Below are positions 1 through 64,000 of a stretch of DNA of 64,000 nt, in pieces. This stretch comes from Alphaproteobacteria bacterium (GTDB lineage: Bacteria > Pseudomonadota > Alphaproteobacteria > Micropepsales > Micropepsaceae), in assembly GCA_947465395.1 (NCBI GenBank), contig CANIAL010000009.1, positions 1 to 64,000 on the forward strand. Reading direction: 5' to 3'. The translations under genes and the position numbers were made by a program. Every line of letters begins with the position of its first letter. Positions within the stretch are counted from its first letter, which is position 1. A model generated the notes under the pieces. The model had not been told where the DNA came from and searched no databases. It saw only the letters and a program-made list of their open reading frames with translations.

Positions 1-673
1 ATCCGCGCCTGTTGCGCGCGCCGTTGAACCGCGCCGTCCCGGCGCCGAACCCGCCGTTCCGGCCAACACGCCGGTTCGTGGTGGTGGCGCTTCCATGGTG
101 GCGTCGGACGCTGCCTTGGGTTTCCGCCCCTCGGCCGCGCCGCCGCTCAATTCTTCCATCAACCAGTGGGTTTCCGCGCCCATCGTGGCGCGCTATCGCC
201 AGACCGCGTCCAATGCCGGCGTCGCCAATGCGGCGGTTCCCGCCGTGCCGGGCGCGCAGCGTGACAGCGGCTCCAATTCCGTGACGGCCTCCATCGCCGC
301 CATCAGCGGCGGCATGGCCCCCACGGCCGTTGTCTTTTTCGCGGGCGACGGCGCCAGCCTGACCGCCGCTGGCCGCACCCAGATCCGCGCCGCCGTCAAC
401 GCCTTCAAGGCCGATGGCGGCATGGGCACCATCCGGGTGGTGGGCCATGCCGCCAGCCGTACGCCCAACATGAGCGTGGAAAAGCACCTGGAGACGATCT
501 TCGCCAAGTCCCAGGCGCGGGCCAATGCGGTGGCGCAGGAACTGATCCACCAAGGCGTTCCGGCGGGCCGGGTGCTGGTCGAGGCGGTGGGCGACAGCCA
601 GCCCGTCTATTTCGAATCCATGCCCAAGGGCGAAGACGGCAACCGGCGTACCGAAATCTATGTGCAGGGGTGA
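1..673 (+). CDS. OmpA-family C-terminal domain protein (5' end outside window)
   Basis: The reading frame is open from base 2, so the gene starts upstream of the window and only its last 223 or so codons are visible. The N-terminal part is Ala/Pro-rich and probably a linker. The last 110 residues look like an OmpA-like peptidoglycan-binding domain: a VVFFAGDGASLT strand, an ARANAVAQELIHQGV helix region, then a VEAVGDSQPVY loop and the closing NRRTEIYV strand with the paired arginines that typically contact diaminopimelate. This family anchors the outer membrane or envelope complexes to peptidoglycan in the periplasm. A GGTCC hairpin follows the stop. Whether the missing N-terminus is a barrel, lipoprotein or membrane segment cannot be seen. 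Confidence 0.8.
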   Translation, partial: SAPVARAVEPRRPGAEPAVPANTPVRGGGASMVASDAALGFRPSAAPPLNSSINQWVSAPIVARYRQTASNAGVANAAVPAVPGAQRDSGSNSVTASIAAISGGMAPTAVVFFAGDGASLTAAGRTQIRAAVNAFKADGGMGTIRVVGHAASRTPNMSVEKHLETIFAKSQARANAVAQELIHQGVPAGRVLVEAVGDSQPVYFESMPKGEDGNRRTEIYVQG

Positions 674-687
674 GCGCGGCCTTGGCG

Positions 688-707
688 AAAGGTCCAGTGG
701 ACCTTTT
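688..707 (+). terminator. Probable intrinsic terminator after the OmpA-domain gene
   Basis: A perfect 8-bp stem (AAAGGTCC / GGACCTTT) with an AGT loop is followed by a short T run, 15 bp after the stop codon. The U tract is only four bases, so termination may be partial. Confidence 0.5.
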
Positions 708-881
708 GCCCGCGCGAACGCCGCGAGCTAGGGCGAGCGGCCGGAGAGGCGGTGGCGGACTTTCAACGAGCCCTGCAGGGCGTGAATAAAAGCCCTGCTG
801 GTAAAGCGCCGAAATCAATCGAAAAATGATTGCGTCTGAGCGCCAAATCCCCGATTCTCAGGCGTTATCAGGACAATGCCC

Positions 882-2111
882 ATGAATTCCGATTTTTACC
901 GCATCAAGCGGCTGCCGCCCTATATCTTTGAAGAGGTCACGCGCCTGAAGGCGCAGGCGCGCGCGCGCGGCGAAGACATCATTGATTTCGGGATGGGCAA
1001 TCCCGACATGGCCACGCCCGACCATATCGTGGAAAAGCTTTGCGAGACGGCGCGCGATCCGCGTGCGCATCGCTATTCCGCCAGCCGCGGCATCAAGGGG
1101 CTGAGGAAAGCCCATGTCGCCTATTACAAGCGCCGCTTCGGCGTCACGCTTGATCCCGACCGCGAAGTGATCGCGGCGCTGGGATCAAAGGAAGGCTTCG
1201 CCAACCTTGCCATGGCGATCACCGCGCCGGGTGACGTGGTGCTGGTGCCCAATCCCGCCTATCCCATCCATGCTTTCGGTTTCATCCTGGCGGGCGCTGC
1301 CATTCGGCATATCCCCGCCACCTCGCCGGAAGAATATCTCAGCGCCCTCAGCCGGGCGGCGCGCCATTCGGTGCCGTCGCCGCTGGCGCTGGTGGTGAAT
1401 TATCCCTCCAATCCAACGGCGCAAGTTGTCGGGTTGGATTTCTACAAAGAGATCGTGCGCTTCGCCAAGAAGCACGAGATCTGGGTGCTGTCGGACCTGG
1501 CCTATGCCGACATCTATTTTGACGACAATCCGCCACCTTCCATCCTGGAAGTGGATGGCGCCAAGGATATCGCCATCGAATTCCAGTCGCTGTCGAAAAC
1601 CTATTCCATGCCCGGCTGGCGCATGGGCTTCGCGGCGGGCAATGAAAAGCTGATCGGCGCGCTGGCGCGCATCAAGTCGTATCTGGACTATGGCGCTTTC
1701 ACGCCCATCCAGGTGGCCGCCGCCGCGGCCCTGAACGGGTCGCAGGATTGCGTGGATGATGTGCGCGCACTTTATAAATCGCGCCGCGACGTGCTGGTGA
1801 AAAGCATGGCGCAGGCGGGCTGGGACATTCCAGCGCCCCCGGCTTCCATGTTCGCCTGGGCGCCGGTGCCGGAAAAATACCGCGAGCTTGGCTCGATGGA
1901 GTTCGCCAAGGACTTGCTGATCCATGCCAAGGTTGCGGTGTCGCCCGGCATCGGCTTTGGCGAATATGGCGAAGGCTATGTGCGCGTGGCGCTGGTGGAA
2001 AATGAACACCGCATCCGCCAGGCGGCGCGCAACGTGAAGAAATTCCTGGCCATGGGCGGCAATGGCGCACCGGCTGAACCTGCTCCCGCTGAACTGGTCA
2101 AAGCGAAGTGA
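882..2111 (+). CDS. alaC: PLP-dependent class I/II aminotransferase (AlaC / LL-DAP-aminotransferase-like)
   Basis: A 409-residue fold-type I aminotransferase. Visible marks are the FGMGNPD N-terminal segment, PNPAYP, NYPSNPT (cofactor-binding Asn), SDLAYADIYF (Asp contacting the pyridine nitrogen), the Schiff-base lysine in SLSKTYSMPGWRMGF near residue 239, and the carboxylate-binding Arg in GYVRVAL. Homologues are annotated AlaC, aspartate aminotransferase or LL-diaminopimelate aminotransferase, so substrate is uncertain. An AGGA ribosome site eight bases before the second ATG (882) favours it over the ATG at 876. The stop overlaps the GTG of hom by GTGA, indicating a coupled operon feeding the aspartate-family amino acids. 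Confidence 0.88.
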   Translation: MNSDFYRIKRLPPYIFEEVTRLKAQARARGEDIIDFGMGNPDMATPDHIVEKLCETARDPRAHRYSASRGIKGLRKAHVAYYKRRFGVTLDPDREVIAALGSKEGFANLAMAITAPGDVVLVPNPAYPIHAFGFILAGAAIRHIPATSPEEYLSALSRAARHSVPSPLALVVNYPSNPTAQVVGLDFYKEIVRFAKKHEIWVLSDLAYADIYFDDNPPPSILEVDGAKDIAIEFQSLSKTYSMPGWRMGFAAGNEKLIGALARIKSYLDYGAFTPIQVAAAAALNGSQDCVDDVRALYKSRRDVLVKSMAQAGWDIPAPPASMFAWAPVPEKYRELGSMEFAKDLLIHAKVAVSPGIGFGEYGEGYVRVALVENEHRIRQAARNVKKFLAMGGNGAPAEPAPAELVKAK

Positions 2112-3388
2112 CAGCGCCCTTGAAAATCGCCATCGCGGGCCTTGGCACCGTGGGCGGCGGCGTGGTCAAGGCGCTGGCCGAACGCGGGGACGAACTTTTC
2201 GCGCGCGCAGGCCGCAAGATTGAGATTGTCGGCGTTTCCGCCCGCGATCCCAAAAAGGCGCGCGGCTTTGCCGTTTCCGGTTTCACCGCCGATCCCGTCG
2301 CATTGGCGTCGGGCAATGCCGATGTGATCGTGGAACTGATCGGTGGCGAGGACGGCGTGGCGCTGGCGCTGGTGGAAGCGGCGCTGGCCAACAAGAAGCA
2401 TGTGGTGACCGCCAACAAGGCGCTGCTGGCCAAGCATGGCCGCAAGCTGGCGCTGCTGGCGGAAAAGAATGGCGTGCAGCTGAAGTTCGAGGCGGCGGTG
2501 GCGGGCGGCATCCCCATCGTCAAGACCTTGCGCGAGGCGCTGATCTCCCAGCCGGTCAATGCGGTCAAGGGCATCCTCAACGGCACCTGCAATTACATTC
2601 TCACCGAAATGGAAACCAGTGGCGCGCCTTTCGCCGAAGTGCTGGCCGAGGCGCAGCGCCTTGGCTATGCCGAGGCCGATCCGGCGCTGGACGTGGGCGG
2701 CGGCGACACGGCGCACAAGCTGGCGCTGCTTTCCACCCTGGCTTTTGGCGTGGTGCCCGACACGGGCAGCATGACGGTGGAAGGCATCAGCGCCATCACG
2801 CCCGAAGATATCGGTTTTGCGCGCGAGTTCGGTTTCCGCATCAAGCTTCTGGGCGTGGCTCGCCGCACCAAATCCGGCATTGACCAGAAAGTGCACCTGT
2901 CCATGGTGCGGGCGCGCTCGCCTTTGGCGCATGTCGAAGGCGCAGCCAATGCCGTCCTGGTGGATGCGGGCGCGGCGGGGTCGTTCTTTTTCTCCGGCCG
3001 CGGCGCGGGCGAGGCGCCCACCGCATCCGCCGTCATCGCCGACATCGTGGAAGTGGCGCGCGGTGCCTTTGCGCCCGTCTTTGGCCGCCCCGCCGACACG
3101 CTGGAATCCAAACCCACCGCGGCGGGCAGCACTGTCTCGGCCTGGTATCTGCGCTTTGAAGTGCTGGATTTGCCGGGCGTGCTGGCGGAAATCGCGGGCC
3201 ATCTGTCCCAGGCCAAGGTTTCCATCGAAAGCATGATCCAGCGGGGCCGTGCCCATGGCGAACCTGTCTCGATTGTCATGATTACCCACGAAACCGCACA
3301 GGACAGCGTGGAACGCGCCTTGAAGGCCATTGCCGGCTCGGACAAGGTGCGCGCACGTCCGTGTATGATTCCCATGGAGGCGGCGTAA
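2108..3388 (+). CDS. hom: Homoserine dehydrogenase
   Basis: 426 residues. It reduces aspartate semialdehyde to homoserine, the branch step toward threonine and methionine, in the cytoplasm. The N-terminal Rossmann domain has GLGTVGGGVV near residue 10. The catalytic region contains the TANKALLAKHG motif, GGIPIVKTLRE and GILNGTCNYILTEM. The conserved DPALDVGGGDTAHKLALL segment follows, and residues from about 345 form a C-terminal ACT domain (FEVLDLPGVLAEIAGHL), which in this family mediates feedback control by threonine. Start is GTG, overlapping the stop of the upstream aminotransferase. glpX begins 33 bp after the stop. Family length and motif content are complete. Confidence 0.97.
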   Translation: MTAPLKIAIAGLGTVGGGVVKALAERGDELFARAGRKIEIVGVSARDPKKARGFAVSGFTADPVALASGNADVIVELIGGEDGVALALVEAALANKKHVVTANKALLAKHGRKLALLAEKNGVQLKFEAAVAGGIPIVKTLREALISQPVNAVKGILNGTCNYILTEMETSGAPFAEVLAEAQRLGYAEADPALDVGGGDTAHKLALLSTLAFGVVPDTGSMTVEGISAITPEDIGFAREFGFRIKLLGVARRTKSGIDQKVHLSMVRARSPLAHVEGAANAVLVDAGAAGSFFFSGRGAGEAPTASAVIADIVEVARGAFAPVFGRPADTLESKPTAAGSTVSAWYLRFEVLDLPGVLAEIAGHLSQAKVSIESMIQRGRAHGEPVSIVMITHETAQDSVERALKAIAGSDKVRARPCMIPMEAA

Positions 3389-3421
3389 GCCGCCGACACA
3401 GAAATAATGGAAGCAGCATAA

Positions 3422-4399
3422 ATGACGCTTGTTCGCCCCCCCGAGATGCTTTCGCCCCTGGACCGCGCCTTTGCGCTGGAGGCCGTGCGCGTCACCGAAG
3501 CCGCCGCCATCGCCGCCTATGCCCAGATCGGGCGCGGCAACGAACATGACGCCGACCAGGCTGCCGTGGAAGCCATGCGCGCCGCGTTTAACGCGCTGCC
3601 CATCGACGGCACGGTGGTAATCGGCGAGGGTGAGCGCGACGAAGCCCCCATGCTCTTCATTGGCGAAAAAGTGGGGCAGGGCGGCCTGGCGGTGGATATC
3701 GCGCTGGACCCGCTGGAAGGCACCACGCTGACCGCAAAAGCCATGGCGAACGCGCTGGCGGTGATGGCGATGGCCGAACCCGGCACCATGCTGAACGCGC
3801 CCGACACCTATATGGACAAGATCGCCATTGGCCCCGGATTTAAAGACGGGCTGGTGGACCTGGATGCCGACACGGGCGACAACATCAACGCCCTGGCGGA
3901 AGCCAAAGGCGTCAAGCCGAACGAGATCACCGCCATGGTGATGGACCGCCCCCGGCACGAGGCGCTGATCGCCCGCATCCGCAAGGCGGGCGCGAAGGTC
4001 AAACTGATCACCGACGGCGACGTGGCAGGCGTGATCGAAACCACCGATGCCTCGACCGGCGTGGACATCTATATCGGCACCGGCGGCGCGCCCGAAGGCG
4101 TGCTGGCGGCGGCGGCGCTTCGCTGCGTGGGCGGCCAGATGCAGGGCCGCCTGGTTTTCCGCAACGATGATGAGCGCGCTCGCGCCGCAAAATGGGGCGT
4201 CACGGACCTGGCCCGCAAATATTCCCTGCACGAGCTGGTGTCGGGCGACGTGGTTTTTTCCGCCACCGGCGTCACCGACGGCGCCATGCTGCGCGGCGTG
4301 CACCGTGTGGGCGAATATATCACCACCGAAAGCGTGGTGATGCGCTCGGCCACCGGCACGGTGCGCTGGATCCGGGCCCGCCATCGCCGCAGTGATTGA
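3422..4399 (+). CDS. glpX: Class II fructose-1,6-bisphosphatase
   Basis: 325 residues of the GlpX family. It hydrolyses fructose-1,6-bisphosphate to fructose-6-phosphate in gluconeogenesis. The metal-binding signatures GEGERDEAPML and DPLEGTTLTAKA of the Li-sensitive phosphatase superfamily are intact, as are DRPRHEALI, ITDGDVAG and the GTGGAPEGVLAAAAL sugar-binding loop. A GGAAGC-type ribosome site precedes the ATG. The last eight bases overlap the GTG start of recJ, so glpX and recJ are probably translated from one message with hom. The order aminotransferase-hom-glpX-recJ is a common alphaproteobacterial arrangement. Confidence 0.96.
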   Translation: MTLVRPPEMLSPLDRAFALEAVRVTEAAAIAAYAQIGRGNEHDADQAAVEAMRAAFNALPIDGTVVIGEGERDEAPMLFIGEKVGQGGLAVDIALDPLEGTTLTAKAMANALAVMAMAEPGTMLNAPDTYMDKIAIGPGFKDGLVDLDADTGDNINALAEAKGVKPNEITAMVMDRPRHEALIARIRKAGAKVKLITDGDVAGVIETTDASTGVDIYIGTGGAPEGVLAAAALRCVGGQMQGRLVFRNDDERARAAKWGVTDLARKYSLHELVSGDVVFSATGVTDGAMLRGVHRVGEYITTESVVMRSATGTVRWIRARHRRSD

Positions 4400-6176
4400 T
4401 ACCGCTCCCCGGCCTGATGCCGCGCTGGGCGTGGCGCGGTCCTTTTCCGGCAGGCGCTGGCATCTGCCCATGGGCGATGAGGCGCTGGCCACCAGCCTGA
4501 TGCGCGAACTCAATCTGTCGCCGGTGCTGGCGCGGCTGCTGGCGTCGCGGGGCGTGTCGCTGGCCGATGCGCCGGATTATCTGGGTCCCACGCTTCGCAA
4601 GTTCTTGCCAGATCCTTTCAGCTTGCAGGATATGGACATCGCGGTGACCCGCGCCGCCGCCGCGCTGGCGGCGGGTGAGCGCATCGCCGTGCTGGGCGAT
4701 TATGACGTGGACGGGTCGGTGTCTGCCGCATTGCTGGGCGATTTCCTGGGCGGCATCGGCGCTAGCCCACGCATCTATATTCCCGACCGCATGTCGGAAG
4801 GCTATGGCCCCTCGGTTGCGGCCATGCAGGCGCTGAAGGCCGAGGGCGCATCGCTGGTGATAACGGTGGATTGCGGGGCGGCGGGCGGCGCGCCTTTCGC
4901 GGCGGCGCGTGAGCTTCAAATGGATGTGGCGGTGCTGGATCATCACCGGGTGGAAATGCGGCCCGATGCCCTGGCGCATGTAAACCCCAACGGTCCGGGC
5001 GACACATCGGGGCTGGGCCATCTTTGCGCGGCGGGCGTGGTGTTCCTGTTTCTGGTGGCGCTGAACCGGCGGCTGGACGAAAACGGTTTTTATGCGACAC
5101 GCAATCTGGAAAAGCCCGACCTGCGCCGGTTGCTGGACATGGTGGGGCTGGCCACGGTCTGTGACGTGGTTCCGCTGACCGGCGTCAACCGCGCCTTTGT
5201 GCGCCAGGGCCTGTCGGTGCTGTCGCGGCTGGAACGGCCGGGCCTCGCCGCACTGGCGGCCGTGGCGAAAGCATCGCCGCCCTTCACGCCCTATCACCTG
5301 GGCTTTGTCTTTGGTCCGCGCATCAATGCGGGTGGCCGGGTCGGGCGTTCCACGCTTGGCGCGGATTTGCTGACAGCGCAGGCCGACGCCGCGCCGGGCT
5401 TCGCGGGCCAGCTTGATATGCACAACCGCGAGCGCCGCGAGATCGAGAAGCTGATCCTGGAAGAGGCCATCGCCATGGCCGCCATCCAGGGCAATGCGCC
5501 TTTCCTGCTGGTGTCGAATGACGGCTGGCATCCCGGCGTGGTGGGCATCGTGGCCGGGCGGCTGAAAGAGCGTTTCGCGCGGCCCGCTTTCGTGGCCGGG
5601 TTTGAAGGCGGCATGGGGCGCGGCTCTGCCCGCTCCGTTCCCGGCCTTGATATCGGCCGCATGGTCCGCGCGGCGCGGGAGCAGGGCCTGATCGAGGCGG
5701 GCGGCGGCCATGCCATGGCGGCGGGCTTCACCCTGGCCGCGCAACAACTGGATGGCTTTCGCAAATTCCTGGAATCCGCCTTCACGGGTGCCGATGCGGC
5801 GCTGGATGCCGCCCATGAACTGGCGCTGGACGCGGTGTCGTCGCCCGCTGCCGCCACGCCTGCGCTGGTGGAAGAAATCTCCGCCGCCGGTCCCTATGGC
5901 GCGGGCAATGCCGAGCCGGTGCTGGCCTTTGCCGATGTGAAGGTGGCCTATGCCGATGTGGTGGGCGGCGATCATGTGAAATTGCGCCTGCAGGGCGGCG
6001 ACGGCACCATGATGGACGCGATTGCCTTTCGCGCCATGGGCACAAAGCTGGGCGAGGGCTTGCTGGCGTCGCGGGGAAAGGCGATCCATGTCGCGGGCCG
6101 CCTGAAAGCCGATGAATGGAACGGAAGAATTCGCGCGCAGCTTCAGGTCGAAGACGCGGCCCCCGCCACCGGCTAA
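4392..6176 (+). CDS. recJ: Single-stranded-DNA-specific exonuclease RecJ
   Basis: 594 residues, a 5'-3' exonuclease on single-stranded DNA used in RecF-pathway recombination and mismatch/base-excision repair. The DHH phosphoesterase core carries LGDYDVDGS near residue 105 and VLDHHR near residue 180, with the Mn-binding aspartates and histidines present. GPRINAGGR lies in the middle and the DHHA1 part has GGGHAMAAGFTL (about residues 435-446). A C-terminal OB-like RecJ domain follows (YADVVGGDHVKLRL). Start is GTG inside the 3' end of glpX. Length and motif order match full-length RecJ. Confidence 0.96.
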   Translation: MIDTAPRPDAALGVARSFSGRRWHLPMGDEALATSLMRELNLSPVLARLLASRGVSLADAPDYLGPTLRKFLPDPFSLQDMDIAVTRAAAALAAGERIAVLGDYDVDGSVSAALLGDFLGGIGASPRIYIPDRMSEGYGPSVAAMQALKAEGASLVITVDCGAAGGAPFAAARELQMDVAVLDHHRVEMRPDALAHVNPNGPGDTSGLGHLCAAGVVFLFLVALNRRLDENGFYATRNLEKPDLRRLLDMVGLATVCDVVPLTGVNRAFVRQGLSVLSRLERPGLAALAAVAKASPPFTPYHLGFVFGPRINAGGRVGRSTLGADLLTAQADAAPGFAGQLDMHNRERREIEKLILEEAIAMAAIQGNAPFLLVSNDGWHPGVVGIVAGRLKERFARPAFVAGFEGGMGRGSARSVPGLDIGRMVRAAREQGLIEAGGGHAMAAGFTLAAQQLDGFRKFLESAFTGADAALDAAHELALDAVSSPAAATPALVEEISAAGPYGAGNAEPVLAFADVKVAYADVVGGDHVKLRLQGGDGTMMDAIAFRAMGTKLGEGLLASRGKAIHVAGRLKADEWNGRIRAQLQVEDAAPATG

Positions 6177-6257
6177 TGCGTCTCAATCGTTTCTGGCGCG
6201 ACTATTTTGCGCGCGCCTCGACCTGCGATAGCATTGCCCCGAAGCGGGGCGCATCAC

Positions 6258-7049
6258 ATGACAAAACGCAATCTGCTGGCGATGCCGGTGGTTTTCCTGC
6301 TGGCCGTGTCCGCGCCCGCATGGGCCTTGTCCGACGAGATACAGGTCTATACCGGCGATGTCGCGCCGGTGGGCGTGTTCAATCTGACCTGGCACAACAA
6401 TTACACGCCGGATGGATTGAAGCTGCCGGATTTTCCCGCCGGGCTGGTGGATAACCGCTCTTTCAGCGGCGTCACCGAATGGGCCTATGGCGTGACGCCT
6501 TGGTTCGAGGCGGGGCTTTATCTGCCGCTCTATGCTGTATCCAGCAATCGCGGCGCGCAGGTCAACGGCTTCAAGCTGCGTACCCTGTTCGTCAACCCGG
6601 ACAATCCCACCAGCAATTTCTATTACGGGATCAATTTCGAGTTCAGCTACAACGCCCGGCACTGGGACGAAGATCGCATGACCGGCGAGATACGCCCCAT
6701 CATCGGCTATCATTTCGGCGACGTCAGCATCACCATCAATCCCATCCTGGACAACAGCTATCATGGCCTGTCGCGGCTGGACTTCTCGCCCGCCACCCGC
6801 ATTGACTATGCCTTCAGCAGGGACACCAGCATCGCGCTGGAGGAATATGACGATTTCGGCGAATTGCGCGGCTTCACGCCCCGCGACCAGCAATCCCACC
6901 AGCTGTTCGCGGTGGTGGACCATAATTTCGGCGCGCTTGCGGTGGAAGGCGGCGTCGGCTTCGGGCTTACGCCGGGAAGCGACAATCTGACGCTCAAGCT
7001 GATCCTGTCACAGGACCTGAACGGGCTGCAGGGCCTGTTCCGCCGCTAG
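6258..7049 (+). CDS. Exported outer-membrane-like protein of unknown function
   Basis: 263 residues from the ATG at 6258, chosen because it begins a clear signal peptide (MTKRN, hydrophobic LLAMPVVFLLAVSAPAWA, cleavage after AWA). The mature part has alternating polar and aromatic residues, many short Tyr/Phe strands, and ends in GLFRR. This is the look of a small beta-barrel or beta-rich outer-membrane protein. No named domain was recognised. It may belong to the broad set of alphaproteobacterial outer-membrane proteins of unknown function. It sits 81 bp after recJ and 41 bp before a PAP2-family membrane protein on the same strand, and the two may be cotranscribed. Confidence 0.65.
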   Translation: MTKRNLLAMPVVFLLAVSAPAWALSDEIQVYTGDVAPVGVFNLTWHNNYTPDGLKLPDFPAGLVDNRSFSGVTEWAYGVTPWFEAGLYLPLYAVSSNRGAQVNGFKLRTLFVNPDNPTSNFYYGINFEFSYNARHWDEDRMTGEIRPIIGYHFGDVSITINPILDNSYHGLSRLDFSPATRIDYAFSRDTSIALEEYDDFGELRGFTPRDQQSHQLFAVVDHNFGALAVEGGVGFGLTPGSDNLTLKLILSQDLNGLQGLFRR

Positions 7050-7090
7050 CATTTGCGCCATAGCTTGTGCGCTTGAAAAGGAACCCGGAT

Positions 7091-7633
7091 ATGCGGCGGC
7101 GAATATTGGCATGTGCGATGATGCTGCTGGCGGCGTCGCCTGCGCTTGCGAAGGAAAACAAGACCATCACCACGCTTGGCACCGGCGTCGCCATCGCCGT
7201 GCCGGTGATCGCGGGCTTTATCACCATTGAAAAACACGACTGGAAAGGCACCGCGCAGCTGGGCGTGGAGACCATCCTGACGGTGGGAACGGCGCTGGCG
7301 CTGAAGGAAATCGTGCGGGAGCGGCGGCCCGACGGGTCTGACTTCCAGTCCTTCCCGTCCGACACCACGGCGCTGTCGGCCTCTGGCTCGGCTTTTTTGT
7401 GGGCGCGCTATGGCTGGCGCTATGGCTTGCCCGCCATGGCCGCCACGCAGTTCGTGTCCTATTCGCGGGTGCAGGCCGACAAGCATCACTGGTACGACAC
7501 CTTGGCCAGTTCGGCCATGGCGGCGGGCTATGCCTATGTCTTCACCACGCCGTTCAAGCAGCGCTACAACATCAACACCAGCCTGCAGGCCACGCCGGAC
7601 AGCGCCTTTGTGCAGCTCTCCTATAATTGGTGA
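7091..7633 (+). CDS. PAP2-family phosphatase-like protein with altered second motif
   Basis: 180 residues from the ATG at 7091, which has an AAAAGGA ribosome site; an upstream GTG at 7067 is less likely. It has a signal peptide or first membrane segment (MRRRILACAMMLLAASPALA). Motif C1 of the PAP2 superfamily (KX6RP) is present as KEIVRERRP. Motif C3 (SRX5HX3D) is present as SRVQADKHHWYD, including the nucleophilic His. Motif C2, normally PSGH, reads FPSDTTA, so the general-acid histidine is missing. The protein may be a weakened or non-classical lipid/undecaprenyl phosphatase, or may have lost activity. A strong terminator follows directly. Confidence 0.8.
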   Translation: MRRRILACAMMLLAASPALAKENKTITTLGTGVAIAVPVIAGFITIEKHDWKGTAQLGVETILTVGTALALKEIVRERRPDGSDFQSFPSDTTALSASGSAFLWARYGWRYGLPAMAATQFVSYSRVQADKHHWYDTLASSAMAAGYAYVFTTPFKQRYNINTSLQATPDSAFVQLSYNW

Positions 7634-7640
7634 GGCAAGA

Positions 7641-7674
7641 AAAAAGCGCCCCATCTTGCGATGAGGCGCTTTTT
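7641..7674 (+). terminator. Intrinsic terminator after PAP2 gene
   Basis: A 10-bp stem AAAAAGCGCC / GGCGCTTTTT encloses a smaller CATC/GATG stem with a TTGC tip. T-rich on both strands, it can act bidirectionally between the (+) PAP2 gene and the (-) aminotransferase. Confidence 0.85.
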
Positions 7675-7679
7675 AATGA

Positions 7680-7780
7680 CCCCCTCCGGTTTCAGCTTCC
7701 GCTCGGCTCCCAAGAGGTCGCCTTCGCTCGCTGAAACCACCTCCCCTCTTGTGCGCTTCGCGCACGAAGGGGAGGAGGGT
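7680..7780 (+). repeat. Intergenic palindromic element, full copy 1
   Basis: Starts CCCCTCCGGTTTCAGC, continues CTCGGCTCCCAAGAGGTCGCC, closes the first stem with GCTGAAACC, then forms CCTCCCC...GGGGAGG capped by GTGCGC-TTC-GCGCAC (7751-7765). The same architecture recurs near 41.3, 50.4 and 61.9 kb, with diverged copies elsewhere. It lies between two converging transcription units. Confidence 0.85.
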
Positions 7781-7787
7781 TCGGTGT

Positions 7788-8960
7788 TTACGTAAGGATT
7801 TTTCCGGAAACATTGAAGAAGCCTTCCATGTCGGCCTTGTTGCCGATGGAGATACGGCCCACGGTGGGCCAGATCGGCCAGCGGTCGGCGGCGATCTGCA
7901 CGCCCTGCGCCTTGTAGATGGCGATCATTTCCTTGTTGGACTTGGACTTCCAGTCCACCATCACCATGTTGCCTTCGCTGGGGCCGATCACGCGCAGGCC
8001 ACGCTTGGTCAGGAAGGCGATGGTCATGGCCTTGTTTTCCATCAGCTCCTTGCGGCGGGCGGCGATGATGTCCGTCGCCGTCAGGCTGGCGTTACAGGCG
8101 GCCACGGTGGCGACCGAAGGACGGTCACCTTCGTACAGCTGGATCTTCTTCAGGACATCCGGCTGGGCCAGCAGGAAGCCCGCGCGGGCGCCCGCCATGC
8201 CGAAAATCTTGGAGAAGGTGCGCGCGATGATGACTTCCTTGCCCGCCCGCACCAGGTGGACGGCGGTATTGTTGGGATAGCCCTTGCTGAGATGGATATA
8301 GGCTTCGTCAATCAGCACGATCGAACCGGCGGGCTTGTTGTCCACCAGCCATTCGATTTCCGCCATCGGCGTCATGGTGCCGGTGGGGTTGTTGGGGTTG
8401 ACCACATAATACATGCCCGCATTCGGGTTGGCGGCCAGCATCGCCTTGACGTCATGGCGATAGTCGGATGACAGCGGCACCAGCGCCACCGGCGCCTTGA
8501 CGTATTTCGCCACCCGCACGACGTTGTTGTAGGACGGGTCGGCCATCACCATGCCGCGCGTGGGCGAGCAATAGGCGACGATGGTGCGCGACAGGATGCC
8601 GCCCGAGCCAGGATAAACCGCGACATTGGCTTCCGGCACATTTTCCACGGTGGCGATGGTCTTGATCAGGCGTTCCGCCTCGCCGCTGGGCGAATAACGG
8701 TTGGCATTGGCGAAAGTGGCGGCGGCGGCCTTTTGCGCCGGCTCCATCGGGCCGGTCCAGCATTCATTCAGGCCGATGCGGATCATCTTGCCGCCCGGCG
8801 CGGCATCGTCTTCGGCCTGCGCGAAGGCAGCTTCGCCGCTGATGTTCAGCATGGCGGCGGCGCCGCCGGTGAACAGCATGGCAGTGCGCATCATCTGGCG
8901 GCGCGAGTAACCGCGGCTGAGCAGGTCGTCCTGGATTTCCGGCTTGATCAAATGTGTCAT
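7788..8960 (-). CDS. Tat-exported histidinol-phosphate-aminotransferase-like PLP enzyme
   Basis: 390 residues from the ATG at 8960, supported by an AGGGGAG ribosome site. Residues 18-45 form a twin-arginine signal: SRRQMM followed by a hydrophobic run and an AFA-type cleavage site, so the enzyme is predicted to act in the periplasm. The body is fold-type I PLP aminotransferase of the HisC-like group: GSGGILSRTIVAYCSP, ADPSYNNVV, VNPNNPTGT, LIDEAYIHL, and the Schiff-base lysine in ARTFSKIFGMAGARAGF. The substrate is not determinable. Most HisC relatives are cytosolic, so export is notable. It is followed in the same direction (reading leftward) by the repeat at 7680. A secreted hydrolase and gamma-glutamyltransferase lie upstream on the same strand. 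Confidence 0.88.
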   Translation of the reverse strand: MTHLIKPEIQDDLLSRGYSRRQMMRTAMLFTGGAAAMLNISGEAAFAQAEDDAAPGGKMIRIGLNECWTGPMEPAQKAAAATFANANRYSPSGEAERLIKTIATVENVPEANVAVYPGSGGILSRTIVAYCSPTRGMVMADPSYNNVVRVAKYVKAPVALVPLSSDYRHDVKAMLAANPNAGMYYVVNPNNPTGTMTPMAEIEWLVDNKPAGSIVLIDEAYIHLSKGYPNNTAVHLVRAGKEVIIARTFSKIFGMAGARAGFLLAQPDVLKKIQLYEGDRPSVATVAACNASLTATDIIAARRKELMENKAMTIAFLTKRGLRVIGPSEGNMVMVDWKSKSNKEMIAIYKAQGVQIAADRWPIWPTVGRISIGNKADMEGFFNVSGKILT

Positions 8961-9243
8961 TCGGCGTTCTCCCCTAAAGTGTTGTTCTGGTTTTGGCGCG
9001 ATGAAACGGCTTCCCCTGGGCCGCATCGAAGCAGCCCTGCTGGCCGAAAGGCTATTCCTGTCGGAAGAGGGGTTCAAGGCGGCGGCGAGGGGTGTTTTCG
9101 CGCGGTTTGGCGCCAAAAGACACGCCTTTGAGCGGCTTTTCGACAATTGCGGAGTGGTGTTTGAGACTGCCGCGCCCGCCTTACTGCGCTGCCGCGCGGC
9201 GGGCTTGGCATTTCAATCCATTCGCGCCGCGAATGGATTGAAA
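8961..9243. other. Non-coding stretch between aminotransferase start and tRNA-Glu
   Basis: About 280 bp without a convincing gene. An open (+) frame crosses it but runs into the tRNA and lacks a plausible protein. It must contain the promoter for the (-) aminotransferase, although no clean -35/-10 pair was recognised. Its right edge is the perfect palindrome next to the tRNA. Confidence 0.5.
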
Positions 9244-9245
9244 TG
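9209..9245. repeat. Perfect 17-bp inverted repeat touching the 3' end of tRNA-Glu
   Basis: Left arm 9209-9225, three-base loop GCC, right arm 9229-9245, all 17 pairs perfect. The right arm includes two bases of the encoded CCA end of the tRNA. There is no long T run, so it is not a textbook terminator. It could be a processing or terminating hairpin for the tRNA, or a small palindromic insertion. Confidence 0.8.
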
Positions 9246-9318
9246 GTGCGCCCTAGGGGAGTCGAACCCCTCTTGCAGGAATGAAAATCCTGAGTCCTAA
9301 CCGATAGACGAAGGGCGC
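9244..9318 (-). tRNA. tRNA-Glu (anticodon UUC)
   Basis: On the minus strand the acceptor GCGCCCT pairs with AGGGCGC. The anticodon stem is CAGGA/TCCTG with loop TTTTCAT, giving anticodon TTC (Glu). The T arm is AGGGG-TTCGACT-CCCCT. Discriminator A and CCA are encoded. The gene is 75 nt long and isolated from other tRNAs. Its 3' CCA is part of a perfect palindrome. Confidence 0.95.
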
Positions 9319-9378
9319 TTACCGGAGGCGGGCTATACCGGCCAGACCCCGTTTTTGCAAGCCGTTATTCCGGCGGCC

Positions 9379-10302
9379 TTATTGGTCAAAAGGCGTGCCG
9401 TTTTCCACCGCTGCCCAGGCCTTTGCCGTGCGTTCCGTGGGCAGCCAGGAGGAGGGGGTTTCCGGCGGCTTTCCCGGGGCCACGGGCGCGATGGTCTTTT
9501 TTTCCACATCGCCCAGCCAGCCCTTGGCCGGGTCCAGCGGCATCAGCGTGTTGGAACCCGGCTTCATGCGCAGCGGCAGCACTTCGTCGAAGAAGATGCG
9601 CGACAGGTCGGCGGAACGGGCCACCGCATGGGGCGCGCCCGGCTCTTCCACCAGCGCCCACAGCGCGCCGCCGCGCCGGTTCATGGCGTAGAGGCCCTTC
9701 ACGGCCATCTGGCGATACTGAAGGTCGATGGTGCCGGTGAACAGCATCCCCGGCACGGCGCGGGCTTCCTTGGACACCATGGCGGTGTAATAGAAATTGC
9801 CCTTGTTGACGACAAAGGCTGCCACGCGTTCCGGTTTCCAAGCGGCCATTTCGTAATTGACTTCGCCGCCCGCCGACATGCCCCAGAACACCAAAGGTGC
9901 GGCGGCGATCTCGTCATGCTTCGACCGCTTGGCCAGATCGGTCAGCGCATCCAGGATCGCCTGGCCGCTGCCGCGCTTCATGTCGGCATAGTCTTCGACA
10001 ATGGACGGCACCTTGTCGGTGAGCTGGACGCCCATGATGGCGAACTTGTGCTTGCGTGCGAATTCCTGCCAGGCCGGGTCCTTCACCTGGTCGCGGGCAT
10101 CGCCATTCGATCCGGGCACCAGCACAAGCGTGCCGGTCAGCTTGCCCGCGCCTTCCGGCACCCACAGGCGGAAATTCGCCTTGTCGAAATTGGCGCCGGG
10201 CGGAATGGTCGCGTCCAGCAATGCGGTCTCCTGTGCCAGCACGGGCGTTGCAACAGGAAGCGCCGCCAGAAGCAACGCCATCGTCAGTGAAAAGCGTGTC
10301 AT
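9379..10302 (-). CDS. Secreted alpha/beta hydrolase
   Basis: 307 residues with a clear signal peptide (MTRFSLTMALLLAALPVATPVLA, cleavage before QE). The fold shows the LVLVPGSNGDARD oxyanion-loop strand, the nucleophile elbow GMSAGG near residue 143 with Ser as nucleophile, and a C-terminal His candidate in EPGAPHAV. The family contains esterases, depolymerases and peptidases of the LpqC/PhaZ-like type, and the exact substrate is unknown. The gene ends 60 bp from tRNA-Glu. It begins 9 bp downstream of the gamma-glutamyltransferase stop, so the two are probably one operon with ggt first. Confidence 0.8.
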   Translation of the reverse strand: MTRFSLTMALLLAALPVATPVLAQETALLDATIPPGANFDKANFRLWVPEGAGKLTGTLVLVPGSNGDARDQVKDPAWQEFARKHKFAIMGVQLTDKVPSIVEDYADMKRGSGQAILDALTDLAKRSKHDEIAAAPLVFWGMSAGGEVNYEMAAWKPERVAAFVVNKGNFYYTAMVSKEARAVPGMLFTGTIDLQYRQMAVKGLYAMNRRGGALWALVEEPGAPHAVARSADLSRIFFDEVLPLRMKPGSNTLMPLDPAKGWLGDVEKKTIAPVAPGKPPETPSSWLPTERTAKAWAAVENGTPFDQ

Positions 10303-10311
10303 GTGTTTCCC

Positions 10312-12063
10312 TTAATTCCCGATAGCCGCGCCGGCGGTGGCGCGGGCGTCATTGGCGCCATACAGGATGCGCTTGCCATCCTTGGTGCCGATGATGATGC
10401 CTTCCGCCGAACCCCAGGGGCGTCCGCTGGTGAACTTGTAGCCCGCCGCTTCCAGTTCCTTGCGCACGGCGGGGGTCATGGCGTTGTCCTCGGCATAGAC
10501 CGTGTCCGGCATCCACTGGTGATGGATGCGGGGCGTGTCCACCGCCGCCTTGATGTCCATATTGTGGTCAATCACGTTCAGGATGGATTCCAGCGTGATG
10601 GTGATAATGCGCGAGCCGCCGGGGCTGCCGATCACCATCATCACCTTGCCATTCTTGGTCACCAGCGTGGGGCTCATGGATGACAGCGGCCGCTTGCCGG
10701 GGGCGATGGCGTTGCTTTCGCCCTGCACCAGGCCGAACAGGTTGGGCGCGCCCACCTTCGATGTGAAATCGTCCATTTCATTGTTCAGGAAGAAGCCGGT
10801 ATCGCCCGCGATCACGCCCGAGCCGAAGCCGCCATTGATGGTGTAGGTGACGGAAACCGCGTTGCCGAACTTGTCCACCACCGAATAATGCGTGGTCTGG
10901 TCGCTTTCATGCGGCACGGTGCCGATCTTCACTTCGGAAGACGGCGTCGCCTTGACCGGGTCAATCTTGGCGCGGATGGCGGCGGCGTGCTTGGCCGACA
11001 GCAGCTTGTCCAGCGGGTTCTTCACGAAGACCGGATCGCCCAGCGAGAAATTGCGGTCCACATAGGCATGGCGCATCGCTTCCACCATCAGGTGAATGCT
11101 TTTCGCCGAATGCACCGGCATCTTGTCCATGGGATAGCCGGACAGGATGTTGAATATCTCGCACATGGAAGCGCCGCCCGATGACGGGGGCGGCGAGGAG
11201 ATGATGTTGTAGCCGCGATAGGAACAGCGCAGCGGATCGCCCTCCGTCACCGTGAAATCGGCGAAATCCTTCATGGTGACAAGCCCGCCATTGGCCTTCA
11301 TGGCGGCGACCACGCGCTCGGCAATGTCGCCCTTGTAGAAGACGTCCGGGCCCTTGGCCGAAATCTCGCGCAAGGTGGCGGCCAAATTCTTCTGCACCAG
11401 GTTTTCGCCAACCTTCCAGGGCTGGCCATTGTTCAGGAAGACGGCGGCCACGTTCGGCTCCTTGGCGAATTCCGCCGCGGCAAAGCCATAGGTACGCACA
11501 TCGCCTTCATCCAGCTTGTAACCGTCGGCGGCCAGCTTGATGGCGGGCGCCATCACTTCGGCGCGCGTCTTGGTGCCATACTTGGTCAGCATGCGCTCAA
11601 AGCCCATCACGGACCCCGGCACGCCCACGGCCTTGTAGCCATGCAAGGAGAGGTTGGGGATCACATTGCCCTTGTCGTCTAGGTACATGTTGGCGCTGGC
11701 GGCGGCAGGCGCCTTTTCGCGGAAGTTGATGAAGGTGTCCTTGCCATTGGCAAGATGGATGGTGGCAAAACCGCCGCCGCCGATATTGCCGCAGCACGGA
11801 TGCGTGACCGCCAGCGCGTAGCCAATGGCCACCGCCGCATCAATGGCGTTGCCGCCCGCGGCCATGATGTCCACGCCCGCTTGCGTTGCGAAATGCTGGG
11901 AGCTGACCGCCATGGCGTTGCGCGATTCCACCGGCGGCGGAAATTTCAGGGAGACATCGGCGCCGTTGAATTCGGAAACCTGCGAGGGCGCGGTTTGCGC
12001 CATCCCGATACCGGGCGTGAAAAGCAAGGCAACGCTGGTCAAGGTCCCTAAAATGCGGCGCAT
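10312..12063 (-). CDS. ggt: Gamma-glutamyltransferase
   Basis: 583 residues from the ATG at 12063, preferred over an ATG 21 bases upstream because GGGGGA lies at the right spacing and a signal peptide (MRRILGTLTSVALLFTPGIGMA) begins there. It transfers or hydrolyses gamma-glutamyl groups, chiefly of glutathione, in the periplasm. The precursor self-cleaves before the nucleophilic threonine; here that is the TTHYSVVDKFGNAVS segment near residue 389. The N-terminal large subunit has GGNAIDAAVA, HPCCGNIGGGGF and FREKAPAAA (gamma-glutamate-binding Arg). The small subunit has LNNEMDDF, PGKRPLSSMSPT and GSPGGSRI. All catalytic elements are present. The divergent promoter region with sir2 contains TTGACA and a GTAAGAACTTAC palindrome. 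Confidence 0.96.
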   Translation of the reverse strand: MRRILGTLTSVALLFTPGIGMAQTAPSQVSEFNGADVSLKFPPPVESRNAMAVSSQHFATQAGVDIMAAGGNAIDAAVAIGYALAVTHPCCGNIGGGGFATIHLANGKDTFINFREKAPAAASANMYLDDKGNVIPNLSLHGYKAVGVPGSVMGFERMLTKYGTKTRAEVMAPAIKLAADGYKLDEGDVRTYGFAAAEFAKEPNVAAVFLNNGQPWKVGENLVQKNLAATLREISAKGPDVFYKGDIAERVVAAMKANGGLVTMKDFADFTVTEGDPLRCSYRGYNIISSPPPSSGGASMCEIFNILSGYPMDKMPVHSAKSIHLMVEAMRHAYVDRNFSLGDPVFVKNPLDKLLSAKHAAAIRAKIDPVKATPSSEVKIGTVPHESDQTTHYSVVDKFGNAVSVTYTINGGFGSGVIAGDTGFFLNNEMDDFTSKVGAPNLFGLVQGESNAIAPGKRPLSSMSPTLVTKNGKVMMVIGSPGGSRIITITLESILNVIDHNMDIKAAVDTPRIHHQWMPDTVYAEDNAMTPAVRKELEAAGYKFTSGRPWGSAEGIIIGTKDGKRILYGANDARATAGAAIGN

Positions 12064-12095
12064 CAAAATCCCCCATGAAGTCATTATTGACAGGG

Positions 12096-12107
12096 TAAGA
12101 ACTTACA
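12096..12107. promoter_or_regulatory. Small palindrome in ggt/sirtuin divergent promoter region
   Basis: GTAAG-AA-CTTAC lies just after a TTGACA hexamer (12087-12092), in the 87-bp gap between divergent genes. It could be an operator. Arms are only 5 bp, so chance is possible. Confidence 0.3.
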
Positions 12108-12150
12108 GTCGGGTCCCCGGGATTGCCAGCCTGTAAAAGGCCGGTTTGGC

Positions 12151-12966
12151 ATGGCAGGATTGCCAAAGCCTGTCAGGGACGCCGCCTTGGACCGCCAGAT
12201 CGAACAGCTTGCCGAATGGATCGCCAAGGCCCGCCACATGGTGGTCTTTACCGGCGCGGGCATTTCCACCGAATCCGGGATACCGGATTTTCGCTCACCC
12301 GGCGGCATCTGGACCAAGATGATGCCGGTGCATTTTTCCGATTATCTCGCGGACCCACAGGCGCGACGCCTGTCATGGGTGCGGCGTTTCGAGATGGAAG
12401 AAACCTGGAACGCGGTCAAGCCGAACGCGGGTCACAAGGCGGTGGCCGACCTGGCTTCGCGCGGCATCGTCAAAGCCGTCATCACCCAGAACATAGACAA
12501 CCTTCACCAGGCGGCCGGTATGACGGACGAACAGGTGATCGAACTGCATGGCAACACGCGCAGGGCAGGGTGCCTGACGTGCGGGGCGCGGGCCGAGATC
12601 GCCGACATACGCCGCCATTTTGACACCCATGGCGAAGCGCCCGATTGCCGCTTCTGCGGCGGCATCATCAAGACCGCCACCATCTCCTTCGGCCAGGCCA
12701 TGCCGGAATCCGAAATGGCCCGCGCCCATGCCGCCAGCCGGCACGCTGATTTGTTCCTGGTGGCGGGGTCGTCGCTGTCGGTCTATCCGGCGGCGTCATT
12801 CCCGCTGCTGGCGCAGGAGGCAGGGGCCAGGCTGGTGATTCTGAACCGCGAGCCCACGCCACAGGACCGGGCCGCCGACCTGGTGCTGAACCACGAAATT
12901 GGCCCTACTCTGGAGGCGGCTTTGGGGCTTTTGGCGCAAGGTTGCCCCCCCGCTTTGGATCGCTAG
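12151..12966 (+). CDS. Sir2-family NAD-dependent protein deacylase
   Basis: 271 residues. The sirtuin fold is complete: NAD-binding FTGAGISTESGIPDFRSPGGIW (about residues 33-54), TQNIDNLHQAAG, the catalytic histidine in VIELHGNTR, a structural zinc site of two CxxC pairs (CLTCGA and CRFCGG), and GSSLSVYPAASFP. It removes acyl groups from lysines using NAD, in the cytoplasm. Preserved Arg/Tyr desuccinylase residues cannot be assigned with certainty, so substrate preference is open. The start at 12151 follows an AAGGCCGG region. A ClpP-like peptidase starts 36 bp downstream in the same direction. Confidence 0.95.
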   Translation: MAGLPKPVRDAALDRQIEQLAEWIAKARHMVVFTGAGISTESGIPDFRSPGGIWTKMMPVHFSDYLADPQARRLSWVRRFEMEETWNAVKPNAGHKAVADLASRGIVKAVITQNIDNLHQAAGMTDEQVIELHGNTRRAGCLTCGARAEIADIRRHFDTHGEAPDCRFCGGIIKTATISFGQAMPESEMARAHAASRHADLFLVAGSSLSVYPAASFPLLAQEAGARLVILNREPTPQDRAADLVLNHEIGPTLEAALGLLAQGCPPALDR

Positions 12967-13002
12967 TATGCCCTTCGAATCCCTGTTTTTGGAGTGATCC
13001 AC

Positions 13003-13605
13003 TTGTACCGCGCAGACGAAGACCAGGACGAAAAAAACGACGACAAGGACAAGGCGCCGGAAGCCCAATCCTCGGACATCGCCAAGGCGCTGTTCAAGTC
13101 GCGCACGGTGCTGATCTTCGGCGAAGTCAACATGAAGATGGCCGAGCGGGTCACCGCCCAGCTCCTGGCCTATGCCGAAAGCGATGGCGACATCCGCGTC
13201 CTGGTCAATTCGCCGGGCGGCCATGTGGAATCCGGCGACACCATCCATGACATGATCCGGTTCGTCGGCTCCAAGGTGAAGATCATCGGCACCGGCTGGG
13301 TCGCCAGCGCTGGCGCGCACATTTTCCTGGGCGCGAAAAAGGAAAACCGCTTCTGCCTGCCCTTCACGCGCTTCCTGCTGCACCAGCCCCTGGGCGGGGT
13401 GCAGGGCCAGGCTTCGGACATCACCATCGAGGCGGAAGAGATCATCAAGATGCGCGCGCGCCTTATCAAAGAGATCGCGGTGGAAACCGGGCAACCTTAT
13501 GAAAAGGTCGTGACGGATACCGAGCGCAATTTCTGGATGGGCGCGGACGAGGCCAAGGCCTATGGCCTGGTGTCCAAGATCATCACCAGCGCCAAAGAGG
13601 TCTGA
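13003..13605 (+). CDS. ClpP-like serine protease (non-canonical Clp proteolytic subunit)
   Basis: 200 residues. A TTG at 13003 is chosen because GGAG ends eight bases before it; the GTG at 12994 would overlap that ribosome site. After an acidic, low-complexity N-terminus (residues 2-25, many Asp/Glu/Lys) the ClpP fold follows: VNSPGGHVESGDTIHDM, the nucleophile Ser in WVASAGAHIFLGA, His in FLLHQPLGG, and Asp in TDTERNFWMGADEAKAYGLV. The triad is intact. It differs from housekeeping ClpP in the ASAGA elbow, and no ClpX lies nearby, so it is probably an accessory paralogue. It sits between a sirtuin and a GH13 enzyme, and only 3 bp separate it from the latter. Confidence 0.9.
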   Translation: MYRADEDQDEKNDDKDKAPEAQSSDIAKALFKSRTVLIFGEVNMKMAERVTAQLLAYAESDGDIRVLVNSPGGHVESGDTIHDMIRFVGSKVKIIGTGWVASAGAHIFLGAKKENRFCLPFTRFLLHQPLGGVQGQASDITIEAEEIIKMRARLIKEIAVETGQPYEKVVTDTERNFWMGADEAKAYGLVSKIITSAKEV

Positions 13606-13608
13606 GCA

Positions 13609-15159
13609 GTGCGTCCCTGGGGACGCGGCGCAGTCATCTATCAGGTCTATATCCGCAGTTTCTGCGATTCAAATGGCGACGGGCAGGGAGACATTCCCGG
13701 CCTGGTCGGCAAGCTGGATTACATCGCAGCCCTGGGCGTGGACGCCATCTGGCTGTCGCCGCTGCATCCCTCGCCGGACCGCGACTGGGGCTATGACGTT
13801 TCGGATTACGACAAGGTCCATCCCGATTACGGCACGCTGGAAGATTTCCAGAAATTATTGGACGGTGCCCATGCGCGCGGGCTGAAGATCATGCTGGACG
13901 AGGTGCTGGCCCACACCTCCGACGAACATGCCTGGTTCGCCGCCAGCCGCGATGGCGATGCGGGCAAGCGCGACTGGTATGTCTGGGCCGACCCCAAAGC
14001 GGATGGCACCGTGCCCAACAACTGGCTGTCGGTGTTCGGCGGACCGGCCTGGGCGTACCAGCCGGCGCGGCGGCAATATTATCACCACAAGTTTTTGCGC
14101 CAGCAACCCAAGCTGAACTGGCGCAACGCCGATGCCCGCAAGGCGGCGCTGAATGTTCTGACGACATGGCTGAAGCGCGGCGTGGATGGCTTCCGGCTGG
14201 ATGTCGCCAACGCCTTCCTGCATGACGAAAAACTCACCGATAATCCGCCGGTCAGCCCGCGCGGTGAAGTCGAATGGTCCGCCGCCGCCAACATGCAACG
14301 GCATATCCATGATTCAAACCTGGAAGAGAACCGCGCAGTATTGGGCGAAATACGTCAGACGGTGGAAGCGTTCGACAATCGTTTTGTGCTTGGCGAGTTT
14401 TCAGAGGAATTCGAACGTTCCGGCTGTTACCTGCCGCCCGACAAGGGGCTTCACGCCGGTTACAATTTCGCGCTGCTGCTGGCCCGTGATGCCGCCGGCA
14501 TCCGCGCGCATATGGAAGAGCTGGCGAAGCACCCCGATCATTGGCCCGCCATCGCTTTTTCCAACCATGATGTCACGCGCACCGCCAGCCGCTTTGGCGC
14601 GGAAGCGGTACAGGCCATGCTGGCGCTGCTGCTGTCCCTGCGCGGCACGGCGCTGATCTACCAGGGCGAAGAACTGGGCCTGCCGGAAGTCGATCTGCGC
14701 CGCGACCAGCTGCGCGATCCGGTGGGCGATCTTTATTATCCCCTGTTCAAGGGCCGCGATGGTTGCCGCACGCCCATGCCCTGGGATGATGCGAAGCCAA
14801 ATCTGGGTTTCACCAGTGGTGCGCCATGGCTGCCGCTGGGTGAAGGTCACGCGGCGCTGTCCGTGACACGCCAGCAAACCGATCCTGGCTCCACATTGGC
14901 CTATGCGAAAAAGATGCTGGCGGCGCGCCGTGCGTATGCTGATCTGCGTGACGGCGATCAGATTTTGTTGGAGGCACCGCTGCCGCTGATCATGTTCCGG
15001 CGCGGCAAGACGCTGTGCGCCTTCAACCTGGGGCCTGTGGCGATGGAATGGACCTTGCCTGCAACCGTGACGCCGCTGGATTTCGGAACGGGCCAATCCG
15101 CAATTCGCGGGCAGACGCTGGTGCTGGGTCCCTGGTCAGCTTTTTTCGGCAGCCTCTAG
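13609..15159 (+). CDS. GH13 alpha-glucosidase (oligo-1,6-glucosidase type)
   Basis: 516 residues; GTG start with an AGAGG upstream in the end of the protease gene. The (beta/alpha)8 GH13 motifs are all visible: AIYQVYIRSF-type N-terminus (here VIYQVYIRSF), DAIWLSPLHPSP, WGYDVSDY, LDEVLAHTSDEHAWF (region I), GFRLDVANAF with the Asp nucleophile near residue 200, VLGEFSEEF with the acid/base Glu, and FSNHDVTR with the third carboxylate. The YQGEELGLPEVDL segment is typical of alpha-glucosidases such as the GH13_23 group. It hydrolyses alpha-1,4 or alpha-1,6 oligosaccharides; no signal peptide is seen, so it is cytoplasmic. Its 3' end overlaps the convergent NifU-like gene by 24 bp. Confidence 0.95.
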   Translation: MRPWGRGAVIYQVYIRSFCDSNGDGQGDIPGLVGKLDYIAALGVDAIWLSPLHPSPDRDWGYDVSDYDKVHPDYGTLEDFQKLLDGAHARGLKIMLDEVLAHTSDEHAWFAASRDGDAGKRDWYVWADPKADGTVPNNWLSVFGGPAWAYQPARRQYYHHKFLRQQPKLNWRNADARKAALNVLTTWLKRGVDGFRLDVANAFLHDEKLTDNPPVSPRGEVEWSAAANMQRHIHDSNLEENRAVLGEIRQTVEAFDNRFVLGEFSEEFERSGCYLPPDKGLHAGYNFALLLARDAAGIRAHMEELAKHPDHWPAIAFSNHDVTRTASRFGAEAVQAMLALLLSLRGTALIYQGEELGLPEVDLRRDQLRDPVGDLYYPLFKGRDGCRTPMPWDDAKPNLGFTSGAPWLPLGEGHAALSVTRQQTDPGSTLAYAKKMLAARRAYADLRDGDQILLEAPLPLIMFRRGKTLCAFNLGPVAMEWTLPATVTPLDFGTGQSAIRGQTLVLGPWSAFFGSL

Positions 15160-15552
15160 CGCCTCGCGCAGCGCCAGTATGGGCAGCAGCACGCAAGTGT
15201 GCCGCCCGCGTATTTCGCCGACGCCGTCAAAGGCGCGCCAGGTGTCATCCGGCGTGGCCCCGCCTTCCAGCATCATCCGCACCTTGCCTTCCAGCGCCGC
15301 CAGCCCGCCCGCATTCTGCCCCACCGCCGTGCCGCCCAGGATAGACGCAGAGGCCTGGGCCAATATGCAGGCCTGGGTCTGGTACGCGATGGCGGTGATG
15401 CGCCCGGCTTCCATCGTCACCGCCATGGTCACCTTGTCGGCGCAGGCGGGGTTGTGGGCGCTGGCAGTGCCATCGGCGCGGGGCAGGGTCCCGGCCCCGG
15501 TGGCGTCGGCCGCCAGCCGCAGCACTTCTTTCCTGTAGATGGGATCACTCAT
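15136..15552 (-). CDS. NifU/IscU-like iron-sulfur cluster scaffold protein
   Basis: 138 residues from the ATG at 15552. It has the three scaffold cysteines of IscU/SufU/NifU-N proteins: NPACADK (with the neighbouring Asp), QACILAQASAS and RHTCVLLP. These bind a transient [2Fe-2S] cluster for delivery to apoproteins. It starts in a 4-base ATGA overlap with the MocA-like gene, so the two are coupled. That association suggests service to a molybdo-iron-sulfur enzyme maturation route rather than the general Isc system, since no iscS or hscAB is nearby. The C-terminus overlaps the convergent glucosidase gene. Confidence 0.88.
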   Translation of the reverse strand: MSDPIYRKEVLRLAADATGAGTLPRADGTASAHNPACADKVTMAVTMEAGRITAIAYQTQACILAQASASILGGTAVGQNAGGLAALEGKVRMMLEGGATPDDTWRAFDGVGEIRGRHTCVLLPILALREALEAAEKS

Positions 15553-16154
15553 GATTTTTCTGATTGTGAAGATGGGGCCCGCCATGCCGCCAGCGCCTCC
15601 GGCGTGTCCAGGTCGGCCAGCGCGCCCGCGCCCCCGGGGACCGTGAAGACCGGGTTCGTCGCCAGCAATGCCCGCGCCCCGGTGTCCCCGGTCAGGCCCC
15701 GCAGGGCATCGAAATGCTCCTTGCCCCACAGCACCGGATTGCCCCGCTTGCCGTCATGGACCGGCGCGATGATGGCCCGTCCAGCCGCCGGATCGAAGGC
15801 GGCAACCAGCCGCTCCAGCAACGCCGCATCCACCCCGGGCATGTCGCCCAGCAGCATCAGGACCCCGTCGCAATCACCGGGAAGGGCGTTAATCCCGCAT
15901 ATCAAGGACGTGCTCAAGCCATTTGAATAGTCAGGGTTTTCCACGAACCGAACATCCGCAATATCCGCCAGCGCCGCCCGGACCTTAGCGCCCTCGTTGC
16001 CGGTGACAACAAGCACCGGATCTGCCACTGCCATCGCCGCCGCCACGGCATGGCGGATCATGGGCTGGCCGCCAACCGCCTCCAGCAGCTTGTTGCTGCC
16101 CATGCGGCTGGAACGGCCCGCCGCCAGCACCAGCGCCGCGATCCTGAAGCTCAT
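15549..16154 (-). CDS. MobA/MocA-like nucleotidyltransferase
   Basis: 201 residues. The N-terminal LVLAAGRSSRMGSNKLL is the nucleotide-binding signature of NTP transferases of the MobA/MocA type, and LLGDMPG supplies the metal-binding Asp. The GKRGNPVLW segment is characteristic of molybdenum cofactor cytidylyl- or guanylyltransferases. In xanthine-dehydrogenase-family maturation, such enzymes make MCD from Mo-molybdopterin and CTP. XdhC (18.3 kb) lies on the same strand beyond a two-component pair, which supports this role; no molybdo-hydroxylase subunit is in the window. Translationally coupled to the NifU-like gene. Confidence 0.88.
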   Translation of the reverse strand: MSFRIAALVLAAGRSSRMGSNKLLEAVGGQPMIRHAVAAAMAVADPVLVVTGNEGAKVRAALADIADVRFVENPDYSNGLSTSLICGINALPGDCDGVLMLLGDMPGVDAALLERLVAAFDPAAGRAIIAPVHDGKRGNPVLWGKEHFDALRGLTGDTGARALLATNPVFTVPGGAGALADLDTPEALAAWRAPSSQSEKS

Positions 16155-16163
16155 GAATGAAGT

Positions 16164-17537
16164 CTAGGCGGTGGCCGCCACGCGCGGCAAATGCAGCCGG
16201 GCGCTGAGGCCCCCGCCATGCCGGTTCTCCAGCACCACGCCCCCGCCATGCCCCTCGGCGATGGCCTTGACCAGGGTCAGGCCAAGCCCCGTGCCGCCGG
16301 TGGCGGCATTGCGCGAGCTTTCCAGCCGCACGAAAGGCTCGAACACCCGCGTCCGTTCATCGTCGGGAATGCCGGGGCCCTGGTCCACCACCACCACGTC
16401 ATAGCCGTTGGGGCTGTCATGGATCTGCACTTCGGCGCTCTGGCCATAGGCCACGGCATTTTCCACCAGGTTGCGCACGGCGCGGCGGATCTCGCCCGGA
16501 CGGCACAGCACCGGCGCCGGGGTGTGGTTGGTCCAGGTGACCGGCTCGCCCATTTCGTCCAAATCCGCGCACAGACTTTCCACCAGCGCCGACAGATCCA
16601 CGTTGCGCTTGCTTTCGCCGCCGGTGCCGCGCGCGGCGGACAGGACCTGTTCGGTCATCTGCTGCAACTCGTCCAGGTTTTTCTGCAGGCCGGTGCGCAG
16701 CTCGCTGTCCGCGATGAATTCCAGGTTGATGCGCATGGCGGTGATGGGCGTGCGAAGGTCATGGCCCACCGCCGACAGAAGATGGCGCTGGCTTTCCAGG
16801 GTGCGGGTGACCTTCTCGGTCATCTTGTTGAAGGCGATGGCGGCATTGCGGACGTCGTCGGGGCCGTTCTCTTCCACCTTGGGGGCGGTTGCGCCCGCCG
16901 CCACCAAGGCCGCGGCATTGGTCAGTTCCTGCAAAGGCCGCACCACGCGGCGCGCCAGAAGCGCGGCGGCGACGGACGCCAGCAGGATCGCGGCCAGCGC
17001 CGCCACCACGATTTCCGTGGGCCAGGGCGTGGGCATTTTCAGGAACACGGCCGACAGGCGGGTATGCTCGTCCACCGGCACGTAAATCTGGATGGGCGTG
17101 GCGTTCTGGTCGGCCTCTTCCGGCAGGCGCTCCTTGCCGATGTCGGCGACCTTCTGGTTCAACTGCACCGTCACGGGCAGGGCATAGCTGGCGGGCAGCA
17201 TGGCGGACATGCGCGCCGCCATTTGCCGTTCCGCTGGCGTCATGGAGCCGGGGGTCTTGCGGCGCGGCACCTCGGCGAACTGCCAGATGCGCGAACTCAT
17301 GGTCTTCATCACGATGCTGCGCGCTTCCGGCTGCACCGAAGCCAGGGTGGTGGCCACGGCGGCGACACGGTCCAGCACGCGTTCATTGACCGAGGATTCC
17401 GACTGGCGCTCATTGCCATGGGCGAACCACAGCGCCACGCCCACATTGGACACCAGCACCGCGGCGGCGGTGACGGCGATCAACTGCACGCTCAATGTGT
17501 GCGGCCACAATTTCAGCCGGCCGATTTTCAAATTCAT
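16164..17537 (-). CDS. Sensor histidine kinase (EnvZ/OmpB-like)
   Basis: 457 residues. An N-terminal membrane helix (about 16-38), a periplasmic region to about residue 175, a second helix (about 176-196) and a HAMP-like segment (RRVVRPLQELTNAAALVAAG) precede the kinase core. The H-box SAVGHDLRTPIT contains the phospho-accepting His. The N-box RNLVENAVAYG, G1 DQGPGIP, F-box and G2 GGTGLGLTLVK complete the ATP-binding domain. It is an inner-membrane kinase whose signal is unknown. It overlaps the upstream response-regulator gene by ATGA and is its evident partner. Confidence 0.95.
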   Translation of the reverse strand: MNLKIGRLKLWPHTLSVQLIAVTAAAVLVSNVGVALWFAHGNERQSESSVNERVLDRVAAVATTLASVQPEARSIVMKTMSSRIWQFAEVPRRKTPGSMTPAERQMAARMSAMLPASYALPVTVQLNQKVADIGKERLPEEADQNATPIQIYVPVDEHTRLSAVFLKMPTPWPTEIVVAALAAILLASVAAALLARRVVRPLQELTNAAALVAAGATAPKVEENGPDDVRNAAIAFNKMTEKVTRTLESQRHLLSAVGHDLRTPITAMRINLEFIADSELRTGLQKNLDELQQMTEQVLSAARGTGGESKRNVDLSALVESLCADLDEMGEPVTWTNHTPAPVLCRPGEIRRAVRNLVENAVAYGQSAEVQIHDSPNGYDVVVVDQGPGIPDDERTRVFEPFVRLESSRNAATGGTGLGLTLVKAIAEGHGGGVVLENRHGGGLSARLHLPRVAATA

Positions 17538-18262
17538 GCCGCTTCCGGCTCCATCGCGAAAATGTAGCCGCCTCCCCAGACCGTCTTGATATAGCGCGGA
17601 TTCTTGGGGTCCGGTTCGATTTTCTTCCGAAGCCGGCTGACATGGTTATCAATCGAACGGTCGAACAGGTCGGCATCCCGGCCCTTGGTCAGGTCCAGGA
17701 GCTGGTTGCGGGTGAGCGCAATCTTGGGCCGTTCCAGAAGTGCGCTGAGAAGCCGGAATTCGCCGCTGGACAGCGGCAGCGCCAGGCCATCCGGCCCGAT
17801 CAACTCGCGCTGGCCGGTATCCAGCGTCCAGTCGCCAAAGCGGATGCGGTCCGCGCCCGGCGGCTTCTGGCGCGGCGGCAGCGCCTGGGTGCGGCGAAGC
17901 ACGGCGGTGACCCGCGCGATAAGCTCGCGGGGTGAAAACGGCTTGGCGATATAATCATCCGCGCCCATCTCAAGCCCGATGATGCGGTCCACTTCCTCGC
18001 CGCGCGCCGTCAGCAGGATGACGGGAATTTGCGAAGTCTCGCGGATCGAGCGGCACAGGCTGAGCCCGTCTTCACCCGGCATCATGATGTCCAGCACGAT
18101 CAGGTCTATCGCTGCGGCCTTCAGGACTTTTCGCGCATTGGCGGAATCGGCGGCAGTGGTGGCGCGATAGCCATGCTCGCGCAGATACCGCGCCAGGGGT
18201 TCGCGAATGTCGCGCGCATCCTCGACCAGCAGAATGTGCGGTTTTGCGTCGTCTTTGACCAT
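17534..18262 (-). CDS. OmpR-family response regulator
   Basis: 242 residues from the ATG at 18262; a TTG 54 bases upstream would add an unsupported N-terminus. The receiver domain has the acidic pocket (VEDARD), the phospho-acceptor Asp in IVLDIMMPGEDG, the Thr in LLTARG and Lys in IAKPFSPREL. The C-terminal winged helix is of OmpR type: LSSGEFRLLSALLERP, LTRNQLLD and RSIDNHVSRLRKKIEPDP. The IKTVWGGGYIF end is typical. It is coupled to the histidine kinase downstream. Targets cannot be read from sequence. Confidence 0.95.
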   Translation of the reverse strand: MVKDDAKPHILLVEDARDIREPLARYLREHGYRATTAADSANARKVLKAAAIDLIVLDIMMPGEDGLSLCRSIRETSQIPVILLTARGEEVDRIIGLEMGADDYIAKPFSPRELIARVTAVLRRTQALPPRQKPPGADRIRFGDWTLDTGQRELIGPDGLALPLSSGEFRLLSALLERPKIALTRNQLLDLTKGRDADLFDRSIDNHVSRLRKKIEPDPKNPRYIKTVWGGGYIFAMEPEAA

Positions 18263-18322
18263 CGCAGGCAGTTTTGAGGCCACGTTGCTCCCCGCGCAAA
18301 CAAGGATTTGTCGCAAACCCTG

Positions 18323-19285
18323 TCAGTTTCGCAGAGTCTGGGTCATTTGCGCCAAAATCGAAAGCGCTATTTCACCGGGATTTCGCGCCCCGATGGCCAG
18401 GCCCACCGGCCCATGGATGCGGCCCAGTTGCTCGGGCGTGGCGCCCGCCGCCGCCAGCCGCTCCAGCCGCGCGGCATGGGATTTCTTCGACCCCAGCGCG
18501 CCCAGGTAAAAGGCGGGCGAGGCCAGGCCTGCCAGCAGCGCCGGATCGTCAATCTTGGGATCATGGGCCAGGACCACCAGCGCCGAGCGCGGCCCCAGCG
18601 GCTCTGCCGCCAGCGCCTCCCCAGGCCAGGCATGCACCAAAGCCGCGCCCTCGAAACGCGCTGCATTGGCCCAGCCGGTGCGGGGGTCAATGATCCGTAC
18701 ACGGTAATTCGCCAGCCGTGCCATGGGCCACAGGACCTGAGCGATATGCACCGCGCCCACGATCACCAGCTCCAGCGGCGGGTTGTGGACTTCCAGGAAC
18801 CAGCCATTTTCCGCCATGCCGCTCTTGTCGGCCCGGGCGGCCTCTGCGGCGAATTTGTCCGTGGACGGATCAATAAAGCGGTATTGGCCCTTTAAATCCA
18901 GCGCCCGCACGACGGGTTTGCCCGTTCGCAGGCCATCCAAAAGCGCCGCATCCGCGGCTTCCACGAAAATGCCGATGCGCCCGCCACAGGCCAGCCCCGC
19001 CGACCAGGCCATGTCGTCCGTCACCCCGAATTCCAGGTTGCGGGGCTTGCCGTCCTTGAGGGTCTCCAGCGCCGCCGCGATCACTTCATTCTCGACACAA
19101 CCTGCGGAGACAGAACCCGCGAAGATGCCATCATCGCGCACCGCCATCTGGCTGCCGGGGCCGCGCGGGGCCGAACCCCAGCTTGCCACCACCGTGCCCA
19201 GCGCCACGCGGTGGCCAGCGGCAAGCCAGGCGGCGGCGGCGGCAATTGCGTCATCCATTACGGGGGGCATAAGGGGAAAATCCAT
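18323..19285 (-). CDS. xdhC: XdhC-family molybdenum cofactor maturation protein
   Basis: About 320 residues. XdhC proteins bind and sulfurate or insert Moco into xanthine-dehydrogenase-family enzymes. Visible features: ALGTVVASWGSAPRGPGSQMAV, GSVSAGCVENEV, WSAGLACGGRIGIFVE (XdhC/CoxI N-terminal domain), then a C-terminal Rossmann domain with LVIVGAVHIAQVLWPMA, VRIIDPRTGWA, LVVLAHDPKIDDPALL, FYLGALGSKKSH and GLAIGARNPGEIALSI. The start is uncertain: ATGs at 19285, 19270 and 19258 are in frame and none has a strong ribosome site. A tiny membrane-protein gene lies 17 bp upstream. MocA-like and NifU-like genes downstream fit the same pathway. Confidence 0.88.
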   Translation of the reverse strand: MDFPLMPPVMDDAIAAAAAWLAAGHRVALGTVVASWGSAPRGPGSQMAVRDDGIFAGSVSAGCVENEVIAAALETLKDGKPRNLEFGVTDDMAWSAGLACGGRIGIFVEAADAALLDGLRTGKPVVRALDLKGQYRFIDPSTDKFAAEAARADKSGMAENGWFLEVHNPPLELVIVGAVHIAQVLWPMARLANYRVRIIDPRTGWANAARFEGAALVHAWPGEALAAEPLGPRSALVVLAHDPKIDDPALLAGLASPAFYLGALGSKKSHAARLERLAAAGATPEQLGRIHGPVGLAIGARNPGEIALSILAQMTQTLRN

Positions 19286-19302
19286 CGGATGCGCCGGCCG
19301 GA

Positions 19303-19404
19303 TCAGATCACGGCCAGGAAAAACAACAGCAGGATCGCCATGCTGGCGGCAAGGCCCAGCAGCCAGGTTTTGCTGGCGCCGCTGGAGGAGGGGGAATTGG
19401 GCAT
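19303..19404 (-). CDS. Mini membrane protein (about 33 aa) upstream of xdhC
   Basis: A short frame whose second ATG (19404) is preceded by GGAG at five bases. After a Ser/Pro-rich start it consists of one strongly hydrophobic segment (TWLLGLAASMAILLLFFLAVI) ending at the stop. One membrane span with an outward-facing C-terminus or a signal-anchor is plausible. It lies 17 bp upstream of xdhC on the same strand, so it may be co-transcribed. It has no recognised family, and existence as a real protein is not proven. Confidence 0.45.
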   Translation of the reverse strand: MPNSPSSSGASKTWLLGLAASMAILLLFFLAVI

Positions 19405-19533
19405 CATGGCTCCGATTTGTACTCTTGGACAAAAGACATTGCCGAAAAAACAGGCGGGGCGCGACATTTGGCTAGTTCCAAACTGGGCGAATTGTGGCAA
19501 AATTAAGAAAAAAAATTATGGGAGGCCGACGGA

Positions 19534-20088
19534 ATGGACAGTGATACGCCTTCGTCCGTGCAGCTCGACTTTGGCAAAAGCCAACAGTTCGACATCCGCG
19601 CCGTGCGCGTCTGCGGGCACGTCAAATGGTTCGACCACGCAAAAGGCTATGGTTTCATCACGCCCAACAGCGGCGCGGGCGACATTCTCCTGCACCAGGC
19701 CTGTGTTCGCATTTCCGGTTTCAAGACGGTGCAGGAAGGCGCGATGGTTGTCTGTGACGCCGTGGAAGGCCCGCGCGGGCTTCAGGCAAGCCGACTGATC
19801 TCGCTGGACAACTCCACCGCCCACATCATGGCGCCGCCGCCCGACCGCGTGCCGCGCTATGTCGCCGAACCCAAGGGCCCGGCCTTCGACGCCCAGGTGA
19901 AATGGTTCAACCGCGCCAAGGGTTACGGATTTCTCACCCGCGGCCCCGGCAGCGCGGACATCTTCGTGCATATGGAAACCCTGCGCCGCTGCGGCGTGGC
20001 GGAATTGCAGGACGGCCAGAAGGTTCGCATTCGCATTGGCGACGGCCCCAAGGGCGAATTGGCTGCGGAAGTAACCTTGCTGGATTGA
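19534..20088 (+). CDS. Double cold-shock-domain protein
   Basis: 184 residues with two cold-shock domains: residues about 28-92 ([26 protein letters not shown]) and about 115-183 ([23 protein letters not shown]). Each has the RNP1-like KGYGF[I/L] motif, and RNP2-like DIL/DIFVH strands follow. Such two-domain proteins are common in alphaproteobacteria and act as RNA chaperones. The second domain is closer to consensus than the first. A GGGAGG ribosome site precedes the ATG in an AT-rich leader. It is transcribed divergently from the mini membrane protein and xdhC. Confidence 0.92.
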
Positions 20089-20090
20089 CC

Positions 20091-20140
20091 CGCCAGCGTT
20101 CGCAAGGCTGGACGCCTTGCTTACCGCCGCGCAGGGGAGG
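20091..20140 (+). repeat. Intergenic repeat module, partial copy shared with 52.8 kb
   Basis: Fifty bases beginning CGCCAGCGTTCGCAAGGCTG are almost identical to 52781-52830, with only a few substitutions. The module corresponds to the second hairpin half of the large intergenic element. Confidence 0.8.
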
Positions 20141-20202
20141 CCGCATTGCATTTGCCTTTTTGCGCCCGCAAAATGGGGCCGTCCCGTCCTGCGGAAAAAA
20201 CC

Positions 20203-20652
20203 ATGCGCCTTTCCTTCATGCTTCCCGTAATCCTGATCGCCGGTTTTTGTGCGCCCGCCTTCGCGGCCGATCTGCCGGTGGAAACCATCACCGTGGCATC
20301 CAAGACCGGCCACCACGTCTTCAAGGTGGAAGTGGCCGCCGATGAAGCCAGCCGCGAGCTGGGCCTGATGTACCGCAAGGAAATGGCCCCGGATGCGGGC
20401 ATGCTGTTCGATTTCCAGAAACCGCAATTTGTCAGCTTCTGGATGGAGAACACCGTCCTGCCGCTGGACATGCTGTTCGTGCGGGCCGACGGCACCATCG
20501 CGCGCATCAAGGCCAATGCCACGCCTTATTCACGCGAATCGATTCCCTCCGGCGAAAAGATCCAGCTGGTGATCGAGCTTAACGCAGGCCGCGCCGCCCA
20601 GCTTGGCATCGCGGCGGGCGACCGGGTTTCCGCCGCCCAGCTGCGAAATTAG
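20203..20652 (+). CDS. DUF192-family exported protein
   Basis: 149 residues from the ATG at 20203 (GGAAAAAA upstream, signal peptide MRLSFMLPVILIAGFCAPAFAA). The rest is the DUF192 fold: ASRELGLMYRKEM, MLFDFQKPQFVSFWMENTVLPLDMLF, and ending with VIELNAGRAAQLGIAAGDRV. The family is widespread and of unknown biochemical role. It is frequently exported, as predicted here, so periplasmic. It stands between a repeat fragment and tRNA-Pro and is probably monocistronic. Confidence 0.9.
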   Translation: MRLSFMLPVILIAGFCAPAFAADLPVETITVASKTGHHVFKVEVAADEASRELGLMYRKEMAPDAGMLFDFQKPQFVSFWMENTVLPLDMLFVRADGTIARIKANATPYSRESIPSGEKIQLVIELNAGRAAQLGIAAGDRVSAAQLRN

Positions 20653-20727
20653 CCGTTTCTTTGACACCTTTTGGGGTATAGGAAGCGGCCATATGGGCTG
20701 CTTTCCGCGCCCGTTTGGCATAAGAAT

Positions 20728-20804
20728 CGGAGCGTAGCTCAGCCTGGTAGAGCATTAGCTTTGGGAGCTAAGGGCCGTTGGTTCGAATCCAGCCGCTCCG
20801 ACCA
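20728..20804 (+). tRNA. tRNA-Pro (anticodon UGG)
   Basis: Acceptor CGGAGCG pairs with CGCTCCG. The anticodon stem TTAGC/GCTAA flanks loop TTTGGGA, so the anticodon is TGG (Pro). T loop TTCGAAT, discriminator A and encoded CCA are present. Length 77 nt. Confidence 0.96.
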
Positions 20805-20823
20805 TTATTAAAGGGAGTTGCCG

Positions 20824-21129
20824 TTGCGCGCGCGTATCTACAATCCGGCCAGGAACGCCATGCAGTCGGGCCGCGCCCGCACCAAGGCCTGGCTGCTGGA
20901 GTTTGAACCCCAGACCCCGCGCATGATTGATCCGCTCACCGGCTGGACCGGCTCGGACGACATGAACCAGCAGATCACCCTGGAGTTCGAGACCCGGGAA
21001 GAGGCGGTGGCCTATGCCAAGACGCATGGCATCGAATTCCAGGTCTTCGAGCCGCACCAGCCCAAGCCCAGACCGAAATCCTACTCCGACAATTTCCGGT
21101 TCGATAGAAAACAGCCTTGGTCGCACTAG
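20824..21129 (+). CDS. NDUFS4-type NADH dehydrogenase (complex I) accessory subunit
   Basis: 101 residues from a TTG at 20824, which has GGGAG six bases upstream; the TTG at 20818 abuts that site and is less likely. The sequence [15 protein letters not shown]...WLLEFEP and [34 protein letters not shown] is the ETC complex I NDUFA4/NDUFS4-like domain, with a basic tail ending in [10 protein letters not shown]. The protein is the alphaproteobacterial counterpart of the mitochondrial 18-kDa subunit. It stabilises the peripheral arm of complex I on the cytoplasmic side. As is usual, it is encoded apart from the nuo operon, here between two tRNAs. Confidence 0.93.
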
Positions 21130-21140
21130 GCGCCGCAAAC

Positions 21141-21217
21141 GACTCCGTAGCTCAGTTGGATAGAGCACCTGCCTTCTAAGCCGGTGGTCGCTGGTTCGAA
21201 TCCAGCCGGGGTCGCCA
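21141..21217 (+). tRNA. tRNA-Arg (anticodon UCU)
   Basis: Acceptor GACTCCG pairs with CGGGGTC (one G-U). The D arm is GCTC/GAGC. The anticodon loop CTTCTAA gives anticodon TCT (Arg). The T arm is GCTGG-TTCGAAT-CCAGC, and G plus CCA are encoded. The anticodon stem CCTGC/GCCGG contains a U-C mismatch at pair 29-41. Confidence 0.94.
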
Positions 21218-21259
21218 TTTCATATCATGCGCGTTGTGGCCGGAAGGAAGACCCCTGAC

Positions 21260-21499
21260 ATGCCTGCCCCAAAACCGGAAATCGGCATCATCTACGAAGT
21301 CAGGAAGGACCCCGACGGCAGGTGGATTGTTGCGCGGGCCGATGAGCCCATAGGCGCCTTTCCCCGCAGAAGCGCCGCGGTTGGCCAGGCTTGCCGGGCG
21401 GCACGCCAGGAATCTGCCACCACCGACATCAAGGTGATCGTCTATGTCGTGGAAAATGGAAAACGCGCCAAGGAATGGGAAGGGTCCGCTATCTCCTAA
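21260..21499 (+). CDS. Small protein, DUF2188-like
   Basis: 79 residues from the ATG at 21260, which has GGAAGGAAG upstream. The pattern of a beta-strand (IIYEVRKDPDGRWIVARADE), a helix rich in Ala (SAAVGQACRAARQES) and a closing strand (IKVIVYVVENGKRAKEW) resembles the small DUF2188 fold, but the match is by eye only. Cytoplasmic, function unknown. It follows tRNA-Arg by about 40 bp and is followed by a large intergenic repeat. Confidence 0.65.
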   Translation: MPAPKPEIGIIYEVRKDPDGRWIVARADEPIGAFPRRSAAVGQACRAARQESATTDIKVIVYVVENGKRAKEWEGSAIS

Positions 21500-21616
21500 A
21501 CCCCTCCGGCCTTCGCACGTTCGCTCGATGGCAAAAGCGCGTTCGCGCTTCCGCCATTCTCGCCGTGCTACGGCTACCTCCCCTTCAGATGCGCTGCGCG
21601 CAAAGGGGAGGGTGGG
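21500..21616 (+). repeat. Intergenic palindromic element, variant copy
   Basis: Begins CCCCTCCGGCCTTCGCA (the second subtype, lacking the GTTTCAG arm) and ends with CTCCCC...GGGGAGG capped by TGCGC-TGC-GCGCA at 21590-21602. It lies downstream of the DUF2188-like gene and convergent to the MFS gene. Confidence 0.75.
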
Positions 21617-21632
21617 CCGGAGTTTCCCTTTT

Positions 21633-21690
21633 TGTCATTCCCGCGCCCCACCGCGCACAGCGCGGCAAGGAAATAAGCGGGAATCCAACT
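21633..21690 (+). repeat. CATTCCCGC/GCGGGAATCC repeat, copy 1 (interrupted)
   Basis: TGTCATTCCCGCG and GCGGGAATCCAACTT flank a GC-rich inner hairpin. The same arms occur uninterrupted at 23823-23855. This short palindrome type is widespread in proteobacterial genomes. Confidence 0.7.
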
Positions 21691-21696
21691 TGTTTT

Positions 21697-22887
21697 TTAC
21701 GCCGCCATCGGCGCGGCAGCCCGAAATCGCATCAGCGCCGCCCAGGCGGCGATCACCGGCGGTATCGCCAGCGCGCACACAACCTGCCAGCCATAGCTGA
21801 CCAATATCCCACCGGACAGGAACGACCCCACCGCCACGCTGCCGAACACCAGAAAGTCATAGACCGACTGCACGCGGGCGCGTTCGTCCTGGCTGTGGGT
21901 GTTCAAGACCATGGCCGAGCCGCCGGTGAAGCCGAAATTCCAGCCCAGCCCCAACAGGATCAGCGATCCCATGAAATGGGGCACGGTCATGCCGGAATAG
22001 CCCACCGCCGCCGCCGCCGCGATCAGGGCCAGCCCGACGGCTGTGATTTTTCCCGCGCCAAAGCGCGTGATCAGCCGCCCGGTGAAAAAGCTGGGCGCAT
22101 ACATGGCGATGACATGCCACTGGATGACGTCGTCGGCCGCCGCCTGCTGGTGGCCTTCCATGTGCATGGCCAGCGGCGCTGATGTCATCAAAAAGTTCAT
22201 CAGCAGGTAGCTGATGATGCCGCAGATGGCGGCGGAAATGAAAAGCGGCTGGCGCATGATCTCGCCGATGGGGCGGCCACGGTCCGCGCCATGCGCGCGC
22301 AGGCGCGGCAGCTTGATCCCGCCCAGCACGATGGCCGACAGCAGCGCCACCACGGCGCTGGCGGTATAGGTGCCGACGAAAACCGGCCCCGCCACCAGGC
22401 CCATGGTGGCGGTGACAAGCTGGCTGCCGACTATGCCCGCCGCAACGCCGCCCGCCAGCACGATGGCAAGCGCCCGGGGCCGCTCCGCCGCCGGCACGCA
22501 ATCGGCCGCGGCAAAGCGGAAGGTTAGAACCACAGCCGCATAGACGCCGCCGAAGAATGTCGCGAGGCAAAACAACGCAAAGCTGCCCATGGTGATGGCC
22601 AGCGCGCCCAAAAGCCCCGCCGCCATGCCGAAGCCGTTGCCAATCAGGAACACCGTGCGCCGGCCATAACGCTCGGCGATCATGCCGGCGGGCAGGGTGG
22701 ACGACGCCATCCCCACCACCAGGATGGAAATGGGCAAGGTCGCCAGCGCCGGATTGGGCGCGATGCCTTCGCCGATAACGGAACCGGTGGCATAGATGAC
22801 GGTGGAATTGGCGCCCGCCAGGGCCTGGGCGATCATCAGGCGGCGCACGGCGCTTCGCCCCTCGGCAACGGTCAGTTCTGTCGTCAT
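21697..22887 (-). CDS. MFS transporter
   Basis: 396 residues from the ATG at 22887 (GGGGGG ribosome site). About twelve hydrophobic segments are spaced as in the major facilitator superfamily. The loop between segments 2 and 3 carries the AERYGRRTVFLIG motif A, and GRLITRFGAGKIT is the equivalent in the second half. It is an inner-membrane secondary transporter or drug/sugar efflux protein with unknown substrate. It is monocistronic, flanked by repeat elements on both sides. Confidence 0.9.
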   Translation of the reverse strand: MTTELTVAEGRSAVRRLMIAQALAGANSTVIYATGSVIGEGIAPNPALATLPISILVVGMASSTLPAGMIAERYGRRTVFLIGNGFGMAAGLLGALAITMGSFALFCLATFFGGVYAAVVLTFRFAAADCVPAAERPRALAIVLAGGVAAGIVGSQLVTATMGLVAGPVFVGTYTASAVVALLSAIVLGGIKLPRLRAHGADRGRPIGEIMRQPLFISAAICGIISYLLMNFLMTSAPLAMHMEGHQQAAADDVIQWHVIAMYAPSFFTGRLITRFGAGKITAVGLALIAAAAAVGYSGMTVPHFMGSLILLGLGWNFGFTGGSAMVLNTHSQDERARVQSVYDFLVFGSVAVGSFLSGGILVSYGWQVVCALAIPPVIAAWAALMRFRAAAPMAA

Positions 22888-22913
22888 TTGGCCCCCCAAT
22901 ACTTCTTGTTACT

Positions 22914-22940
22914 CAACCCCTCCGGCCTTCGCAACTTTTG
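22914..22940 (+). repeat. Fragment of the intergenic palindromic element
   Basis: CAACCCCTCCGGCCTTCGCAA repeats the left end of the second subtype seen at 21500 and 30536, but the hairpin half is absent. It lies in the 161-bp divergent region between the MFS and cupin genes. Confidence 0.55.
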
Positions 22941-23048
22941 CATATCCGGGCTTTGCCTTGGTGTTTTGCACCAGTGTTTTGCGCCCTCTTTTTATCTGCG
23001 CTATGCATTCCGGGCCGGATCAACCGGCTGTCCTATGGGGAGAATCAC

Positions 23049-23435
23049 ATGCGTAAATCCGTTTTGGCGCTGGCGCTGGTTGTCGCGTCCGCCTTGCCCG
23101 CCTTTGCCGCCGATGCGCCCGCCGTCGTGCGCAAGGTGCTGCAGCAGAATGACATTGCCGGTGGCCAGACCCTGACGGTGGTCGAGGTGACCATTCCCGT
23201 GGGTGGCCGCGAAGGCCGCCACACCCATCCCGGTCCCCTGGCGCTGTATGTGATTTCCGGCGCGGTCTCGCTGGACCATGAAGGCAAGGCCAATATCACC
23301 TACAAGCCGGGACAAACCTTCTTCGTGGAATCCGGCAAGGTGCATGAAGGCATCAATCGCGGCGCCGTGCCGTTCGTGGGCATCGCCACCTTCATCACGC
23401 CCAAGGGCCAGGCCCTCACCACCCAGGTCAAGTAG
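23049..23435 (+). CDS. Exported cupin-domain protein
   Basis: 128 residues from the ATG at 23049, supported by GGGGAG. Signal peptide MRKSVLALALVVASALPAFAA. A single small cupin barrel follows: GGREGRHTHPGPLALYVISGAVSLDH (motif 1 with two His) and KPGQTFFVESGKVHEGINRG (motif 2 with one His). The metal-binding residues H-x-H and H are present, so a mononuclear metal centre in the periplasm is possible. The substrate is unknown. No partner genes are adjacent. Confidence 0.88.
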   Translation: MRKSVLALALVVASALPAFAADAPAVVRKVLQQNDIAGGQTLTVVEVTIPVGGREGRHTHPGPLALYVISGAVSLDHEGKANITYKPGQTFFVESGKVHEGINRGAVPFVGIATFITPKGQALTTQVK

Positions 23436-23450
23436 CCATACAGGTCATTC

Positions 23451-23488
23451 TCCCCCTTTTGCGCGATAGCGCATTAAAGGGGGAGGTG
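23451..23488 (+). repeat. Intergenic hairpin of the palindromic family (hairpin half only)
   Basis: CTCCCCCTTT-TGCGC-GATA-GCGCA-TTAAAGGGGGAG forms a long stem, equivalent to the second half of the full elements, between convergent genes. It may serve as a terminator in both directions. Confidence 0.7.
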
Positions 23489-23494
23489 CCTTAT

Positions 23495-23809
23495 CTATTC
23501 TGCGGCAACGAGCCGGTTCTCGGCGGCTTCCACCACCATCGGCGTTTCCCAGTCCTGCCGCCGTGCCGGCGACTCCCAGCGTTTTTCCACCTTGGCGCGC
23601 CATTCCGGCGTGTAGAACGCATTGGCCTTCGCCAGGCTTTCCCACAGATACATACCCACCAGCTCGCCGGCATTCTCGGTGACGCCATAATATTTGCGGA
23701 TCAGACCGGGAACGCCCTGATAGGTGTGGGCGCTGTCGGCGACGATCTTGATAACGTCGGCCTTTGTCATGCTGCTGGGAATTTTAAACGTCCATACGAC
23801 CGTGTGCAT
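23495..23809 (-). CDS. YdhR-like monooxygenase-fold protein
   Basis: 104 residues, ATG preceded by AGGAAA. The sequence starts MHTVVWTFKIPSS and shows a dimeric alpha/beta-barrel (ABM-like) pattern: GVPGLIRKYYGV, GELVGMYLWESLAKANAFYTPEW and a closing EAAENRLVA. This matches the small YdhR/putative monooxygenase family, cytoplasmic proteins thought to bind aromatic compounds. Activity has not been firmly established for most members. A palindromic repeat stands on each side. Confidence 0.82.
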   Translation of the reverse strand: MHTVVWTFKIPSSMTKADVIKIVADSAHTYQGVPGLIRKYYGVTENAGELVGMYLWESLAKANAFYTPEWRAKVEKRWESPARRQDWETPMVVEAAENRLVAAE

Positions 23810-23822
23810 CGTGTTTCCTGTC

Positions 23823-23855
23823 TTGTCATTCCCGCGAAAGCGGGAATCCAGCTTC
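23823..23855 (+). repeat. CATTCCCGC/GCGGGAATCC repeat, copy 2
   Basis: TTGTCATTCCCGC-GAAA-GCGGGAATCCAGCTT is a compact hairpin between the YdhR-like and permease genes. It shares arms with the copy at 21633-21690. Confidence 0.75.
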
Positions 23856-23857
23856 TT

Positions 23858-25705
23858 CTACTCCGCCGCAAACTGCGTGCGTGCCTTTGTGGCATAGCCT
23901 ACCACATGGCGGATGGTCTCTTTAAGGCCCGTGGTCACCGCATCGCATTCCGTGGCCTCGATCCCGTCCAGATAGCGCGAATGATCGGCGCCCAGTCCCC
24001 AGAAGATCGCCAGCACCGGCGCATCCGGCAGCCTTTTCCGCAGCCGCCGCACCTGGTAGCGCGCATTCTTGTACGTGCCCGGCTCCAGATACGAAACACA
24101 CACGACTTTCACACCCTCCACGTCCAGGCCCTCGATCTGCGCCGCCGAAGTCTGGTCGGACGACACGATCCGCGCCGAAACGCCATGCCGCGCCAGCATG
24201 TCCAGCAGCAGCATGGCGGCGGCTTCGTCCAGCGGCCCACGGCCCGCCACGCACAAGACCGGCTGGTTGTTCCAGGCCGCGGGCAGATCGGTCAGCGCAT
24301 TGGTGATGGACTTGTCCTTCCGCTCACCCAGATTGGCGATCAGCCCCTTGATGGCGTCGCGGATGCGCGCCTGGTGCAGCGGGTCCAGCACGCCGCGATT
24401 GACGTCATGCTGCGCCAGCATCAGCGCCCGCGCCGCCACTTCATCGTAATAGACCGACAGGGTGTTGGACTTGAGGAAATCCTCCGCGTCGTCCGTCGCA
24501 TCATCCGGGTCTTCCGCCAGCATCCGCAGGTAAAGGCTTTCCTCGATCGCCAGCGGCGGTGAATCGCCCAGCATCACGTCCAGGAATTTCAGCGCCTCGA
24601 TGTGGCGGCCCAGCACCACGAAGCACATGGTCAAGGGCGTGGACAGCAACAGCCCCACCGGTCCCCACAGCCAGGTCCAGAACACGGCCGCCGCCACCAC
24701 CGCCACGGCGGAAAGCCCCATGCTGCGGCCATAGACGAAGGGTTCGATCATCTGGCCCACCACCGCCTCGATGGATGCGAACAGGGCCGCCACCCAGGCC
24801 AGCTGCGCCCAGCCCGGGTCCACCGCCAGCGCCAGCACGGCGGGAAACACGAATGCGATGGGCACGCCCACATACGGCACGAACCGCATCAGCATGGCCA
24901 GCATGGCCCAAAGGCCCGCATTGGGAATATCAATCAAATAAAGCCCGGCCCCGATCACCAGCCCGAAACAGGCATTGATGGCGGTCTGCAAGGCGAGATA
25001 ACGCGATAGCCGCGTGGCGGCTTCGTCCAGCGCCACGGTGGTGCGCTGCATGTCGCGCGATCCGGCCAGCCGCACGAAACGGTCGCGCAAATCGTCCCGC
25101 TGCAGCATGATGAAGCCCACCAGCACCAGCACCAGCGCGATCAGGCCCAGCGGCTCCAGCAGCGGCCCCAAGAAAGCCTGCGCCATTTCCACCGGCGTCA
25201 CCACGGACCGGCGGATCACCACCGGAATGGGTTTTTCGGTCTGCTGCGCCGTCACCTGCACGCGCTGTTCGCGCTCGCCCGCGATCTGGTCGGCCAGTTG
25301 CTGGACGGTCTGGTTCAGGCGGGCAAAGACGCCGCGCCCGGTGGCGCCCTGCACCAGCTTGATCTTGGCGGCCAGGTTGGTCTGGTAGCTGGGAAGGTCG
25401 GCGGCCAGGCCCGTGATCTGGGTGCCCACGAAAATGCCCAGTCCCGTCACCAGCACCAGCACCATGGCCAGGCTGGCCAGAACGGCGGGCATCTGGCCCA
25501 TGCGGGTATAGCGCAGCAAGGTGACAAGCGGCGCCAGCGCGAATGACATCAGCACGGCCAGCGCCAGCGGCATCAGCACCGGGCGGCCCATGTAAAGCCC
25601 GCCCACCACGATGGCCGCGATCACCGCCATCATGAATTTGGTGGTCAAGCCGCTGGTCGCCGGAACGGGCGGCGGGCTGATCGGCGCTATTTTGACATCG
25701 GCCAT
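23858..25705 (-). CDS. AI-2E (PerM) family permease with extra C-terminal cytosolic domain
   Basis: 615 residues, ATG preceded by GGGGAG. The first ~385 residues match AI-2E/PerM permeases: paired N-terminal helices, a long soluble loop (about 110-180), then membrane helices with the conserved PYVGVPIAFV and VYGRSMGLSAVAVV segments and GPVGLLLSTPLTMC. Usual family length is 340-400. Here a further ~230 residues follow: an acidic linker (EDPDDATDDAEDF), a helical part and a Rossmann-like region (VLCVAGRGPLDEAAAMLLLDML, VKVVCVSYLEP) that resembles the B12-binding fold but lacks the DxHxxG cobalamin loop. Transported substrate unknown. Confidence 0.88.
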   Translation of the reverse strand: MADVKIAPISPPPVPATSGLTTKFMMAVIAAIVVGGLYMGRPVLMPLALAVLMSFALAPLVTLLRYTRMGQMPAVLASLAMVLVLVTGLGIFVGTQITGLAADLPSYQTNLAAKIKLVQGATGRGVFARLNQTVQQLADQIAGEREQRVQVTAQQTEKPIPVVIRRSVVTPVEMAQAFLGPLLEPLGLIALVLVLVGFIMLQRDDLRDRFVRLAGSRDMQRTTVALDEAATRLSRYLALQTAINACFGLVIGAGLYLIDIPNAGLWAMLAMLMRFVPYVGVPIAFVFPAVLALAVDPGWAQLAWVAALFASIEAVVGQMIEPFVYGRSMGLSAVAVVAAAVFWTWLWGPVGLLLSTPLTMCFVVLGRHIEALKFLDVMLGDSPPLAIEESLYLRMLAEDPDDATDDAEDFLKSNTLSVYYDEVAARALMLAQHDVNRGVLDPLHQARIRDAIKGLIANLGERKDKSITNALTDLPAAWNNQPVLCVAGRGPLDEAAAMLLLDMLARHGVSARIVSSDQTSAAQIEGLDVEGVKVVCVSYLEPGTYKNARYQVRRLRKRLPDAPVLAIFWGLGADHSRYLDGIEATECDAVTTGLKETIRHVVGYATKARTQFAAE

Positions 25706-25770
25706 GCGGGACTCCCCACGTCCGGGAAGCCGGGCGCGATTCCACTATAACGCATGAAACAGGGGTTGGC

Positions 25771-26112
25771 TTAGGCCAGCTTGCGGAAGAAGCAGCTTGG
25801 CGCCCCGGTGTGGCAGGCGGGACCCATCTGGTCCACCTTCAAAAGCACCGTGTCGCCGTCGCAGTCCAGGTGGGCGGAAACCACGCGCTGGGTGTGGCCG
25901 CTGCTTTCGCCCTTGCGCCAGACCTTGCCCCGGGAGCGGGACCAGTAGGTGGCTTCCCCGCTGGCCAGGGTGGTGGCCAGGGTGTCGCGGTTCATCCAGG
26001 CCATCATCAGGACCTGGCCGGTGGCATCGGACTGGGCGATTACCGGCACCAGCCCGTCGGCGTTGAAGGCCACGGCGTCCAGGAAGGCGGCTTGGGTCAG
26101 CGTATCTGTCAC
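25771..26112 (-). CDS. hisI: Phosphoribosyl-AMP cyclohydrolase
   Basis: 113 residues, third step of histidine biosynthesis: opens the purine ring of phosphoribosyl-AMP. The zinc/magnesium motifs are present: [73 protein letters not shown]. The aspartates of DCDGD and the cysteines C, C of ACHTG and SCFF are metal ligands. GTG start overlaps the metC stop by GTGA, so it is coupled to metC, an unusual place for a his gene. No HisE domain is fused. Confidence 0.95.
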
Positions 26113-27260
26113 TTTGTTTCTTTCAGTCTTTTCAGCCCGGCATCCAGGTCTGCGATCAGATCTTCCACGTCTTCCAGCCCGGCATGGATGCGAAGCACCG
26201 GGCCTTCGGCCGCGAAGGCCGCCGCCGTGCGGTTGATATGGGTGGGAACGATCAGGCTTTCAAACCCGCCCCAGGAATAGCCGATACCGAAATGGTGCAA
26301 CCCGTCCACGAACGCGGCCACCGCCTTGTCGGAGGCGGGCTTCAGGACAAAGGAAAATAGCCCGGTGGCGCCAGAAAAATCACGCTTCCAGAGCTTGTAG
26401 CCGGGATCGGATTCCAGCGCCGGATACAAAACCCGCGCCACGGCGGGCTGCGCCTTCAGCCAGTTGATAAGCGTCATGGCGGTCTTCTGGTGCTGCGCCA
26501 GCCGCACGGGCAGGGTGCGAAGCCCGCGCAGGGCCAGGAAACAGTCATCGCCGCTGGAGCAAAGGCCCATGTTTCCATGCGTCTGCAACAGCCGCTCGGC
26601 ATGGGTTTCGTTGGCGCTGACATAGCCCATGTTGAGGTCGGCATGCCCGCCCACATATTTGGTGGCCGCCTGGATGGACAGGTCCACGCCATGCGCCAGC
26701 GGCTGGAAGTAAATCGGCGTGGCCCAGGTATTGTCCATCAGGACCGACGCGCCTTTTGCATGGGCGATTTTTGCGATGGCGGCGATATCTTGAATTTCAA
26801 ATGTCAGCGAGCCGGGGCTTTCGCAGAACACCAGCCGCGTGTTGGGCTTCATCAGCGGCGCGATGTCGGCCAGCGGCGGGTAATATTCGGTGGTGACGCC
26901 GAAACGTGCCAAGGTTTGATCGCAAAACAGACGCGTGGGCTCATAGGTGGAATCCACCATCAATATGTGGTCGCCCGCCTGCACCAGCGACAGGATGGCG
27001 GTGGCGATGGCGGCCAGGCCCGACGGCACCAGCACCGTGCGCGCCGATCCTTCCAGCCCGTTGATGGCCTCTTCCAGGCTGCGGGACGAGGGCGTGCCGC
27101 GCCGGCCGTAATAATAAGGCTGGGACTGGTTGGCCAGCGTGTCCAGGTCCGGGAACAGGATGGTGGAGGCGCGATAGACCGGCGTGTTGACGGCGCCGAA
27201 ATGGTCCTTGCTCATCCGCCCGGCGCTGGACAGATGCGTGCCGGTATTTTTCTTTTTCAT
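26109..27260 (-). CDS. metC: Cystathionine beta-lyase
   Basis: 383 residues from the ATG at 27260, a PLP enzyme of the trans-sulfuration family that cleaves cystathionine to homocysteine. Signs: [41 protein letters not shown], the DNTWATP cofactor Asp, and the lysine in [24 protein letters not shown] and [12 protein letters not shown] close the family pattern. The [10 protein letters not shown] motif favours beta-lyase over gamma-synthase. Coupled to the POT transporter upstream (ATGA) and hisI downstream (GTGA). It makes a peptide-uptake plus amino-acid-metabolism operon. Confidence 0.93.
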
Positions 27261-28612
27261 CTCTGGTCCCGAAGCAGGCTGCGAAGGGGCTTTTCGATCA
27301 GGAGCATGCCAGCGCCCGACAAAAGCCCGATGGCCGCCATCATAAGGAAGAAATCGGTCTTGCTCAAAACCGACCAATAGGTCCCCAGCCAGCCCTGCAA
27401 AAAGCCGCCGCCCAGGAAATTGGGGAAGTAATTGACAGCCATCATGAAGCTGGCGATGCGAACCGGCGCGACCTTGGAATAAAGCGACATGGAAATGGGC
27501 GAGAGATAGATTTCGCCGGTGGTGAGAATGGCGAAATAGAGCAGGATCCAGAACCAGCTCACTTGCAGGCTGTTGCCCCACCAAGCCGAGAAGGCCAGCA
27601 CCAGGTACGATACCGACAGCATGGCGCAGCCATAGACCATCTTCATCATGGAGCTGGGTTCGCTTATGCGCTTCGCCTGCCGCGCCCAGAGCGCGATCAG
27701 GAAAGGCGTGAATGCGAAGATCATCAGCGAATTGATGGCCTGGAACCAGGTCACGGGTATCTGCCAATCCACCAGGCCCGGGATCAGGCTGCGGTTGGTG
27801 TTGTCATTCACCCAGAGGGCAAGCGTGTTGCCCTGCTGCTCGTAACAGGCCCACCAGAGCGTGGAGGGGATCACCAGCAGCACCAGCGCCCCCACCGATT
27901 TCCATTCGGGCATGGTGAGCGGCGCACGCGGCGTCTTCACCTTTTCGTCGCGCTTTTCCGGCGGCAAATTGCGCCAGCCGCGCACATAGACCGCCAGCGC
28001 CAGCAGCATGCCGACCCCGGCAGAGGCGAAGCCGTAATGCCAGCCCACCTTTTCGCCCAATGTGCCGGCCACCAGCGGTGCCAGGAACGCGCCGATATTC
28101 ACGCCCACATAGAAAATAGAATAGGCGCGGTCGCGGCGGCTGTCGCCCGGCGCATACAGCATGCCCACCTGGGCGGAGGTGTTGGTCTTGAAAAAGCCGC
28201 CCCCGAAAATCAAAAGCAGCAGCGCGGGAAACAGCAGCGCTTCCGACGCCATCATGAAATGGCCCGCGGCCATGGTGGCGATGCCGATCGTCACCGTGCG
28301 GCGCTGGCCCAGGAAACGGTCCGCCACCCAGCCGCCCAGCAGCGGCGTGGCATAGACCAGCCCGGTATAGGTGCCATAGATCAGCGATGACAGTTGCTGG
28401 ACATTCAGCGGCCCGGCCATCCACTCGAACATGGCCTTGACCTGCGGATAGAACAGCACATGCTCGACCCGCCCCGGCAGCAACAGATAGAGTGTGAGAT
28501 ACAGGATGAGGAGTGCGCGCATCCCGTAATAGGAAAAACGCTCCCACATCTCGGTGCCGAAAAGCGTGGTCAGCCCGCGCGGATGGCCGAAAAGATCACC
28601 GGATGAACTCAC
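27257..28612 (-). CDS. POT-family proton-dependent oligopeptide transporter
   Basis: 451 residues, inner membrane, about twelve helices. The PTR2/POT signature ExxERFxYYG is present as EMWERFSYYG near residue 20. GGWVADRFLGQRRT and the motif FYVGVNIGAFLAP with FFKTNTSAQVG are typical. It imports di- and tripeptides with protons. It sits in a four-gene run (OPT, POT, metC, hisI) in which each pair shares a 4-base overlap. Putting two peptide uptake systems ahead of metC suggests methionine-containing peptide use, though this is inference. Confidence 0.93.
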   Translation of the reverse strand: MSSSGDLFGHPRGLTTLFGTEMWERFSYYGMRALLILYLTLYLLLPGRVEHVLFYPQVKAMFEWMAGPLNVQQLSSLIYGTYTGLVYATPLLGGWVADRFLGQRRTVTIGIATMAAGHFMMASEALLFPALLLLIFGGGFFKTNTSAQVGMLYAPGDSRRDRAYSIFYVGVNIGAFLAPLVAGTLGEKVGWHYGFASAGVGMLLALAVYVRGWRNLPPEKRDEKVKTPRAPLTMPEWKSVGALVLLVIPSTLWWACYEQQGNTLALWVNDNTNRSLIPGLVDWQIPVTWFQAINSLMIFAFTPFLIALWARQAKRISEPSSMMKMVYGCAMLSVSYLVLAFSAWWGNSLQVSWFWILLYFAILTTGEIYLSPISMSLYSKVAPVRIASFMMAVNYFPNFLGGGFLQGWLGTYWSVLSKTDFFLMMAAIGLLSGAGMLLIEKPLRSLLRDQR

Positions 28613-30528
28613 GCGCTGCGCGCCTTGTTCAGCATCCAGCCATACAAAAGCACCAGCAGCGCGCCAAAGCCAATCAAGGCGGCGGGCAGGGCCATGCCAT
28701 TACTGCCGAAAATGGCCAGTGGCGCGTCGCGGTTGAAGCCCACGATCAGCCCTGCGTTCAACACCCCGAACAGGCTTTCGCCCACGATCATGCCCGACGC
28801 CACCAGCACGCCCAGCCTGATATTGCGTTCACTCTTGGCGCGGCGGTTATAAAGCCAGCCCAGGATCGCGCCCAGCGCCACGGGCGCTGTCGCTTCCATG
28901 GGCAAATAGATGCCAAAGCCCACCGCCAGCGGCGGCAACCGCATCCAGCCCTTCAGCCGCATCAACTCGTCCAGCAGCACCACCGCGATTCCGATGGCCG
29001 CCCCGATGCCGATCATGGTCCAGTTCAGCTTGCCTTCGATCACGCCCTGCGCCAGCGCGCTTATGAGATTGGCCTGTGGGGCCGCCAGCGGCTGCGCCGT
29101 CACCGCGCCCAGGTTTGCCGCGCCCGCAAAACCATAGGCCTTTGCCAACAGGTTCAGCACGAATGGCACGGTGACGGACGATGCCGCCACGCCCACCAGC
29201 AACGCCACCTGCTGCCGCCAGGGGGCCGCGCCCACAAGCTGCCCGGTTTTCAAATCCTGCAAATTGTCGTTGGAGCTGCACGCCACCGCGAACAGGATGG
29301 AGGTGATGAACAGCGCCAGCGCCACCAGCGGCTTTTCCGCAGCCCCGCCGAAAAACAATGCCAGCGCGATGGCCGACAAGACCACCGCCAATATGCCGAC
29401 GCCGGAAATGGGGCTGTTGGACGATCCGATCAGCCCTGCCATGTAGCCGCAGATGGCGGCCACCAGAAATCCGCCGCCCAGTATCACGGGGATGGACAGC
29501 GCCGCCACGCCGATGGCCATGGTACCCAATCCCGCATCGGCGGCGAATTTCCAGACGATGAAGGTGGTCACCACCGTGCCCAGCGCCGCCAGCGCGATGA
29601 TCAGGTTGAAGGGAATGTCGCGGTCGCTGTGATCCAGCGGGTCCAGGATGTTTTGCACCGACACCATTTCGGACAGGCCGGACAGGATCGGCCCCAGCAT
29701 CCGCACCAGCGACCAGATGGCGGCCACCGCCATGGCGCCCGCGCCGATGAAACGCACCTGGTTGCGCCAGATGCCGGTGACGAACGACGCCAGTTCTCCG
29801 GTTTGCGGCGTCATCGCCGTCAGGATCGGCACCGCGCCCGCCCATGCGATCAGGATGCCGATGGTCATGGCCACGCCCACCGATATGCCCACCAGATGTC
29901 CCGCACCCACCAGCGCCAGCGAAAAGGAAAATCCGTAACCGCTGGCGCCCGCACCCCCACCGATGAAAGTGCGGAACGCACCCGACACCGCGTCCAGCAC
30001 CAGACGCATGGCGGCCAGCAAGGCCAGCGCGGTGGACGCCACCGAGCCATATATCACCGCCATCAGGCCTTCGCGGGCCTGCGGATCATCGGCGCGGCTC
30101 TCGGCCCCCACGCGCAACACTTCCGCGCCTGCCACGCCTTCGGGATAGGGAAGGTCGGAATGGGTGACCAGGGCGCGGCGCAGGGGGATGGTGAACAGCA
30201 CGCCCAAGAGGCCGCCCGAGGCGCACAGCAGGAAGGATGTGACGAACGGAAAACCCGTCCACCAGCCCACGATCACCAGCCCCGGCAGCACGAAGATGAT
30301 GGACGCCATCGCGCCCGCCGCCGAACAGACGGTCTGCACGATATTGTTCTCGCGGATGTTGGAGCCGGTGAACAATCCCAGCAGCGCCATGGAGATGACC
30401 GCGGCGGGAATGGAGGTGGCGAAGGTGAGGCCGACCTTCAGGCCCAGATAGACGTTCGCGGCGGTGAAAAGCAGGGTGAGGGACGCGCCAAGCGCCAATC
30501 CTCTGACCGTCAGTTCCTTGTCCTGCAT
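28609..30528 (-). CDS. OPT-family oligopeptide transporter
   Basis: 639 residues with about 14-16 hydrophobic segments. It starts MQDKELTVRGLALGASLTLLFTAANVYLGLKVG in the way of bacterial OPT (YSL/OPT-like) transporters, and has NIRENNIVQTVCSAAGAMAS, a family hallmark. A second hallmark is the SSNDNLQDLKTGQLVGA segment around residue 420. Substrates are oligopeptides or metal-chelate peptides, moved with protons. It is the first gene of the operon with POT, metC and hisI. A repeat element occupies its upstream region, so the promoter must lie within or just beside it. Confidence 0.93.
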   Translation of the reverse strand: MQDKELTVRGLALGASLTLLFTAANVYLGLKVGLTFATSIPAAVISMALLGLFTGSNIRENNIVQTVCSAAGAMASIIFVLPGLVIVGWWTGFPFVTSFLLCASGGLLGVLFTIPLRRALVTHSDLPYPEGVAGAEVLRVGAESRADDPQAREGLMAVIYGSVASTALALLAAMRLVLDAVSGAFRTFIGGGAGASGYGFSFSLALVGAGHLVGISVGVAMTIGILIAWAGAVPILTAMTPQTGELASFVTGIWRNQVRFIGAGAMAVAAIWSLVRMLGPILSGLSEMVSVQNILDPLDHSDRDIPFNLIIALAALGTVVTTFIVWKFAADAGLGTMAIGVAALSIPVILGGGFLVAAICGYMAGLIGSSNSPISGVGILAVVLSAIALALFFGGAAEKPLVALALFITSILFAVACSSNDNLQDLKTGQLVGAAPWRQQVALLVGVAASSVTVPFVLNLLAKAYGFAGAANLGAVTAQPLAAPQANLISALAQGVIEGKLNWTMIGIGAAIGIAVVLLDELMRLKGWMRLPPLAVGFGIYLPMEATAPVALGAILGWLYNRRAKSERNIRLGVLVASGMIVGESLFGVLNAGLIVGFNRDAPLAIFGSNGMALPAALIGFGALLVLLYGWMLNKARSA

Positions 30529-30535
30529 ATTTTTG

Positions 30536-30645
30536 CCCCCTCCGGCCTACGCAACTTTGCTTCGGTGCTCGGCTAACGCCTGCGCGCCTCGCGTTGCTGC
30601 GGCCACCTCCCCCGCCTGTGTGCTTCGCACACGCAGGGGAGGGAT
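30536..30645 (+). repeat. Intergenic palindromic element, second subtype
   Basis: Starts CCCCCTCCGGCCTACGCAAC and ends CACCTCCCCCGCCT-GTGTGC-TTC-GCACAC-GCAGGGGAGGG. The tip GTGTGC/GCACAC differs from GTGCGC/GCGCAC of the 7.7-kb copy, yet the pairing is kept. Located between the OPT start and the GNAT stop. Confidence 0.8.
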
Positions 30646-30666
30646 CAGGTTGGCACGCTGGCGCTA

Positions 30667-31191
30667 TCAGGGCAATTCCACATACCGCTCTTCGCGGGCA
30701 TAGGGCGTGAAGCCCAGCCGCTGGTAGAGCGGCAGGGCGCGCGGATGGTCCAGGGTGCAGGTGTTGACCAGAAGCCGCTTGATGGGCTGCGACCAGGCGA
30801 TCAGCGCCGTCTGGTACAAAAAGAAGAAGCCAAGACGCCGCCCGATGGCTTCCGGCATCAGCCCGAAATAGGCGATGTTGGCGTCGCCGTCGGGCCGCAT
30901 GTCCAGTTCGGCCAGCCCGGCCGGGGTTCCTTCCGTGTACAGAACATAGACCTGGGTGCGCTCCGCATCCAGGATCGCGCCCAGGTCGGCATCATTCAGC
31001 TTGCGCCGGTCCACCCAGAAATATTGCTCGCCGATGGTGTTGTAGAGATAACGGTAGAAATGCACCGGCGGCTTTTCGCTGCGCAGCAATGCCACCTTGC
31101 CGCGTGGGTTCGGCGCGATGGTCACGCTGGGCCGCGCCGTCATTTCCAGGAAGGTGACGGTCATCGGCAGGCGGCGTGCTTCGGCGCTCAT
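30667..31191 (-). CDS. GNAT-family N-acetyltransferase
   Basis: 174 residues. The GNAT fold appears as ERTQVYVLYTEGTPAGLAELDMRP (strand 4 region), an acetyl-CoA loop in LMPEAIGRRLGFFFL, then LVNTCTLDHPRALPLYQRLGFTPYAREE, the usual C-terminal end. The acceptor is unknown, cytosolic. It is coupled (ATGA) to sseA. The association of GNAT-sseA-cysK on one strand hints at cysteine-derived metabolite handling, but no specific reaction can be assigned. Confidence 0.88.
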   Translation of the reverse strand: MSAEARRLPMTVTFLEMTARPSVTIAPNPRGKVALLRSEKPPVHFYRYLYNTIGEQYFWVDRRKLNDADLGAILDAERTQVYVLYTEGTPAGLAELDMRPDGDANIAYFGLMPEAIGRRLGFFFLYQTALIAWSQPIKRLLVNTCTLDHPRALPLYQRLGFTPYAREERYVELP

Positions 31192-32009
31192 GGACCTGTC
31201 ACTATCGGCGCGTCATCGCGCCCGCCCCATTCGGTCCAGGAGCCGTCATAAACCGCCACGTCGCGCGCGCCCAGCTTGGCCAGCGCCAGCGCCACCGTGG
31301 CGGCGGTGACGCCGGTGCCGCAGGTGGTGATGATGGGCGCATTGATGTCCACCTTCGCGAAAATCTCTTTCAGCGCCGCTTCGTCTTTCATGGTGTTGTC
31401 GGGATTGAGCAGCGTATTCCATGGCAGATTGCGGGCGCCCGGCATGTGGCCGCTTTTCAGGCCCGGCCGCGGCTCCGGCACGCTGCCTTCAAAACGCGGG
31501 GCGGCGCGCGCATCCAGTATCTGGGTCTGGCCCAGCGCCGCTTTTACTTGTGCAAAGTCGCGCACCTGCGGCGCATCCAGCCGGGCGCTGAATTTTCCCG
31601 AACGGGGCAAGGCCTTGCCGCCTTCGATGGGGTGGCCCGCCGCTTTCCATTTCGGGAAACCGCCATCCAGCACCCGCACATTGTCATGGCCCATGGCCTT
31701 CAGCATCCACCAGGCGCGCGGCGCGGAAAAAAGCCCCGTGCCGTCATAGACCACGATCATGTCGGTGGTGCTGACGCCAAGCTCGGTCAGCTTGGCGGAA
31801 AACACTTCGGCGCTGGGCAGCATATGGGGCAGGGGATTGCCCTGATCCGAAATGCCGTCAATGTCGAAAAAGACCGCGCCGGGAATATGGCCCATCTCGA
31901 ACTCGGCGCGGGGGTCGCGCTTGTCGGCGGGCATGTACCAGCTGGCGTCGGCCGTCACCACTTCATCCAGGTGACCGGCAAGCCATTCCGTCGAGACAAG
32001 TGGATTCAT
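31188..32009 (-). CDS. sseA: 3-mercaptopyruvate / thiosulfate sulfurtransferase
   Basis: 273 residues from the ATG at 32009. Two rhodanese domains: N-terminal, catalytically inactive (VSTEWLAGHLDEV, GHIPGAVFFDID), and C-terminal with the active-site cysteine in ITTCGTGVTA. The CGTGVTA loop (versus CRKGVT in thiosulfate rhodaneses) is close to the CGSGVTA form of mercaptopyruvate sulfurtransferases. It transfers sulfur from 3-mercaptopyruvate to thiol acceptors. Starts in an ATGA overlap with cysK and shares another with the GNAT gene. Together they link cysteine formation to sulfane sulfur. Confidence 0.93.
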   Translation of the reverse strand: MNPLVSTEWLAGHLDEVVTADASWYMPADKRDPRAEFEMGHIPGAVFFDIDGISDQGNPLPHMLPSAEVFSAKLTELGVSTTDMIVVYDGTGLFSAPRAWWMLKAMGHDNVRVLDGGFPKWKAAGHPIEGGKALPRSGKFSARLDAPQVRDFAQVKAALGQTQILDARAAPRFEGSVPEPRPGLKSGHMPGARNLPWNTLLNPDNTMKDEAALKEIFAKVDINAPIITTCGTGVTAATVALALAKLGARDVAVYDGSWTEWGGRDDAPIVTGP

Positions 32010-33046
32010 GTTGCGTAAGGGATGGCCGTCGGCGCGTGGCTGCGTTCCAGCCACGGCGGCACCGGCAATCCCTTTCCTTTCAGGAATTCGGGGTTGAACA
32101 ATTTGCTTTGGTAACGGCTGGCGCCGTCGGCCAGGATGGTGACGATGCTGTGGCCCGGCCCCATCTCGCGCGCCATGCGGATGGCGCCCGCCACGTTGAT
32201 GCCGCTGGAGCCGCCCAGGCACAGGCCTTCATGCTCCAGCAGGTCGAACAGCACCGGCAGGGCTTCGGCGTCGGGAATTTGATAGGCGTCGTCAATCGGC
32301 GCGTCTTTCAGGTTGGCCGTGACGCGGCCCTGGCCAATGCCTTCGGTGATGGAGGAGCCTTGCATCTCCAAGGTGCCTTTCTTGACCCAGGAATAGATTG
32401 CCGCGCCGTCCGGGTCGGCGGCGGCAATCTTTACGCTTGCCGCCCGCGTCTTCAAGGCGATCGCGGTTCCAGCCAAGGTGCCGCCCGATCCCACCGCACA
32501 GATGAAGCCGTCAATCCGACCGCCCGTCTGGGCCCAGATTTCCGGGCCGGTGGTTTCGATATGGGCCTGGCGGTTGGCGATATTGTCGAACTGGTTGGCC
32601 CAGATGGCGCCATTTTTTTCCGTGGCGGCCAGTTGCTCCGCCAGCCGCCCGGACAGGCGCACATAATTGTTGGGATCGCGGTAGGGCACGGCCGGAACCT
32701 CGATCAATTCCGCCCCCATCAGGCGCAGCGCGTCCTTTTTTTCCTGGCTCTGGGTGACGGGAATGACGATGACGGTGCGAAAGCCCATGGCATTGGCCAC
32801 CATGGCCAGCCCGATGCCGGTATTTCCCGCCGTGCCTTCGACGATGGTGCCGCCGGGTTTCAGGGTCCCGCGCGCGATGGCGTCTTTAATAATGTAAAGC
32901 GCGGCGCGGTCCTTGACCGACAGGCCGGGGTTCATGAACTCGGCCTTGCCCCAGATGTCGCAGCCGGTGATTTCAGACGCCCGCCGCAGCTTTATCAGCG
33001 GCGTGTTGCCGATGGCGGCGGTAACATCCTGTTTGATATCCGGCAT
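32006..33046 (-). CDS. cysK: Cysteine synthase A (divergent CysK)
   Basis: 346 residues, PLP fold-type II beta-replacing enzyme making cysteine from O-acetylserine and sulfide. AIGNTPLIKLRRAS opens the family. The PLP lysine is in PGLSVKDRAAL (canonical PGGSVKDR) and the substrate loop reads EGTAGNTGIGLA (canonical EPTSGNTG). GSGGTLAG binds the phosphate, and GGSSGINVAGA closes the site. The altered loops and ~30 extra residues mark a distinct CysK clade. It is coupled to sseA downstream. Most probably a cysteine synthase, but a related activity such as cystathionine synthesis is not excluded. Confidence 0.9.
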   Translation of the reverse strand: MPDIKQDVTAAIGNTPLIKLRRASEITGCDIWGKAEFMNPGLSVKDRAALYIIKDAIARGTLKPGGTIVEGTAGNTGIGLAMVANAMGFRTVIVIPVTQSQEKKDALRLMGAELIEVPAVPYRDPNNYVRLSGRLAEQLAATEKNGAIWANQFDNIANRQAHIETTGPEIWAQTGGRIDGFICAVGSGGTLAGTAIALKTRAASVKIAAADPDGAAIYSWVKKGTLEMQGSSITEGIGQGRVTANLKDAPIDDAYQIPDAEALPVLFDLLEHEGLCLGGSSGINVAGAIRMAREMGPGHSIVTILADGASRYQSKLFNPEFLKGKGLPVPPWLERSHAPTAIPYAT

Positions 33047-33070
33047 GGCTCCGAACCTAAAGGCCCGGCA

Positions 33071-34444
33071 TCAGCCCTTCAAGGCTCGAAACGCCGCCAG
33101 CGCCCGTTCACGCCCCGCTTTCAGGTCCATGATGGGCGCGGGGTAATGTTTGGGCGGCTGCGGCGCGTCCCAGGGATGGTGGATGTATTTGTCCGGCAAA
33201 TTCGCCAGCTCCGGCACGAAGCGGCGGACATAATCTCCCTTGGGATCGAACTTCTCGCCCTGCAAGACCGGATTGAAGATGCGGAAAAAAGGCGCGGCAT
33301 CGGCGCCGCAGCCCGCCACCCATTGCCAGTTGGCGCTGTTGCTGGCCAAATCCGCATCCACCAGGCAATCCCGGAACCATTTTTCGCCGTCCCGCCAGTC
33401 GATCAGCAGATGCTTGATCAACAGGCTGGCCACGATCATGCGCACGCGGTTGTGCATCCAGCCCGTCTGCCAGAGCTGGCGCATGCCCGCATCCACGATG
33501 GGAATGCCGGTCATGCCGCGTGTCCAGGCGCGAAAGTCCTTGGGGCTGTGCCGCCATGGGAAATTTCCGAAGCGCGTGTCCAGCGGCTTTTCCGGCAGGT
33601 TCGGATTGTGAAACAGCAGCTGCGCGCAGAATTCGCGCCAGCCCAGTTCCTTCAGGAATGTCTCCGCGCCTTCGCCATGGCCATGCGTGCGTACCGCATG
33701 CCAGGCCTGGCGCGGCGAAATCTCGCCCCAGTGCAGATGCGGCGACAGGCGCGAGGTGCCACCAACGCCCGGCATGTCGCGGGCGGTCTTGTAATCGGCG
33801 ATGCGATCCAGGAAATCATACAGCGCCGCCTGTGCGGGTCCTTCGCCCGGTGTCCAGTCAAAGCCTTTCGCCCAGTCCGGTCTGGTGGGAAGCAGCTTCC
33901 AGCTTTCCAGCGTATCGCCCGCCACGGGATGGAAGACCAGCTTGCGCGGCGCGGGCAGGGGCATTGCAACATCGGCCAGCCGCATGGCCTTCCAGAAGGG
34001 CGTGAAAACCCGGAACGGCTTTCCGGCCTGTGTCTTGAACGCATCCGGTTCATGCAGCAGCGCGGCGTTGAAACTTTCCACGCGCACCCCGCTTTTTTCC
34101 AGCGACATGGCCAGCCGCGCATCGCGGGCCAGGGCATGCGGTTCATGACAGCGGTTCCATGCAATTCTGTCGGCGCCGGTTTCACGCAGCAGCGCCGGGA
34201 TGATGGTTTCGGGATCACCCCGCTTCAGCACCAAGTGCCCGCCCAGTGACTTGTCCAGCGATTTGTCCAGCGCGGCCAGGGAATGATGCAGCCACCAGCG
34301 CGCTGCGCCGCCCGGCACCCAGGGCGCAGCATCCTCCAGGATGAACAGCGCAATGACGGGCGCGCCCGCTGCCGCCGCCGCGTGCAAGGCCGGATTGTCG
34401 AACAGGCGCAAGTCCTGGCGGAACCAGACAAGGACGGGTTTCAT
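33071..34444 (-). CDS. phr: Deoxyribodipyrimidine photolyase
   Basis: 457 residues from the ATG at 34444. It repairs cyclobutane pyrimidine dimers in DNA using blue light and FAD. N-terminal alpha/beta antenna domain: VLVWFRQDLRLFDNPAL. C-terminal FAD domain: TSRLSPHLHWGEISPRQ, WREFCAQLLFHNP, WTRGMTGIPIVDAGMRQLWQTGWMHNRVRMIVASLL, DWRDGEKWF, LASNSANWQWVAGCGADAAPFFRIFNP. The WNRCHEP and tryptophans of the electron-transfer chain are present. It lies 31 bp after tag, in a run of DNA-repair genes with tag; cysK follows after 24 bp. Confidence 0.96.
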   Translation of the reverse strand: MKPVLVWFRQDLRLFDNPALHAAAAAGAPVIALFILEDAAPWVPGGAARWWLHHSLAALDKSLDKSLGGHLVLKRGDPETIIPALLRETGADRIAWNRCHEPHALARDARLAMSLEKSGVRVESFNAALLHEPDAFKTQAGKPFRVFTPFWKAMRLADVAMPLPAPRKLVFHPVAGDTLESWKLLPTRPDWAKGFDWTPGEGPAQAALYDFLDRIADYKTARDMPGVGGTSRLSPHLHWGEISPRQAWHAVRTHGHGEGAETFLKELGWREFCAQLLFHNPNLPEKPLDTRFGNFPWRHSPKDFRAWTRGMTGIPIVDAGMRQLWQTGWMHNRVRMIVASLLIKHLLIDWRDGEKWFRDCLVDADLASNSANWQWVAGCGADAAPFFRIFNPVLQGEKFDPKGDYVRRFVPELANLPDKYIHHPWDAPQPPKHYPAPIMDLKAGRERALAAFRALKG

Positions 34445-34475
34445 GGCTGGTATACGAAGCGCGCGCCGATTCGGA

Positions 34476-35072
34476 TCAGCGTTTCTTTCCCGCCAGCTTT
34501 TCGCATTCGTCATGCCGGAAACAGGTGGTGACATGGTCATTGACCATGCCCACGGCCTGGGCAAAGGCATAGACGATCACCGGGCCGCAGAAATTGAAGC
34601 CGCGCTGTTTCAATTCCCTGGCCAGGTCTTCGCTCATCTCCGTCTGGGCGGGAATCTGGGTGCGCTGGCGGAAGCGATTCTGTTTCGGCTTGCCGTCCAC
34701 ATGCTTCCAGATCAGGTCGTGAAAGCCGCCCGGTTCTTTTTCCTCGATCTCCAGCCACAATTTCGCGCCGCGAATGGCGGCCTCGATCTTGGCGCGGCTG
34801 CGGACAATGCCTTCATTCTTCAAGAGCCGGTTGATGTCGCGGCTGCCATAGCGGGCGATCTTCTCCGGCGCGAAATTGTCAAAGGCGGCGCGGAAACTGT
34901 CGCGCTTGCGCAGGATGGTGATCCAGGAAAGCCCGGCCTGGAAACCGTCAAGCACCAGCTTTTCATACAGGGCGCGGGGATCATGTTCCGGCACGCCCCA
35001 TTCACTGTCGTGATAGTCCATGTAAAGTGGATCAAGACCCGGCCAGGCGCAGCGGATTTTTTCCTTGCTCAC
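34476..35072 (-). CDS. tag: DNA-3-methyladenine glycosylase I
   Basis: 198 residues. Tag excises 3-methyladenine from DNA in base excision repair. Signs: KIRCAWPGLDPLYMDYHDSEWGVP with the first zinc Cys and the conserved YHD-EWG, LYEKLVLDGFQAGLSWITILRKR, and the C-terminal FNFCGPVIVYAFAQAVGMVNDHVTTCFRH. The N-terminal Cys and the C-terminal His/Cys/His set form the zinc snap. GTG start overlaps the ygfZ stop (GTGA). Co-oriented with the photolyase, giving a small DNA-damage repair group. Confidence 0.96.
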   Translation of the reverse strand: MSKEKIRCAWPGLDPLYMDYHDSEWGVPEHDPRALYEKLVLDGFQAGLSWITILRKRDSFRAAFDNFAPEKIARYGSRDINRLLKNEGIVRSRAKIEAAIRGAKLWLEIEEKEPGGFHDLIWKHVDGKPKQNRFRQRTQIPAQTEMSEDLARELKQRGFNFCGPVIVYAFAQAVGMVNDHVTTCFRHDECEKLAGKKR

Positions 35073-35896
35073 AGGAAGGCCGGCTTGCTGATCGTGACGG
35101 CGACATCGCCCGCAGCATACGGTCCGGCATCTTCCGCCAGCCGGTCCAGCCTTATCAGGGCAAAGCCTTCTGCGTCATGCACCGCCGCGATCTCGCCAAT
35201 CTCGCCTTTGCCGGTGATGTGCGCGCCCAGCGTCAACGCGCCCGCACCTTTCACCATCAGCAGGCGTTTGCGCGCCGTGCCGCGATGCTTCATGCGCGCG
35301 GTCAGTTCCTGGCCCACATAACAGCCCTTGTCGAACGACACCGCCCGCAATTCATCCAGCCCGGCATCCAGCGCGAAAATGTGATCGCTGCCGAAATCGC
35401 CCGACTCCGGCACGCCCAGCTTGCGGCGCAGCGCATGATACGCTTCCGGTCCCGGCAAGCCTGCGGGCATTTCGGCAATCGCGCCAATCGAACGGCGCGG
35501 CAAGCCTTCAAGTCGCGGATCGTCGAAACTGACGGCGCGGTCCGCATATGGCACCGGGCGATTGTCGGGATGGCCCGCCAGCACAATATAAACGCCAAGC
35601 TGGGGGCGAAGCTCGATCTCCACCTTGGCCCGCAGCCGGTACAGCTTCAGCCGCTTCACCAGCGCCTCGGCCGCCACGCCTGCGCAATCAAGCAGCAGCG
35701 CGCCTTCGCCTTCCACGACAAAAAAATCAAACAGAATCTTGCCCTGCGGCGTCAGCAGCGCGGCATACAGCGCCTTGCCGGGGACCAGCGCCTCGACATC
35801 ATTGGTCACAAGCCCCTGCAGGAAGCTGCGCGCCTCTGCCCCGGCAAGGGCAATGACGGCGCGGTCTGTTAAATGGGCTGGTTCCATCCCTACCAA
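35069..35896 (-). CDS. ygfZ: YgfZ/GcvT-domain folate-binding protein
   Basis: 275 residues. The signature K-G-C-Y-x-G-Q-E motif is present as DKGCYVGQELTARMKHRG, with the conserved Cys. The N-terminal GcvT-like domain includes RSFLQGLVTNDV and AALLTPQGKILFDFFV. YgfZ/IBA57 proteins assist iron-sulfur cluster assembly in a tetrahydrofolate-dependent manner. A TTG at 35896 has G-rich ribosome-binding sequence five bases upstream; an ATG at 35887 is the alternative start. Overlaps tag by GTGA. The upstream G run belongs to a partial palindromic repeat. Confidence 0.93.
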   Translation of the reverse strand: MVGMEPAHLTDRAVIALAGAEARSFLQGLVTNDVEALVPGKALYAALLTPQGKILFDFFVVEGEGALLLDCAGVAAEALVKRLKLYRLRAKVEIELRPQLGVYIVLAGHPDNRPVPYADRAVSFDDPRLEGLPRRSIGAIAEMPAGLPGPEAYHALRRKLGVPESGDFGSDHIFALDAGLDELRAVSFDKGCYVGQELTARMKHRGTARKRLLMVKGAGALTLGAHITGKGEIGEIAAVHDAEGFALIRLDRLAEDAGPYAAGDVAVTISKPAFL

Positions 35897-35900
35897 CTAA

Positions 35901-35940
35901 TCCCCCCCGCCAACCTTGCCAAGATGAGGGGGGAGGGGGT
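35901..35940. repeat. Partial intergenic palindromic hairpin between divergent genes
   Basis: A C-rich arm (TCCCCCCCGCC), a short spacer and a G-rich arm (GGGGGGAGGGGG) form a hairpin like the second half of the full elements. It supplies the ribosome-binding G run of ygfZ. Confidence 0.55.
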
Positions 35941-35954
35941 AACCCGGTAACCGC

Positions 35955-37298
35955 ATGACTGACACATTCGATCTCCTGGTCCGGGGCGGCACAATCGCCA
36001 CCTCCAATGGCATTGCCCCCGGCGATATTGGGGTCATTGGCGGGCGCATCGCCGCCATCGGGTCGCTTTCCGGGGCCAAGGCCGCCGAGATTTTCGAGGC
36101 CAAGGGCCTGCATGTCCTGCCCGGCGTCATAGACAGCCAGGTGCATTTCCGCGAACCGGGCAATCCGGCCAAGGAAGACCTGGAAAGCGGCACCCGCGCC
36201 GCCATCCTGGGCGGCGTCACCGGCATTTTCGAAATGCCCAATACTGCGCCCCCCACCACCACCCGCGCCGCCATCGAAGACAAGCTCGCCCGCGCCAAGG
36301 GCCGGATGCATTGCGATTATGCTTTTTACGTGGGCGCGACACCGGCCAATATCGGCGCGCTTGCCGAACTGGAAAGACTGCCCGGCGTCTGCGGCGTGAA
36401 GGCGTTTCTGGGGTCTTCCACCGGCACGCTCCTGCTTTCCAGCCCCGAAGACATTTTGGCGGCGTTGCGTGCGGGCAAGCGCCGCGTCGCCGTTCATTCC
36501 GAAGATGAAGACCGGCTGATCGCCCGCAAGCCTTTTGCGGAACGCGGCAAGCCCTGGACGCATCCGGTCTGGCGCGACGTGGAAACCGCGCGCGGCTCCA
36601 CCGAGCGCGTGCTGGCATTGGCCAAGAAAGCCGGCCGCCGCCTGCATGTGCTGCATGTGACCACGGGGGACGAGATTCCGCTGCTGGCCGCGTCCAAGGA
36701 TTTCGCCACCGCCGAAACCACGCCCCAGCATCTCACCTTGGCCGCGCCGGAATGTTACGAGCGGCTTGGCGCCTATGCCCAGATGAATCCCCCCATCCGC
36801 GACGCCAGCCACCGCGAAGCCTTGTGGAAAGCGGTGCGCGACGGCGTGATTGACGTGATCGGCTCCGACCATGCCCCGCACACCCGCGCCGAGAAAGACG
36901 GCACCTATCCCGACACGCCATCGGGCATGCCGGGCGTGCAGACCCTAGTCACCTTGCTGCTGGATCACGTCAACAAGGGCAACATGACGCTTGAACGCTT
37001 CGTGGATTTGACCGCCCATGGCCCGCAGCGCATTTTCGGCATCGCGGGCAAGGGGCGCATCGCGCGCGGCTATGACGCCGACTTCACCATCATTGACCTG
37101 AAACACAGCCGCACCATCGAGAATAAATGGATCGCATCCCACTGCGGCTGGACGCCCTTTGACGGCATGAAGACACAAGGCTGGGCGGTGGCTGCGATCC
37201 TGCGCGGGCAAATCGTGATGCGCGATTGCGAACTGGTGGCCAAGGCGTCGGGCGAGCCGCTGCGTTTCGTGGAAACGCTCACGCCCGAAGCCGCTTAA
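35955..37298 (+). CDS. pyrC: Dihydroorotase (QxH subclass)
   Basis: 447 residues of the cyclic amidohydrolase family. The protein resembles dihydroorotases of the subgroup with a QVHFREPG motif: DSQVHFREPGNPAKEDLESGTRAA, in which the first His of the usual HxH metal pair is Gln. Other residues are present: EMPNTAPP, the carbamylated Lys in GVKAFLGSSTG, HSEDE, HVLHVTT, and GSDHAPHT. It would convert carbamoyl aspartate to dihydroorotate in pyrimidine synthesis. Because the metal ligand is altered and pyrB is absent here, a different cyclic amide substrate is possible. It is followed by LysE with a TAATG overlap. Confidence 0.85.
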   Translation: MTDTFDLLVRGGTIATSNGIAPGDIGVIGGRIAAIGSLSGAKAAEIFEAKGLHVLPGVIDSQVHFREPGNPAKEDLESGTRAAILGGVTGIFEMPNTAPPTTTRAAIEDKLARAKGRMHCDYAFYVGATPANIGALAELERLPGVCGVKAFLGSSTGTLLLSSPEDILAALRAGKRRVAVHSEDEDRLIARKPFAERGKPWTHPVWRDVETARGSTERVLALAKKAGRRLHVLHVTTGDEIPLLAASKDFATAETTPQHLTLAAPECYERLGAYAQMNPPIRDASHREALWKAVRDGVIDVIGSDHAPHTRAEKDGTYPDTPSGMPGVQTLVTLLLDHVNKGNMTLERFVDLTAHGPQRIFGIAGKGRIARGYDADFTIIDLKHSRTIENKWIASHCGWTPFDGMKTQGWAVAAILRGQIVMRDCELVAKASGEPLRFVETLTPEAA

Positions 37299-37957
37299 TG
37301 AATTATCTTGTCCTGATCCTGTCCGGCGTCGCCATGGGGCTGATCGCGGCGGTGCCCATCGGCCCCGTCAATCTCATCTGCATCCGGCGCAGCTTCGCCT
37401 TCGGGCCGCTGAACGGTTTTGTCTCCGGGTTGGGGGCGGCGCTGGGCGACGGCGTCTTCGCCATCGTGGTGGGCATGGGCCTGACTTGGGTGGCGCAGCT
37501 GATCGAAGGTTATAGTTTTGTCATCGAGCTGGTCGGCGCCTGCATCCTTCTGTATTTCGGCTGGCATTCCCTGACCGCGCCGCCTGTCGCCCGCAATCTT
37601 GATTGCGAAGTGAATGAAGGGTCTGGCACGGGCGGCTCCGGCCTGGTGCGGGCCATGGCCTCCACCTTTGTCCTTACCGTCACCAATCCCGCCACGCTTG
37701 TGGCCTTCACCGCCATGTTCTCGGGCGTGGGCGGCCTGGCGGGCGGGCCGGGCAGCTACCTGGATGCCGGGCTGGTGGTGGCAGGCGTGGTGGGCGGTTC
37801 GGCCGGCTGGTGGCTGGTCCTGACCATGATCATCGGCCTGTTCCACACAAAAATCAGCGACACCGCCATCCGGCGCATCAACCAGGGTTCCGGCATATTG
37901 GTGGGGCTGTTCGGGCTGGCGGTCCTGGGCAATCTGGCCCGCAAACTGTTTTTCTGA
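37298..37957 (+). CDS. LysE-family amino acid exporter
   Basis: 219 residues. The ATG at 37298 overlaps the upstream stop (TAATG); a longer frame from 37226 would intrude deep into pyrC. Six hydrophobic segments. The LysE/RhtB signature is visible as AAVPIGPVNLICIRRSFAFGPLNGFVSGLGAALGDGVF, with the later FVLTVTNPATLVAFTAMFSG segment. It exports amino acids or metabolites through the inner membrane. Substrate cannot be determined. Co-transcription with the dihydroorotase-like gene is likely from the overlap. Confidence 0.9.
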   Translation: MNYLVLILSGVAMGLIAAVPIGPVNLICIRRSFAFGPLNGFVSGLGAALGDGVFAIVVGMGLTWVAQLIEGYSFVIELVGACILLYFGWHSLTAPPVARNLDCEVNEGSGTGGSGLVRAMASTFVLTVTNPATLVAFTAMFSGVGGLAGGPGSYLDAGLVVAGVVGGSAGWWLVLTMIIGLFHTKISDTAIRRINQGSGILVGLFGLAVLGNLARKLFF

Positions 37958-38026
37958 GCCTTTAAAGTGCCGTTTTGCTTCTGCAATAAGGGGGGGCTAA
38001 ATAGGGCCTTTCCTGGAGCGGATATC

Positions 38027-38599
38027 ATGCGGATTTGGGCAATTCTGGCGGTGACCCTGGTGGCGACACCTGCCTTGGCGCAGAAGGCTCCGACCCCGCC
38101 GCCTGCATCCATGCCCGCGGCTGCGCCCGCCGCCGCTGCTGCCGACCCGCTCAGCCAGGCCGCCAACGAGGCCTATCTTGCCAATAACGCCAAGCGGCAG
38201 GGCGTCATCAAGCGGCCCAGCGGCCTTCAGTTCAAGATTCTGCAGAATGGTTTTGGCAAGCGCCCGGGCCTGACCGACACAGTGCAAGTCTATTACACGG
38301 GCACCATGATCAACGGGAAGATTTTCGACGGCACCTCGCCGGGCCTGCCCGCATCCTTCAAGGTCAATGGCGTCATCCCAGGCTGGACCGAGGCGCTGAC
38401 CATCATGCGCGAAGGCGATCACTGGCAGTTGGTGATACCGCCCAACCTGGGTTACGGCCCGCGTGGCGCCGGCGCCATGATCCCGCCCAACCAGGTGCTG
38501 GTGTTCGATGTCACCCTGGTCGCCACCACGGCCCTGCCCAAGAAGGGCGAGCCTGGCTACCAGCCCGATCCCAACGACCCGGATGAAAAGCAGCAATAG
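38027..38599 (+). CDS. Exported FKBP-type peptidyl-prolyl isomerase
   Basis: 190 residues, ATG with GGAG upstream. Signal peptide MRIWAILAVTLVATPALAQ, then a Pro/Ala-rich linker (about 20-50). FKBP domain from about residue 75: DTVQVYYTGTMINGKIFDGTS, VIPGWTEALTIMREGDHWQLVIPPNLGYG, MIPPNQVLVFDVTLV. The VIPGW and YG contact residues of the rapamycin/proline pocket are intact. It is predicted to help fold periplasmic or outer-membrane proteins. The C-terminal tail is acidic and proline-rich (PDPNDPDEKQQ). 18 bp separate it from the glucan synthase-like gene. Confidence 0.93.
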   Translation: MRIWAILAVTLVATPALAQKAPTPPPASMPAAAPAAAAADPLSQAANEAYLANNAKRQGVIKRPSGLQFKILQNGFGKRPGLTDTVQVYYTGTMINGKIFDGTSPGLPASFKVNGVIPGWTEALTIMREGDHWQLVIPPNLGYGPRGAGAMIPPNQVLVFDVTLVATTALPKKGEPGYQPDPNDPDEKQQ

Positions 38600-38617
38600 C
38601 CTTCGCGGAATGAAGCG

Positions 38618-41263
38618 GTGAAAAGGCTTCCCAAATTCCTGGCGCAACGCTGGAAGAGCCGCGGCGGGCGCATCCGCATCGGCATCGCCATGGTGATGGT
38701 GCTGGGCGCGACCGCCCTGTTCTGGGTCAGCCGCGACTACACCATCGCGGCGCCCGAATGGGACGGGCAGGTGCGCGCCGTCGCCTATTCGCCCAGCCAC
38801 ACGTTCAACGACTACCAGCGCATGCATGTGCCGCCGGAGCAGATTGACCGCGATCTGCGCCAGCTCTCGCGCATCACCGGCCATATCCGAACCTATACCG
38901 TGGATAGCGGGCTGGACCGTGTGCCGGAGATTGCGCGGCGCTATGGCCTGATCGTGTCCATGGGCATCTGGATTTCCCAGGATTTGGACGAGAATGAAAA
39001 ACAGATCGCCCTGGGCATCAAGACCGCGCTGGCCAACCGGCGGGTGATTGACCGGGTGATCGTGGGCAACGAAACCCAGCTGGAAGGTTACGTCACCCCC
39101 GAACAGCTGATCGAATATATCGCCCGCGTCCGCGCCGCCTTGCCCGCCCGCATCAAGGTGACCACGGCCGAGCCCTGGACCACCTGGCTGCTGAACCCGG
39201 AAGTCGCCGAAAGCGTGGACGTGATTTTCGTCCATCTGCTGCCCTATTGGGAGAACACGCATATCACCGGCGCCATCGGTTTCGTGGACCGCGCCTTTGA
39301 CACCATGAAGAAGACCTTTCCCGCCACGCCCATCGTCATCGGCGAAGCGGGCTGGCCGTCGGAAGGGCGTACGCGCGGCAGCGCCGAAGCCTCCACCGCC
39401 AACGAGGCCTATTTCGTGCGCGCCTTTGTCCATGACGCCATGGAGAAAGGGTATGACTATTACCTGATGGAAGGCTTCGACCAGCCCTGGAAGAACCGGG
39501 GCGAGGGCGCGGTGGGCGCCTATTGGGGCCTGTTCGACGCCAACGGCAATCCCAAATTCTTCTTCACGGGCTTGCTGCGCGCCTTCCCCGAATGGCGCAG
39601 CTATGCGCTGGTGGCGGCCATCATCACGCTGGCGCTGGGACTGTTCATCCTCAGCCGCATGCCGCGCGTGCGCCAGACCGGTTACCTGGTGATGGGCGGT
39701 CTGATTGCGCTGGTCTCAACCGGATTGCTGGCGCTGATAGACGCCACGGCGCTGGAATATATAGACCCCGCCGACATCATCGCCATGATCGCCATGTCGC
39801 CTTTGGTGATCCTGGCCTGCGCCATCATCCTGACCGAGGGCGTGGAGCTGGCGGCCAGCATGTGGCGGGTGGACCGGCGGCTGCACCATGCCGTGATCGC
39901 GGAAATCAGCCCGCGCGTGTCCATTCATTTGCCCACCTATAACGAACCGCCCCAGATGGTGATCGAGACGCTGACGGCGCTGGCGCGGCTGGATTATGAA
40001 AACTATGAAGTCATCATCCTGGACAACAACACGCCGGACCCGGCGGTGTGGCGGCCTGTGGAAGCCTTTGCCAAAACACTGGGCCCGCAATTCCGCTTTT
40101 TCCATTTCGACAATGTGAAGGGTTTCAAGGCCGGCGCGCTGAACCGCGCCCTGGCGCTGACCGATCCCGCCGCCACCCATATCGCGGTGATCGACAGCGA
40201 TTACCAGGTGCAGCCTTTCTGGCTGCGCCGGGTGATGCCGCATTTCGCCGCCCCCGGCACGGCGCTGGTGCAGGGACCGCAGGATTACCGCGACGCGCAG
40301 GAAAACATCTTCAAATCCATGGCGTATGAGGAATATCGCGGCTTCTTCCATATCGGCATGGTGGAGCGCAACGAGCACAACGCCATCATCCAGCACGGCA
40401 CCATGACGGCGGTGACCCGCGCCGCGCTGGAGGAAGTGGGCGGCTGGAGCGAATGGTGCATCACCGAGGATACCGAGCTGGGCCTGAAGCTGTTCGAGGC
40501 CGGGTACAAGGCCGCCTATATTCCGCAAAGCATGGGCTGGGGACTTATTCCCGACACGCTGGAAGCCTTCATGTCCCAGCGTTACCGCTGGGTCTATGGC
40601 GCCATGCAGATGCTGAAGCATCATGCGGGCGCGATTTTCCTGGGCCGCAGCAAGCTGACCTGGGAACAGCGGTACCAGTTTTTGTCCGGCTGGCTGCCCT
40701 GGATTTCCGATGGGCTGGGCATGGTGGTGACCTTGACGGCGCTGTGCTGGACGGCGGCCATGTGGGCCTTCCCGTCCTATGTGGACGTGCCCATGCCCGC
40801 CTTGTCGGCGGCGGCGCTGGCGCTGTTCGCCACCAAGATGGTGAAAACCCTGCTGCTCTATCCGCCCAAGGTGCGGTCCGGCTTGCGCGGCGCGGTGCTG
40901 GCCTCGGTGGCGGGATTGTCGCTGACCCATTCCGTCAGCAAGGCCATGTGGACGGGACTGTTCACATCCGGCAAGCCGTTCCTGCGCACGCCCAAATGCG
41001 AAGATAGCGCCAAGTTCAGCCAGGTGCTGCGGGTGGTGTGGCAGGAAACGTCTTTGCTGGTGCTGCTGCTGGCCGCCATGGTGTCCATGGGCTTCGACCG
41101 CGGCTTCCAGGACCCGGCGGTCAGCCTGTGGATGGTGATGCTGGGCGTGCAGAGTCTTCCCTACGCCGCCACTTTCGCCTTTGCGACCATCTCGGCGCTA
41201 TCGAACAAGAAGGCAGCGCCGACTTTGGAAAGAACCGGAACGGTTCTTTCCAAAGCGGCTTGA
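38618..41263 (+). CDS. GH17-GT2 fusion: beta-glucan synthase / transglycosylase-like membrane protein
   Basis: 881 residues with two catalytic parts. After a first membrane helix, residues about 45-330 are a GH17-like domain: acid/base Glu in IVGNETQLEG (near 150) and nucleophile Glu in VIGEAGWPSEG (near 242). Membrane helices follow (about 330-420). Residues about 425-680 are a processive family-2 glycosyltransferase: HLPTYNEPP, the UDP-binding region, DSD (near 525), TEDTELG (near 616) and QRYRW (near 653). C-terminal membrane helices end the protein. This architecture is known from NdvB/NdvC-like beta-1,3-glucan proteins of Pseudomonas and rhizobia. It would make and remodel cyclic or linear beta-glucan across the inner membrane. 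Confidence 0.9.
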   Translation: MKRLPKFLAQRWKSRGGRIRIGIAMVMVLGATALFWVSRDYTIAAPEWDGQVRAVAYSPSHTFNDYQRMHVPPEQIDRDLRQLSRITGHIRTYTVDSGLDRVPEIARRYGLIVSMGIWISQDLDENEKQIALGIKTALANRRVIDRVIVGNETQLEGYVTPEQLIEYIARVRAALPARIKVTTAEPWTTWLLNPEVAESVDVIFVHLLPYWENTHITGAIGFVDRAFDTMKKTFPATPIVIGEAGWPSEGRTRGSAEASTANEAYFVRAFVHDAMEKGYDYYLMEGFDQPWKNRGEGAVGAYWGLFDANGNPKFFFTGLLRAFPEWRSYALVAAIITLALGLFILSRMPRVRQTGYLVMGGLIALVSTGLLALIDATALEYIDPADIIAMIAMSPLVILACAIILTEGVELAASMWRVDRRLHHAVIAEISPRVSIHLPTYNEPPQMVIETLTALARLDYENYEVIILDNNTPDPAVWRPVEAFAKTLGPQFRFFHFDNVKGFKAGALNRALALTDPAATHIAVIDSDYQVQPFWLRRVMPHFAAPGTALVQGPQDYRDAQENIFKSMAYEEYRGFFHIGMVERNEHNAIIQHGTMTAVTRAALEEVGGWSEWCITEDTELGLKLFEAGYKAAYIPQSMGWGLIPDTLEAFMSQRYRWVYGAMQMLKHHAGAIFLGRSKLTWEQRYQFLSGWLPWISDGLGMVVTLTALCWTAAMWAFPSYVDVPMPALSAAALALFATKMVKTLLLYPPKVRSGLRGAVLASVAGLSLTHSVSKAMWTGLFTSGKPFLRTPKCEDSAKFSQVLRVVWQETSLLVLLLAAMVSMGFDRGFQDPAVSLWMVMLGVQSLPYAATFAFATISALSNKKAAPTLERTGTVLSKAA

Positions 41264-41286
41264 GCTTGTTTCCTTTTTATTTTTTA

Positions 41287-41402
41287 CCCCCTCCGGTTTC
41301 AGCTTCCGCTCGGCTGCTCGGCCTCCGGCCTTCGCACATGCCTCGCTCGCTGAAACCACCTCCCCCTCTTGTGCGCGTGCCGCGCACGATGGGGAGGCGG
41401 GT
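41287..41402 (+). repeat. Intergenic palindromic element, full copy 2
   Basis: Same start CCCCCTCCGGTTTCAGC and arm GCTGAAACC as the 7.7-kb copy, with a different middle (CTGCTCGGCCTCCGGCC). The second hairpin is CTCCCCCT...GGGGAGG capped by GTGCGCG-TGC-CGCGCAC (41371-41387). Lies between two convergent genes. Confidence 0.85.
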
Positions 41403-41412
41403 CTGAGTTTTC

Positions 41413-42816
41413 CTAAAGGCGACGCACAGCGGGAATCGTCTTGCCAGGATTCAGGATGTTTTTCGGGTCCAGCGCCTTTTTCAGGGCGCGCATGGCATCC
41501 AGCTCCTCGCTGGATTTGTAGCGGGGAAGTATGTCCCGCTTCATCACGCCAATGCCATGCTCGGCGCTGATGGAACCTTGATAGTCCTTCACGATGTCAT
41601 GCACGGCCAGTTGCATCTCATCCCAATGGGCCAAAAATTCCTTGTCCTGGCCTTTCGGGCCGCTGAAATTGAAATGCAAATTGCCGTCGCCCATGTGGCC
41701 AAAGGTGATGGGCCGCGAGCCCGGAAAGCGGTTGGTGACCACGGCAGTCGCCTGTTCGATGAAGGCGGGAATGGAGGCCACCGGCACCGAGATATCATGC
41801 TTGATGGAAGCGCCTTCCAGCTTCTGCGCCTCGGAGATGTTTTCGCGCAGCCGCCACAGCTCCCGCGCCTGGGCCGTGCTTTGCGCCACTAGCACATCGC
41901 TGGCGATGCCGTCACCCATGGCGTCTTCCAGCGCCGCCAGGGTCAGCGCGTCCAGTGTATCGCCCGCGCCGCCGGAGACTTCCATCAGCACATACCAGGG
42001 CGATGCACCCATCGGGTCACGCGTATTCGGAATATGCTTCAGCACCAGCTCCAGCGCCGGGCGGCTGACCAGTTCAAAAGACGACAGCAATCCGCCGGTG
42101 CGCGACTGCATATGGCCCAGCAGTTTCTGGCCCGCACCGGGCGAGGGGGTGGCCGCCAGCGCCGTCACCATCTGCAGCGGCCTGGGGTAAAGTTTCAGCG
42201 TGGCGGCGGCTATCACGCCCAAGGTGCCTTCCGCGCCGATGAAAAGCTGCTTCAGGTCGTAACCCGTATTGTCCTTGTGCAGGCTTTTCAGCATGTCCAG
42301 CACGGTGCCATCGGCCAGCACCACTTCCAGGCCCAGCACCAGCGCCCGCGTCATGCCATAGCGCAGCACATGGTTGCCCCCCGCATTGGTGGAAATATTG
42401 CCGCCGATGGTGCAGGAGCCTTCCGATGACAGCGACAGTGGAAACAGCAGCCCGCGTTCATCCGCCGCCTTTTGCAGATCGGCCAGGATGACGCCGGCTT
42501 CCGCCGTCACCGTCATGCCGGTGGGATCAACGGCGCGTATCTTGTTCATGCGCGACAGGCTTAGAAGCACTTCGCCGTTGCCCGGAATTTGCCCGCCCAC
42601 CAGCCCGGTATTGCCGCCCTGTGGCACGATGGCAGTGCCGGACTCATGGCAGATGCGCAGGATGGCCGACAGTTGCGCCGTGGTGGATGGCCGCAGCAAT
42701 AAATCACTGTGCCCTTCGTACTTGCTGCGCCATTCGCGCAAATGCGGCGCGATCTCTTTCTGATCAACGCTGAAATTGCCTGCGGCCTCTTTCAGGCGCT
42801 CATAAATCTCGTTCAT
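41413..42816 (-). CDS. FAD-linked D-2-hydroxyacid dehydrogenase (GlcD/D2HGDH-like)
   Basis: 467 residues. Family members oxidise D-lactate, D-2-hydroxyglutarate or glycolate using FAD. The FAD-binding type-4 domain is shown by VPQGGNTGLVGGQIP, GVILADLQKAADERGLLFPL, SCTIGGNISTNAGG and LKQLFIGAEGTLGVIA. The C-terminal FAD-oxidase domain has FGHMGDGNLHFNFS and SAEHGIGVMKRDILPRYKSSEEL, with the metal/His residues typical of D2HGDH-like enzymes. Electron acceptor is not determinable. Coupled to the upstream Sua5 gene (ATGA). Confidence 0.9.
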   Translation of the reverse strand: MNEIYERLKEAAGNFSVDQKEIAPHLREWRSKYEGHSDLLLRPSTTAQLSAILRICHESGTAIVPQGGNTGLVGGQIPGNGEVLLSLSRMNKIRAVDPTGMTVTAEAGVILADLQKAADERGLLFPLSLSSEGSCTIGGNISTNAGGNHVLRYGMTRALVLGLEVVLADGTVLDMLKSLHKDNTGYDLKQLFIGAEGTLGVIAAATLKLYPRPLQMVTALAATPSPGAGQKLLGHMQSRTGGLLSSFELVSRPALELVLKHIPNTRDPMGASPWYVLMEVSGGAGDTLDALTLAALEDAMGDGIASDVLVAQSTAQARELWRLRENISEAQKLEGASIKHDISVPVASIPAFIEQATAVVTNRFPGSRPITFGHMGDGNLHFNFSGPKGQDKEFLAHWDEMQLAVHDIVKDYQGSISAEHGIGVMKRDILPRYKSSEELDAMRALKKALDPKNILNPGKTIPAVRRL

Positions 42817-43757
42817 GGGGATTTTCCATGCGCGGCGCGGGTCAGCCTGTCATTGATGGCTTCACCCAGCCCGTGTTGCGGAATGGGCGACACCGCGATG
42901 GCGTCTGCCTCCGCATCCAGCGCCCGCAGCATGGCGAACAGGTTCGCGGCGGCTTCCTTCAGGTCGCAGCGTGGGGAAAGATTCATCGCCGCCCCAGGCG
43001 CATCGCCAAACCCCAAAAGAGTTTCCCCAGCGTGCGCCTCTTGCGCGTCCAGCCGCAGCCTGGCACGGGGCGCGTAGTGGCTTTGAAGTTGCCCGGGGGA
43101 GCGTATTTCGCCATCCGCTTTCTGCAAAGGGCCGGTCACCGCTTCGATGTCCTCGCGCGCGATCGCACCGGGACGCAGCAGCACGGCGTTCGCGCCATCA
43201 AAGCCGATCACCGTGGATTCAAGTCCCAACTGCGTCGGCCCGCCATCCATGATGAAATCCACCGTCCCGCCCAAACTCTCGCGCACATGCGCGGCTGTCG
43301 TTGGGCTGATGCTGCCTGATGCATTCGCGCTGGGGGCTGCCAGCGGCAATCCCGTCTCCCGCAGCAACGCCAGCGCCATCGGGTGTGCCGGCACGCGCAG
43401 CGCCACCGTGTCCAGTCCTGCGCTTACCAATAACGACAGTTCTGCATCCGCCAGGCGCGGCAGCACCAATGTCAGCGCCCCCGGCCAGAAGCGCGCCGCC
43501 AATGCCTCCGCCTCGTGCGAAAATTCCGCCAGCATCCGCGCCGCGCCCACATCAGCCACATGCACGATCAGGGGGTTGAAGCTGGGCCGGCCCTTGGCGG
43601 CAAAGATGGCGGCCACGGCCCGGTCATTGCCCGCATCCGCGCCCAGGCCATAGACCGTCTCCGTGGGGAACGCGACCAGCCCGCCGCCGCGCAGGATGCG
43701 CGCGGCTTCGCTTTCAACCGTCAGGGTGGCCCCGTTTAATCCGACATGCCTGTCCAT
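42813..43757 (-). CDS. tsaC: L-threonylcarbamoyladenylate synthase (Sua5/TsaC)
   Basis: 314 residues. YrdC-fold enzyme that makes threonylcarbamoyl-AMP for the t6A modification of tRNAs reading ANN codons. The N-terminal catalytic domain has LVAFPTETVYGLGADA, IFAAKGRPSFNPLIVHV, FWPGALTLVLPR, VALRVPAHPMALALL and AAPSANASGSISPT. The C-terminal extension (from about residue 210, LRPGAIAREDIEAVTG to the end, including SPGQLQSHYAPRARL) is the Sua5 domain, so the long Sua5 form is present. A CCCGC/GCGGG hairpin with the A-rich ribosome site in its loop abuts the start codon. Essential in most bacteria. Confidence 0.95.
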   Translation of the reverse strand: MDRHVGLNGATLTVESEAARILRGGGLVAFPTETVYGLGADAGNDRAVAAIFAAKGRPSFNPLIVHVADVGAARMLAEFSHEAEALAARFWPGALTLVLPRLADAELSLLVSAGLDTVALRVPAHPMALALLRETGLPLAAPSANASGSISPTTAAHVRESLGGTVDFIMDGGPTQLGLESTVIGFDGANAVLLRPGAIAREDIEAVTGPLQKADGEIRSPGQLQSHYAPRARLRLDAQEAHAGETLLGFGDAPGAAMNLSPRCDLKEAAANLFAMLRALDAEADAIAVSPIPQHGLGEAINDRLTRAAHGKSP

Positions 43758-43802
43758 GCCCGCCTTTTAGCGGGTTCGCCACGCCGGGTCAGCTTTTCTT
43801 TG

Positions 43803-44417
43803 CTACGTAGCCGGATGGTCAATGCCCACGGGGGACACCTCGGTACCGGGGATCATCCGCTGCAGGATCTGATCCTTGCGGATCATGTAGTGATAGAAGA
43901 CCGCCGCGCAGATATGGGCCACGGCCAGCGCGAACAGGCCAAAGCCCAGGACGATATGGCCCTGGACGTAAGGCCCCACCATGGCGCGCAGCGCCACCGG
44001 GTCGGTGACGCCGGTCATGAACCACAGCTTGGGAAACACCTGGCCATAAATCATCAGCGGCCTTGCGGGCGCGGACGCAAAGGCCCAGCCCAGGAACGGC
44101 ACGATGATCATCAGCGCATAGAGAAGATAATGCGTGCCCCGCGCCAGCATGCGCTTCATGGGGCTGAAATCGGACGGCAGCTTGGGAATGGGGTTCATCA
44201 GGCGCCAGCCCAGCCGCAGGATGGAAAGGATCAGTACCGTGATGCCGATGGATTCATGCCAGCCCACCACGGCGCGGCGCATGGCGTCCTTGGGGGCCAT
44301 CACGCCCACGAACCATACGCCCAGCACCACATTGGTGATGATCAGGATGGCGATGATCCAATGAAAGCTCATGGCCACGGTGCCGTAACGCACATAATTG
44401 TTCTTGGCGGTTGTCAT
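43803..44417 (-). CDS. Cytochrome b561-family membrane protein
   Basis: 204 residues, ATG with GGGGGA upstream, four membrane helices. MSFHWIIAILI (first haem His), GWHESIGITVLIL (second), ARGTHYLLYALMIIVPFLGW (third) and GHIVLGFGLFALAVAHICAAVFYHYM (fourth) give the four histidines that bind two haems b. The group carries electrons between quinone/other donors and periplasmic acceptors. The specific partner is not visible. The next gene on the other strand is a truncated SDR, and its 5' junction lies about 60 bp from this start. Confidence 0.9.
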   Translation of the reverse strand: MTTAKNNYVRYGTVAMSFHWIIAILIITNVVLGVWFVGVMAPKDAMRRAVVGWHESIGITVLILSILRLGWRLMNPIPKLPSDFSPMKRMLARGTHYLLYALMIIVPFLGWAFASAPARPLMIYGQVFPKLWFMTGVTDPVALRAMVGPYVQGHIVLGFGLFALAVAHICAAVFYHYMIRKDQILQRMIPGTEVSPVGIDHPAT

Positions 44418-44474
44418 GCGGTGTCCCCCTGCGGCGCGAGACGCGCCGTGTGCCCGAAACTATAGGCGCTTTAA

Positions 44475-45206
44475 GGCAAGCGGCAAGGCGCGGCGGAGGA
44501 GATTGAAAAGGCCGGCGGCAAGGCGCTGGCGGTTGCCTGCGACATCCGCTTTGAAGACCAGATTGCGGCGGCGATGGATGCCTGCGTGGCGCGGTTCGGC
44601 GGCCTCGACATCGTGGTCAACAATGCCAGCGCCATTGCCCTGACCGGCACCCTGGAAACGCCCGCCAAACGCTTCGACCTGATGCAGCAGGTGAATGCGC
44701 GCGGCAGCTATATGGTGTCACAGGCGGCGATCCCGCATCTTTTGAAGGCGCAGAACCCGCATGTGCTGATGCTGTCGCCGCCGCTGGACATGAAACCCAA
44801 ATGGTTCGCGCCCCATACCGCCTATTCCATGGCCAAGTTCGGCATGAGCATGTGCGTTCTGGGCATGGCGGCGGAGTTTGCGGGCAAGATCGCCTTCAAT
44901 GCCCTGTGGCCGCGCACGGCGATTGCCACCAGCGCCATCGCCAACACCTTCGGGGCGGACGCCATGCGCCATTGCCGCAAGCCGGACATATTGGCCGACG
45001 CCGCCCATGCCGTGTTTCAAAAGCCCAAAAGCTTCAGCGGCAATTTCCTGATCGACGATGTGTTTTTGTGGGGCGAGGGGGTGCGGGATTTCGACCCGTA
45101 CCGCATGGACCCGTCGGCGGAATTGTATCCCGATTTCTTTGTGCCGGATGACGCGGTCCCGCCGCCGGGTGTCACTCTTGATGCTGTCGGGGCGGCGCGC
45201 GGTTAA
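44475..45206 (+). pseudogene. 5'-truncated short-chain dehydrogenase (HSDL2-like SDR remnant)
   Basis: The recognisable homology starts around 44485 (AAEEIEKAGGKALAV) and runs to the stop at 45206. It keeps CDIRFEDQ, the NNAS strand, VSQAAIPHL, the active-site AYSMAKFGMS (Tyr and Lys) and the C-terminal FLIDDVF...YPDFFV typical of the HSDL2-like SDR clade. The Rossmann N-terminus of about 50 residues with the TGxxxGIG NAD-binding motif is missing. Two in-frame stops (44463 and 44472) close the frame upstream. The only ATG (44574) would start after the cofactor site and has no ribosome site. Active enzyme is therefore very unlikely; a deletion or an assembly join is suggested. Confidence 0.8.
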
Positions 45207-45260
45207 CTTTGCCGCGATTGGCGGGATGAAATCATCCTTGCCCCGTGCCATGGTGAATGC

Positions 45261-46022
45261 ATGCGATTTTTAACCCTTGGCTTTCTGCTTTTTTCCACCG
45301 GCACGGCCCTGGCCATGCCGGTTCCCGACTGCGCGGGCGAGGTTGAGATATCGCGCGCCAAGATCGTGCGGGTGGAAAAGAACGGCGCATTGATCCTGTC
45401 TGACGGCCGCGCCGTGCTGCTGGAAGGCATAAGACTGGCCTCCGCCGACGACGCGTCCGCCATTGGTGACCGCGCGCTTTCCGCCTTGCGCGAAATGGCG
45501 ACCGCCGCGCCGCTGACCCTGGCTTCCACCCCGCCCAAGCAGGATCGCTACGACCGGGTGCGGGTGCAGGCCTTTGGCAATGTCTGGCTGCAGGATGAAT
45601 TGCTGCGCCGGGGCCTGGCGCGGGTGGAAGTATCGCCCGACCGTTCCGAATGCGCCGTGGATTTCTATGCGGCGGAACGTGACGCGCGCGGGGCGGGCAG
45701 GGGCCTGTGGGCGCTTCCCGCCTTTGCCGTGCGCCCTGCAACCAATCTTGCCGCAGACATCGGGCGCTATGTGCTGGTGGAAGGCAAGGTCGTGAATGTC
45801 GGCAATGCCGATGGCCGCGTCTTTCTGGATTTCGCGTTGGATTTCCGCAAAGGCTTTTCTGCCATCATCCAGCCCGAAGACCGCAAGGCCTTCCGCGAAC
45901 CGCGTTTTGCGCCCGCGCAACTGGCCGGCCACAAGGTGCGCCTGCGCGGGATCGTGCAAGTGCTGGATGGCCGCGCCCAGATCGCGCTGACGCACCCAGC
46001 CCAGGTCGAAATACTCGACTAA
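45261..46022 (+). CDS. Exported SNase/thermonuclease-like protein
   Basis: 253 residues with a signal peptide (MRFLTLGFLLFSTGTALA). Residues about 30-145 follow the staphylococcal-nuclease pattern: VLLEGIRLAS, DRYDRVRVQAF, LQDELLRRGLARVEV and a basic AAERDARGAGRGLW. The canonical Arg-Glu-Arg triad is not clearly complete, so nuclease activity is uncertain. The C-terminal half (about 165-253) is beta-rich, YVLVEGKVVNVGNADGRVFLDF and HKVRLRGIVQ, like an OB-fold. It would be periplasmic or secreted. A strong bidirectional terminator follows. Confidence 0.82.
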   Translation: MRFLTLGFLLFSTGTALAMPVPDCAGEVEISRAKIVRVEKNGALILSDGRAVLLEGIRLASADDASAIGDRALSALREMATAAPLTLASTPPKQDRYDRVRVQAFGNVWLQDELLRRGLARVEVSPDRSECAVDFYAAERDARGAGRGLWALPAFAVRPATNLAADIGRYVLVEGKVVNVGNADGRVFLDFALDFRKGFSAIIQPEDRKAFREPRFAPAQLAGHKVRLRGIVQVLDGRAQIALTHPAQVEILD

Positions 46023-46025
46023 AGA

Positions 46026-46053
46026 AAAAGGCCCGGATCGCTCCGGGCCTTTT
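46026..46053. terminator. Bidirectional intrinsic terminator between SNase-like and carD genes
   Basis: A 12-bp perfect stem (AAAAGGCCCGGA / TCCGGGCCTTTT) with loop TCGC, followed by T-rich sequence on both strands. It serves both convergent genes. Confidence 0.88.
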
Positions 46054-46076
46054 CAATTTTCGTGCGCCGCGTATTT

Positions 46077-46739
46077 CTACGCCGCGGCTGCTGCCTTCTT
46101 CACCAGCATGCCCTCGATGCGCTTCACGGCGGTGGGCTCGTCGGTCTTTTCCACGGCGGCGACTTCGCGCGCCATGCGGGCCAGCGCCTTTTCATACAAT
46201 TGGCGCTCGGAATAGGACTGTTCCGGCTGGCCGCCGGCGCGGTGCAGATCGCGCACCACTTCGGCGATGGAAATCAGGTCACCGGAGTCGATCTTGGCTT
46301 CGTATTCCTGGGCGCGGCGCGACCACATGGTGCGCTTGATGCGGGCGCGGCCCTTCAGCGTGTTCAGCGCATTGCCCACCACTTCGGGCGATGACAGCTT
46401 GCGCATGCCCACGGCCTTGGCCTTCAAGGTGGGGACGCGCAGGGTCATCTTGTCCTTTTCGAAATCGATGATGAAAAGTTCCATCATCAACCCGGCGACT
46501 TCCTTTTCCTCGACACCAGACACCTTGCCCACGCCATGGGTGGGATAGACCACATGGTCGTTGGTCTTGAATTCATGCTTGCGGTTGGAATTGGCCGGCA
46601 CCTTCTTGGCCACGACCGGTGCAGCGGCGGCAGTCACCGGCTTGGCGGCGACAGGGGCAGGCTTGGCGGCAGCGGCCACCGGCTTGGCAGCGACTTTGGC
46701 GGCAGGGGCGGCAGGCTTGGCGGGGTGCTTGATGGTCAT
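46077..46739 (-). CDS. carD: CarD-family transcription regulator
   Basis: 220 residues. The first ~50 residues are a low-complexity Ala/Lys/Pro region (repeats like AAKPVAAAAKPAP), an unusual extension. The CarD domain follows: FKTNDHVVYPTHGVGKVSGVEEKEVAG (the RNAP beta-interacting Tudor-like part), FIIDFEKDKMTLRVPT, and the helical DNA-binding part with KGRARIKRTMWSRRAQEYEAKI and ALARMAREVAAVEKTD. CarD binds RNA polymerase and stabilises open complexes, often at rRNA promoters. Conserved Trp in MWSRR (used to wedge DNA) is present. fdxA, hslR and the helicase lie upstream on the same strand, in the familiar order. Confidence 0.94.
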   Translation of the reverse strand: MTIKHPAKPAAPAAKVAAKPVAAAAKPAPVAAKPVTAAAAPVVAKKVPANSNRKHEFKTNDHVVYPTHGVGKVSGVEEKEVAGLMMELFIIDFEKDKMTLRVPTLKAKAVGMRKLSSPEVVGNALNTLKGRARIKRTMWSRRAQEYEAKIDSGDLISIAEVVRDLHRAGGQPEQSYSERQLYEKALARMAREVAAVEKTDEPTAVKRIEGMLVKKAAAAA

Positions 46740-46928
46740 ATGGGTTCCGGTTTGGGGGTGCGGGGACGCACGAATCTCAACACAGGGATAAAACGCGCCG
46801 GGCGGACCGGCGGTTGCGGGGATAGGGGCTATGGCTCTGATTTTACTTGCCTATCACGCTTTTGCGAAAAAGGCAATGGAAATCGGCTCAAACCGTTGAA
46901 ACTGTGGAGTTTTATCGAAAACTGGCGG

Positions 46929-47267
46929 TTAAGAGCCCGAACCCGGCTTGGGATCAAAGTATTTCTCGAACTTGTCGGGAACACCCTCCCAGTCCTTGGC
47001 ATCCGCCGGGGCGTCGCCCTTCTGGGCGATATTGGGCCAAACCTTGGCGTATTCGGCGTTCACCGACAGCCACTTTTCCCGGCCGGATTCGGTGTCGGCC
47101 TTGATGGCTTCCGGGGGGCATTCCGGCTCGCAGACGCCGCAATCAATGCATTCATCCGGGTGGATGACCAGCATGTTCTCGCCTTCATAGAAGCAGTCCA
47201 CCGGGCAGACTTCGACACAGTCCATGAACTTGCACTTGATGCAGGCTTCGGTGACGACATAGGTCAT
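46929..47267 (-). CDS. fdxA: Ferredoxin FdxA (7Fe-8S / [3Fe-4S][4Fe-4S])
   Basis: 112 residues. First cluster: [25 protein letters not shown], with spacing CxxC(x)4CxxxCP. Second cluster: [16 protein letters not shown]. The long C-terminal tail (DPKPGSGS end) is typical of Azotobacter-type FdI-like ferredoxins. It is a small soluble electron carrier; the partner is not identified. Located between carD and the hslR/helicase pair, in a conserved alphaproteobacterial arrangement. Confidence 0.96.
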
Positions 47268-47331
47268 GCGGGCAGGCTCCGTCAGGCGGCTTGGTGCTTA
47301 ACGCGTGGTGGCGGGCCAAGGCAAGAGTCTT

Positions 47332-47604
47332 CTAGTCCTTGACGATTTCATAGAGCAGCCGGGCCTGGGGCGCCGGGCCGCGCCGGTCGGCCAGGGCCAG
47401 CACCTTCACGGCCACCATATCGGCGCCTTTCCCCATGGTGAGAATGTCGCCGGGCCGCACAAGCTGGGCGGCTTTTTCCACCCGCGCCCCGTTCAGCCGC
47501 ACTTTGCCGGACCGCGCCGCCGCCTGGGCCAGGACACGGGTGCGATAGAAGCGGGCATGGAACAGCCATTTGTCCAGGCGTTCATTGTCGGACGTGTCGC
47601 TCAT
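47332..47604 (-). CDS. hslR: S4-domain RNA-binding protein (Hsp15/HslR-like)
   Basis: 90 residues: RLDKWLFHARFYRTRVLAQAAARSGKVRLNGARV is the S4 domain, and the short tail (VKVLALADRRGPAPQARLLYE) completes it. Hsp15 binds free 50S subunits carrying nascent chains and helps recycle stalled ribosomes. It overlaps the helicase stop codon (ATGA), so it is coupled to the helicase. Distinguishing HslR from other S4 proteins is by context and length only. Confidence 0.93.
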   Translation of the reverse strand: MSDTSDNERLDKWLFHARFYRTRVLAQAAARSGKVRLNGARVEKAAQLVRPGDILTMGKGADMVAVKVLALADRRGPAPQARLLYEIVKD

Positions 47605-50123
47605 CGGCGCGCCAGTTCCGCGAAAGGCGAATCCGGCTGCGGTGCTTGCCTGGCGCGTTGTGGACGGCGGCGCTTGGGTACGGATTTTTTCCAGACGCCA
47701 TCCGCGTCTTTCCAGCCCAGCGCATCCAGAACGGCATTGCCATCCGCCACGCTGATGCCCAGCAGCGAGATCAGGCGCGGGAAAACCGCCGCGCTGGCTT
47801 CCTTGGCACTCGCGGCCTTTTCAAGTTCATCTTCCAGCCGCTCCAGCATGTCGAAGCGGATGGCGCGCCCCCCTCCAGACGAAAAGACGAAACCGTGGAA
47901 ACCGGCGGCGCTCAGGTAAGCTGCGCTTTCATCCGTGTACGGAAAACTTGTCAGGCCGGGCGGCGGCGGCCCCAACAGGTTCTTCTGCTGTGTCCACACA
48001 CCCCATAACAGAACCAGCAATCCCGCCGCATCGGGCCTGAGCAGGCGCGTCAGATAGATGCTGCGCCGCCCCAGCCAGACGCCAAAGGGGCGCAGCGCCT
48101 TAATCAGCGCGCCCAGATGCTCGGGCAGGTCAATGCGGTCGCGGTCCAGCGATCCGAAATTTTCCATCAGCCGGTGCGCGATGGCGCGTGCTTGTGCGGG
48201 CAGGGAAAATTCACTGCCCGCTTTTGCCTCTGCCGCCCGGCCCAGCGCCAGCAGCGGCTCCAGCCGCGTGGCAATGCGCGCGGCAACAAATGCATCCAGC
48301 CGCGCCTGTACGGCTGCGCGCGCCGCACCCTTCAACAGATCATCCGCCAACACGGTCACCAGCGGCGACAGGGGACTGGCCCCACGCGCCAGGTTTCCCA
48401 CGATGGCGCTTTCCCACCACAGCTTGCCATGTTCGGACAGCGTGATGACACTGTCGGGCGCATCCGCCAGGCGTTTGGCGCGCGCGGCGAATTCCGGCTC
48501 CAGCCCGCGTGCCGCTGCGGCGCGCAGGATGCGCGTGGAAATGCCGCTGTCACCAATGCCGCGCGGGCCATCTTGATAATGAAATGGCGCGAAACGGAAT
48601 CCATCCAGCCGCCCCAGCGCCTCGCCCCTTATGGCGACGCTGCCGGATTCATCCACGCTCAAATCCGCCGCATCCTCCGCCGCCAGATGCCGGATCAGCA
48701 CCGATGTTCGCCGGTCAATGAAACGCAAAGTGAGTTTTTCGTGCAGCGCATCCGACAGCCGGTCTTCCACGGCCCGAGTCATGGCCTGCCAATGGGCGGG
48801 ATCGTCCGTCCATCCCGGGCGGTTCGCGGCATAGGTGTAGGTGCGGATCTGCGCCAGCCGCCCCGACAGGGTGGCGACATCGCCTTCGGGCACGTCCACC
48901 CGTTCGATCTGCCGCGCCATCCAGTCGGCGGGGATGTGCTTCTCGCCCGCCAGAAACATGAAGATCGTCCGCACCAGCCGGCTATGCTCGTCCGCACTTA
49001 ATTTGCGGAAATCCGGCAACTGGCAGACATCCCACAGCAGCCGCACTTTTCCCGTCGCCGCCTTTTTGATGTCTTCGTCCCGCGCCAGCTGCGCCAGCGC
49101 CATGGCATCGCTGGCCGGGCGCGCGCGGCCCAGGCCCTTTTCCGGCGGCGATGCATCCAGGCTTTGCAGCAAGGCCTCGATGCTTCGGAAATCCAGGTCG
49201 GCGCTGCGCCATTTCAGCGACCGCACCGGGTCGTAATGATGGCTTTCGATGCGCGCCACCAGGTCATTGTCGAACGGCTCGCAATCACCCGTGACGCCAA
49301 AGGTGCCGTCATTCATATAGCGCCCGGCGCGGCCGGCAATCTGTCCCAGTTCCTGCGGCGACAGCGCCCGCATGGTGCTGCCGTCAAATTTTTCCCGCGC
49401 CGCGAAGGCCACATGGTCCACATCCATGTTCAACCCCATGCCGATGGCGTCAGTGGCGACCAGGAAATCCACTTCACCGGATTGGTACAGCGCCACCTGT
49501 GCGTTGCGCGTGCGGGGCGACAGCGCGCCCAGCACCACAGCCGCGCCGCCGCGCTGGCGGCGCACGATATCGGCGATGCCGTAAACATCTTCCGCCGAAA
49601 ATCCCACCACCACGGACCGGCGCGGCAACCGCGTCAACTTCTTCGCCCCGCCATAGGCCAGATCGGAAAAACGCGGCCGGGCAATGAACCAGGCGCGCGG
49701 AATGAATTTCTGGATCATGCCGCGCATGGTGTCGCTGCCCAGGAACAGCGTTTCTTCCTCGCCGCGGGCATGCAGCAGCCGGTCGGTGAAGATGTGGCCG
49801 CGTTCGGGATCGGCGCAAAGCTGGATCTCGTCCACCACCAGGCAGGCGACGGGAATGTCCAGCTTCATGGCTTCCACGGTACAGACGTAAAAGCGCGCGG
49901 ATTTTGGAATGATACGCTCTTCGCCCGTGATCAGCGCGACTTCGCCTGGCCCCCGCAGCCGCACGATGCGGTCATAGACCTCGCGCGCCAGCAGGCGCAG
50001 CGGCAGGCCGATCATGCCGGTCTTGTGCGCCAGCATCCGCTCGATGGCGAAATGGGTCTTGCCCGTGTTGGTGGGGCCAAGGATGGCGGTGACGCGCGCC
50101 GAATTGCGGGAGGAGAGGGCCAT
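47601..50123 (-). CDS. Suv3-like DExH RNA helicase
   Basis: 840 residues. Superfamily 2 helicase with GPTNTGKTHFAIERML (Walker A) at about 14-29, LVVDEIQLCADPERGHIFTDRLLHARG (DEIQ box), LFLGSDTM, VVLGALSPRTRNAQVALYQSGEVDFLVATDAIGMGLNMDVDHVAF and LGQIAGRAGRY (motif VI). The family is the bacterial counterpart of mitochondrial Suv3, a degradosome helicase; RNA unwinding is inferred. The C-terminal half is alpha-helical with a tail rich in Arg/Lys. Promoter side carries a LexA-type box at 50201-50215. Operon with hslR. Confidence 0.92.
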   Translation of the reverse strand: MALSSRNSARVTAILGPTNTGKTHFAIERMLAHKTGMIGLPLRLLAREVYDRIVRLRGPGEVALITGEERIIPKSARFYVCTVEAMKLDIPVACLVVDEIQLCADPERGHIFTDRLLHARGEEETLFLGSDTMRGMIQKFIPRAWFIARPRFSDLAYGGAKKLTRLPRRSVVVGFSAEDVYGIADIVRRQRGGAAVVLGALSPRTRNAQVALYQSGEVDFLVATDAIGMGLNMDVDHVAFAAREKFDGSTMRALSPQELGQIAGRAGRYMNDGTFGVTGDCEPFDNDLVARIESHHYDPVRSLKWRSADLDFRSIEALLQSLDASPPEKGLGRARPASDAMALAQLARDEDIKKAATGKVRLLWDVCQLPDFRKLSADEHSRLVRTIFMFLAGEKHIPADWMARQIERVDVPEGDVATLSGRLAQIRTYTYAANRPGWTDDPAHWQAMTRAVEDRLSDALHEKLTLRFIDRRTSVLIRHLAAEDAADLSVDESGSVAIRGEALGRLDGFRFAPFHYQDGPRGIGDSGISTRILRAAAARGLEPEFAARAKRLADAPDSVITLSEHGKLWWESAIVGNLARGASPLSPLVTVLADDLLKGAARAAVQARLDAFVAARIATRLEPLLALGRAAEAKAGSEFSLPAQARAIAHRLMENFGSLDRDRIDLPEHLGALIKALRPFGVWLGRRSIYLTRLLRPDAAGLLVLLWGVWTQQKNLLGPPPPGLTSFPYTDESAAYLSAAGFHGFVFSSGGGRAIRFDMLERLEDELEKAASAKEASAAVFPRLISLLGISVADGNAVLDALGWKDADGVWKKSVPKRRRPQRARQAPQPDSPFAELARR

Positions 50124-50200
50124 CAGCGGCTATGGTCTGGATTCAGGGCGGGGGATCAAGGGCTTGTGTGGGGCCTCTGTGGATGCCCGGTAAACAAAGG

Positions 50201-50215
50201 GAACAGTGTGGGAAC
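50201..50215. promoter_or_regulatory. Candidate LexA (SOS) operator
   Basis: GAAC-AGTGTGG-GAAC matches the alphaproteobacterial SOS box GAAC-N7-GAAC (GTTC-N7-GTTC on the other strand), with the commonly seen A-rich flank (GAACAAA). It lies 78 bp upstream of the helicase ATG, the position of an operator. LexA control of this helicase operon is inferred, not proven. Confidence 0.55.
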
Positions 50216-50384
50216 AAAGCGCGCCCGAATCACCAACGATTTTGATATCTGCCTTTGTTCTCATACATTTAGATAGTTGTCAAGGCGCGTTAACCACCAG
50301 ATTTAGTGGTTGGTGGCAGGCTTGGAGTCGAAGGCCTAACGGGGGACTCCATTTACTCCGTAGGCTGATTTATCCCCAGCGCAG

Positions 50385-50489
50385 GCCCGCCTTCCCCCTT
50401 CGGTGCGGAGCACCATGAAGGGGGAGGTGGTTTCAGCGGGCGAGGGCGACCTCTTTGGGAGCCGAGCGGAAGCTGAAACCGGAGGGGGT
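50385..50489 (-). repeat. Intergenic palindromic element, full copy 3 (inverted)
   Basis: On the minus strand it reads CCCCCTCCGGTTTCAGC, CTCGGCTCCCAAAGAGGTCGCC, GCTGAAACCACCTCCCCC. The tip is GGTGC-GGA-GCACC on the plus strand (50402-50414), another pairing-conserving tip variant. It ends 18 bp from the DUF3108 stop codon. Confidence 0.85.
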
Positions 50490-50507
50490 TCAATCAAAGG
50501 CAGCGAG

Positions 50508-51326
50508 TCAGTCAATCTTGAGGGAGTTGGCAACTACCGAAATCACGCCATAAGACGTGTCTGCCCAGACCCGAACAGGCACCACATAATCGCGCCCGGC
50601 AACGGACGAGGGGTACCGCACCACCCAGGCGTTGATGATGGGAAAGCTCTCATTGGCCTTCAGCACCTTGGGCTTGAAGCCGGAGAGCTGGCGATACTTC
50701 ACCTGGCAGAGCAGGGCGTGCCCCGCATAAAGCCCATTGTCCATCTTGATGTCAGTGTCGCGCACCTTGTGCATCTCGATGTTGTAGCGCCGCCGCCCAT
50801 CGAACACCGGCGCGGTGACGTTGCAGGGATCGCCTTCCGCGCCCAGGCCCGAAACAATGAACATCACGGCGCTGAGGGGATCGAGCGTCGCTTTCTGCTC
50901 TTCGGCTTTCACATCGTAACCGGTGGTGGAATAGGCGGGGTCCGCGAACAGGCGCGGCTGGCCGTCGGCATAGCTGAGCGAAACCTGCTGCTTCTTGCCG
51001 CCCCGGGCGATGTCGAAGCTGTCGTATAATTGCGGCGCCAGGCCCTTGGCCGCCAGCTTGCCGCTTGACGTGGCCTGGATCTGCGCCTGCCAGAAGGCGT
51101 TGACCACGCCCGATGTCTCCAGGTTCGAGACGATGTGATAGTCGGTGGCGGTGATGGTGGCGTCCATGTCCAGCTTTCCCAGCTGGATGCCGCCCGCAAA
51201 GATGGTCATGGCCATCTGCATGCGCGATCCGGCGGTGGCGGTTCCGCCAGCCCCGCCCGCCGCCATTACAGGCCCCGAACCGGCCAGAAAACCGCTGAAA
51301 ACAAGGAAGAGGGCGATATGGCGCAT
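50508..51326 (-). CDS. DUF3108 protein, exported
   Basis: 272 residues from the ATG at 51326, which has GGAG eight bases upstream and begins the signal peptide MRHIALFLVFSGFLAGSGPVMA. The sequence is beta-strand rich: IFAGGIQLGKLDMDATITATDYHIVSNLETSG, then VSLSYADGQPRLF and a C-terminal IINAWVVRYPSS. The pattern (AGGIQLGKLDMD... SNLETSGV) resembles DUF3108, a periplasmic or outer-membrane-associated family of unknown role, often beside rpmB in alphaproteobacteria. It runs divergently from rpmB. Confidence 0.85.
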   Translation of the reverse strand: MRHIALFLVFSGFLAGSGPVMAAGGAGGTATAGSRMQMAMTIFAGGIQLGKLDMDATITATDYHIVSNLETSGVVNAFWQAQIQATSSGKLAAKGLAPQLYDSFDIARGGKKQQVSLSYADGQPRLFADPAYSTTGYDVKAEEQKATLDPLSAVMFIVSGLGAEGDPCNVTAPVFDGRRRYNIEMHKVRDTDIKMDNGLYAGHALLCQVKYRQLSGFKPKVLKANESFPIINAWVVRYPSSVAGRDYVVPVRVWADTSYGVISVVANSLKID

Positions 51327-51390
51327 TTCTGGTCTCCAGCCCCCGCTTGAGGGGCCCATAAGGCCCCATTTCCGGCCCCGCCCGCAACGC

Positions 51391-51419
51391 TTGACCGGGC
51401 AGGGTCTCTCGCCTATGAG
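51391..51419 (+). promoter_or_regulatory. Sigma-70-type promoter for rpmB
   Basis: TTGACC (51391-51396), 17-bp spacer, TATGAG (51414-51419) lie 50 bp upstream of the rpmB ATG. Good spacing and placement make this the likely rpmB promoter. Confidence 0.6.
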
Positions 51420-51468
51420 ATCGGCCCTCTAAAGCCGAAAAACCGCTGGAATCGTAAGGAAGACTGCC

Positions 51469-51774
51469 ATGGCCCGCCGCTGCGAACTGACCGGAAAAGG
51501 CACCCTTGTTGGCAACAATGTGAGCCATGCCAACAACAAGACCAAGCGGATCTACCGCCCGAATCTGCAGATCATCGCGCTGGTCAGCGAGTCGCTGGGC
51601 AACAGCTACAAGTTGAAGATCGCCATGAACACGCTGCGCACCGTGGACAAGCAGGGCGGTCTGGATTCCTTCCTGCTCAAGGCCAAGGACGCCAACCTGT
51701 CCGCCAAGGCCCTGCGCCTGAAGCGCGCCGTGGCCAAGAAGACGGCCGCCCAGACGGCGAAGAAGGCCGCCTGA
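51469..51774 (+). CDS. rpmB: 50S ribosomal protein L28
   Basis: 101 residues. RRCELTGKGTLVGNNVSHANNKTKRIYRPNLQ is the L28 signature, with the basic C-terminus (KRAVAKKTAAQTAKKAA) expected of the alphaproteobacterial type, which lacks the zinc-binding Cys pairs. It binds 23S rRNA in the large subunit. An AAGGAAG ribosome site precedes the ATG. The next short frame starts almost at its stop codon. Confidence 0.97.
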   Translation: MARRCELTGKGTLVGNNVSHANNKTKRIYRPNLQIIALVSESLGNSYKLKIAMNTLRTVDKQGGLDSFLLKAKDANLSAKALRLKRAVAKKTAAQTAKKAA

Positions 51775-51791
51775 ACAGCGACGCGCGAATC

Positions 51792-51968
51792 TTGGAGCGG
51801 GCCTTTGCGCTCGCCGAGAATGGCACCGCCCTCACCATGGACGACCTGCACCAGTTCCTGGGCCGCGAAGGCTTTTCCGCGGCCGAGATGCGCCAGTTGC
51901 ATGGCCGCGTGATGCAGAAACAGCTCCTTGCCCGAATGGCTGTCGCCAAGGCCGCCAAGGAATCCTAG
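51792..51968 (+). CDS. Possible small protein (about 58 aa) just after rpmB
   Basis: A frame open from just behind the rpmB stop to TAG at 51968. It reads LERAFALAENGTALTMDDLHQFLGREGFSAAEMRQLHG...AVAKAAKES, helical and charged. A TTG at 51792 or an ATG at 51837 could start it; no good ribosome site is seen for either. The convergent histidine-kinase stop (51965) overlaps its end. A real small protein is possible because the codon pattern looks protein-like, but no family is recognised. Confidence 0.35.
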   Translation: MERAFALAENGTALTMDDLHQFLGREGFSAAEMRQLHGRVMQKQLLARMAVAKAAKES

Positions 51969-52657
51969 GCGGCGATCACGGGCCTTATCCGCGCCAGCGG
52001 CACGCTCAGCTCAAACCGCACGCCCTCCGGCGCAAAGGTCAGATTGCCCGTGCCGCCGAACTGGCGCGGGATGCCGCCTTCGATCAGCCGCGTGCCGAAA
52101 CTCTTGGGTCCAGGCGACTTGACGGGTGGCCCGCCGCTTTCCGCCCAATGCAGGATCAGGTCTTGCGGGGTCTTGTCCCATGACAGGGCGACCATGCCGC
52201 CGCTGCGTGACAGCGCGCCATATTTGGTCGCGTTGGTGCAAAGCTCGTTCAGCAGCAGCGACAGGGGAAGAATGGCGGCGGAAATGATTTCGGTTTCCGG
52301 CCCCTCGATGGAAATGCGGCCTATCACCGTGTCGTGCTGCTCGATGGCGCCATGGATCACCGCAGCCAGGCTGGCGGATTGCCAGTCGGCCCGCAGCAGC
52401 AAATCATGCGCCTTGGCCATGGCGATCAGGCGCGCGCCGATGGCGGCTTCCGCGTCGGGCAAGTTGGCGGCAGATCGCATGCTCTGGCGCACCACGGCGG
52501 TCACCATGGTCAGCATGTTCTTCATGCGGTGATGGATTTCGTCGGTCAGGACGGTCTGGATGCGCGCCGCCACGACTTGCGCTTCCGCGTCCAACCCCGC
52601 CTGCCGCAGCATTTCGGTCAGGTAGGCATTATGGGCCGTGAGTTTGCTGTCCTGCAC
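51965..52657 (-). CDS. HWE/HisKA_2-type histidine kinase without sensor domain
   Basis: 230 residues, GTG start (AAAGGG upstream). The dimerisation/phosphotransfer region is TDEIHHRMKNMLTMVTAVVRQSM (His in the EIHHRMKN box), and the ATP domain contains LSLLLNELCTNATKYGALS, ILHWAESGGPP and SFGTRLIEGGI, all hallmarks of the HWE/HisKA_2 class common in alphaproteobacteria. There is no PAS, GAF or membrane segment: it is a bare kinase core. A partner could be a response regulator, for instance of general stress control, but none is adjacent. Confidence 0.92.
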   Translation of the reverse strand: MQDSKLTAHNAYLTEMLRQAGLDAEAQVVAARIQTVLTDEIHHRMKNMLTMVTAVVRQSMRSAANLPDAEAAIGARLIAMAKAHDLLLRADWQSASLAAVIHGAIEQHDTVIGRISIEGPETEIISAAILPLSLLLNELCTNATKYGALSRSGGMVALSWDKTPQDLILHWAESGGPPVKSPGPKSFGTRLIEGGIPRQFGGTGNLTFAPEGVRFELSVPLARIRPVIAA

Positions 52658-52721
52658 GGCGACCCTTTCGTGATTTGCAGGGATGCTATCAGGGTTCGGC
52701 GCTTTGGCCTATTTTTGTTGC

Positions 52722-52832
52722 CCCCCTCCGTCACAGCTCGGGTCTGCCAAGAGGTAGACACCTCGCTGAGACACCCCCCCCGCCAGCGTTCGCAAGGCTG
52801 GGCGCCTTGCTCACCGCCGCGCAGGGGGAGGG
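52722..52832 (+). repeat. Intergenic palindromic element, diverged copy
   Basis: Left part CCCCCCTCCGTCACAGCTC...GCTGAGACAC is a weakened first stem. The right half (52781-52830) is nearly identical to 20091-20140. This lies directly upstream of an unannotated membrane protein gene. Confidence 0.75.
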
Positions 52833-52853
52833 AGCCGGTGTTTTCGCATAGGC

Positions 52854-53711
52854 ATGGGCCTTGCGTATGCCTCCCATGATTGTCTCAAAACGCGCCAAAC
52901 CGCCCATTTGCCCTGGGCGGAGCGGCCGGGATTGGATGCTTTGCGGGCCTTGTCGTTCCGAAACAGTGCAAACCTGCCCGTGGCGGCCGCCGAGCCGGAC
53001 TTCGGTCCCTATCGGCTGCGTGCGGGCGATGATGCCGTCTGGCCGCCGGTGGAGCGTGCCTATGGCGGCAAGGTCGAGACATTGTGGCGGCGCTGGTCCT
53101 GGGCGTTCATGGGCCTGGCGCGGCTGGCCTTGCCGACGGCGCTGACCGTGATCCTGGTGGGCGCGGCGTTCCTTTACGGCGATGCCATCCTGCCCGCCGA
53201 TTCCATGCCGCTGCTGGTGCGCCATGCCCTGGTCACCATGGGCGACCTGATTTTGCCCATGTCATGGGTTTCCATCCACCTCACCAACCGGCGTTACGGC
53301 CCGCTTCATGCCATGGCGCAACTGGGGCTGGCGCTTTTCGTCTGCTATGCCGTGATGCTGGTGAACCCGTACAATATTGATGCCTGGCTGACGGTCTTGC
53401 CGGCGCCAGGCATCCGCGCCGCATTGGCCTTTGGTGTTGCCTTCGCCGCCGCCAATTTCATCGGCGTCTTGGTGTTTGACGGTGCACGAGGCCCAAGCTG
53501 GTGGAAAGCGCCGCTGATCGCGTCACTGGCGGTGACGCTTACCTACAACGCCATCTTCTATCCGCTGGCTTTCGCGGGTGTCTATGAAGGCTGGACCGAG
53601 TCCGCCTGGGTGCATGACGTTGTCTTCTTCGCCGTCAGCATCGCTTTGCTTGTGCCGTATGCGCTGCTGCGCCCGGCCATGCGGCCGCTAGAGGGCTTGA
53701 ATGGTTATTAG
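52854..53711 (+). CDS. Multi-pass membrane protein of unknown function
   Basis: Up to 285 residues; about six hydrophobic segments from residue 85 onward (LARLALPTALTVILVGAAFLYG, MAQLGLALFVCYAVML, ALAFGVAFAAANFIGVLVF, APLIASLAVTLTYNAIFYPLAFAG, VVFFAVSIALLVPYALLRP). The first 80 residues are soluble. The YNAIFYPLAFAGVYEGW segment and the ANFIGVLVFD part vaguely recall VUT-type (queuosine precursor) transporters, but not enough for a claim. The start at 52854 lacks a clear ribosome site and the true start may lie further down. It lies right beside a repeat element. Confidence 0.6.
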   Translation: MGLAYASHDCLKTRQTAHLPWAERPGLDALRALSFRNSANLPVAAAEPDFGPYRLRAGDDAVWPPVERAYGGKVETLWRRWSWAFMGLARLALPTALTVILVGAAFLYGDAILPADSMPLLVRHALVTMGDLILPMSWVSIHLTNRRYGPLHAMAQLGLALFVCYAVMLVNPYNIDAWLTVLPAPGIRAALAFGVAFAAANFIGVLVFDGARGPSWWKAPLIASLAVTLTYNAIFYPLAFAGVYEGWTESAWVHDVVFFAVSIALLVPYALLRPAMRPLEGLNGY

Positions 53712-53808
53712 GAGCGACGGGCAGCCCGGAGCGAAGCGAGGAGCGTCGCCCGGCGCGCATAGCGCGCCATTTAATTAAAGGGCGCATTCGCGCCCGGCGA
53801 CCAAAAAA
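53712..53808. other. Structured intergenic stretch between convergent genes
   Basis: Contains two tight hairpins, GGCGCGC-ATA-GCGCGCC and GGGCGC-ATTC-GCGCCC, in about 50 bases, separated by a TTAATTAA-like AT patch. A terminator pair for the two converging genes (membrane protein and cobT) is plausible. Confidence 0.55.
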
Positions 53809-55641
53809 CTAAGCCCGCTTGCGAGCTTGAAACCGGTCCTTGATCTCGTCTTCTTCAAACAGCGAAATAAGCTGCGTCGTCATGGCGCCGCCAAGCTGTT
53901 CCGCATCCACGATGGTGACGGCGCGGCGGTAATAGCGCGTCACGTCATGGCCAATGCCGATGGCGGCCAGCTCCACCGGCGACTTGCCCTCGATATCCTC
54001 GATCACGCGGCGCAGATGCCGCTCCAGGTAATTGCCCGCATTCACCGACAGGGTTGAATCATCCACCGGCGCGCCGTCGGAAATTACCATCAATATCTTG
54101 CGCTGCTCGGGCCGCGCCATGATGCGCTTGTGCGCCCACATCAGGGCTTCGCCGTCTATATTCTCCTTCAGCAGGCCTTCGCGCATCATCAGGCCCAGAT
54201 TCTTCTTCGCCCGCCGCCAGGGCTCGTCCGCCGACTTGTAGACAATGTGGCGCAGATCATTCAGGCGGCCGGGATGCGGCACCTTGCCGTCGGCCACCCA
54301 TTTCTCTCTGGCCTGGCCGCCCTTCCAGGCGCGGGTGGTGAAACCCAGTATCTCGGTCTTGACCGCGCAACGCTCAAGCGTGCGGCCCAATATGTCCGCG
54401 CACATGGCCGCCACCATGATGGGTCGCCCGCGCATGGAGCCGGAATTGTCCAAAAGCAGAGTCACCACCGTGTCGCGGAAATTGGTGTCCTTCTCGCGCT
54501 TGAAGGACAGCGAATACATGGGGTCCATGATGATGCGGGGCAGGCGGGAGGTGTCCAGCATGCCTTCTTCCAAATCGAATTCCCATTGCCGGTTCTGCTG
54601 CGCCATCAACAGGCGCTGCAGCTTGTTGGCCAGGCGCGACACCACGCCCTGCATCTGGGCAAGCTGCTGGTCCAGGAAACCGCGCAGCCGCGCCAGCTCC
54701 TCCGCGTCGCAAAGATCGGGGGCGGAGATTTCCTCGTCGAACAAGGGCGTGAAGACCTTGTATCCCCATTCGTCCTGGTGCGCGAAAGGCAGCTCGCCCC
54801 GGTTGGGCCGCGCATCATCGTCCGGCGGCGCATCGTCGGTCAGTTCCTCGACATCGCCGTCCTGGTCCATGCCGTCTTCGGATTCGCGCTCGCCTTCCTG
54901 GGCGGCCTCGGTCTCGGAGGTTTCGCCTTCGCTTTCGGCGTCTTCCGGGCTGTCGCCTTCATTCTGCTGTTCGCTGTCTTCGCTGTCGGCATCGTCGCCA
55001 TCTTCACCCTTGTCGTCCTTGCCGGCCAGGTCTTTCAAAATGTCGCGGGTGAGGCGCGCAAAATCCTTTTGGTCACGGATGGCGGCGGGCAGCCTGGCGA
55101 ATTGTTCGCCCGCCCGTTCGTTGAAGATATCGCGCCACAGATCCAGCGCGGCTTTCAGCGGCGCGGGCGGCGCTTCGCCGGTCAATGTCTCGCGGATCAT
55201 CAGGCCCAGGGCATCGGCCACGGGCACGTCTTCGCGGGTCTTGGCCTTGCCCAAACCCTTTTGCAGCAGCCGCTGTTCCAGCATGGCGCTCAAGTTTTGC
55301 TTCACGCCGGTCATGGCCAGCGCGCCAATGGCTTCCACCCGCGCATTCTCCGCCGCCTCGAACAGGGTTTGCGATTCCGGGTTGGCTGGACGCAGCCGCA
55401 TGTGCAGCCGTTCGTCGTGATACGCCTTCTTGAGTGCAAAGGAATCGCCCAGGCCCCGCACCAGCGCCACGTCATGGGCGGGCAAGGTGCGCGCGGGCGC
55501 GGGCAGGCGCGCCACCATGCCCTTCAGGGACGGCGGATCGGCGGAGAAATTGACTTCCAGCTCCGGTTCGCCCGCGATGGAGCGAATGGCCATCGCCACC
55601 GCTCTTTTAAACGGCTCGGCAGGACTCTCTGGCTTTGTCAC
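53809..55641 (-). CDS. cobT: Cobaltochelatase subunit CobT
   Basis: 610 residues. N-terminal CobT domain, then a strongly acidic low-complexity segment (about 205-285, rich in Asp, Glu, Ser), and a C-terminal VWA-like domain with the MIDAS motif DNSGSMRG near residue 400 and ISDGAPVDD. CobT forms, with CobS, the AAA+/VWA part that drives CobN to insert cobalt into hydrogenobyrinic acid a,c-diamide for aerobic cobalamin synthesis. Coupled to cobS (ATGA). No cobN is in the window, which is normal for this class. Confidence 0.97.
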
Positions 55642-56627
55642 GCCACCAGCACTTTGGCGGCGCTCTCGGGCAATTCCTGGCCAAAGGCGCGCTGGTAGAA
55701 TTCGGCAACGCCCGCCCGCTCCAGCTCGTCACACTTGTTGAGGAAGCTGACGCGGAAGGCGAAACCCACATCGCCGAAGATTTCCGCATTCTGCGCCCAG
55801 GTCATCACCGTGCGCGGGCTCATCACCGTGGAAAGATCGCCATTGATGAAGGCGTTGCGGGTCATGTCCGCCACCCGCACCATGGATGCGATCACCTTCT
55901 TGCCCTCGGCATTGTCATAGGTCGGCGCCTTGGCCAGAACGATCTCGGCCTCCGCGTCATGGCTGAGATAGTTCAAGGTGGTGACGATGTTCCAGCGGTC
56001 CATCTGGCCCTGGTTGATCTGCTGGGTGCCATGATAAAGCCCGCTGGTGTCGCCAAGACCGATGGTGTTGGTGGTCGAGAACAGGCGGAAGGCGGCATGC
56101 GGCCGGATAACCTTGTTCTGGTCCAGCAGGGTGAGCTTGCCTTGCGCTTCCAGCACGCGCTGGATCACGAACATCACGTCGGGACGGCCCGCGTCATATT
56201 CGTCAAAGCACAGCGCCACCGGGCGCTGCAGCGCCCAGGGCAGCAGGCCTTCGCGGAATTCTGTGATCTGCTTGCCGTCCTTCAGGACAATGGCGTCCTT
56301 GCCGATCAAATCAATGCGGCTGACATGGCTGTCCAGGTTGATGCGGATGCAGGGCCAGTTCAGGCGCGACGCCACCTGTTCGATATGCGTGGATTTGCCG
56401 GTGCCGTGATAGCCCTGGATCATGACGCGGCGGTTGAAGGCAAAGCCCGCCAATATCGCAAGCGTGGTCTCGCGGTCGAAGCGATAGGCTTCGTCACGGT
56501 CCGGCACATGCTCGCTGGTCTTCTTGAAGGCGGGCACCTTCATCTTTGTCTGGATACCAAACAGCGCGCCCGCATCAACGACCGTGTCGGGCGCCGCCGA
56601 AACATCCAAACCTGTATTGTCGCTCAT
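55638..56627 (-). CDS. cobS: Cobaltochelatase subunit CobS (AAA+)
   Basis: 329 residues, MoxR-type AAA+ ATPase: Walker A in [17 protein letters not shown], Walker B in [16 protein letters not shown], and sensor/Arg-finger regions [35 protein letters not shown]. Works with CobT in cobalt chelation. Overlaps cobT by ATGA. The DnaJ-like gene upstream on the same strand is the usual neighbour. Confidence 0.97.
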
Positions 56628-56677
56628 GTATTTTTTCCCGGCGAAAAGCCGCCTGGGATGCGCCGTCAGACCAGGGC

Positions 56678-57277
56678 TTACACCAGGCCCGAGGCGCGCA
56701 GGACGCCATATGCCTTGATGACCTGTTTCAGGCGTTCCTCGGCGCCCCGATCGCCGCCATTCGCATCGGGATGAAACCGTTTCACAAGTTCCTTATACCG
56801 CGCCTTGATCTCGATCAAGGTAGCGTTGTGGGAGAGCGCCATCGTGTCCATCGCCATGCTCTGCAACCGCGTCAGTTGCCGCTCGGGACGGCGGACCTGG
56901 ACCTTTTCGTCATCCTCCCCGAAGACGGCATAGCCGTCATGAAAAGTCTGCGTGGCTTGGCCCGGCATCCCGGCGCCGCGCTTGCCCATGGGCCAGGTGG
57001 GGCGATGGCCGAAAATCGCCTCGTCGCGGAATTTGCGGATGTCGCCATCGCCCATGTCCTTGAAGAAGTCCCAAGATTCATTGCGCGCACGGGCATGGGC
57101 CGTGCAAAGCCACAGATATTCGCCCAGATTTTCGCGCGACAGGGGAACCTTGCAATTGCCCGGCTTGGCGCAATCCTTGACCGCGCAGGGGCGCGCTTCG
57201 GCCTCCACCGCCTTTTTGGCGGGCGCATCCTTCTTGATTCGGATGTCGCTTTTGAAGCGTGGGCGGGGTGGAGTCAT
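56678..57277 (-). CDS. DnaJ-domain protein (C-terminal J domain)
   Basis: 199 residues from the ATG at 57277; an ORF extends upstream but without a clear ribosome site. The N-terminal ~130 residues are a cysteine-bearing region ([31 protein letters not shown]). The J domain is at the C-terminus: [45 protein letters not shown], with the HPD motif intact. Such proteins are typically found just before cobST in alphaproteobacteria. They stimulate DnaK ATPase in a specialised task that is not known. Confidence 0.9.
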
Positions 57278-57361
57278 AGAGTGATTATGGGGTGGGGCGG
57301 CCAAAAAACAAGAAAACGAAATGCTTGACTTTGCGGGGGCGGAAACGCGAAGTCGCCCGTT

Positions 57362-57658
57362 ATGCCCGTTTCTGAAATTATCGCGCAAAAGCTGCAGGCC
57401 GCTTTTGCGCCCGCCAGCCTGGCGGTGAATGACGACAGCGCTGGCCATGCCGGCCATGCCGGGGCGCGGCCCGGCGGCGAAACCCATTTTTCCGTCCGCA
57501 TTGTCTCGGAACGGTTCACCGGCATGAACCGGGTGGAACGCCAGCGCGCCGTGCATGCGGCGCTGGCCGCCGAGCTTGCGGGCCCGGTGCATGCGCTGGT
57601 GATCGCGGCCCTTACGCCTTCGGAGTCTTCTTCGGCGGCGTCACCCGAAGCGCGGTGA
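57362..57658 (+). CDS. bolA: BolA-family protein
   Basis: 98 residues. BolA proteins work with monothiol glutaredoxins in iron-sulfur handling and as regulators. VSEIIAQKLQAAFAPASLAVNDDSAGHAGH and ETHFSVRIVSERFTGMNRVERQRAVHAALAAEL match the family, with the invariant His of the C-terminal part (VHALVIAALTP). Its 3' end overlaps the convergent corC-like gene by 47 bp. Located in the conserved order cobS-DnaJ-bolA-corC. Confidence 0.95.
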   Translation: MPVSEIIAQKLQAAFAPASLAVNDDSAGHAGHAGARPGGETHFSVRIVSERFTGMNRVERQRAVHAALAAELAGPVHALVIAALTPSESSSAASPEAR

Positions 57659-58898
57659 CCTGGTTCCTCTGCCGCCGCAACACTTCAAACGTATAGCCGA
57701 AAAACGCGAAACGCTGGCCGGGTTCCGGGATGGCATGGGCTTCCTGGATCACCAGCCCCGCAATGGTGGTGGCGTCTTCTTCCGGCAGCGACCAGTCCAG
57801 CTCGCGGTTCAAATCGCGTACCGGCACCGTGCCATCCACAAGGTATGACCCATCCGGGCGGCGGCGCACATCGCTGCGCTGCTGCGCCTGGCTTTCATCC
57901 GGCAATTCGCCGATCACTTCGGCCAGCACGTCTTCCAGTGTCACCAGTCCCTGCAGCGCGCCATATTCATCCACCACCAGCGCGAACTGGCTGCGATGCG
58001 AACGGAATGCGGCCAGCAATTCTTCCAGCCGCGTGGTGTCGGGCACGAACCAGGGCGGCGTCGCCAGGGCCGCGATGTCCAGGTCCCGGTAATCGCCGCG
58101 CCGCTCGACCAATGCCTGCGCTAGATGCTTGGTGTTCAGGATGCCGATGATGTTCTCCGGCTCGTCCCGCCACAGCGGCAGCCGCGTATGCTCGCTTTCC
58201 ATCACCGCCTGGATGATGGCGTCGCGCGGCTGGTCCAGGTCAATGGCGGTCATGTGCTTTCGGTGCATGAAGACATCGCCCACCCGCAGCTCGCGCAAAT
58301 CCAGAACACCGTCAATCATGTCGCGATGCTCGCGCTCGACCATGCCTTCTTGGTGATGCAGGGCCACCGCGCCGCGTATCTCGTCATGGGCGGCGTCGGC
58401 ATCGTCATTTTCATGCGGCCGCACGCCGAACAGGAACAGCAGCCGCCAGACCAGGAACTGCACCGCCGCCACGATGGGCGACAGGATGGTGATCAGGATG
58501 CGAAGCGGCCATGCCACCGCCAGCGCGAAACGGTCGGTGCGCGCGATGGCCAATGTCTTGGGCAGCACTTCGGCAAAGAACAGCACCGCCATCGTCATGC
58601 CCGCCGTGACGATCAACACTGCCCGCTCGCCCAGTTGCGGCGCCAAAGTCTCGGTGGCCAGGGACGATGCAAGTATGTTGATGAAGGTGTTGCCCAGCAG
58701 GACAGAGCCGATCAGCTTTTCCCGGTTGGCCACCAGCTTGTTGACATGATGGGCGGCCTTGCTGCCATCCTTCTCAAGCTGGTGCATGCGGCCGCGCGAA
58801 ACTGCGGTCAGCGCCGTTTCGGAGCCTGCGAAGAAGGCGGATACCAGCAGCAGAAGCGCAATGGCGGCAAGCGGCGCCAGTAGCGGTAATAGGATCAT
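57612..58898 (-). CDS. CorC/HlyC-family (DUF21-CBS) membrane protein
   Basis: 428 residues. DUF21/CNNM membrane domain to about residue 190 (FFAGSETALTAVSRGRMHQLEKDG, LANREKLIGSVLLGNTFINILASSL, HHQEGMVEREHRDMIDGVLDL), followed by a CBS pair (VGDVFMHRKHMTAID, LVVDEYGALQGLVTLEDVLAEVIGEL) and the CorC_HlyC C-terminal domain (RRPDGSYLVDGTVPVRDLNREL). Family members are linked to magnesium/cobalt efflux, or membrane-damage resistance. Convergent overlap with bolA. Confidence 0.94.
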   Translation of the reverse strand: MILLPLLAPLAAIALLLLVSAFFAGSETALTAVSRGRMHQLEKDGSKAAHHVNKLVANREKLIGSVLLGNTFINILASSLATETLAPQLGERAVLIVTAGMTMAVLFFAEVLPKTLAIARTDRFALAVAWPLRILITILSPIVAAVQFLVWRLLFLFGVRPHENDDADAAHDEIRGAVALHHQEGMVEREHRDMIDGVLDLRELRVGDVFMHRKHMTAIDLDQPRDAIIQAVMESEHTRLPLWRDEPENIIGILNTKHLAQALVERRGDYRDLDIAALATPPWFVPDTTRLEELLAAFRSHRSQFALVVDEYGALQGLVTLEDVLAEVIGELPDESQAQQRSDVRRRPDGSYLVDGTVPVRDLNRELDWSLPEEDATTIAGLVIQEAHAIPEPGQRFAFFGYTFEVLRRQRNQVTALRVTPPKKTPKA

Positions 58899-58938
58899 GG
58901 GATGGCCCTGAAGTCTCAGGGCGCATCATGCCAGCTTT

Positions 58939-60036
58939 TCAGGCCGCCAGCACGGTTTTCACGGCTTCCAGCGGCACATCGGTGGTAACAAAGGTCTTTC
59001 CGATGCCCCGGGCCAGGATGAAGGTGAGCTTGCCGTCCTTCACCTTCTTGTCATGGGCCATGTGGGCGATCAGCGAATCGGCGTTGCCGATGGAACCCGG
59101 AATGTCGGCAATGGCGGCGGGCAGGCCGACGCTACGCAGATGCGCTTCCAGCCGCTCCGCATCGCCTTGCGGGCAGATGCCCAGAAGTGCCGACAGGCGG
59201 AAGGCCAGCGCCATGCCGATGGCGACGCCTTCGCCATGGATCAGGCGTTGCGAGAAACCGGTTTGCGCTTCCAGCGCATGGCCGAATGTGTGACCTAAAT
59301 TGAGCAAGGCGCGCTCGCCCGTCTCGCGCTCGTCCCGCGCCACGATGTCGGCCTTCATGCGGCAGGAATGGGCCACGGCGTGAATAAGTTTTTCCTGGTC
59401 GCCCGCGATGGCGGCAGCGCCGTTCTTCTCCAGCCAGCCGAAAAATGCGGCATCGCCCAGCGCGCCATATTTCACCACTTCGGCATAACCGGCCAGCATT
59501 TCGCGCTTGGGCAGGCTGGACAGCAGCGCCGTGTCCGCGATCACAAGTTTCGGCTGATGAAACAGGCCGACCAGGTTTTTGCCCTGCGCCGCGTTGATGG
59601 CGGTCTTGCCGCCCACCGACGAATCCACCTGCGCCAGCAAGGTGGTGGGGATCTGCACGAAATTCACGCCGCGTTTCAGGACGCCCGCCGCGAAACCCGT
59701 GAGGTCGCCAATGACGCCGCCGCCGAACGCAATCACCAGCCCCTGCCGGTCAATGCCCGCATCCAGCAACTGGCCGCAAACGCTTTCCAGGCCTGCGAAA
59801 CTTTTTGATCCTTCGCCGGGCGGCATCACGATGGGCCTGGCCTTCATGCCCGCGCCCGCCAGCCCGTTGGTCAAACGCTCCAGGTACAGCCCGCCCACAT
59901 TGGCATCGGTCACAACCGGAACGGCGGCCTTGCCACCGGCGTTTTTCACCAGCGCGCCCACATCCGCCAGCAGCCCGCTGCCGACATGGATGTCATAGGC
60001 GCGGGTCCCAAGCCCCACTGTAATCTTCTCGCTCAT
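58939..60036 (-). CDS. aroB: 3-dehydroquinate synthase
   Basis: 365 residues. Second step of the shikimate pathway: NAD- and metal-dependent closure of DAHP to dehydroquinate. Seen: FAGLESVCGQLLDAGIDRQGLVIAFGGGVIGDLTGFAAGVLKRGVNFVQIPTTLLAQVDSSVGGKTAIN (NAD site and Glu/Lys), and the metal site residues in HTFGHALEAQTGF and HGEGVAIGM. Coupled to aroK (ATGA). The pair is at the usual place beside xerD and accA. Confidence 0.97.
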   Translation of the reverse strand: MSEKITVGLGTRAYDIHVGSGLLADVGALVKNAGGKAAVPVVTDANVGGLYLERLTNGLAGAGMKARPIVMPPGEGSKSFAGLESVCGQLLDAGIDRQGLVIAFGGGVIGDLTGFAAGVLKRGVNFVQIPTTLLAQVDSSVGGKTAINAAQGKNLVGLFHQPKLVIADTALLSSLPKREMLAGYAEVVKYGALGDAAFFGWLEKNGAAAIAGDQEKLIHAVAHSCRMKADIVARDERETGERALLNLGHTFGHALEAQTGFSQRLIHGEGVAIGMALAFRLSALLGICPQGDAERLEAHLRSVGLPAAIADIPGSIGNADSLIAHMAHDKKVKDGKLTFILARGIGKTFVTTDVPLEAVKTVLAA

Positions 60037-60566
60037 GCGTCCCTGTATAGCCCGCGTTCCGTCAGCATCGCCACGATATTGTCCACCGCCGCGCCATGGG
60101 GTTCGTCCAGGCTGTCCAGGGTGACATCGGCCAGGGCATAGATGGGCTCGCGCGCCGCCAGCAGCTTTTCCATGGTTTCGCGCATGTCGCCGTCTTTGAG
60201 GAGAGGCCGCGTCTCGCGCTTTTTTACCCGCGACAGCAGCAGCGGCAGCGGCGCTTTCAGCCAGAAGGTGATGGCCGCACCCGCCAGCGCCGCCCGCGTT
60301 TCCGGGTCCATGAAGGCGCCGCCGCCCGTGGCCAGCACATGCGGTTCCTCGCCCAGAAGGCGGGCGATCACCCGCCGCTCGCCATCCCGGAAATGCGGCT
60401 CACCATGCCTGGCGAAAATCTCGGCCACGGTCAGGCCCGCCGCCGCCTCGATCTCGTGATCGGCGTCGCGGAAGGGCACGTTCAGGCGCGCCGCCAGCCG
60501 CCGCCCGATGGCGGTCTTGCCGGCGCCCATCATGCCAACCAGGGCTATGGTGCGGTTCAATCCCAT
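60033..60566 (-). CDS. aroK: Shikimate kinase
   Basis: 177 residues; the ATG at 60566 has GGGAACGG upstream and is preferred over two upstream ATGs. GMMGAGKTAIGRRLA is the P loop, DADHEIEAAAGLTV the shikimate Asp, GEPHFRDGERRVIARLL with the Arg of the substrate pocket, and LATGGGAFMDPETRA the GGG motif. The ATP-phosphorylation of shikimate is the pathway step after AroE. Coupled with aroB. Divergent from xerD. Confidence 0.96.
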   Translation of the reverse strand: MGLNRTIALVGMMGAGKTAIGRRLAARLNVPFRDADHEIEAAAGLTVAEIFARHGEPHFRDGERRVIARLLGEEPHVLATGGGAFMDPETRAALAGAAITFWLKAPLPLLLSRVKKRETRPLLKDGDMRETMEKLLAAREPIYALADVTLDSLDEPHGAAVDNIVAMLTERGLYRDA

Positions 60567-60620
60567 GACCGTTCCCATACACAAGCAGGAATAAAAAGTC
60601 TCGCCGTGCTAGATGGGGGC

Positions 60621-61538
60621 ATGAATCCGCGTTCCAAACCGTCAACACCGGCCCTGATCGAAGCCTTCCTGGAAATGATGAGCGCCGAGCGGGGGGCAGG
60701 GGCCAACACCCTGGCCGCCTATCGCCGCGACCTGATGGATTTCGCGCGGTTTGCCAAGATTGACCTGACACTTGCCACCCGCCAGACGGTGCGGGACTGG
60801 CTTGCGAACCTGGGCGGGCTGGAAGCATCGTCCCAGGCGCGCAAGCTGTCGGCGCTGCGCCAATTCTATGGCTTCCTCTATGGCGAGGAAATCTGCAAAG
60901 ACAATCCCACCGATGCGGTGGACGCGCCCAGGCGTGTCCGACCGCTGCCCAAGATCATTTCCACCGATGACATGGACGCCATGCTGCGCGTGGCGGGGGA
61001 GGGCGAGACACCGGAAGCCCGGCGTCTGCTCTGCATCATCGAGATGCTCTATGCCGCGGGCCTGCGCGTGTCGGAACTGGCGGGCCTGCCGCTGGCGGCG
61101 GTGCGCGGCAATCCCGGTTTCATTCTGGTGCGCGGGAAGGGCGGCAAGGAACGTCTTGCCCCGCTGGGCGCATCGGCCCGCGACGCCATCACCGCGTATC
61201 TGGGCGTGCGCGAAGAGTTTCTTCCCAAGCAGCACAAGAAAGCCGCGCAGTATCTTTTCTGCTCGCGGGCTGCGGAAGGCTTTCTCACCCGCCAGCGGCT
61301 GCACCAGCTCCTGAAGGCGCTGGCGCTCAAGGCGGGCCTGGACCCCGCCAAGGTCTCGCCCCATGTGCTGCGCCATGCCTTCGCCACCCATCTTGTGGAA
61401 GGGGGGGCCGATCTTCGCAGCGTTCAGACCCTCTTGGGCCATGCGGATATTGCGACCACCGAAATCTATACCCATGTGGCGAAAGGGCATTTGAAACGCG
61501 TCATGAACAAAGCGCACCCTTTGGCTCGCAAACGTTAA
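60621..61538 (+). CDS. xerD: Tyrosine recombinase XerD
   Basis: 305 residues from the ATG at 60621 (GGGGG upstream). N-terminal SAM-like domain (FLEMMSAERGAGANTLAAYRRDLMDFARF) binds DNA; the catalytic domain has the Arg in LYAAGLRVSELAG, Lys in RGKGGKERLAPLG, HVLRH and LLGHADIATTEIYTHVAKGHLKRV with the Tyr nucleophile. The order fits XerD, which resolves chromosome dimers at dif with XerC and FtsK. Beside aroK-aroB and accA, as is usual for this class. Confidence 0.95.
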   Translation: MNPRSKPSTPALIEAFLEMMSAERGAGANTLAAYRRDLMDFARFAKIDLTLATRQTVRDWLANLGGLEASSQARKLSALRQFYGFLYGEEICKDNPTDAVDAPRRVRPLPKIISTDDMDAMLRVAGEGETPEARRLLCIIEMLYAAGLRVSELAGLPLAAVRGNPGFILVRGKGGKERLAPLGASARDAITAYLGVREEFLPKQHKKAAQYLFCSRAAEGFLTRQRLHQLLKALALKAGLDPAKVSPHVLRHAFATHLVEGGADLRSVQTLLGHADIATTEIYTHVAKGHLKRVMNKAHPLARKR

Positions 61539-61623
61539 CCTCTTTCGAAATTTTCGGTATTATGCACCAAGCGCCCAAAATCCACTTAGGCTAACCTGTC
61601 CTGGCTTCTGGGGAGGGTGTTCG

Positions 61624-61863
61624 GTGGAAAGGTTTCTTGTCGGGCTCTTCGCGCTAGCCGTTGGTGCCCTGTACGGCTTCGTTGCCCGCAAAGGCTGGCA
61701 ATGCGGGGAAAGTCTAATCGGTTATCTGCCAACTAGACGCGGGTACCTTCCCTTGCGGCGCGACTCCAACCCCATTCTCTTCAGAATGGAACAATGGACA
61801 GACACAGCGGTAGCTGTGGTCTTGGTCCTTGGGGGCCTATGGGCGGTCTTAGGTTCGTTCTAG
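61624..61863 (+). CDS. Small membrane protein, atypical composition
   Basis: 79 residues with a GTG start preceded by GGGGAGGG. Two hydrophobic segments (MERFLVGLFALAVGALYGFVA and TDTAVAVVLVLGGLWAVLGSF) flank a polar loop with Cys and several Arg. Codons such as CTA, CGC/AGA mix and TTA-like triplets are less GC-rich than the neighbours. No family recognised. It may be recently acquired. Followed by a repeat copy. Confidence 0.6.
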   Translation: MERFLVGLFALAVGALYGFVARKGWQCGESLIGYLPTRRGYLPLRRDSNPILFRMEQWTDTAVAVVLVLGGLWAVLGSF

Positions 61864-61896
61864 GTGTGCTTGCTGCATAATAGAGAAAATTTTTGA

Positions 61897-62024
61897 ACCC
61901 TCCGGTTTCAGCTTTCACTCGGCTCCCAAGTGGTCGCCTTCGTCCGCTGAAACCACCTCCCCCTTCCAGGTGCTTTTTGGCGCTCCGGCTCGCGCCTACG
62001 CGCTTCGCACTGAAGGGGGAGGCG
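61897..62024 (+). repeat. Intergenic palindromic element, full copy 4
   Basis: AACCCTCCGGTTTCAGC, CTCGGCTCCCAAGTGGTCGCC and GCTGAAACC, then CCTCCCCCTTC...GAAGGGGGAGG with an enlarged tip. Compared with copies at 7.7, 41.3 and 50.4 kb the first half is the best conserved. Located between the small membrane protein and accA. Confidence 0.85.
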
Positions 62025-62079
62025 GGGCTGTGTTTCCTTAATACTTGCGGCCCAAAGCCCAAAAAGGGTAATAGAAACC

Positions 62080-63030
62080 ATGCATTATTTGGATTTCGAA
62101 CGCCCCATCGCCGATCTGGAAGGCCAGATCGTGGAACTGCGCAAGCTGGCGGAAACCGATCCCGGCATGGACATCAGCGCCGATGTGGCGCGCCTGTCCG
62201 GCCGTGCGGGCCAGATGGTGCGCGACACCTATGCCAAGCTGACGCCCTGGCAAAAGGTGCAGGTGGCGCGCCATCCCGGGCGGCCGCATTTTCTTGATTA
62301 CGCCCGCAGCATGTTCGACGAATTCACGCCGCTGGCCGGTGATCGCGGCTTTGGCGAGGACCAGGCCGTGATCGCGGGGCTGGCGCGTTTCCGTGGCCGT
62401 GCCATCGCCTTTATCGGCCATGAAAAAGGCAACGACACCAAGAGCCGCATCAAGCACAATTTCGGCATGGCCATGCCGGAGGGTTACCGCAAGGCGGTGC
62501 GCCTGTTCGAACTGGCGGATCGCTTCGGCCTGCCGGTCCTCAGCTTCGCCGACACGGCGGGCGCGCATCCGGGCATCAGCGCCGAGGAGCGCGGCCAGGC
62601 CGAGGCCATTGCCCGCTCCATCGAAGCGGGCCTGTCCATCAAGTCGCCCTTCATCGCCACCATCATCGGCGAAGGCATGTCGGGCGGGGCCATCGCCATC
62701 GCGGCGGCCAACCGCGTCTACATGCTGGAACATTCCATCTATTCGGTGATCTCGCCCGAAGGGGCGGCCTCGATCCTGTGGCGCAATGCCGAGCGGGCGC
62801 AGGAAGCGGCCACCGCGCTCAAGATCACGGCGCAGGACCTTCTGAATTTGAAAGTGATTGACGCCGTCATCCCAGAACCCGAAGGCGGCGCCCATCGCGC
62901 CCCCGAAACCGCCATCGCGGCGGTGTCGGACCAGATCGCGGCGGGCCTGTCGGAAATGGACGGCATGACCGGCGAACAGTTGCTGCGCGCCCGGCGGGAA
63001 AAATTCCTGGCCATGGGCCGGCATCTTTAA
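62080..63030 (+). CDS. accA: Acetyl-CoA carboxylase carboxyltransferase subunit alpha
   Basis: 316 residues. With AccD it transfers the carboxyl from biotin-AccB to acetyl-CoA for fatty-acid synthesis. Seen: FERPIADLEGQIVELRKLA, RHPGRPHFLDYARSMFDEF, FIGHEKGNDTKSRIKHNFGM, PVLSFADTAGAHPGISAEERGQAEAIARS and GEGMSGGAIAIAAANRVYMLEHSIYSVISPEGAASILW. All fit AccA. Ribosome site AAAAGGG precedes the ATG. The methyltransferase follows 15 bp later. Confidence 0.97.
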   Translation: MHYLDFERPIADLEGQIVELRKLAETDPGMDISADVARLSGRAGQMVRDTYAKLTPWQKVQVARHPGRPHFLDYARSMFDEFTPLAGDRGFGEDQAVIAGLARFRGRAIAFIGHEKGNDTKSRIKHNFGMAMPEGYRKAVRLFELADRFGLPVLSFADTAGAHPGISAEERGQAEAIARSIEAGLSIKSPFIATIIGEGMSGGAIAIAAANRVYMLEHSIYSVISPEGAASILWRNAERAQEAATALKITAQDLLNLKVIDAVIPEPEGGAHRAPETAIAAVSDQIAAGLSEMDGMTGEQLLRARREKFLAMGRHL

Positions 63031-63045
63031 TCGCCCGGAACCATC

Positions 63046-63639
63046 ATGGCGACCCACGCCCAGACGTTTGATTCCATCTACCAGCGCGGGCTTTGGGGCG
63101 GCGGCTCGGGCGCGGGCTCCAGCGAAGCCACCTCGCGCGACTACCGCACTTTTCTAAAGGTCTTTCTCACCGTCAATCGCATCAAGAGCGTGCTGGACCT
63201 TGGCTGCGGCGACTGGGAAATCGCCCGGCACATGGACTGGACCGGCATTGATTACACGGGCGTGGATGTTTCCAAGGTGGTGCTGGAAAAGACCCGAGAA
63301 TTTGAAAAGCCCGGCGTGCGATTTTTATGCGCCAATGCGGTGACGGATGACTTGCCGTCCGCCGACCTGCTGATCGCCAAGGATGTCTTCCAGCATTGGC
63401 CCAATGGCGACATCCTGGCATTCCTGCCCAGGCTGAAGAATTACCGCGCCGCCCTGATCACCAACGGTTTTCACCCCAATGCCCTGGCCCGGCGCAACCA
63501 GGACATCGCGGTGGGCGATTACCGCGCCGTCGAGCTGTCCAAGCCGCCGTTCAACCTGAATGGCTGGTATGTCTATGATTTCGAGGCGGACGAGACGAAG
63601 TGGGTCTTCCTCTGGAGCAACCCTACTTCGCCAGATTAA
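63046..63639 (+). CDS. Class I SAM-dependent methyltransferase
   Basis: 197 residues. SAM-binding: SVLDLGCGDWEIARHMDW (motif I), GVDVSKVVLEK (motif II, acidic D in VDVS) and PSADLLIAKDVFQHWPN. The overall form is like small bacterial methyltransferases acting on unknown carbohydrate or small-molecule acceptors. Its end overlaps the convergent SH3-type gene by 17 bp. It may be in one unit with accA because of the 15-bp gap. Confidence 0.85.
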   Translation: MATHAQTFDSIYQRGLWGGGSGAGSSEATSRDYRTFLKVFLTVNRIKSVLDLGCGDWEIARHMDWTGIDYTGVDVSKVVLEKTREFEKPGVRFLCANAVTDDLPSADLLIAKDVFQHWPNGDILAFLPRLKNYRAALITNGFHPNALARRNQDIAVGDYRAVELSKPPFNLNGWYVYDFEADETKWVFLWSNPTSPD

Positions 63640-64000
63640 AGGACAGCGAAGAGACCCAGCCGGCATTGCCCAGCTCGTCCTTCACTTCCCACCAGACGCC
63701 ATCCTTGTTGCCGGTCGGGTAGAGCATCATGCCGCTGTCCAGCGGACGTACAACCTTGGAGCTGTCCGAGGCGCGCTCATACATGCGGCCCGCGCGCGAC
63801 ATGGTGACAGACTGGCCGCCCGCTTCCGCCGAGGCGTTGCCGGACAATTCGGAAAGCCCGCCCATGTCGCCCACCAGCTTCGCATAGGCGTCGATATAGG
63901 CCAGGATCACGACCTGGCCGATGGCGGTGTTGGTGTAGTTGCTGACACCCGCGCCCCCAAAAGCACCAAGCCCGAAACCGCCGCCGCCCACGCCAAAGCC
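63623..64000 (-). CDS. SH3-domain protein (partial, runs off the window)
   Basis: The frame is open to the end of the window, so the N-terminus is missing. Visible: a Gly-rich stretch (GGGGFGLGAFGGAG), a helix YTNTAIGQVVILAYIDAYAKLV, and a C-terminal bacterial SH3-like part from about SRAGRMYERASDSSKVV to WWEVKDELGNAGWVSSLSF. The middle segment resembles the C-terminal region of CsgG-like/peptidoglycan-associated proteins, so this may be the end of such a protein with an added SH3 domain. That identification is by eye. Confidence 0.6.
   Translation of the reverse strand, partial: GFGVGGGGFGLGAFGGAGVSNYTNTAIGQVVILAYIDAYAKLVGDMGGLSELSGNASAEAGGQSVTMSRAGRMYERASDSSKVVRPLDSGMMLYPTGNKDGVWWEVKDELGNAGWVSSLSFNLAK

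Follow-up and report, generated by a model that had tools for sequence, protein, structure and literature searches.

A modular two-hairpin palindromic element of Alphaproteobacteria, akin to REP and RIME repeats and often placed just past stop codons

RESULTS

Copies in the Window

Direct reading of the window (the whole 64-kb stretch of DNA that was analysed) and extraction of the copies gave seven full and three partial copies of a repeat. Their positions, with the parts of the first copy, are as follows.

7680–7775, plus strand: full copy, H1 type A, H2 tip GTGCGC/GCGCAC
7680–7687, plus strand: foot CCCCCTCC of this copy, its last seven bases mirroring the H2 arm CCTCCCC
7688–7738, plus strand: hairpin H1 of this copy (GGTTTCAGC...GCTGAAACC)
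7740–7775, plus strand: hairpin H2 of this copy (CCTCCCC...GTGCGC/GCGCAC...GGGGAGG)
7776–7791, plus strand: 3' tail of this copy, family consensus CGGGYCTGNGTTTTC, weakly conserved
20089–20140, plus strand: degenerate H2-like fragment lacking H1; shares 96% identity with H2 of the 52.7-kb copy
21501–21611, plus strand: full copy, H1 of the GGCCTTCGCACG type
22917–22941, plus strand: partial copy, consisting of the foot plus the 5' arm of H1
23450–23486, plus strand: solo H2 hairpin lacking H1
30536–30642, plus strand: full copy, H1 type B, H2 GTGTGC/GCACAC
41287–41397, plus strand: full copy; the orthologous site lacks an element in five relatives, where the stop codons overlap
50390–50488, minus strand: full copy, inverted; H1 type A, H2 GGTGC/GCACC
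52722–52831, plus strand: full copy; H1 type E, GTCACAGC...; arm CCCCCCC; long H2 with an insert
61897–62022, plus strand: full copy with a nested palindromic insert inside the H2 loop

A sequence-only reading of the window had listed about ten full or partial copies, and its account of H2 tips that differ in sequence yet pair in each copy was correct, as was the single inversion (50390–50488). Its item at 35.9 kb was rejected: it is the dihydroorotase (pyrC) promoter region, and both foot and H1 are missing. The sequence upstream of that gene in most of ∼25 relatives is TTGCCAAG...GGCTAAC-like and holds no repeat; the closest dihydroorotase relatives belong to unclassified alphaproteobacterial metagenome-assembled genomes (84–85%), followed by "Rhizobiales bacterium dw_265" (81%). 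The host may, as a guess, belong with Micropepsales/Rhizomicrobium. The GC-rich hairpin at 35900–35955, upstream of the gene, is a conserved promoter-like region. In an Rfam scan of the window, three tRNAs alone reached the gathering score, and the repeat matched no family. A terminator-like hairpin with a T run occupies 7640–7679, between the gene end at 7633 and the copy at 7680.

Copy Number and Anatomy in the Genome

The genome (assembly G000, 1.77 Mb, 17 contigs, 93.5% complete) was searched by sequence pattern, not by covariance model. The exact palindromic stem CCTCCCCN{10,40}GGGGAGG had 53 matches versus 1 for the reversed pattern, and CCCTCCGGTTTCAGC had 26 versus none for its reversed control, so the search did turn up further copies. 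The repeat is indeed a dispersed palindromic family, but the unit is modular, with two hairpins and a conserved foot, rather than one palindrome. As read in 59 full copies, it is ∼100 bases long and comprises, in order, a T-rich 5' flank ending in ACC, the foot CCCCTCC, hairpin H1, one base, the arm CCTCCCC, hairpin H2, the arm GGGGAGG, and the tail. H2 is an apical hairpin with a small asymmetric bulge that recurs among the copies. H1 occurs as several types, of which A is GGTTTCAGC/GCTGAAACC, B and C are GGCCTTCGCAAC or GGCCTTCGCATC with an inner hairpin, and E is GTCACAGC....

The nested palindromic insert TTTTTGGCGCTCCGGCTCGCGCCTACGCGC is common to the H2 loops of the 61897–62022 copy and a copy at locus L024, and a related insert, GCGCGAAGCGCCAAAA, is common to L007 and L023. 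All copies had been described as intergenic, which is true of nearly all, but a few in the genome lie inside predicted ORFs. One of these (L033, ∼1433, minus strand) falls within a predicted ORF of 2343 nt, where it could contribute amino acids to the product or be the trace of a disrupted gene.

The outer pairs of H1 change as pairs (GGCC/GGCC, GGCT/AGCC, GCCT/AGGC, and GCCC/GGGC). In this genome the outer 4 bp were 97% paired natively versus 80% after permutation of the 3' arms (0/1000), and 148 H1s from seven genomes were 85% paired versus 58% when permuted (0/1000). Permuting the 3' arm lowered pairing in 1000 of 1000 trials for the copies of this genome and for the G461, G358, G280, G012, and G448 sets, and swapped halves cost ∼5 kcal/mol for H2 and ∼9 kcal/mol for H1. 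These results indicate that the structure-preserving variation goes beyond chance. It had also been read as pointing to selection or generation of a folded RNA or single-stranded DNA; the compensation was confirmed, but by itself it does not prove that the RNA is under selection, as both arms can change together when a quasi-palindrome is corrected by template switching. In four cases an identical H2 was joined to a different H1. The unit is thus a mosaic, and H1 and H2 cassettes have been exchanged between copies.

Relatives and Taxonomic Range

The architecture CCTCCG-H1-CACCTCCCC-H2-GGGGAGG was present in 12 of 385 sampled genomes of the class, from at least seven families, with no control matches, and in 25 of 38 genomes reached via named loci; carriers include Phenylobacterium, Caulobacter, Hyphomonas, and Oceanicaulis. 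A search of the class genomes for H2 only (ATCTCCCC...GGGGAGAT) gave just five places. In G461, one of the 69 genomes of the host genus, in G358 and G280, and in a few others, copies are arranged as head-to-head doublets in which the feet face each other; their H2 tips are short and near-invariant, and H1 is variable. Oceanicaulis has copies of the element paired with copies of a sister class, and an array in G012 (L278, 1489–2390) holds about ten copies whose orientation alternates strictly with a ∼197-bp period, resembling a BIME.

Mirror Coupling of Foot and H2 Stem

Read backwards, the foot CCCCTCC gives the arm CCTCCCC itself; the two are mirror images, not complements. We read the feet of other classes with the foot left free in the search and took the commonest (modal) foot for each class of purine strand.

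Purine strand GGGGAGG: modal foot CCCCTCC, 99 copies
Purine strand GGGAGAAGG: modal foot CCCTCATCC, 17 copies
Purine strand GGGGAGA: modal foot CCCCTCT, 10 copies
Purine strand GGGGGGAG: modal foot CCCCCCTC, 8 copies
Purine strand GGGGAAG: modal foot CCCCATC, 5 copies
Purine strand GGGGAAGG: modal foot CCCCATCC, 2 copies

In parallel register, G takes C, and A takes T or, at one position, A. This rule was obeyed at 49 of 49 positions over about seven sequence classes that share ancestry, one of which (CCCTCTCCC with CCCTCACCC) has weak support (one of 11). Of 5040 permutations of the assignment, the true one alone fits. Over the same classes, ordinary antiparallel pairing of foot and stem was no better than chance. 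In classes a to f the modal foot mirrors the arm, except that A may stand in for T at one position; this is the polypyrimidine/polypurine mirror symmetry of H-DNA. The GGGAGAAGG class, which was found by a search without the foot in the pattern, includes copies that lack H1 and have only 2–3 nt between foot and arm. The rule ends at ∼7–9 nt, and the next base in G358 breaks it. At the level of single copies, the pooled score of the non-consensus classes was 3.35 versus 3.20, which is not significant because automatic placement of H1 was wrong in many copies; since the class-modal feet carry the signal, coupling is claimed for classes. Ordinary duplex pairing leaves the mirror coupling unexplained, whereas a foldback triplex, at which these data hint, would account for it.

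The paired variation of H1 and H2 might instead be mutational, template switching in quasi-palindromes copying one arm onto the other in a single event. The many different, well-paired H1 and H2 stems that coexist in one genome while the feet stay fixed, and the nested inserts in the loops, speak for such an origin. The relation of the foot to the purine strand of H2 does not: no strand-copying process writes a reversed, uncomplemented copy, so mutation bias cannot account for the coupling, and the recurring asymmetric bulge of H2 argues for some constraint. We regard template switching as a serious possibility, although the odds are somewhat against it; it is compatible with a mobile element.

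Placement behind Stop Codons

With a gene caller trained on the genus, we assigned the copies to gaps by orientation. Fourteen copies in this genome lay in convergent gaps, 4 in divergent gaps, 23 in tandem gaps in sense, and 7 in tandem gaps in antisense; in dw_265, 11 tandem copies were sense and 2 antisense. The pooled sense bias was significant (23:7 and 11:2, p = 0.00017). Among the background gaps (178 tandem, 76 divergent, and 25 convergent) the ratio of convergent to divergent is 25:76, versus 14:4 for the copies (p = 3e-5), so divergent gaps are avoided. Of 36 copies that follow a gene on the same strand, 28 start no more than 15 nt past its stop codon, mostly at a distance of 2–15 nt. 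Thus, in this genome and in dw_265, copies sit just 3' of stop codons, and they usually read in the same direction as the gene before them. The rule is not universal, since Rhizobiaceae copies occur in divergent gaps as well.

Sense orientation, position, and convergent enrichment are also what would be seen if the copies were gene-end devices, terminators or stabilisers of mRNA 3' ends, kept by selection, with their repetitiveness incidental. The hairpins are GC-rich, and the tails of this genome's copies contain TTTT. However, the T-rich stretch begins ∼11 nt past the stem rather than directly after it and is lacking from most class-wide copies, in other genera; a GC hairpin with an immediate U run, as in an intrinsic terminator, was not found in this genome's own copies. 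The 7680 copy, moreover, is preceded by an ordinary terminator-like hairpin at 7640–7675, and the gene pair at 41 kb does without the element in five relatives. We therefore judge selected gene-end devices to be an unlikely account of the family.

Insertion and Search for a Mobiliser

The 41-kb copy sits between two convergent genes. In G480, G393, G481, G398, and G439 the stop codons of the same gene pair overlap or abut, with no element between them. The empty site thus indicates that the element inserts; the comparison shows a gain at the 41-kb site, repeated loss being less likely. The exact boundaries of the insertion are not fixed, as the five relatives are only ∼70–78% identical in protein. 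No clear target-site duplication was seen in the flanks of doublets (a possible AT at most).

A linked RAYT-like transposase had been proposed as a check, and it was not found: no gene of the Y1/RAYT family (PF01797) is present in this genome, nor in several genomes with 10–50 copies. The copy-rich G358, G461, G411, G467, G063, G278, and G280 all lack one, and some carriers are complete or nearly so. The gene was present in 11 of 50 genomes, with no evident relation to copy number, and none of ten proteins encoded near or between the G461 copies has a transposase domain. Strict membership among REPs fails on this absence.

The copies could still be true REPs moved by a RAYT (an IS200/IS605-like HUH transposase) of past or unsampled strains, the foot being the cleavage site and the coupling a recognition of that site by a guide. 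Head-to-head doublets, alternating arrays, and a PF01797 gene in a few members of the genus (e.g. G388, G386, and G400) agree with this idea, as does IS608, in which guide and cleavage site recognise each other non-canonically. Yet most copy-rich genomes, complete and near-complete ones included, have no Y1 gene, the strand that would be the guide is part of the H2 stem, and the hairpins carry no GTAG or CGTC tag, their ends being CCCCTCC and GGGGAGG. Movement by a RAYT is for these reasons quite improbable. GC-rich hairpins are frequent in GC-rich genomes, but a compositional artefact is refuted by the near-zero reversed-pattern controls and by identical long cores at unlinked sites, and we give it practically no chance.

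DISCUSSION

We consider it probable that the repeat is a non-autonomous, REP/RIME-like mobile palindromic 3'-end element of Alphaproteobacteria. It would be copied by a trans-acting factor working on a folded single strand of DNA and would persist because gene 3' ends tolerate insertion. As RNA, it may act as REP hairpins do, by protecting 3' ends, terminating transcription, or slowing ribosomes near the stop codon. As a lead for function only, Liang, Rudd and Deutscher reportedly found in 2015 that ribosomes are slowed by E. coli REPs lying no more than 15 nt from a stop codon.

The coupling of foot and stem raises a broader possibility, which we put forward tentatively: a widespread proteobacterial superfamily of palindromic repeats may keep an intramolecular triple helix, in which the foot, outside H1, would join the H2 stem as third strand and H1 would be an optional addition to the loop that connects them. 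The basis is base-triple co-variation in parallel register over six to seven classes (foot C with G-C; T or A with A-T). Antiparallel purine-motif triplexes permit G.G-C, A.A-T, and T.A-T. The foot of the complementary strand supplies exactly these triples, including the A-over-A positions that a pyrimidine motif would forbid. On the complementary strand, the foot may therefore fold onto the H2 stem and add a short third strand of the purine motif, so that foot and stem would change together in mirror register. Should the mirror rule stem from a triplex, a triple helix conserved in bacterial chromosomes would have come to light through sequence comparison, and a single architecture would link RIME-like and other families of repeats.

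The two-hairpin family was not described in the open-licence literature that we searched. Location at gene 3' ends is typical of E. coli REPs. The present family has the tens to hundreds of extragenic palindromic copies expected of a REP, and its provisional assignment to the REP/MITE type holds as regards high copy number, intergenic location, pairs and arrays in relatives, and insertion at an empty site, but not as regards a RAYT. It is like REP/BIME and REPIN sequences (PMC3733652, PMC2817692, PMC3116915) in its high-copy extragenic palindromes and inverted pairs or arrays and differs in that most carriers lack a RAYT, the two hairpins of a unit are unlike, and stem sequences vary within one genome. 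Br-REP1 and Br-REP2 of Bradyrhizobium (PMC5082802) are likewise alphaproteobacterial palindromic repeats in 3'-UTRs with several stem-loops per unit, but their consensus (CCGGAATCTCGAGATTCCGG and CGAGATTCCGGGTTCGGC..., PMC5082802) is unrelated to CCCTCC...CCTCCCC...GGGGAGG. The element is short, non-autonomous, and dispersed, as MITEs are, and the G461 doublets have inverted ends (ATCCTCCCC...GGGGAGGAT); inverted ends were seen in doublets only, and neither a clear target-site duplication nor, among the ten genes near copies and in the Y1 family, a parent transposase was found. Palindromic repeats are common in bacterial genomes, and their selective basis and spread without RAYTs are open questions, for which this family offers a defined unit, an empty site, a placement past stop codons, and a structural rule that can be tested.

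Among known elements RIME, a ∼100-bp alphaproteobacterial intergenic mosaic with two palindromes, comes closest, and the window element shares this two-palindrome, ∼100-bp intergenic mosaic plan. RIME1 and RIME2 are named as Rhizobium-specific intergenic mosaic elements (Osteras 1995, cited in PMC2873474). A search of plasmids with a window copy gave no match. A Rhizobiaceae element of this plan, with CCCCCCTCTGCCCTGCCGGGCATCTCCCCCACAAGGGGGGAGATTGG-like units of the form CCCCTCTG-H1-CATCTCCCCC-tip-GGGGGGAGAT, was found at 925 places on 184 plasmid records; it resembles RIME and may be the same element. Its foot and arm sequences are unlike those of the window copies, and it obeys the same foot rule. 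The GGGAGAAGG and GGGGAGA stem classes are abundant on Rhizobium, Sinorhizobium, and Shinella plasmids (L368–L371), and the GGGAGAAGG class also matches Xanthomonas, Azospirillum, and one Planctomyces plasmid.
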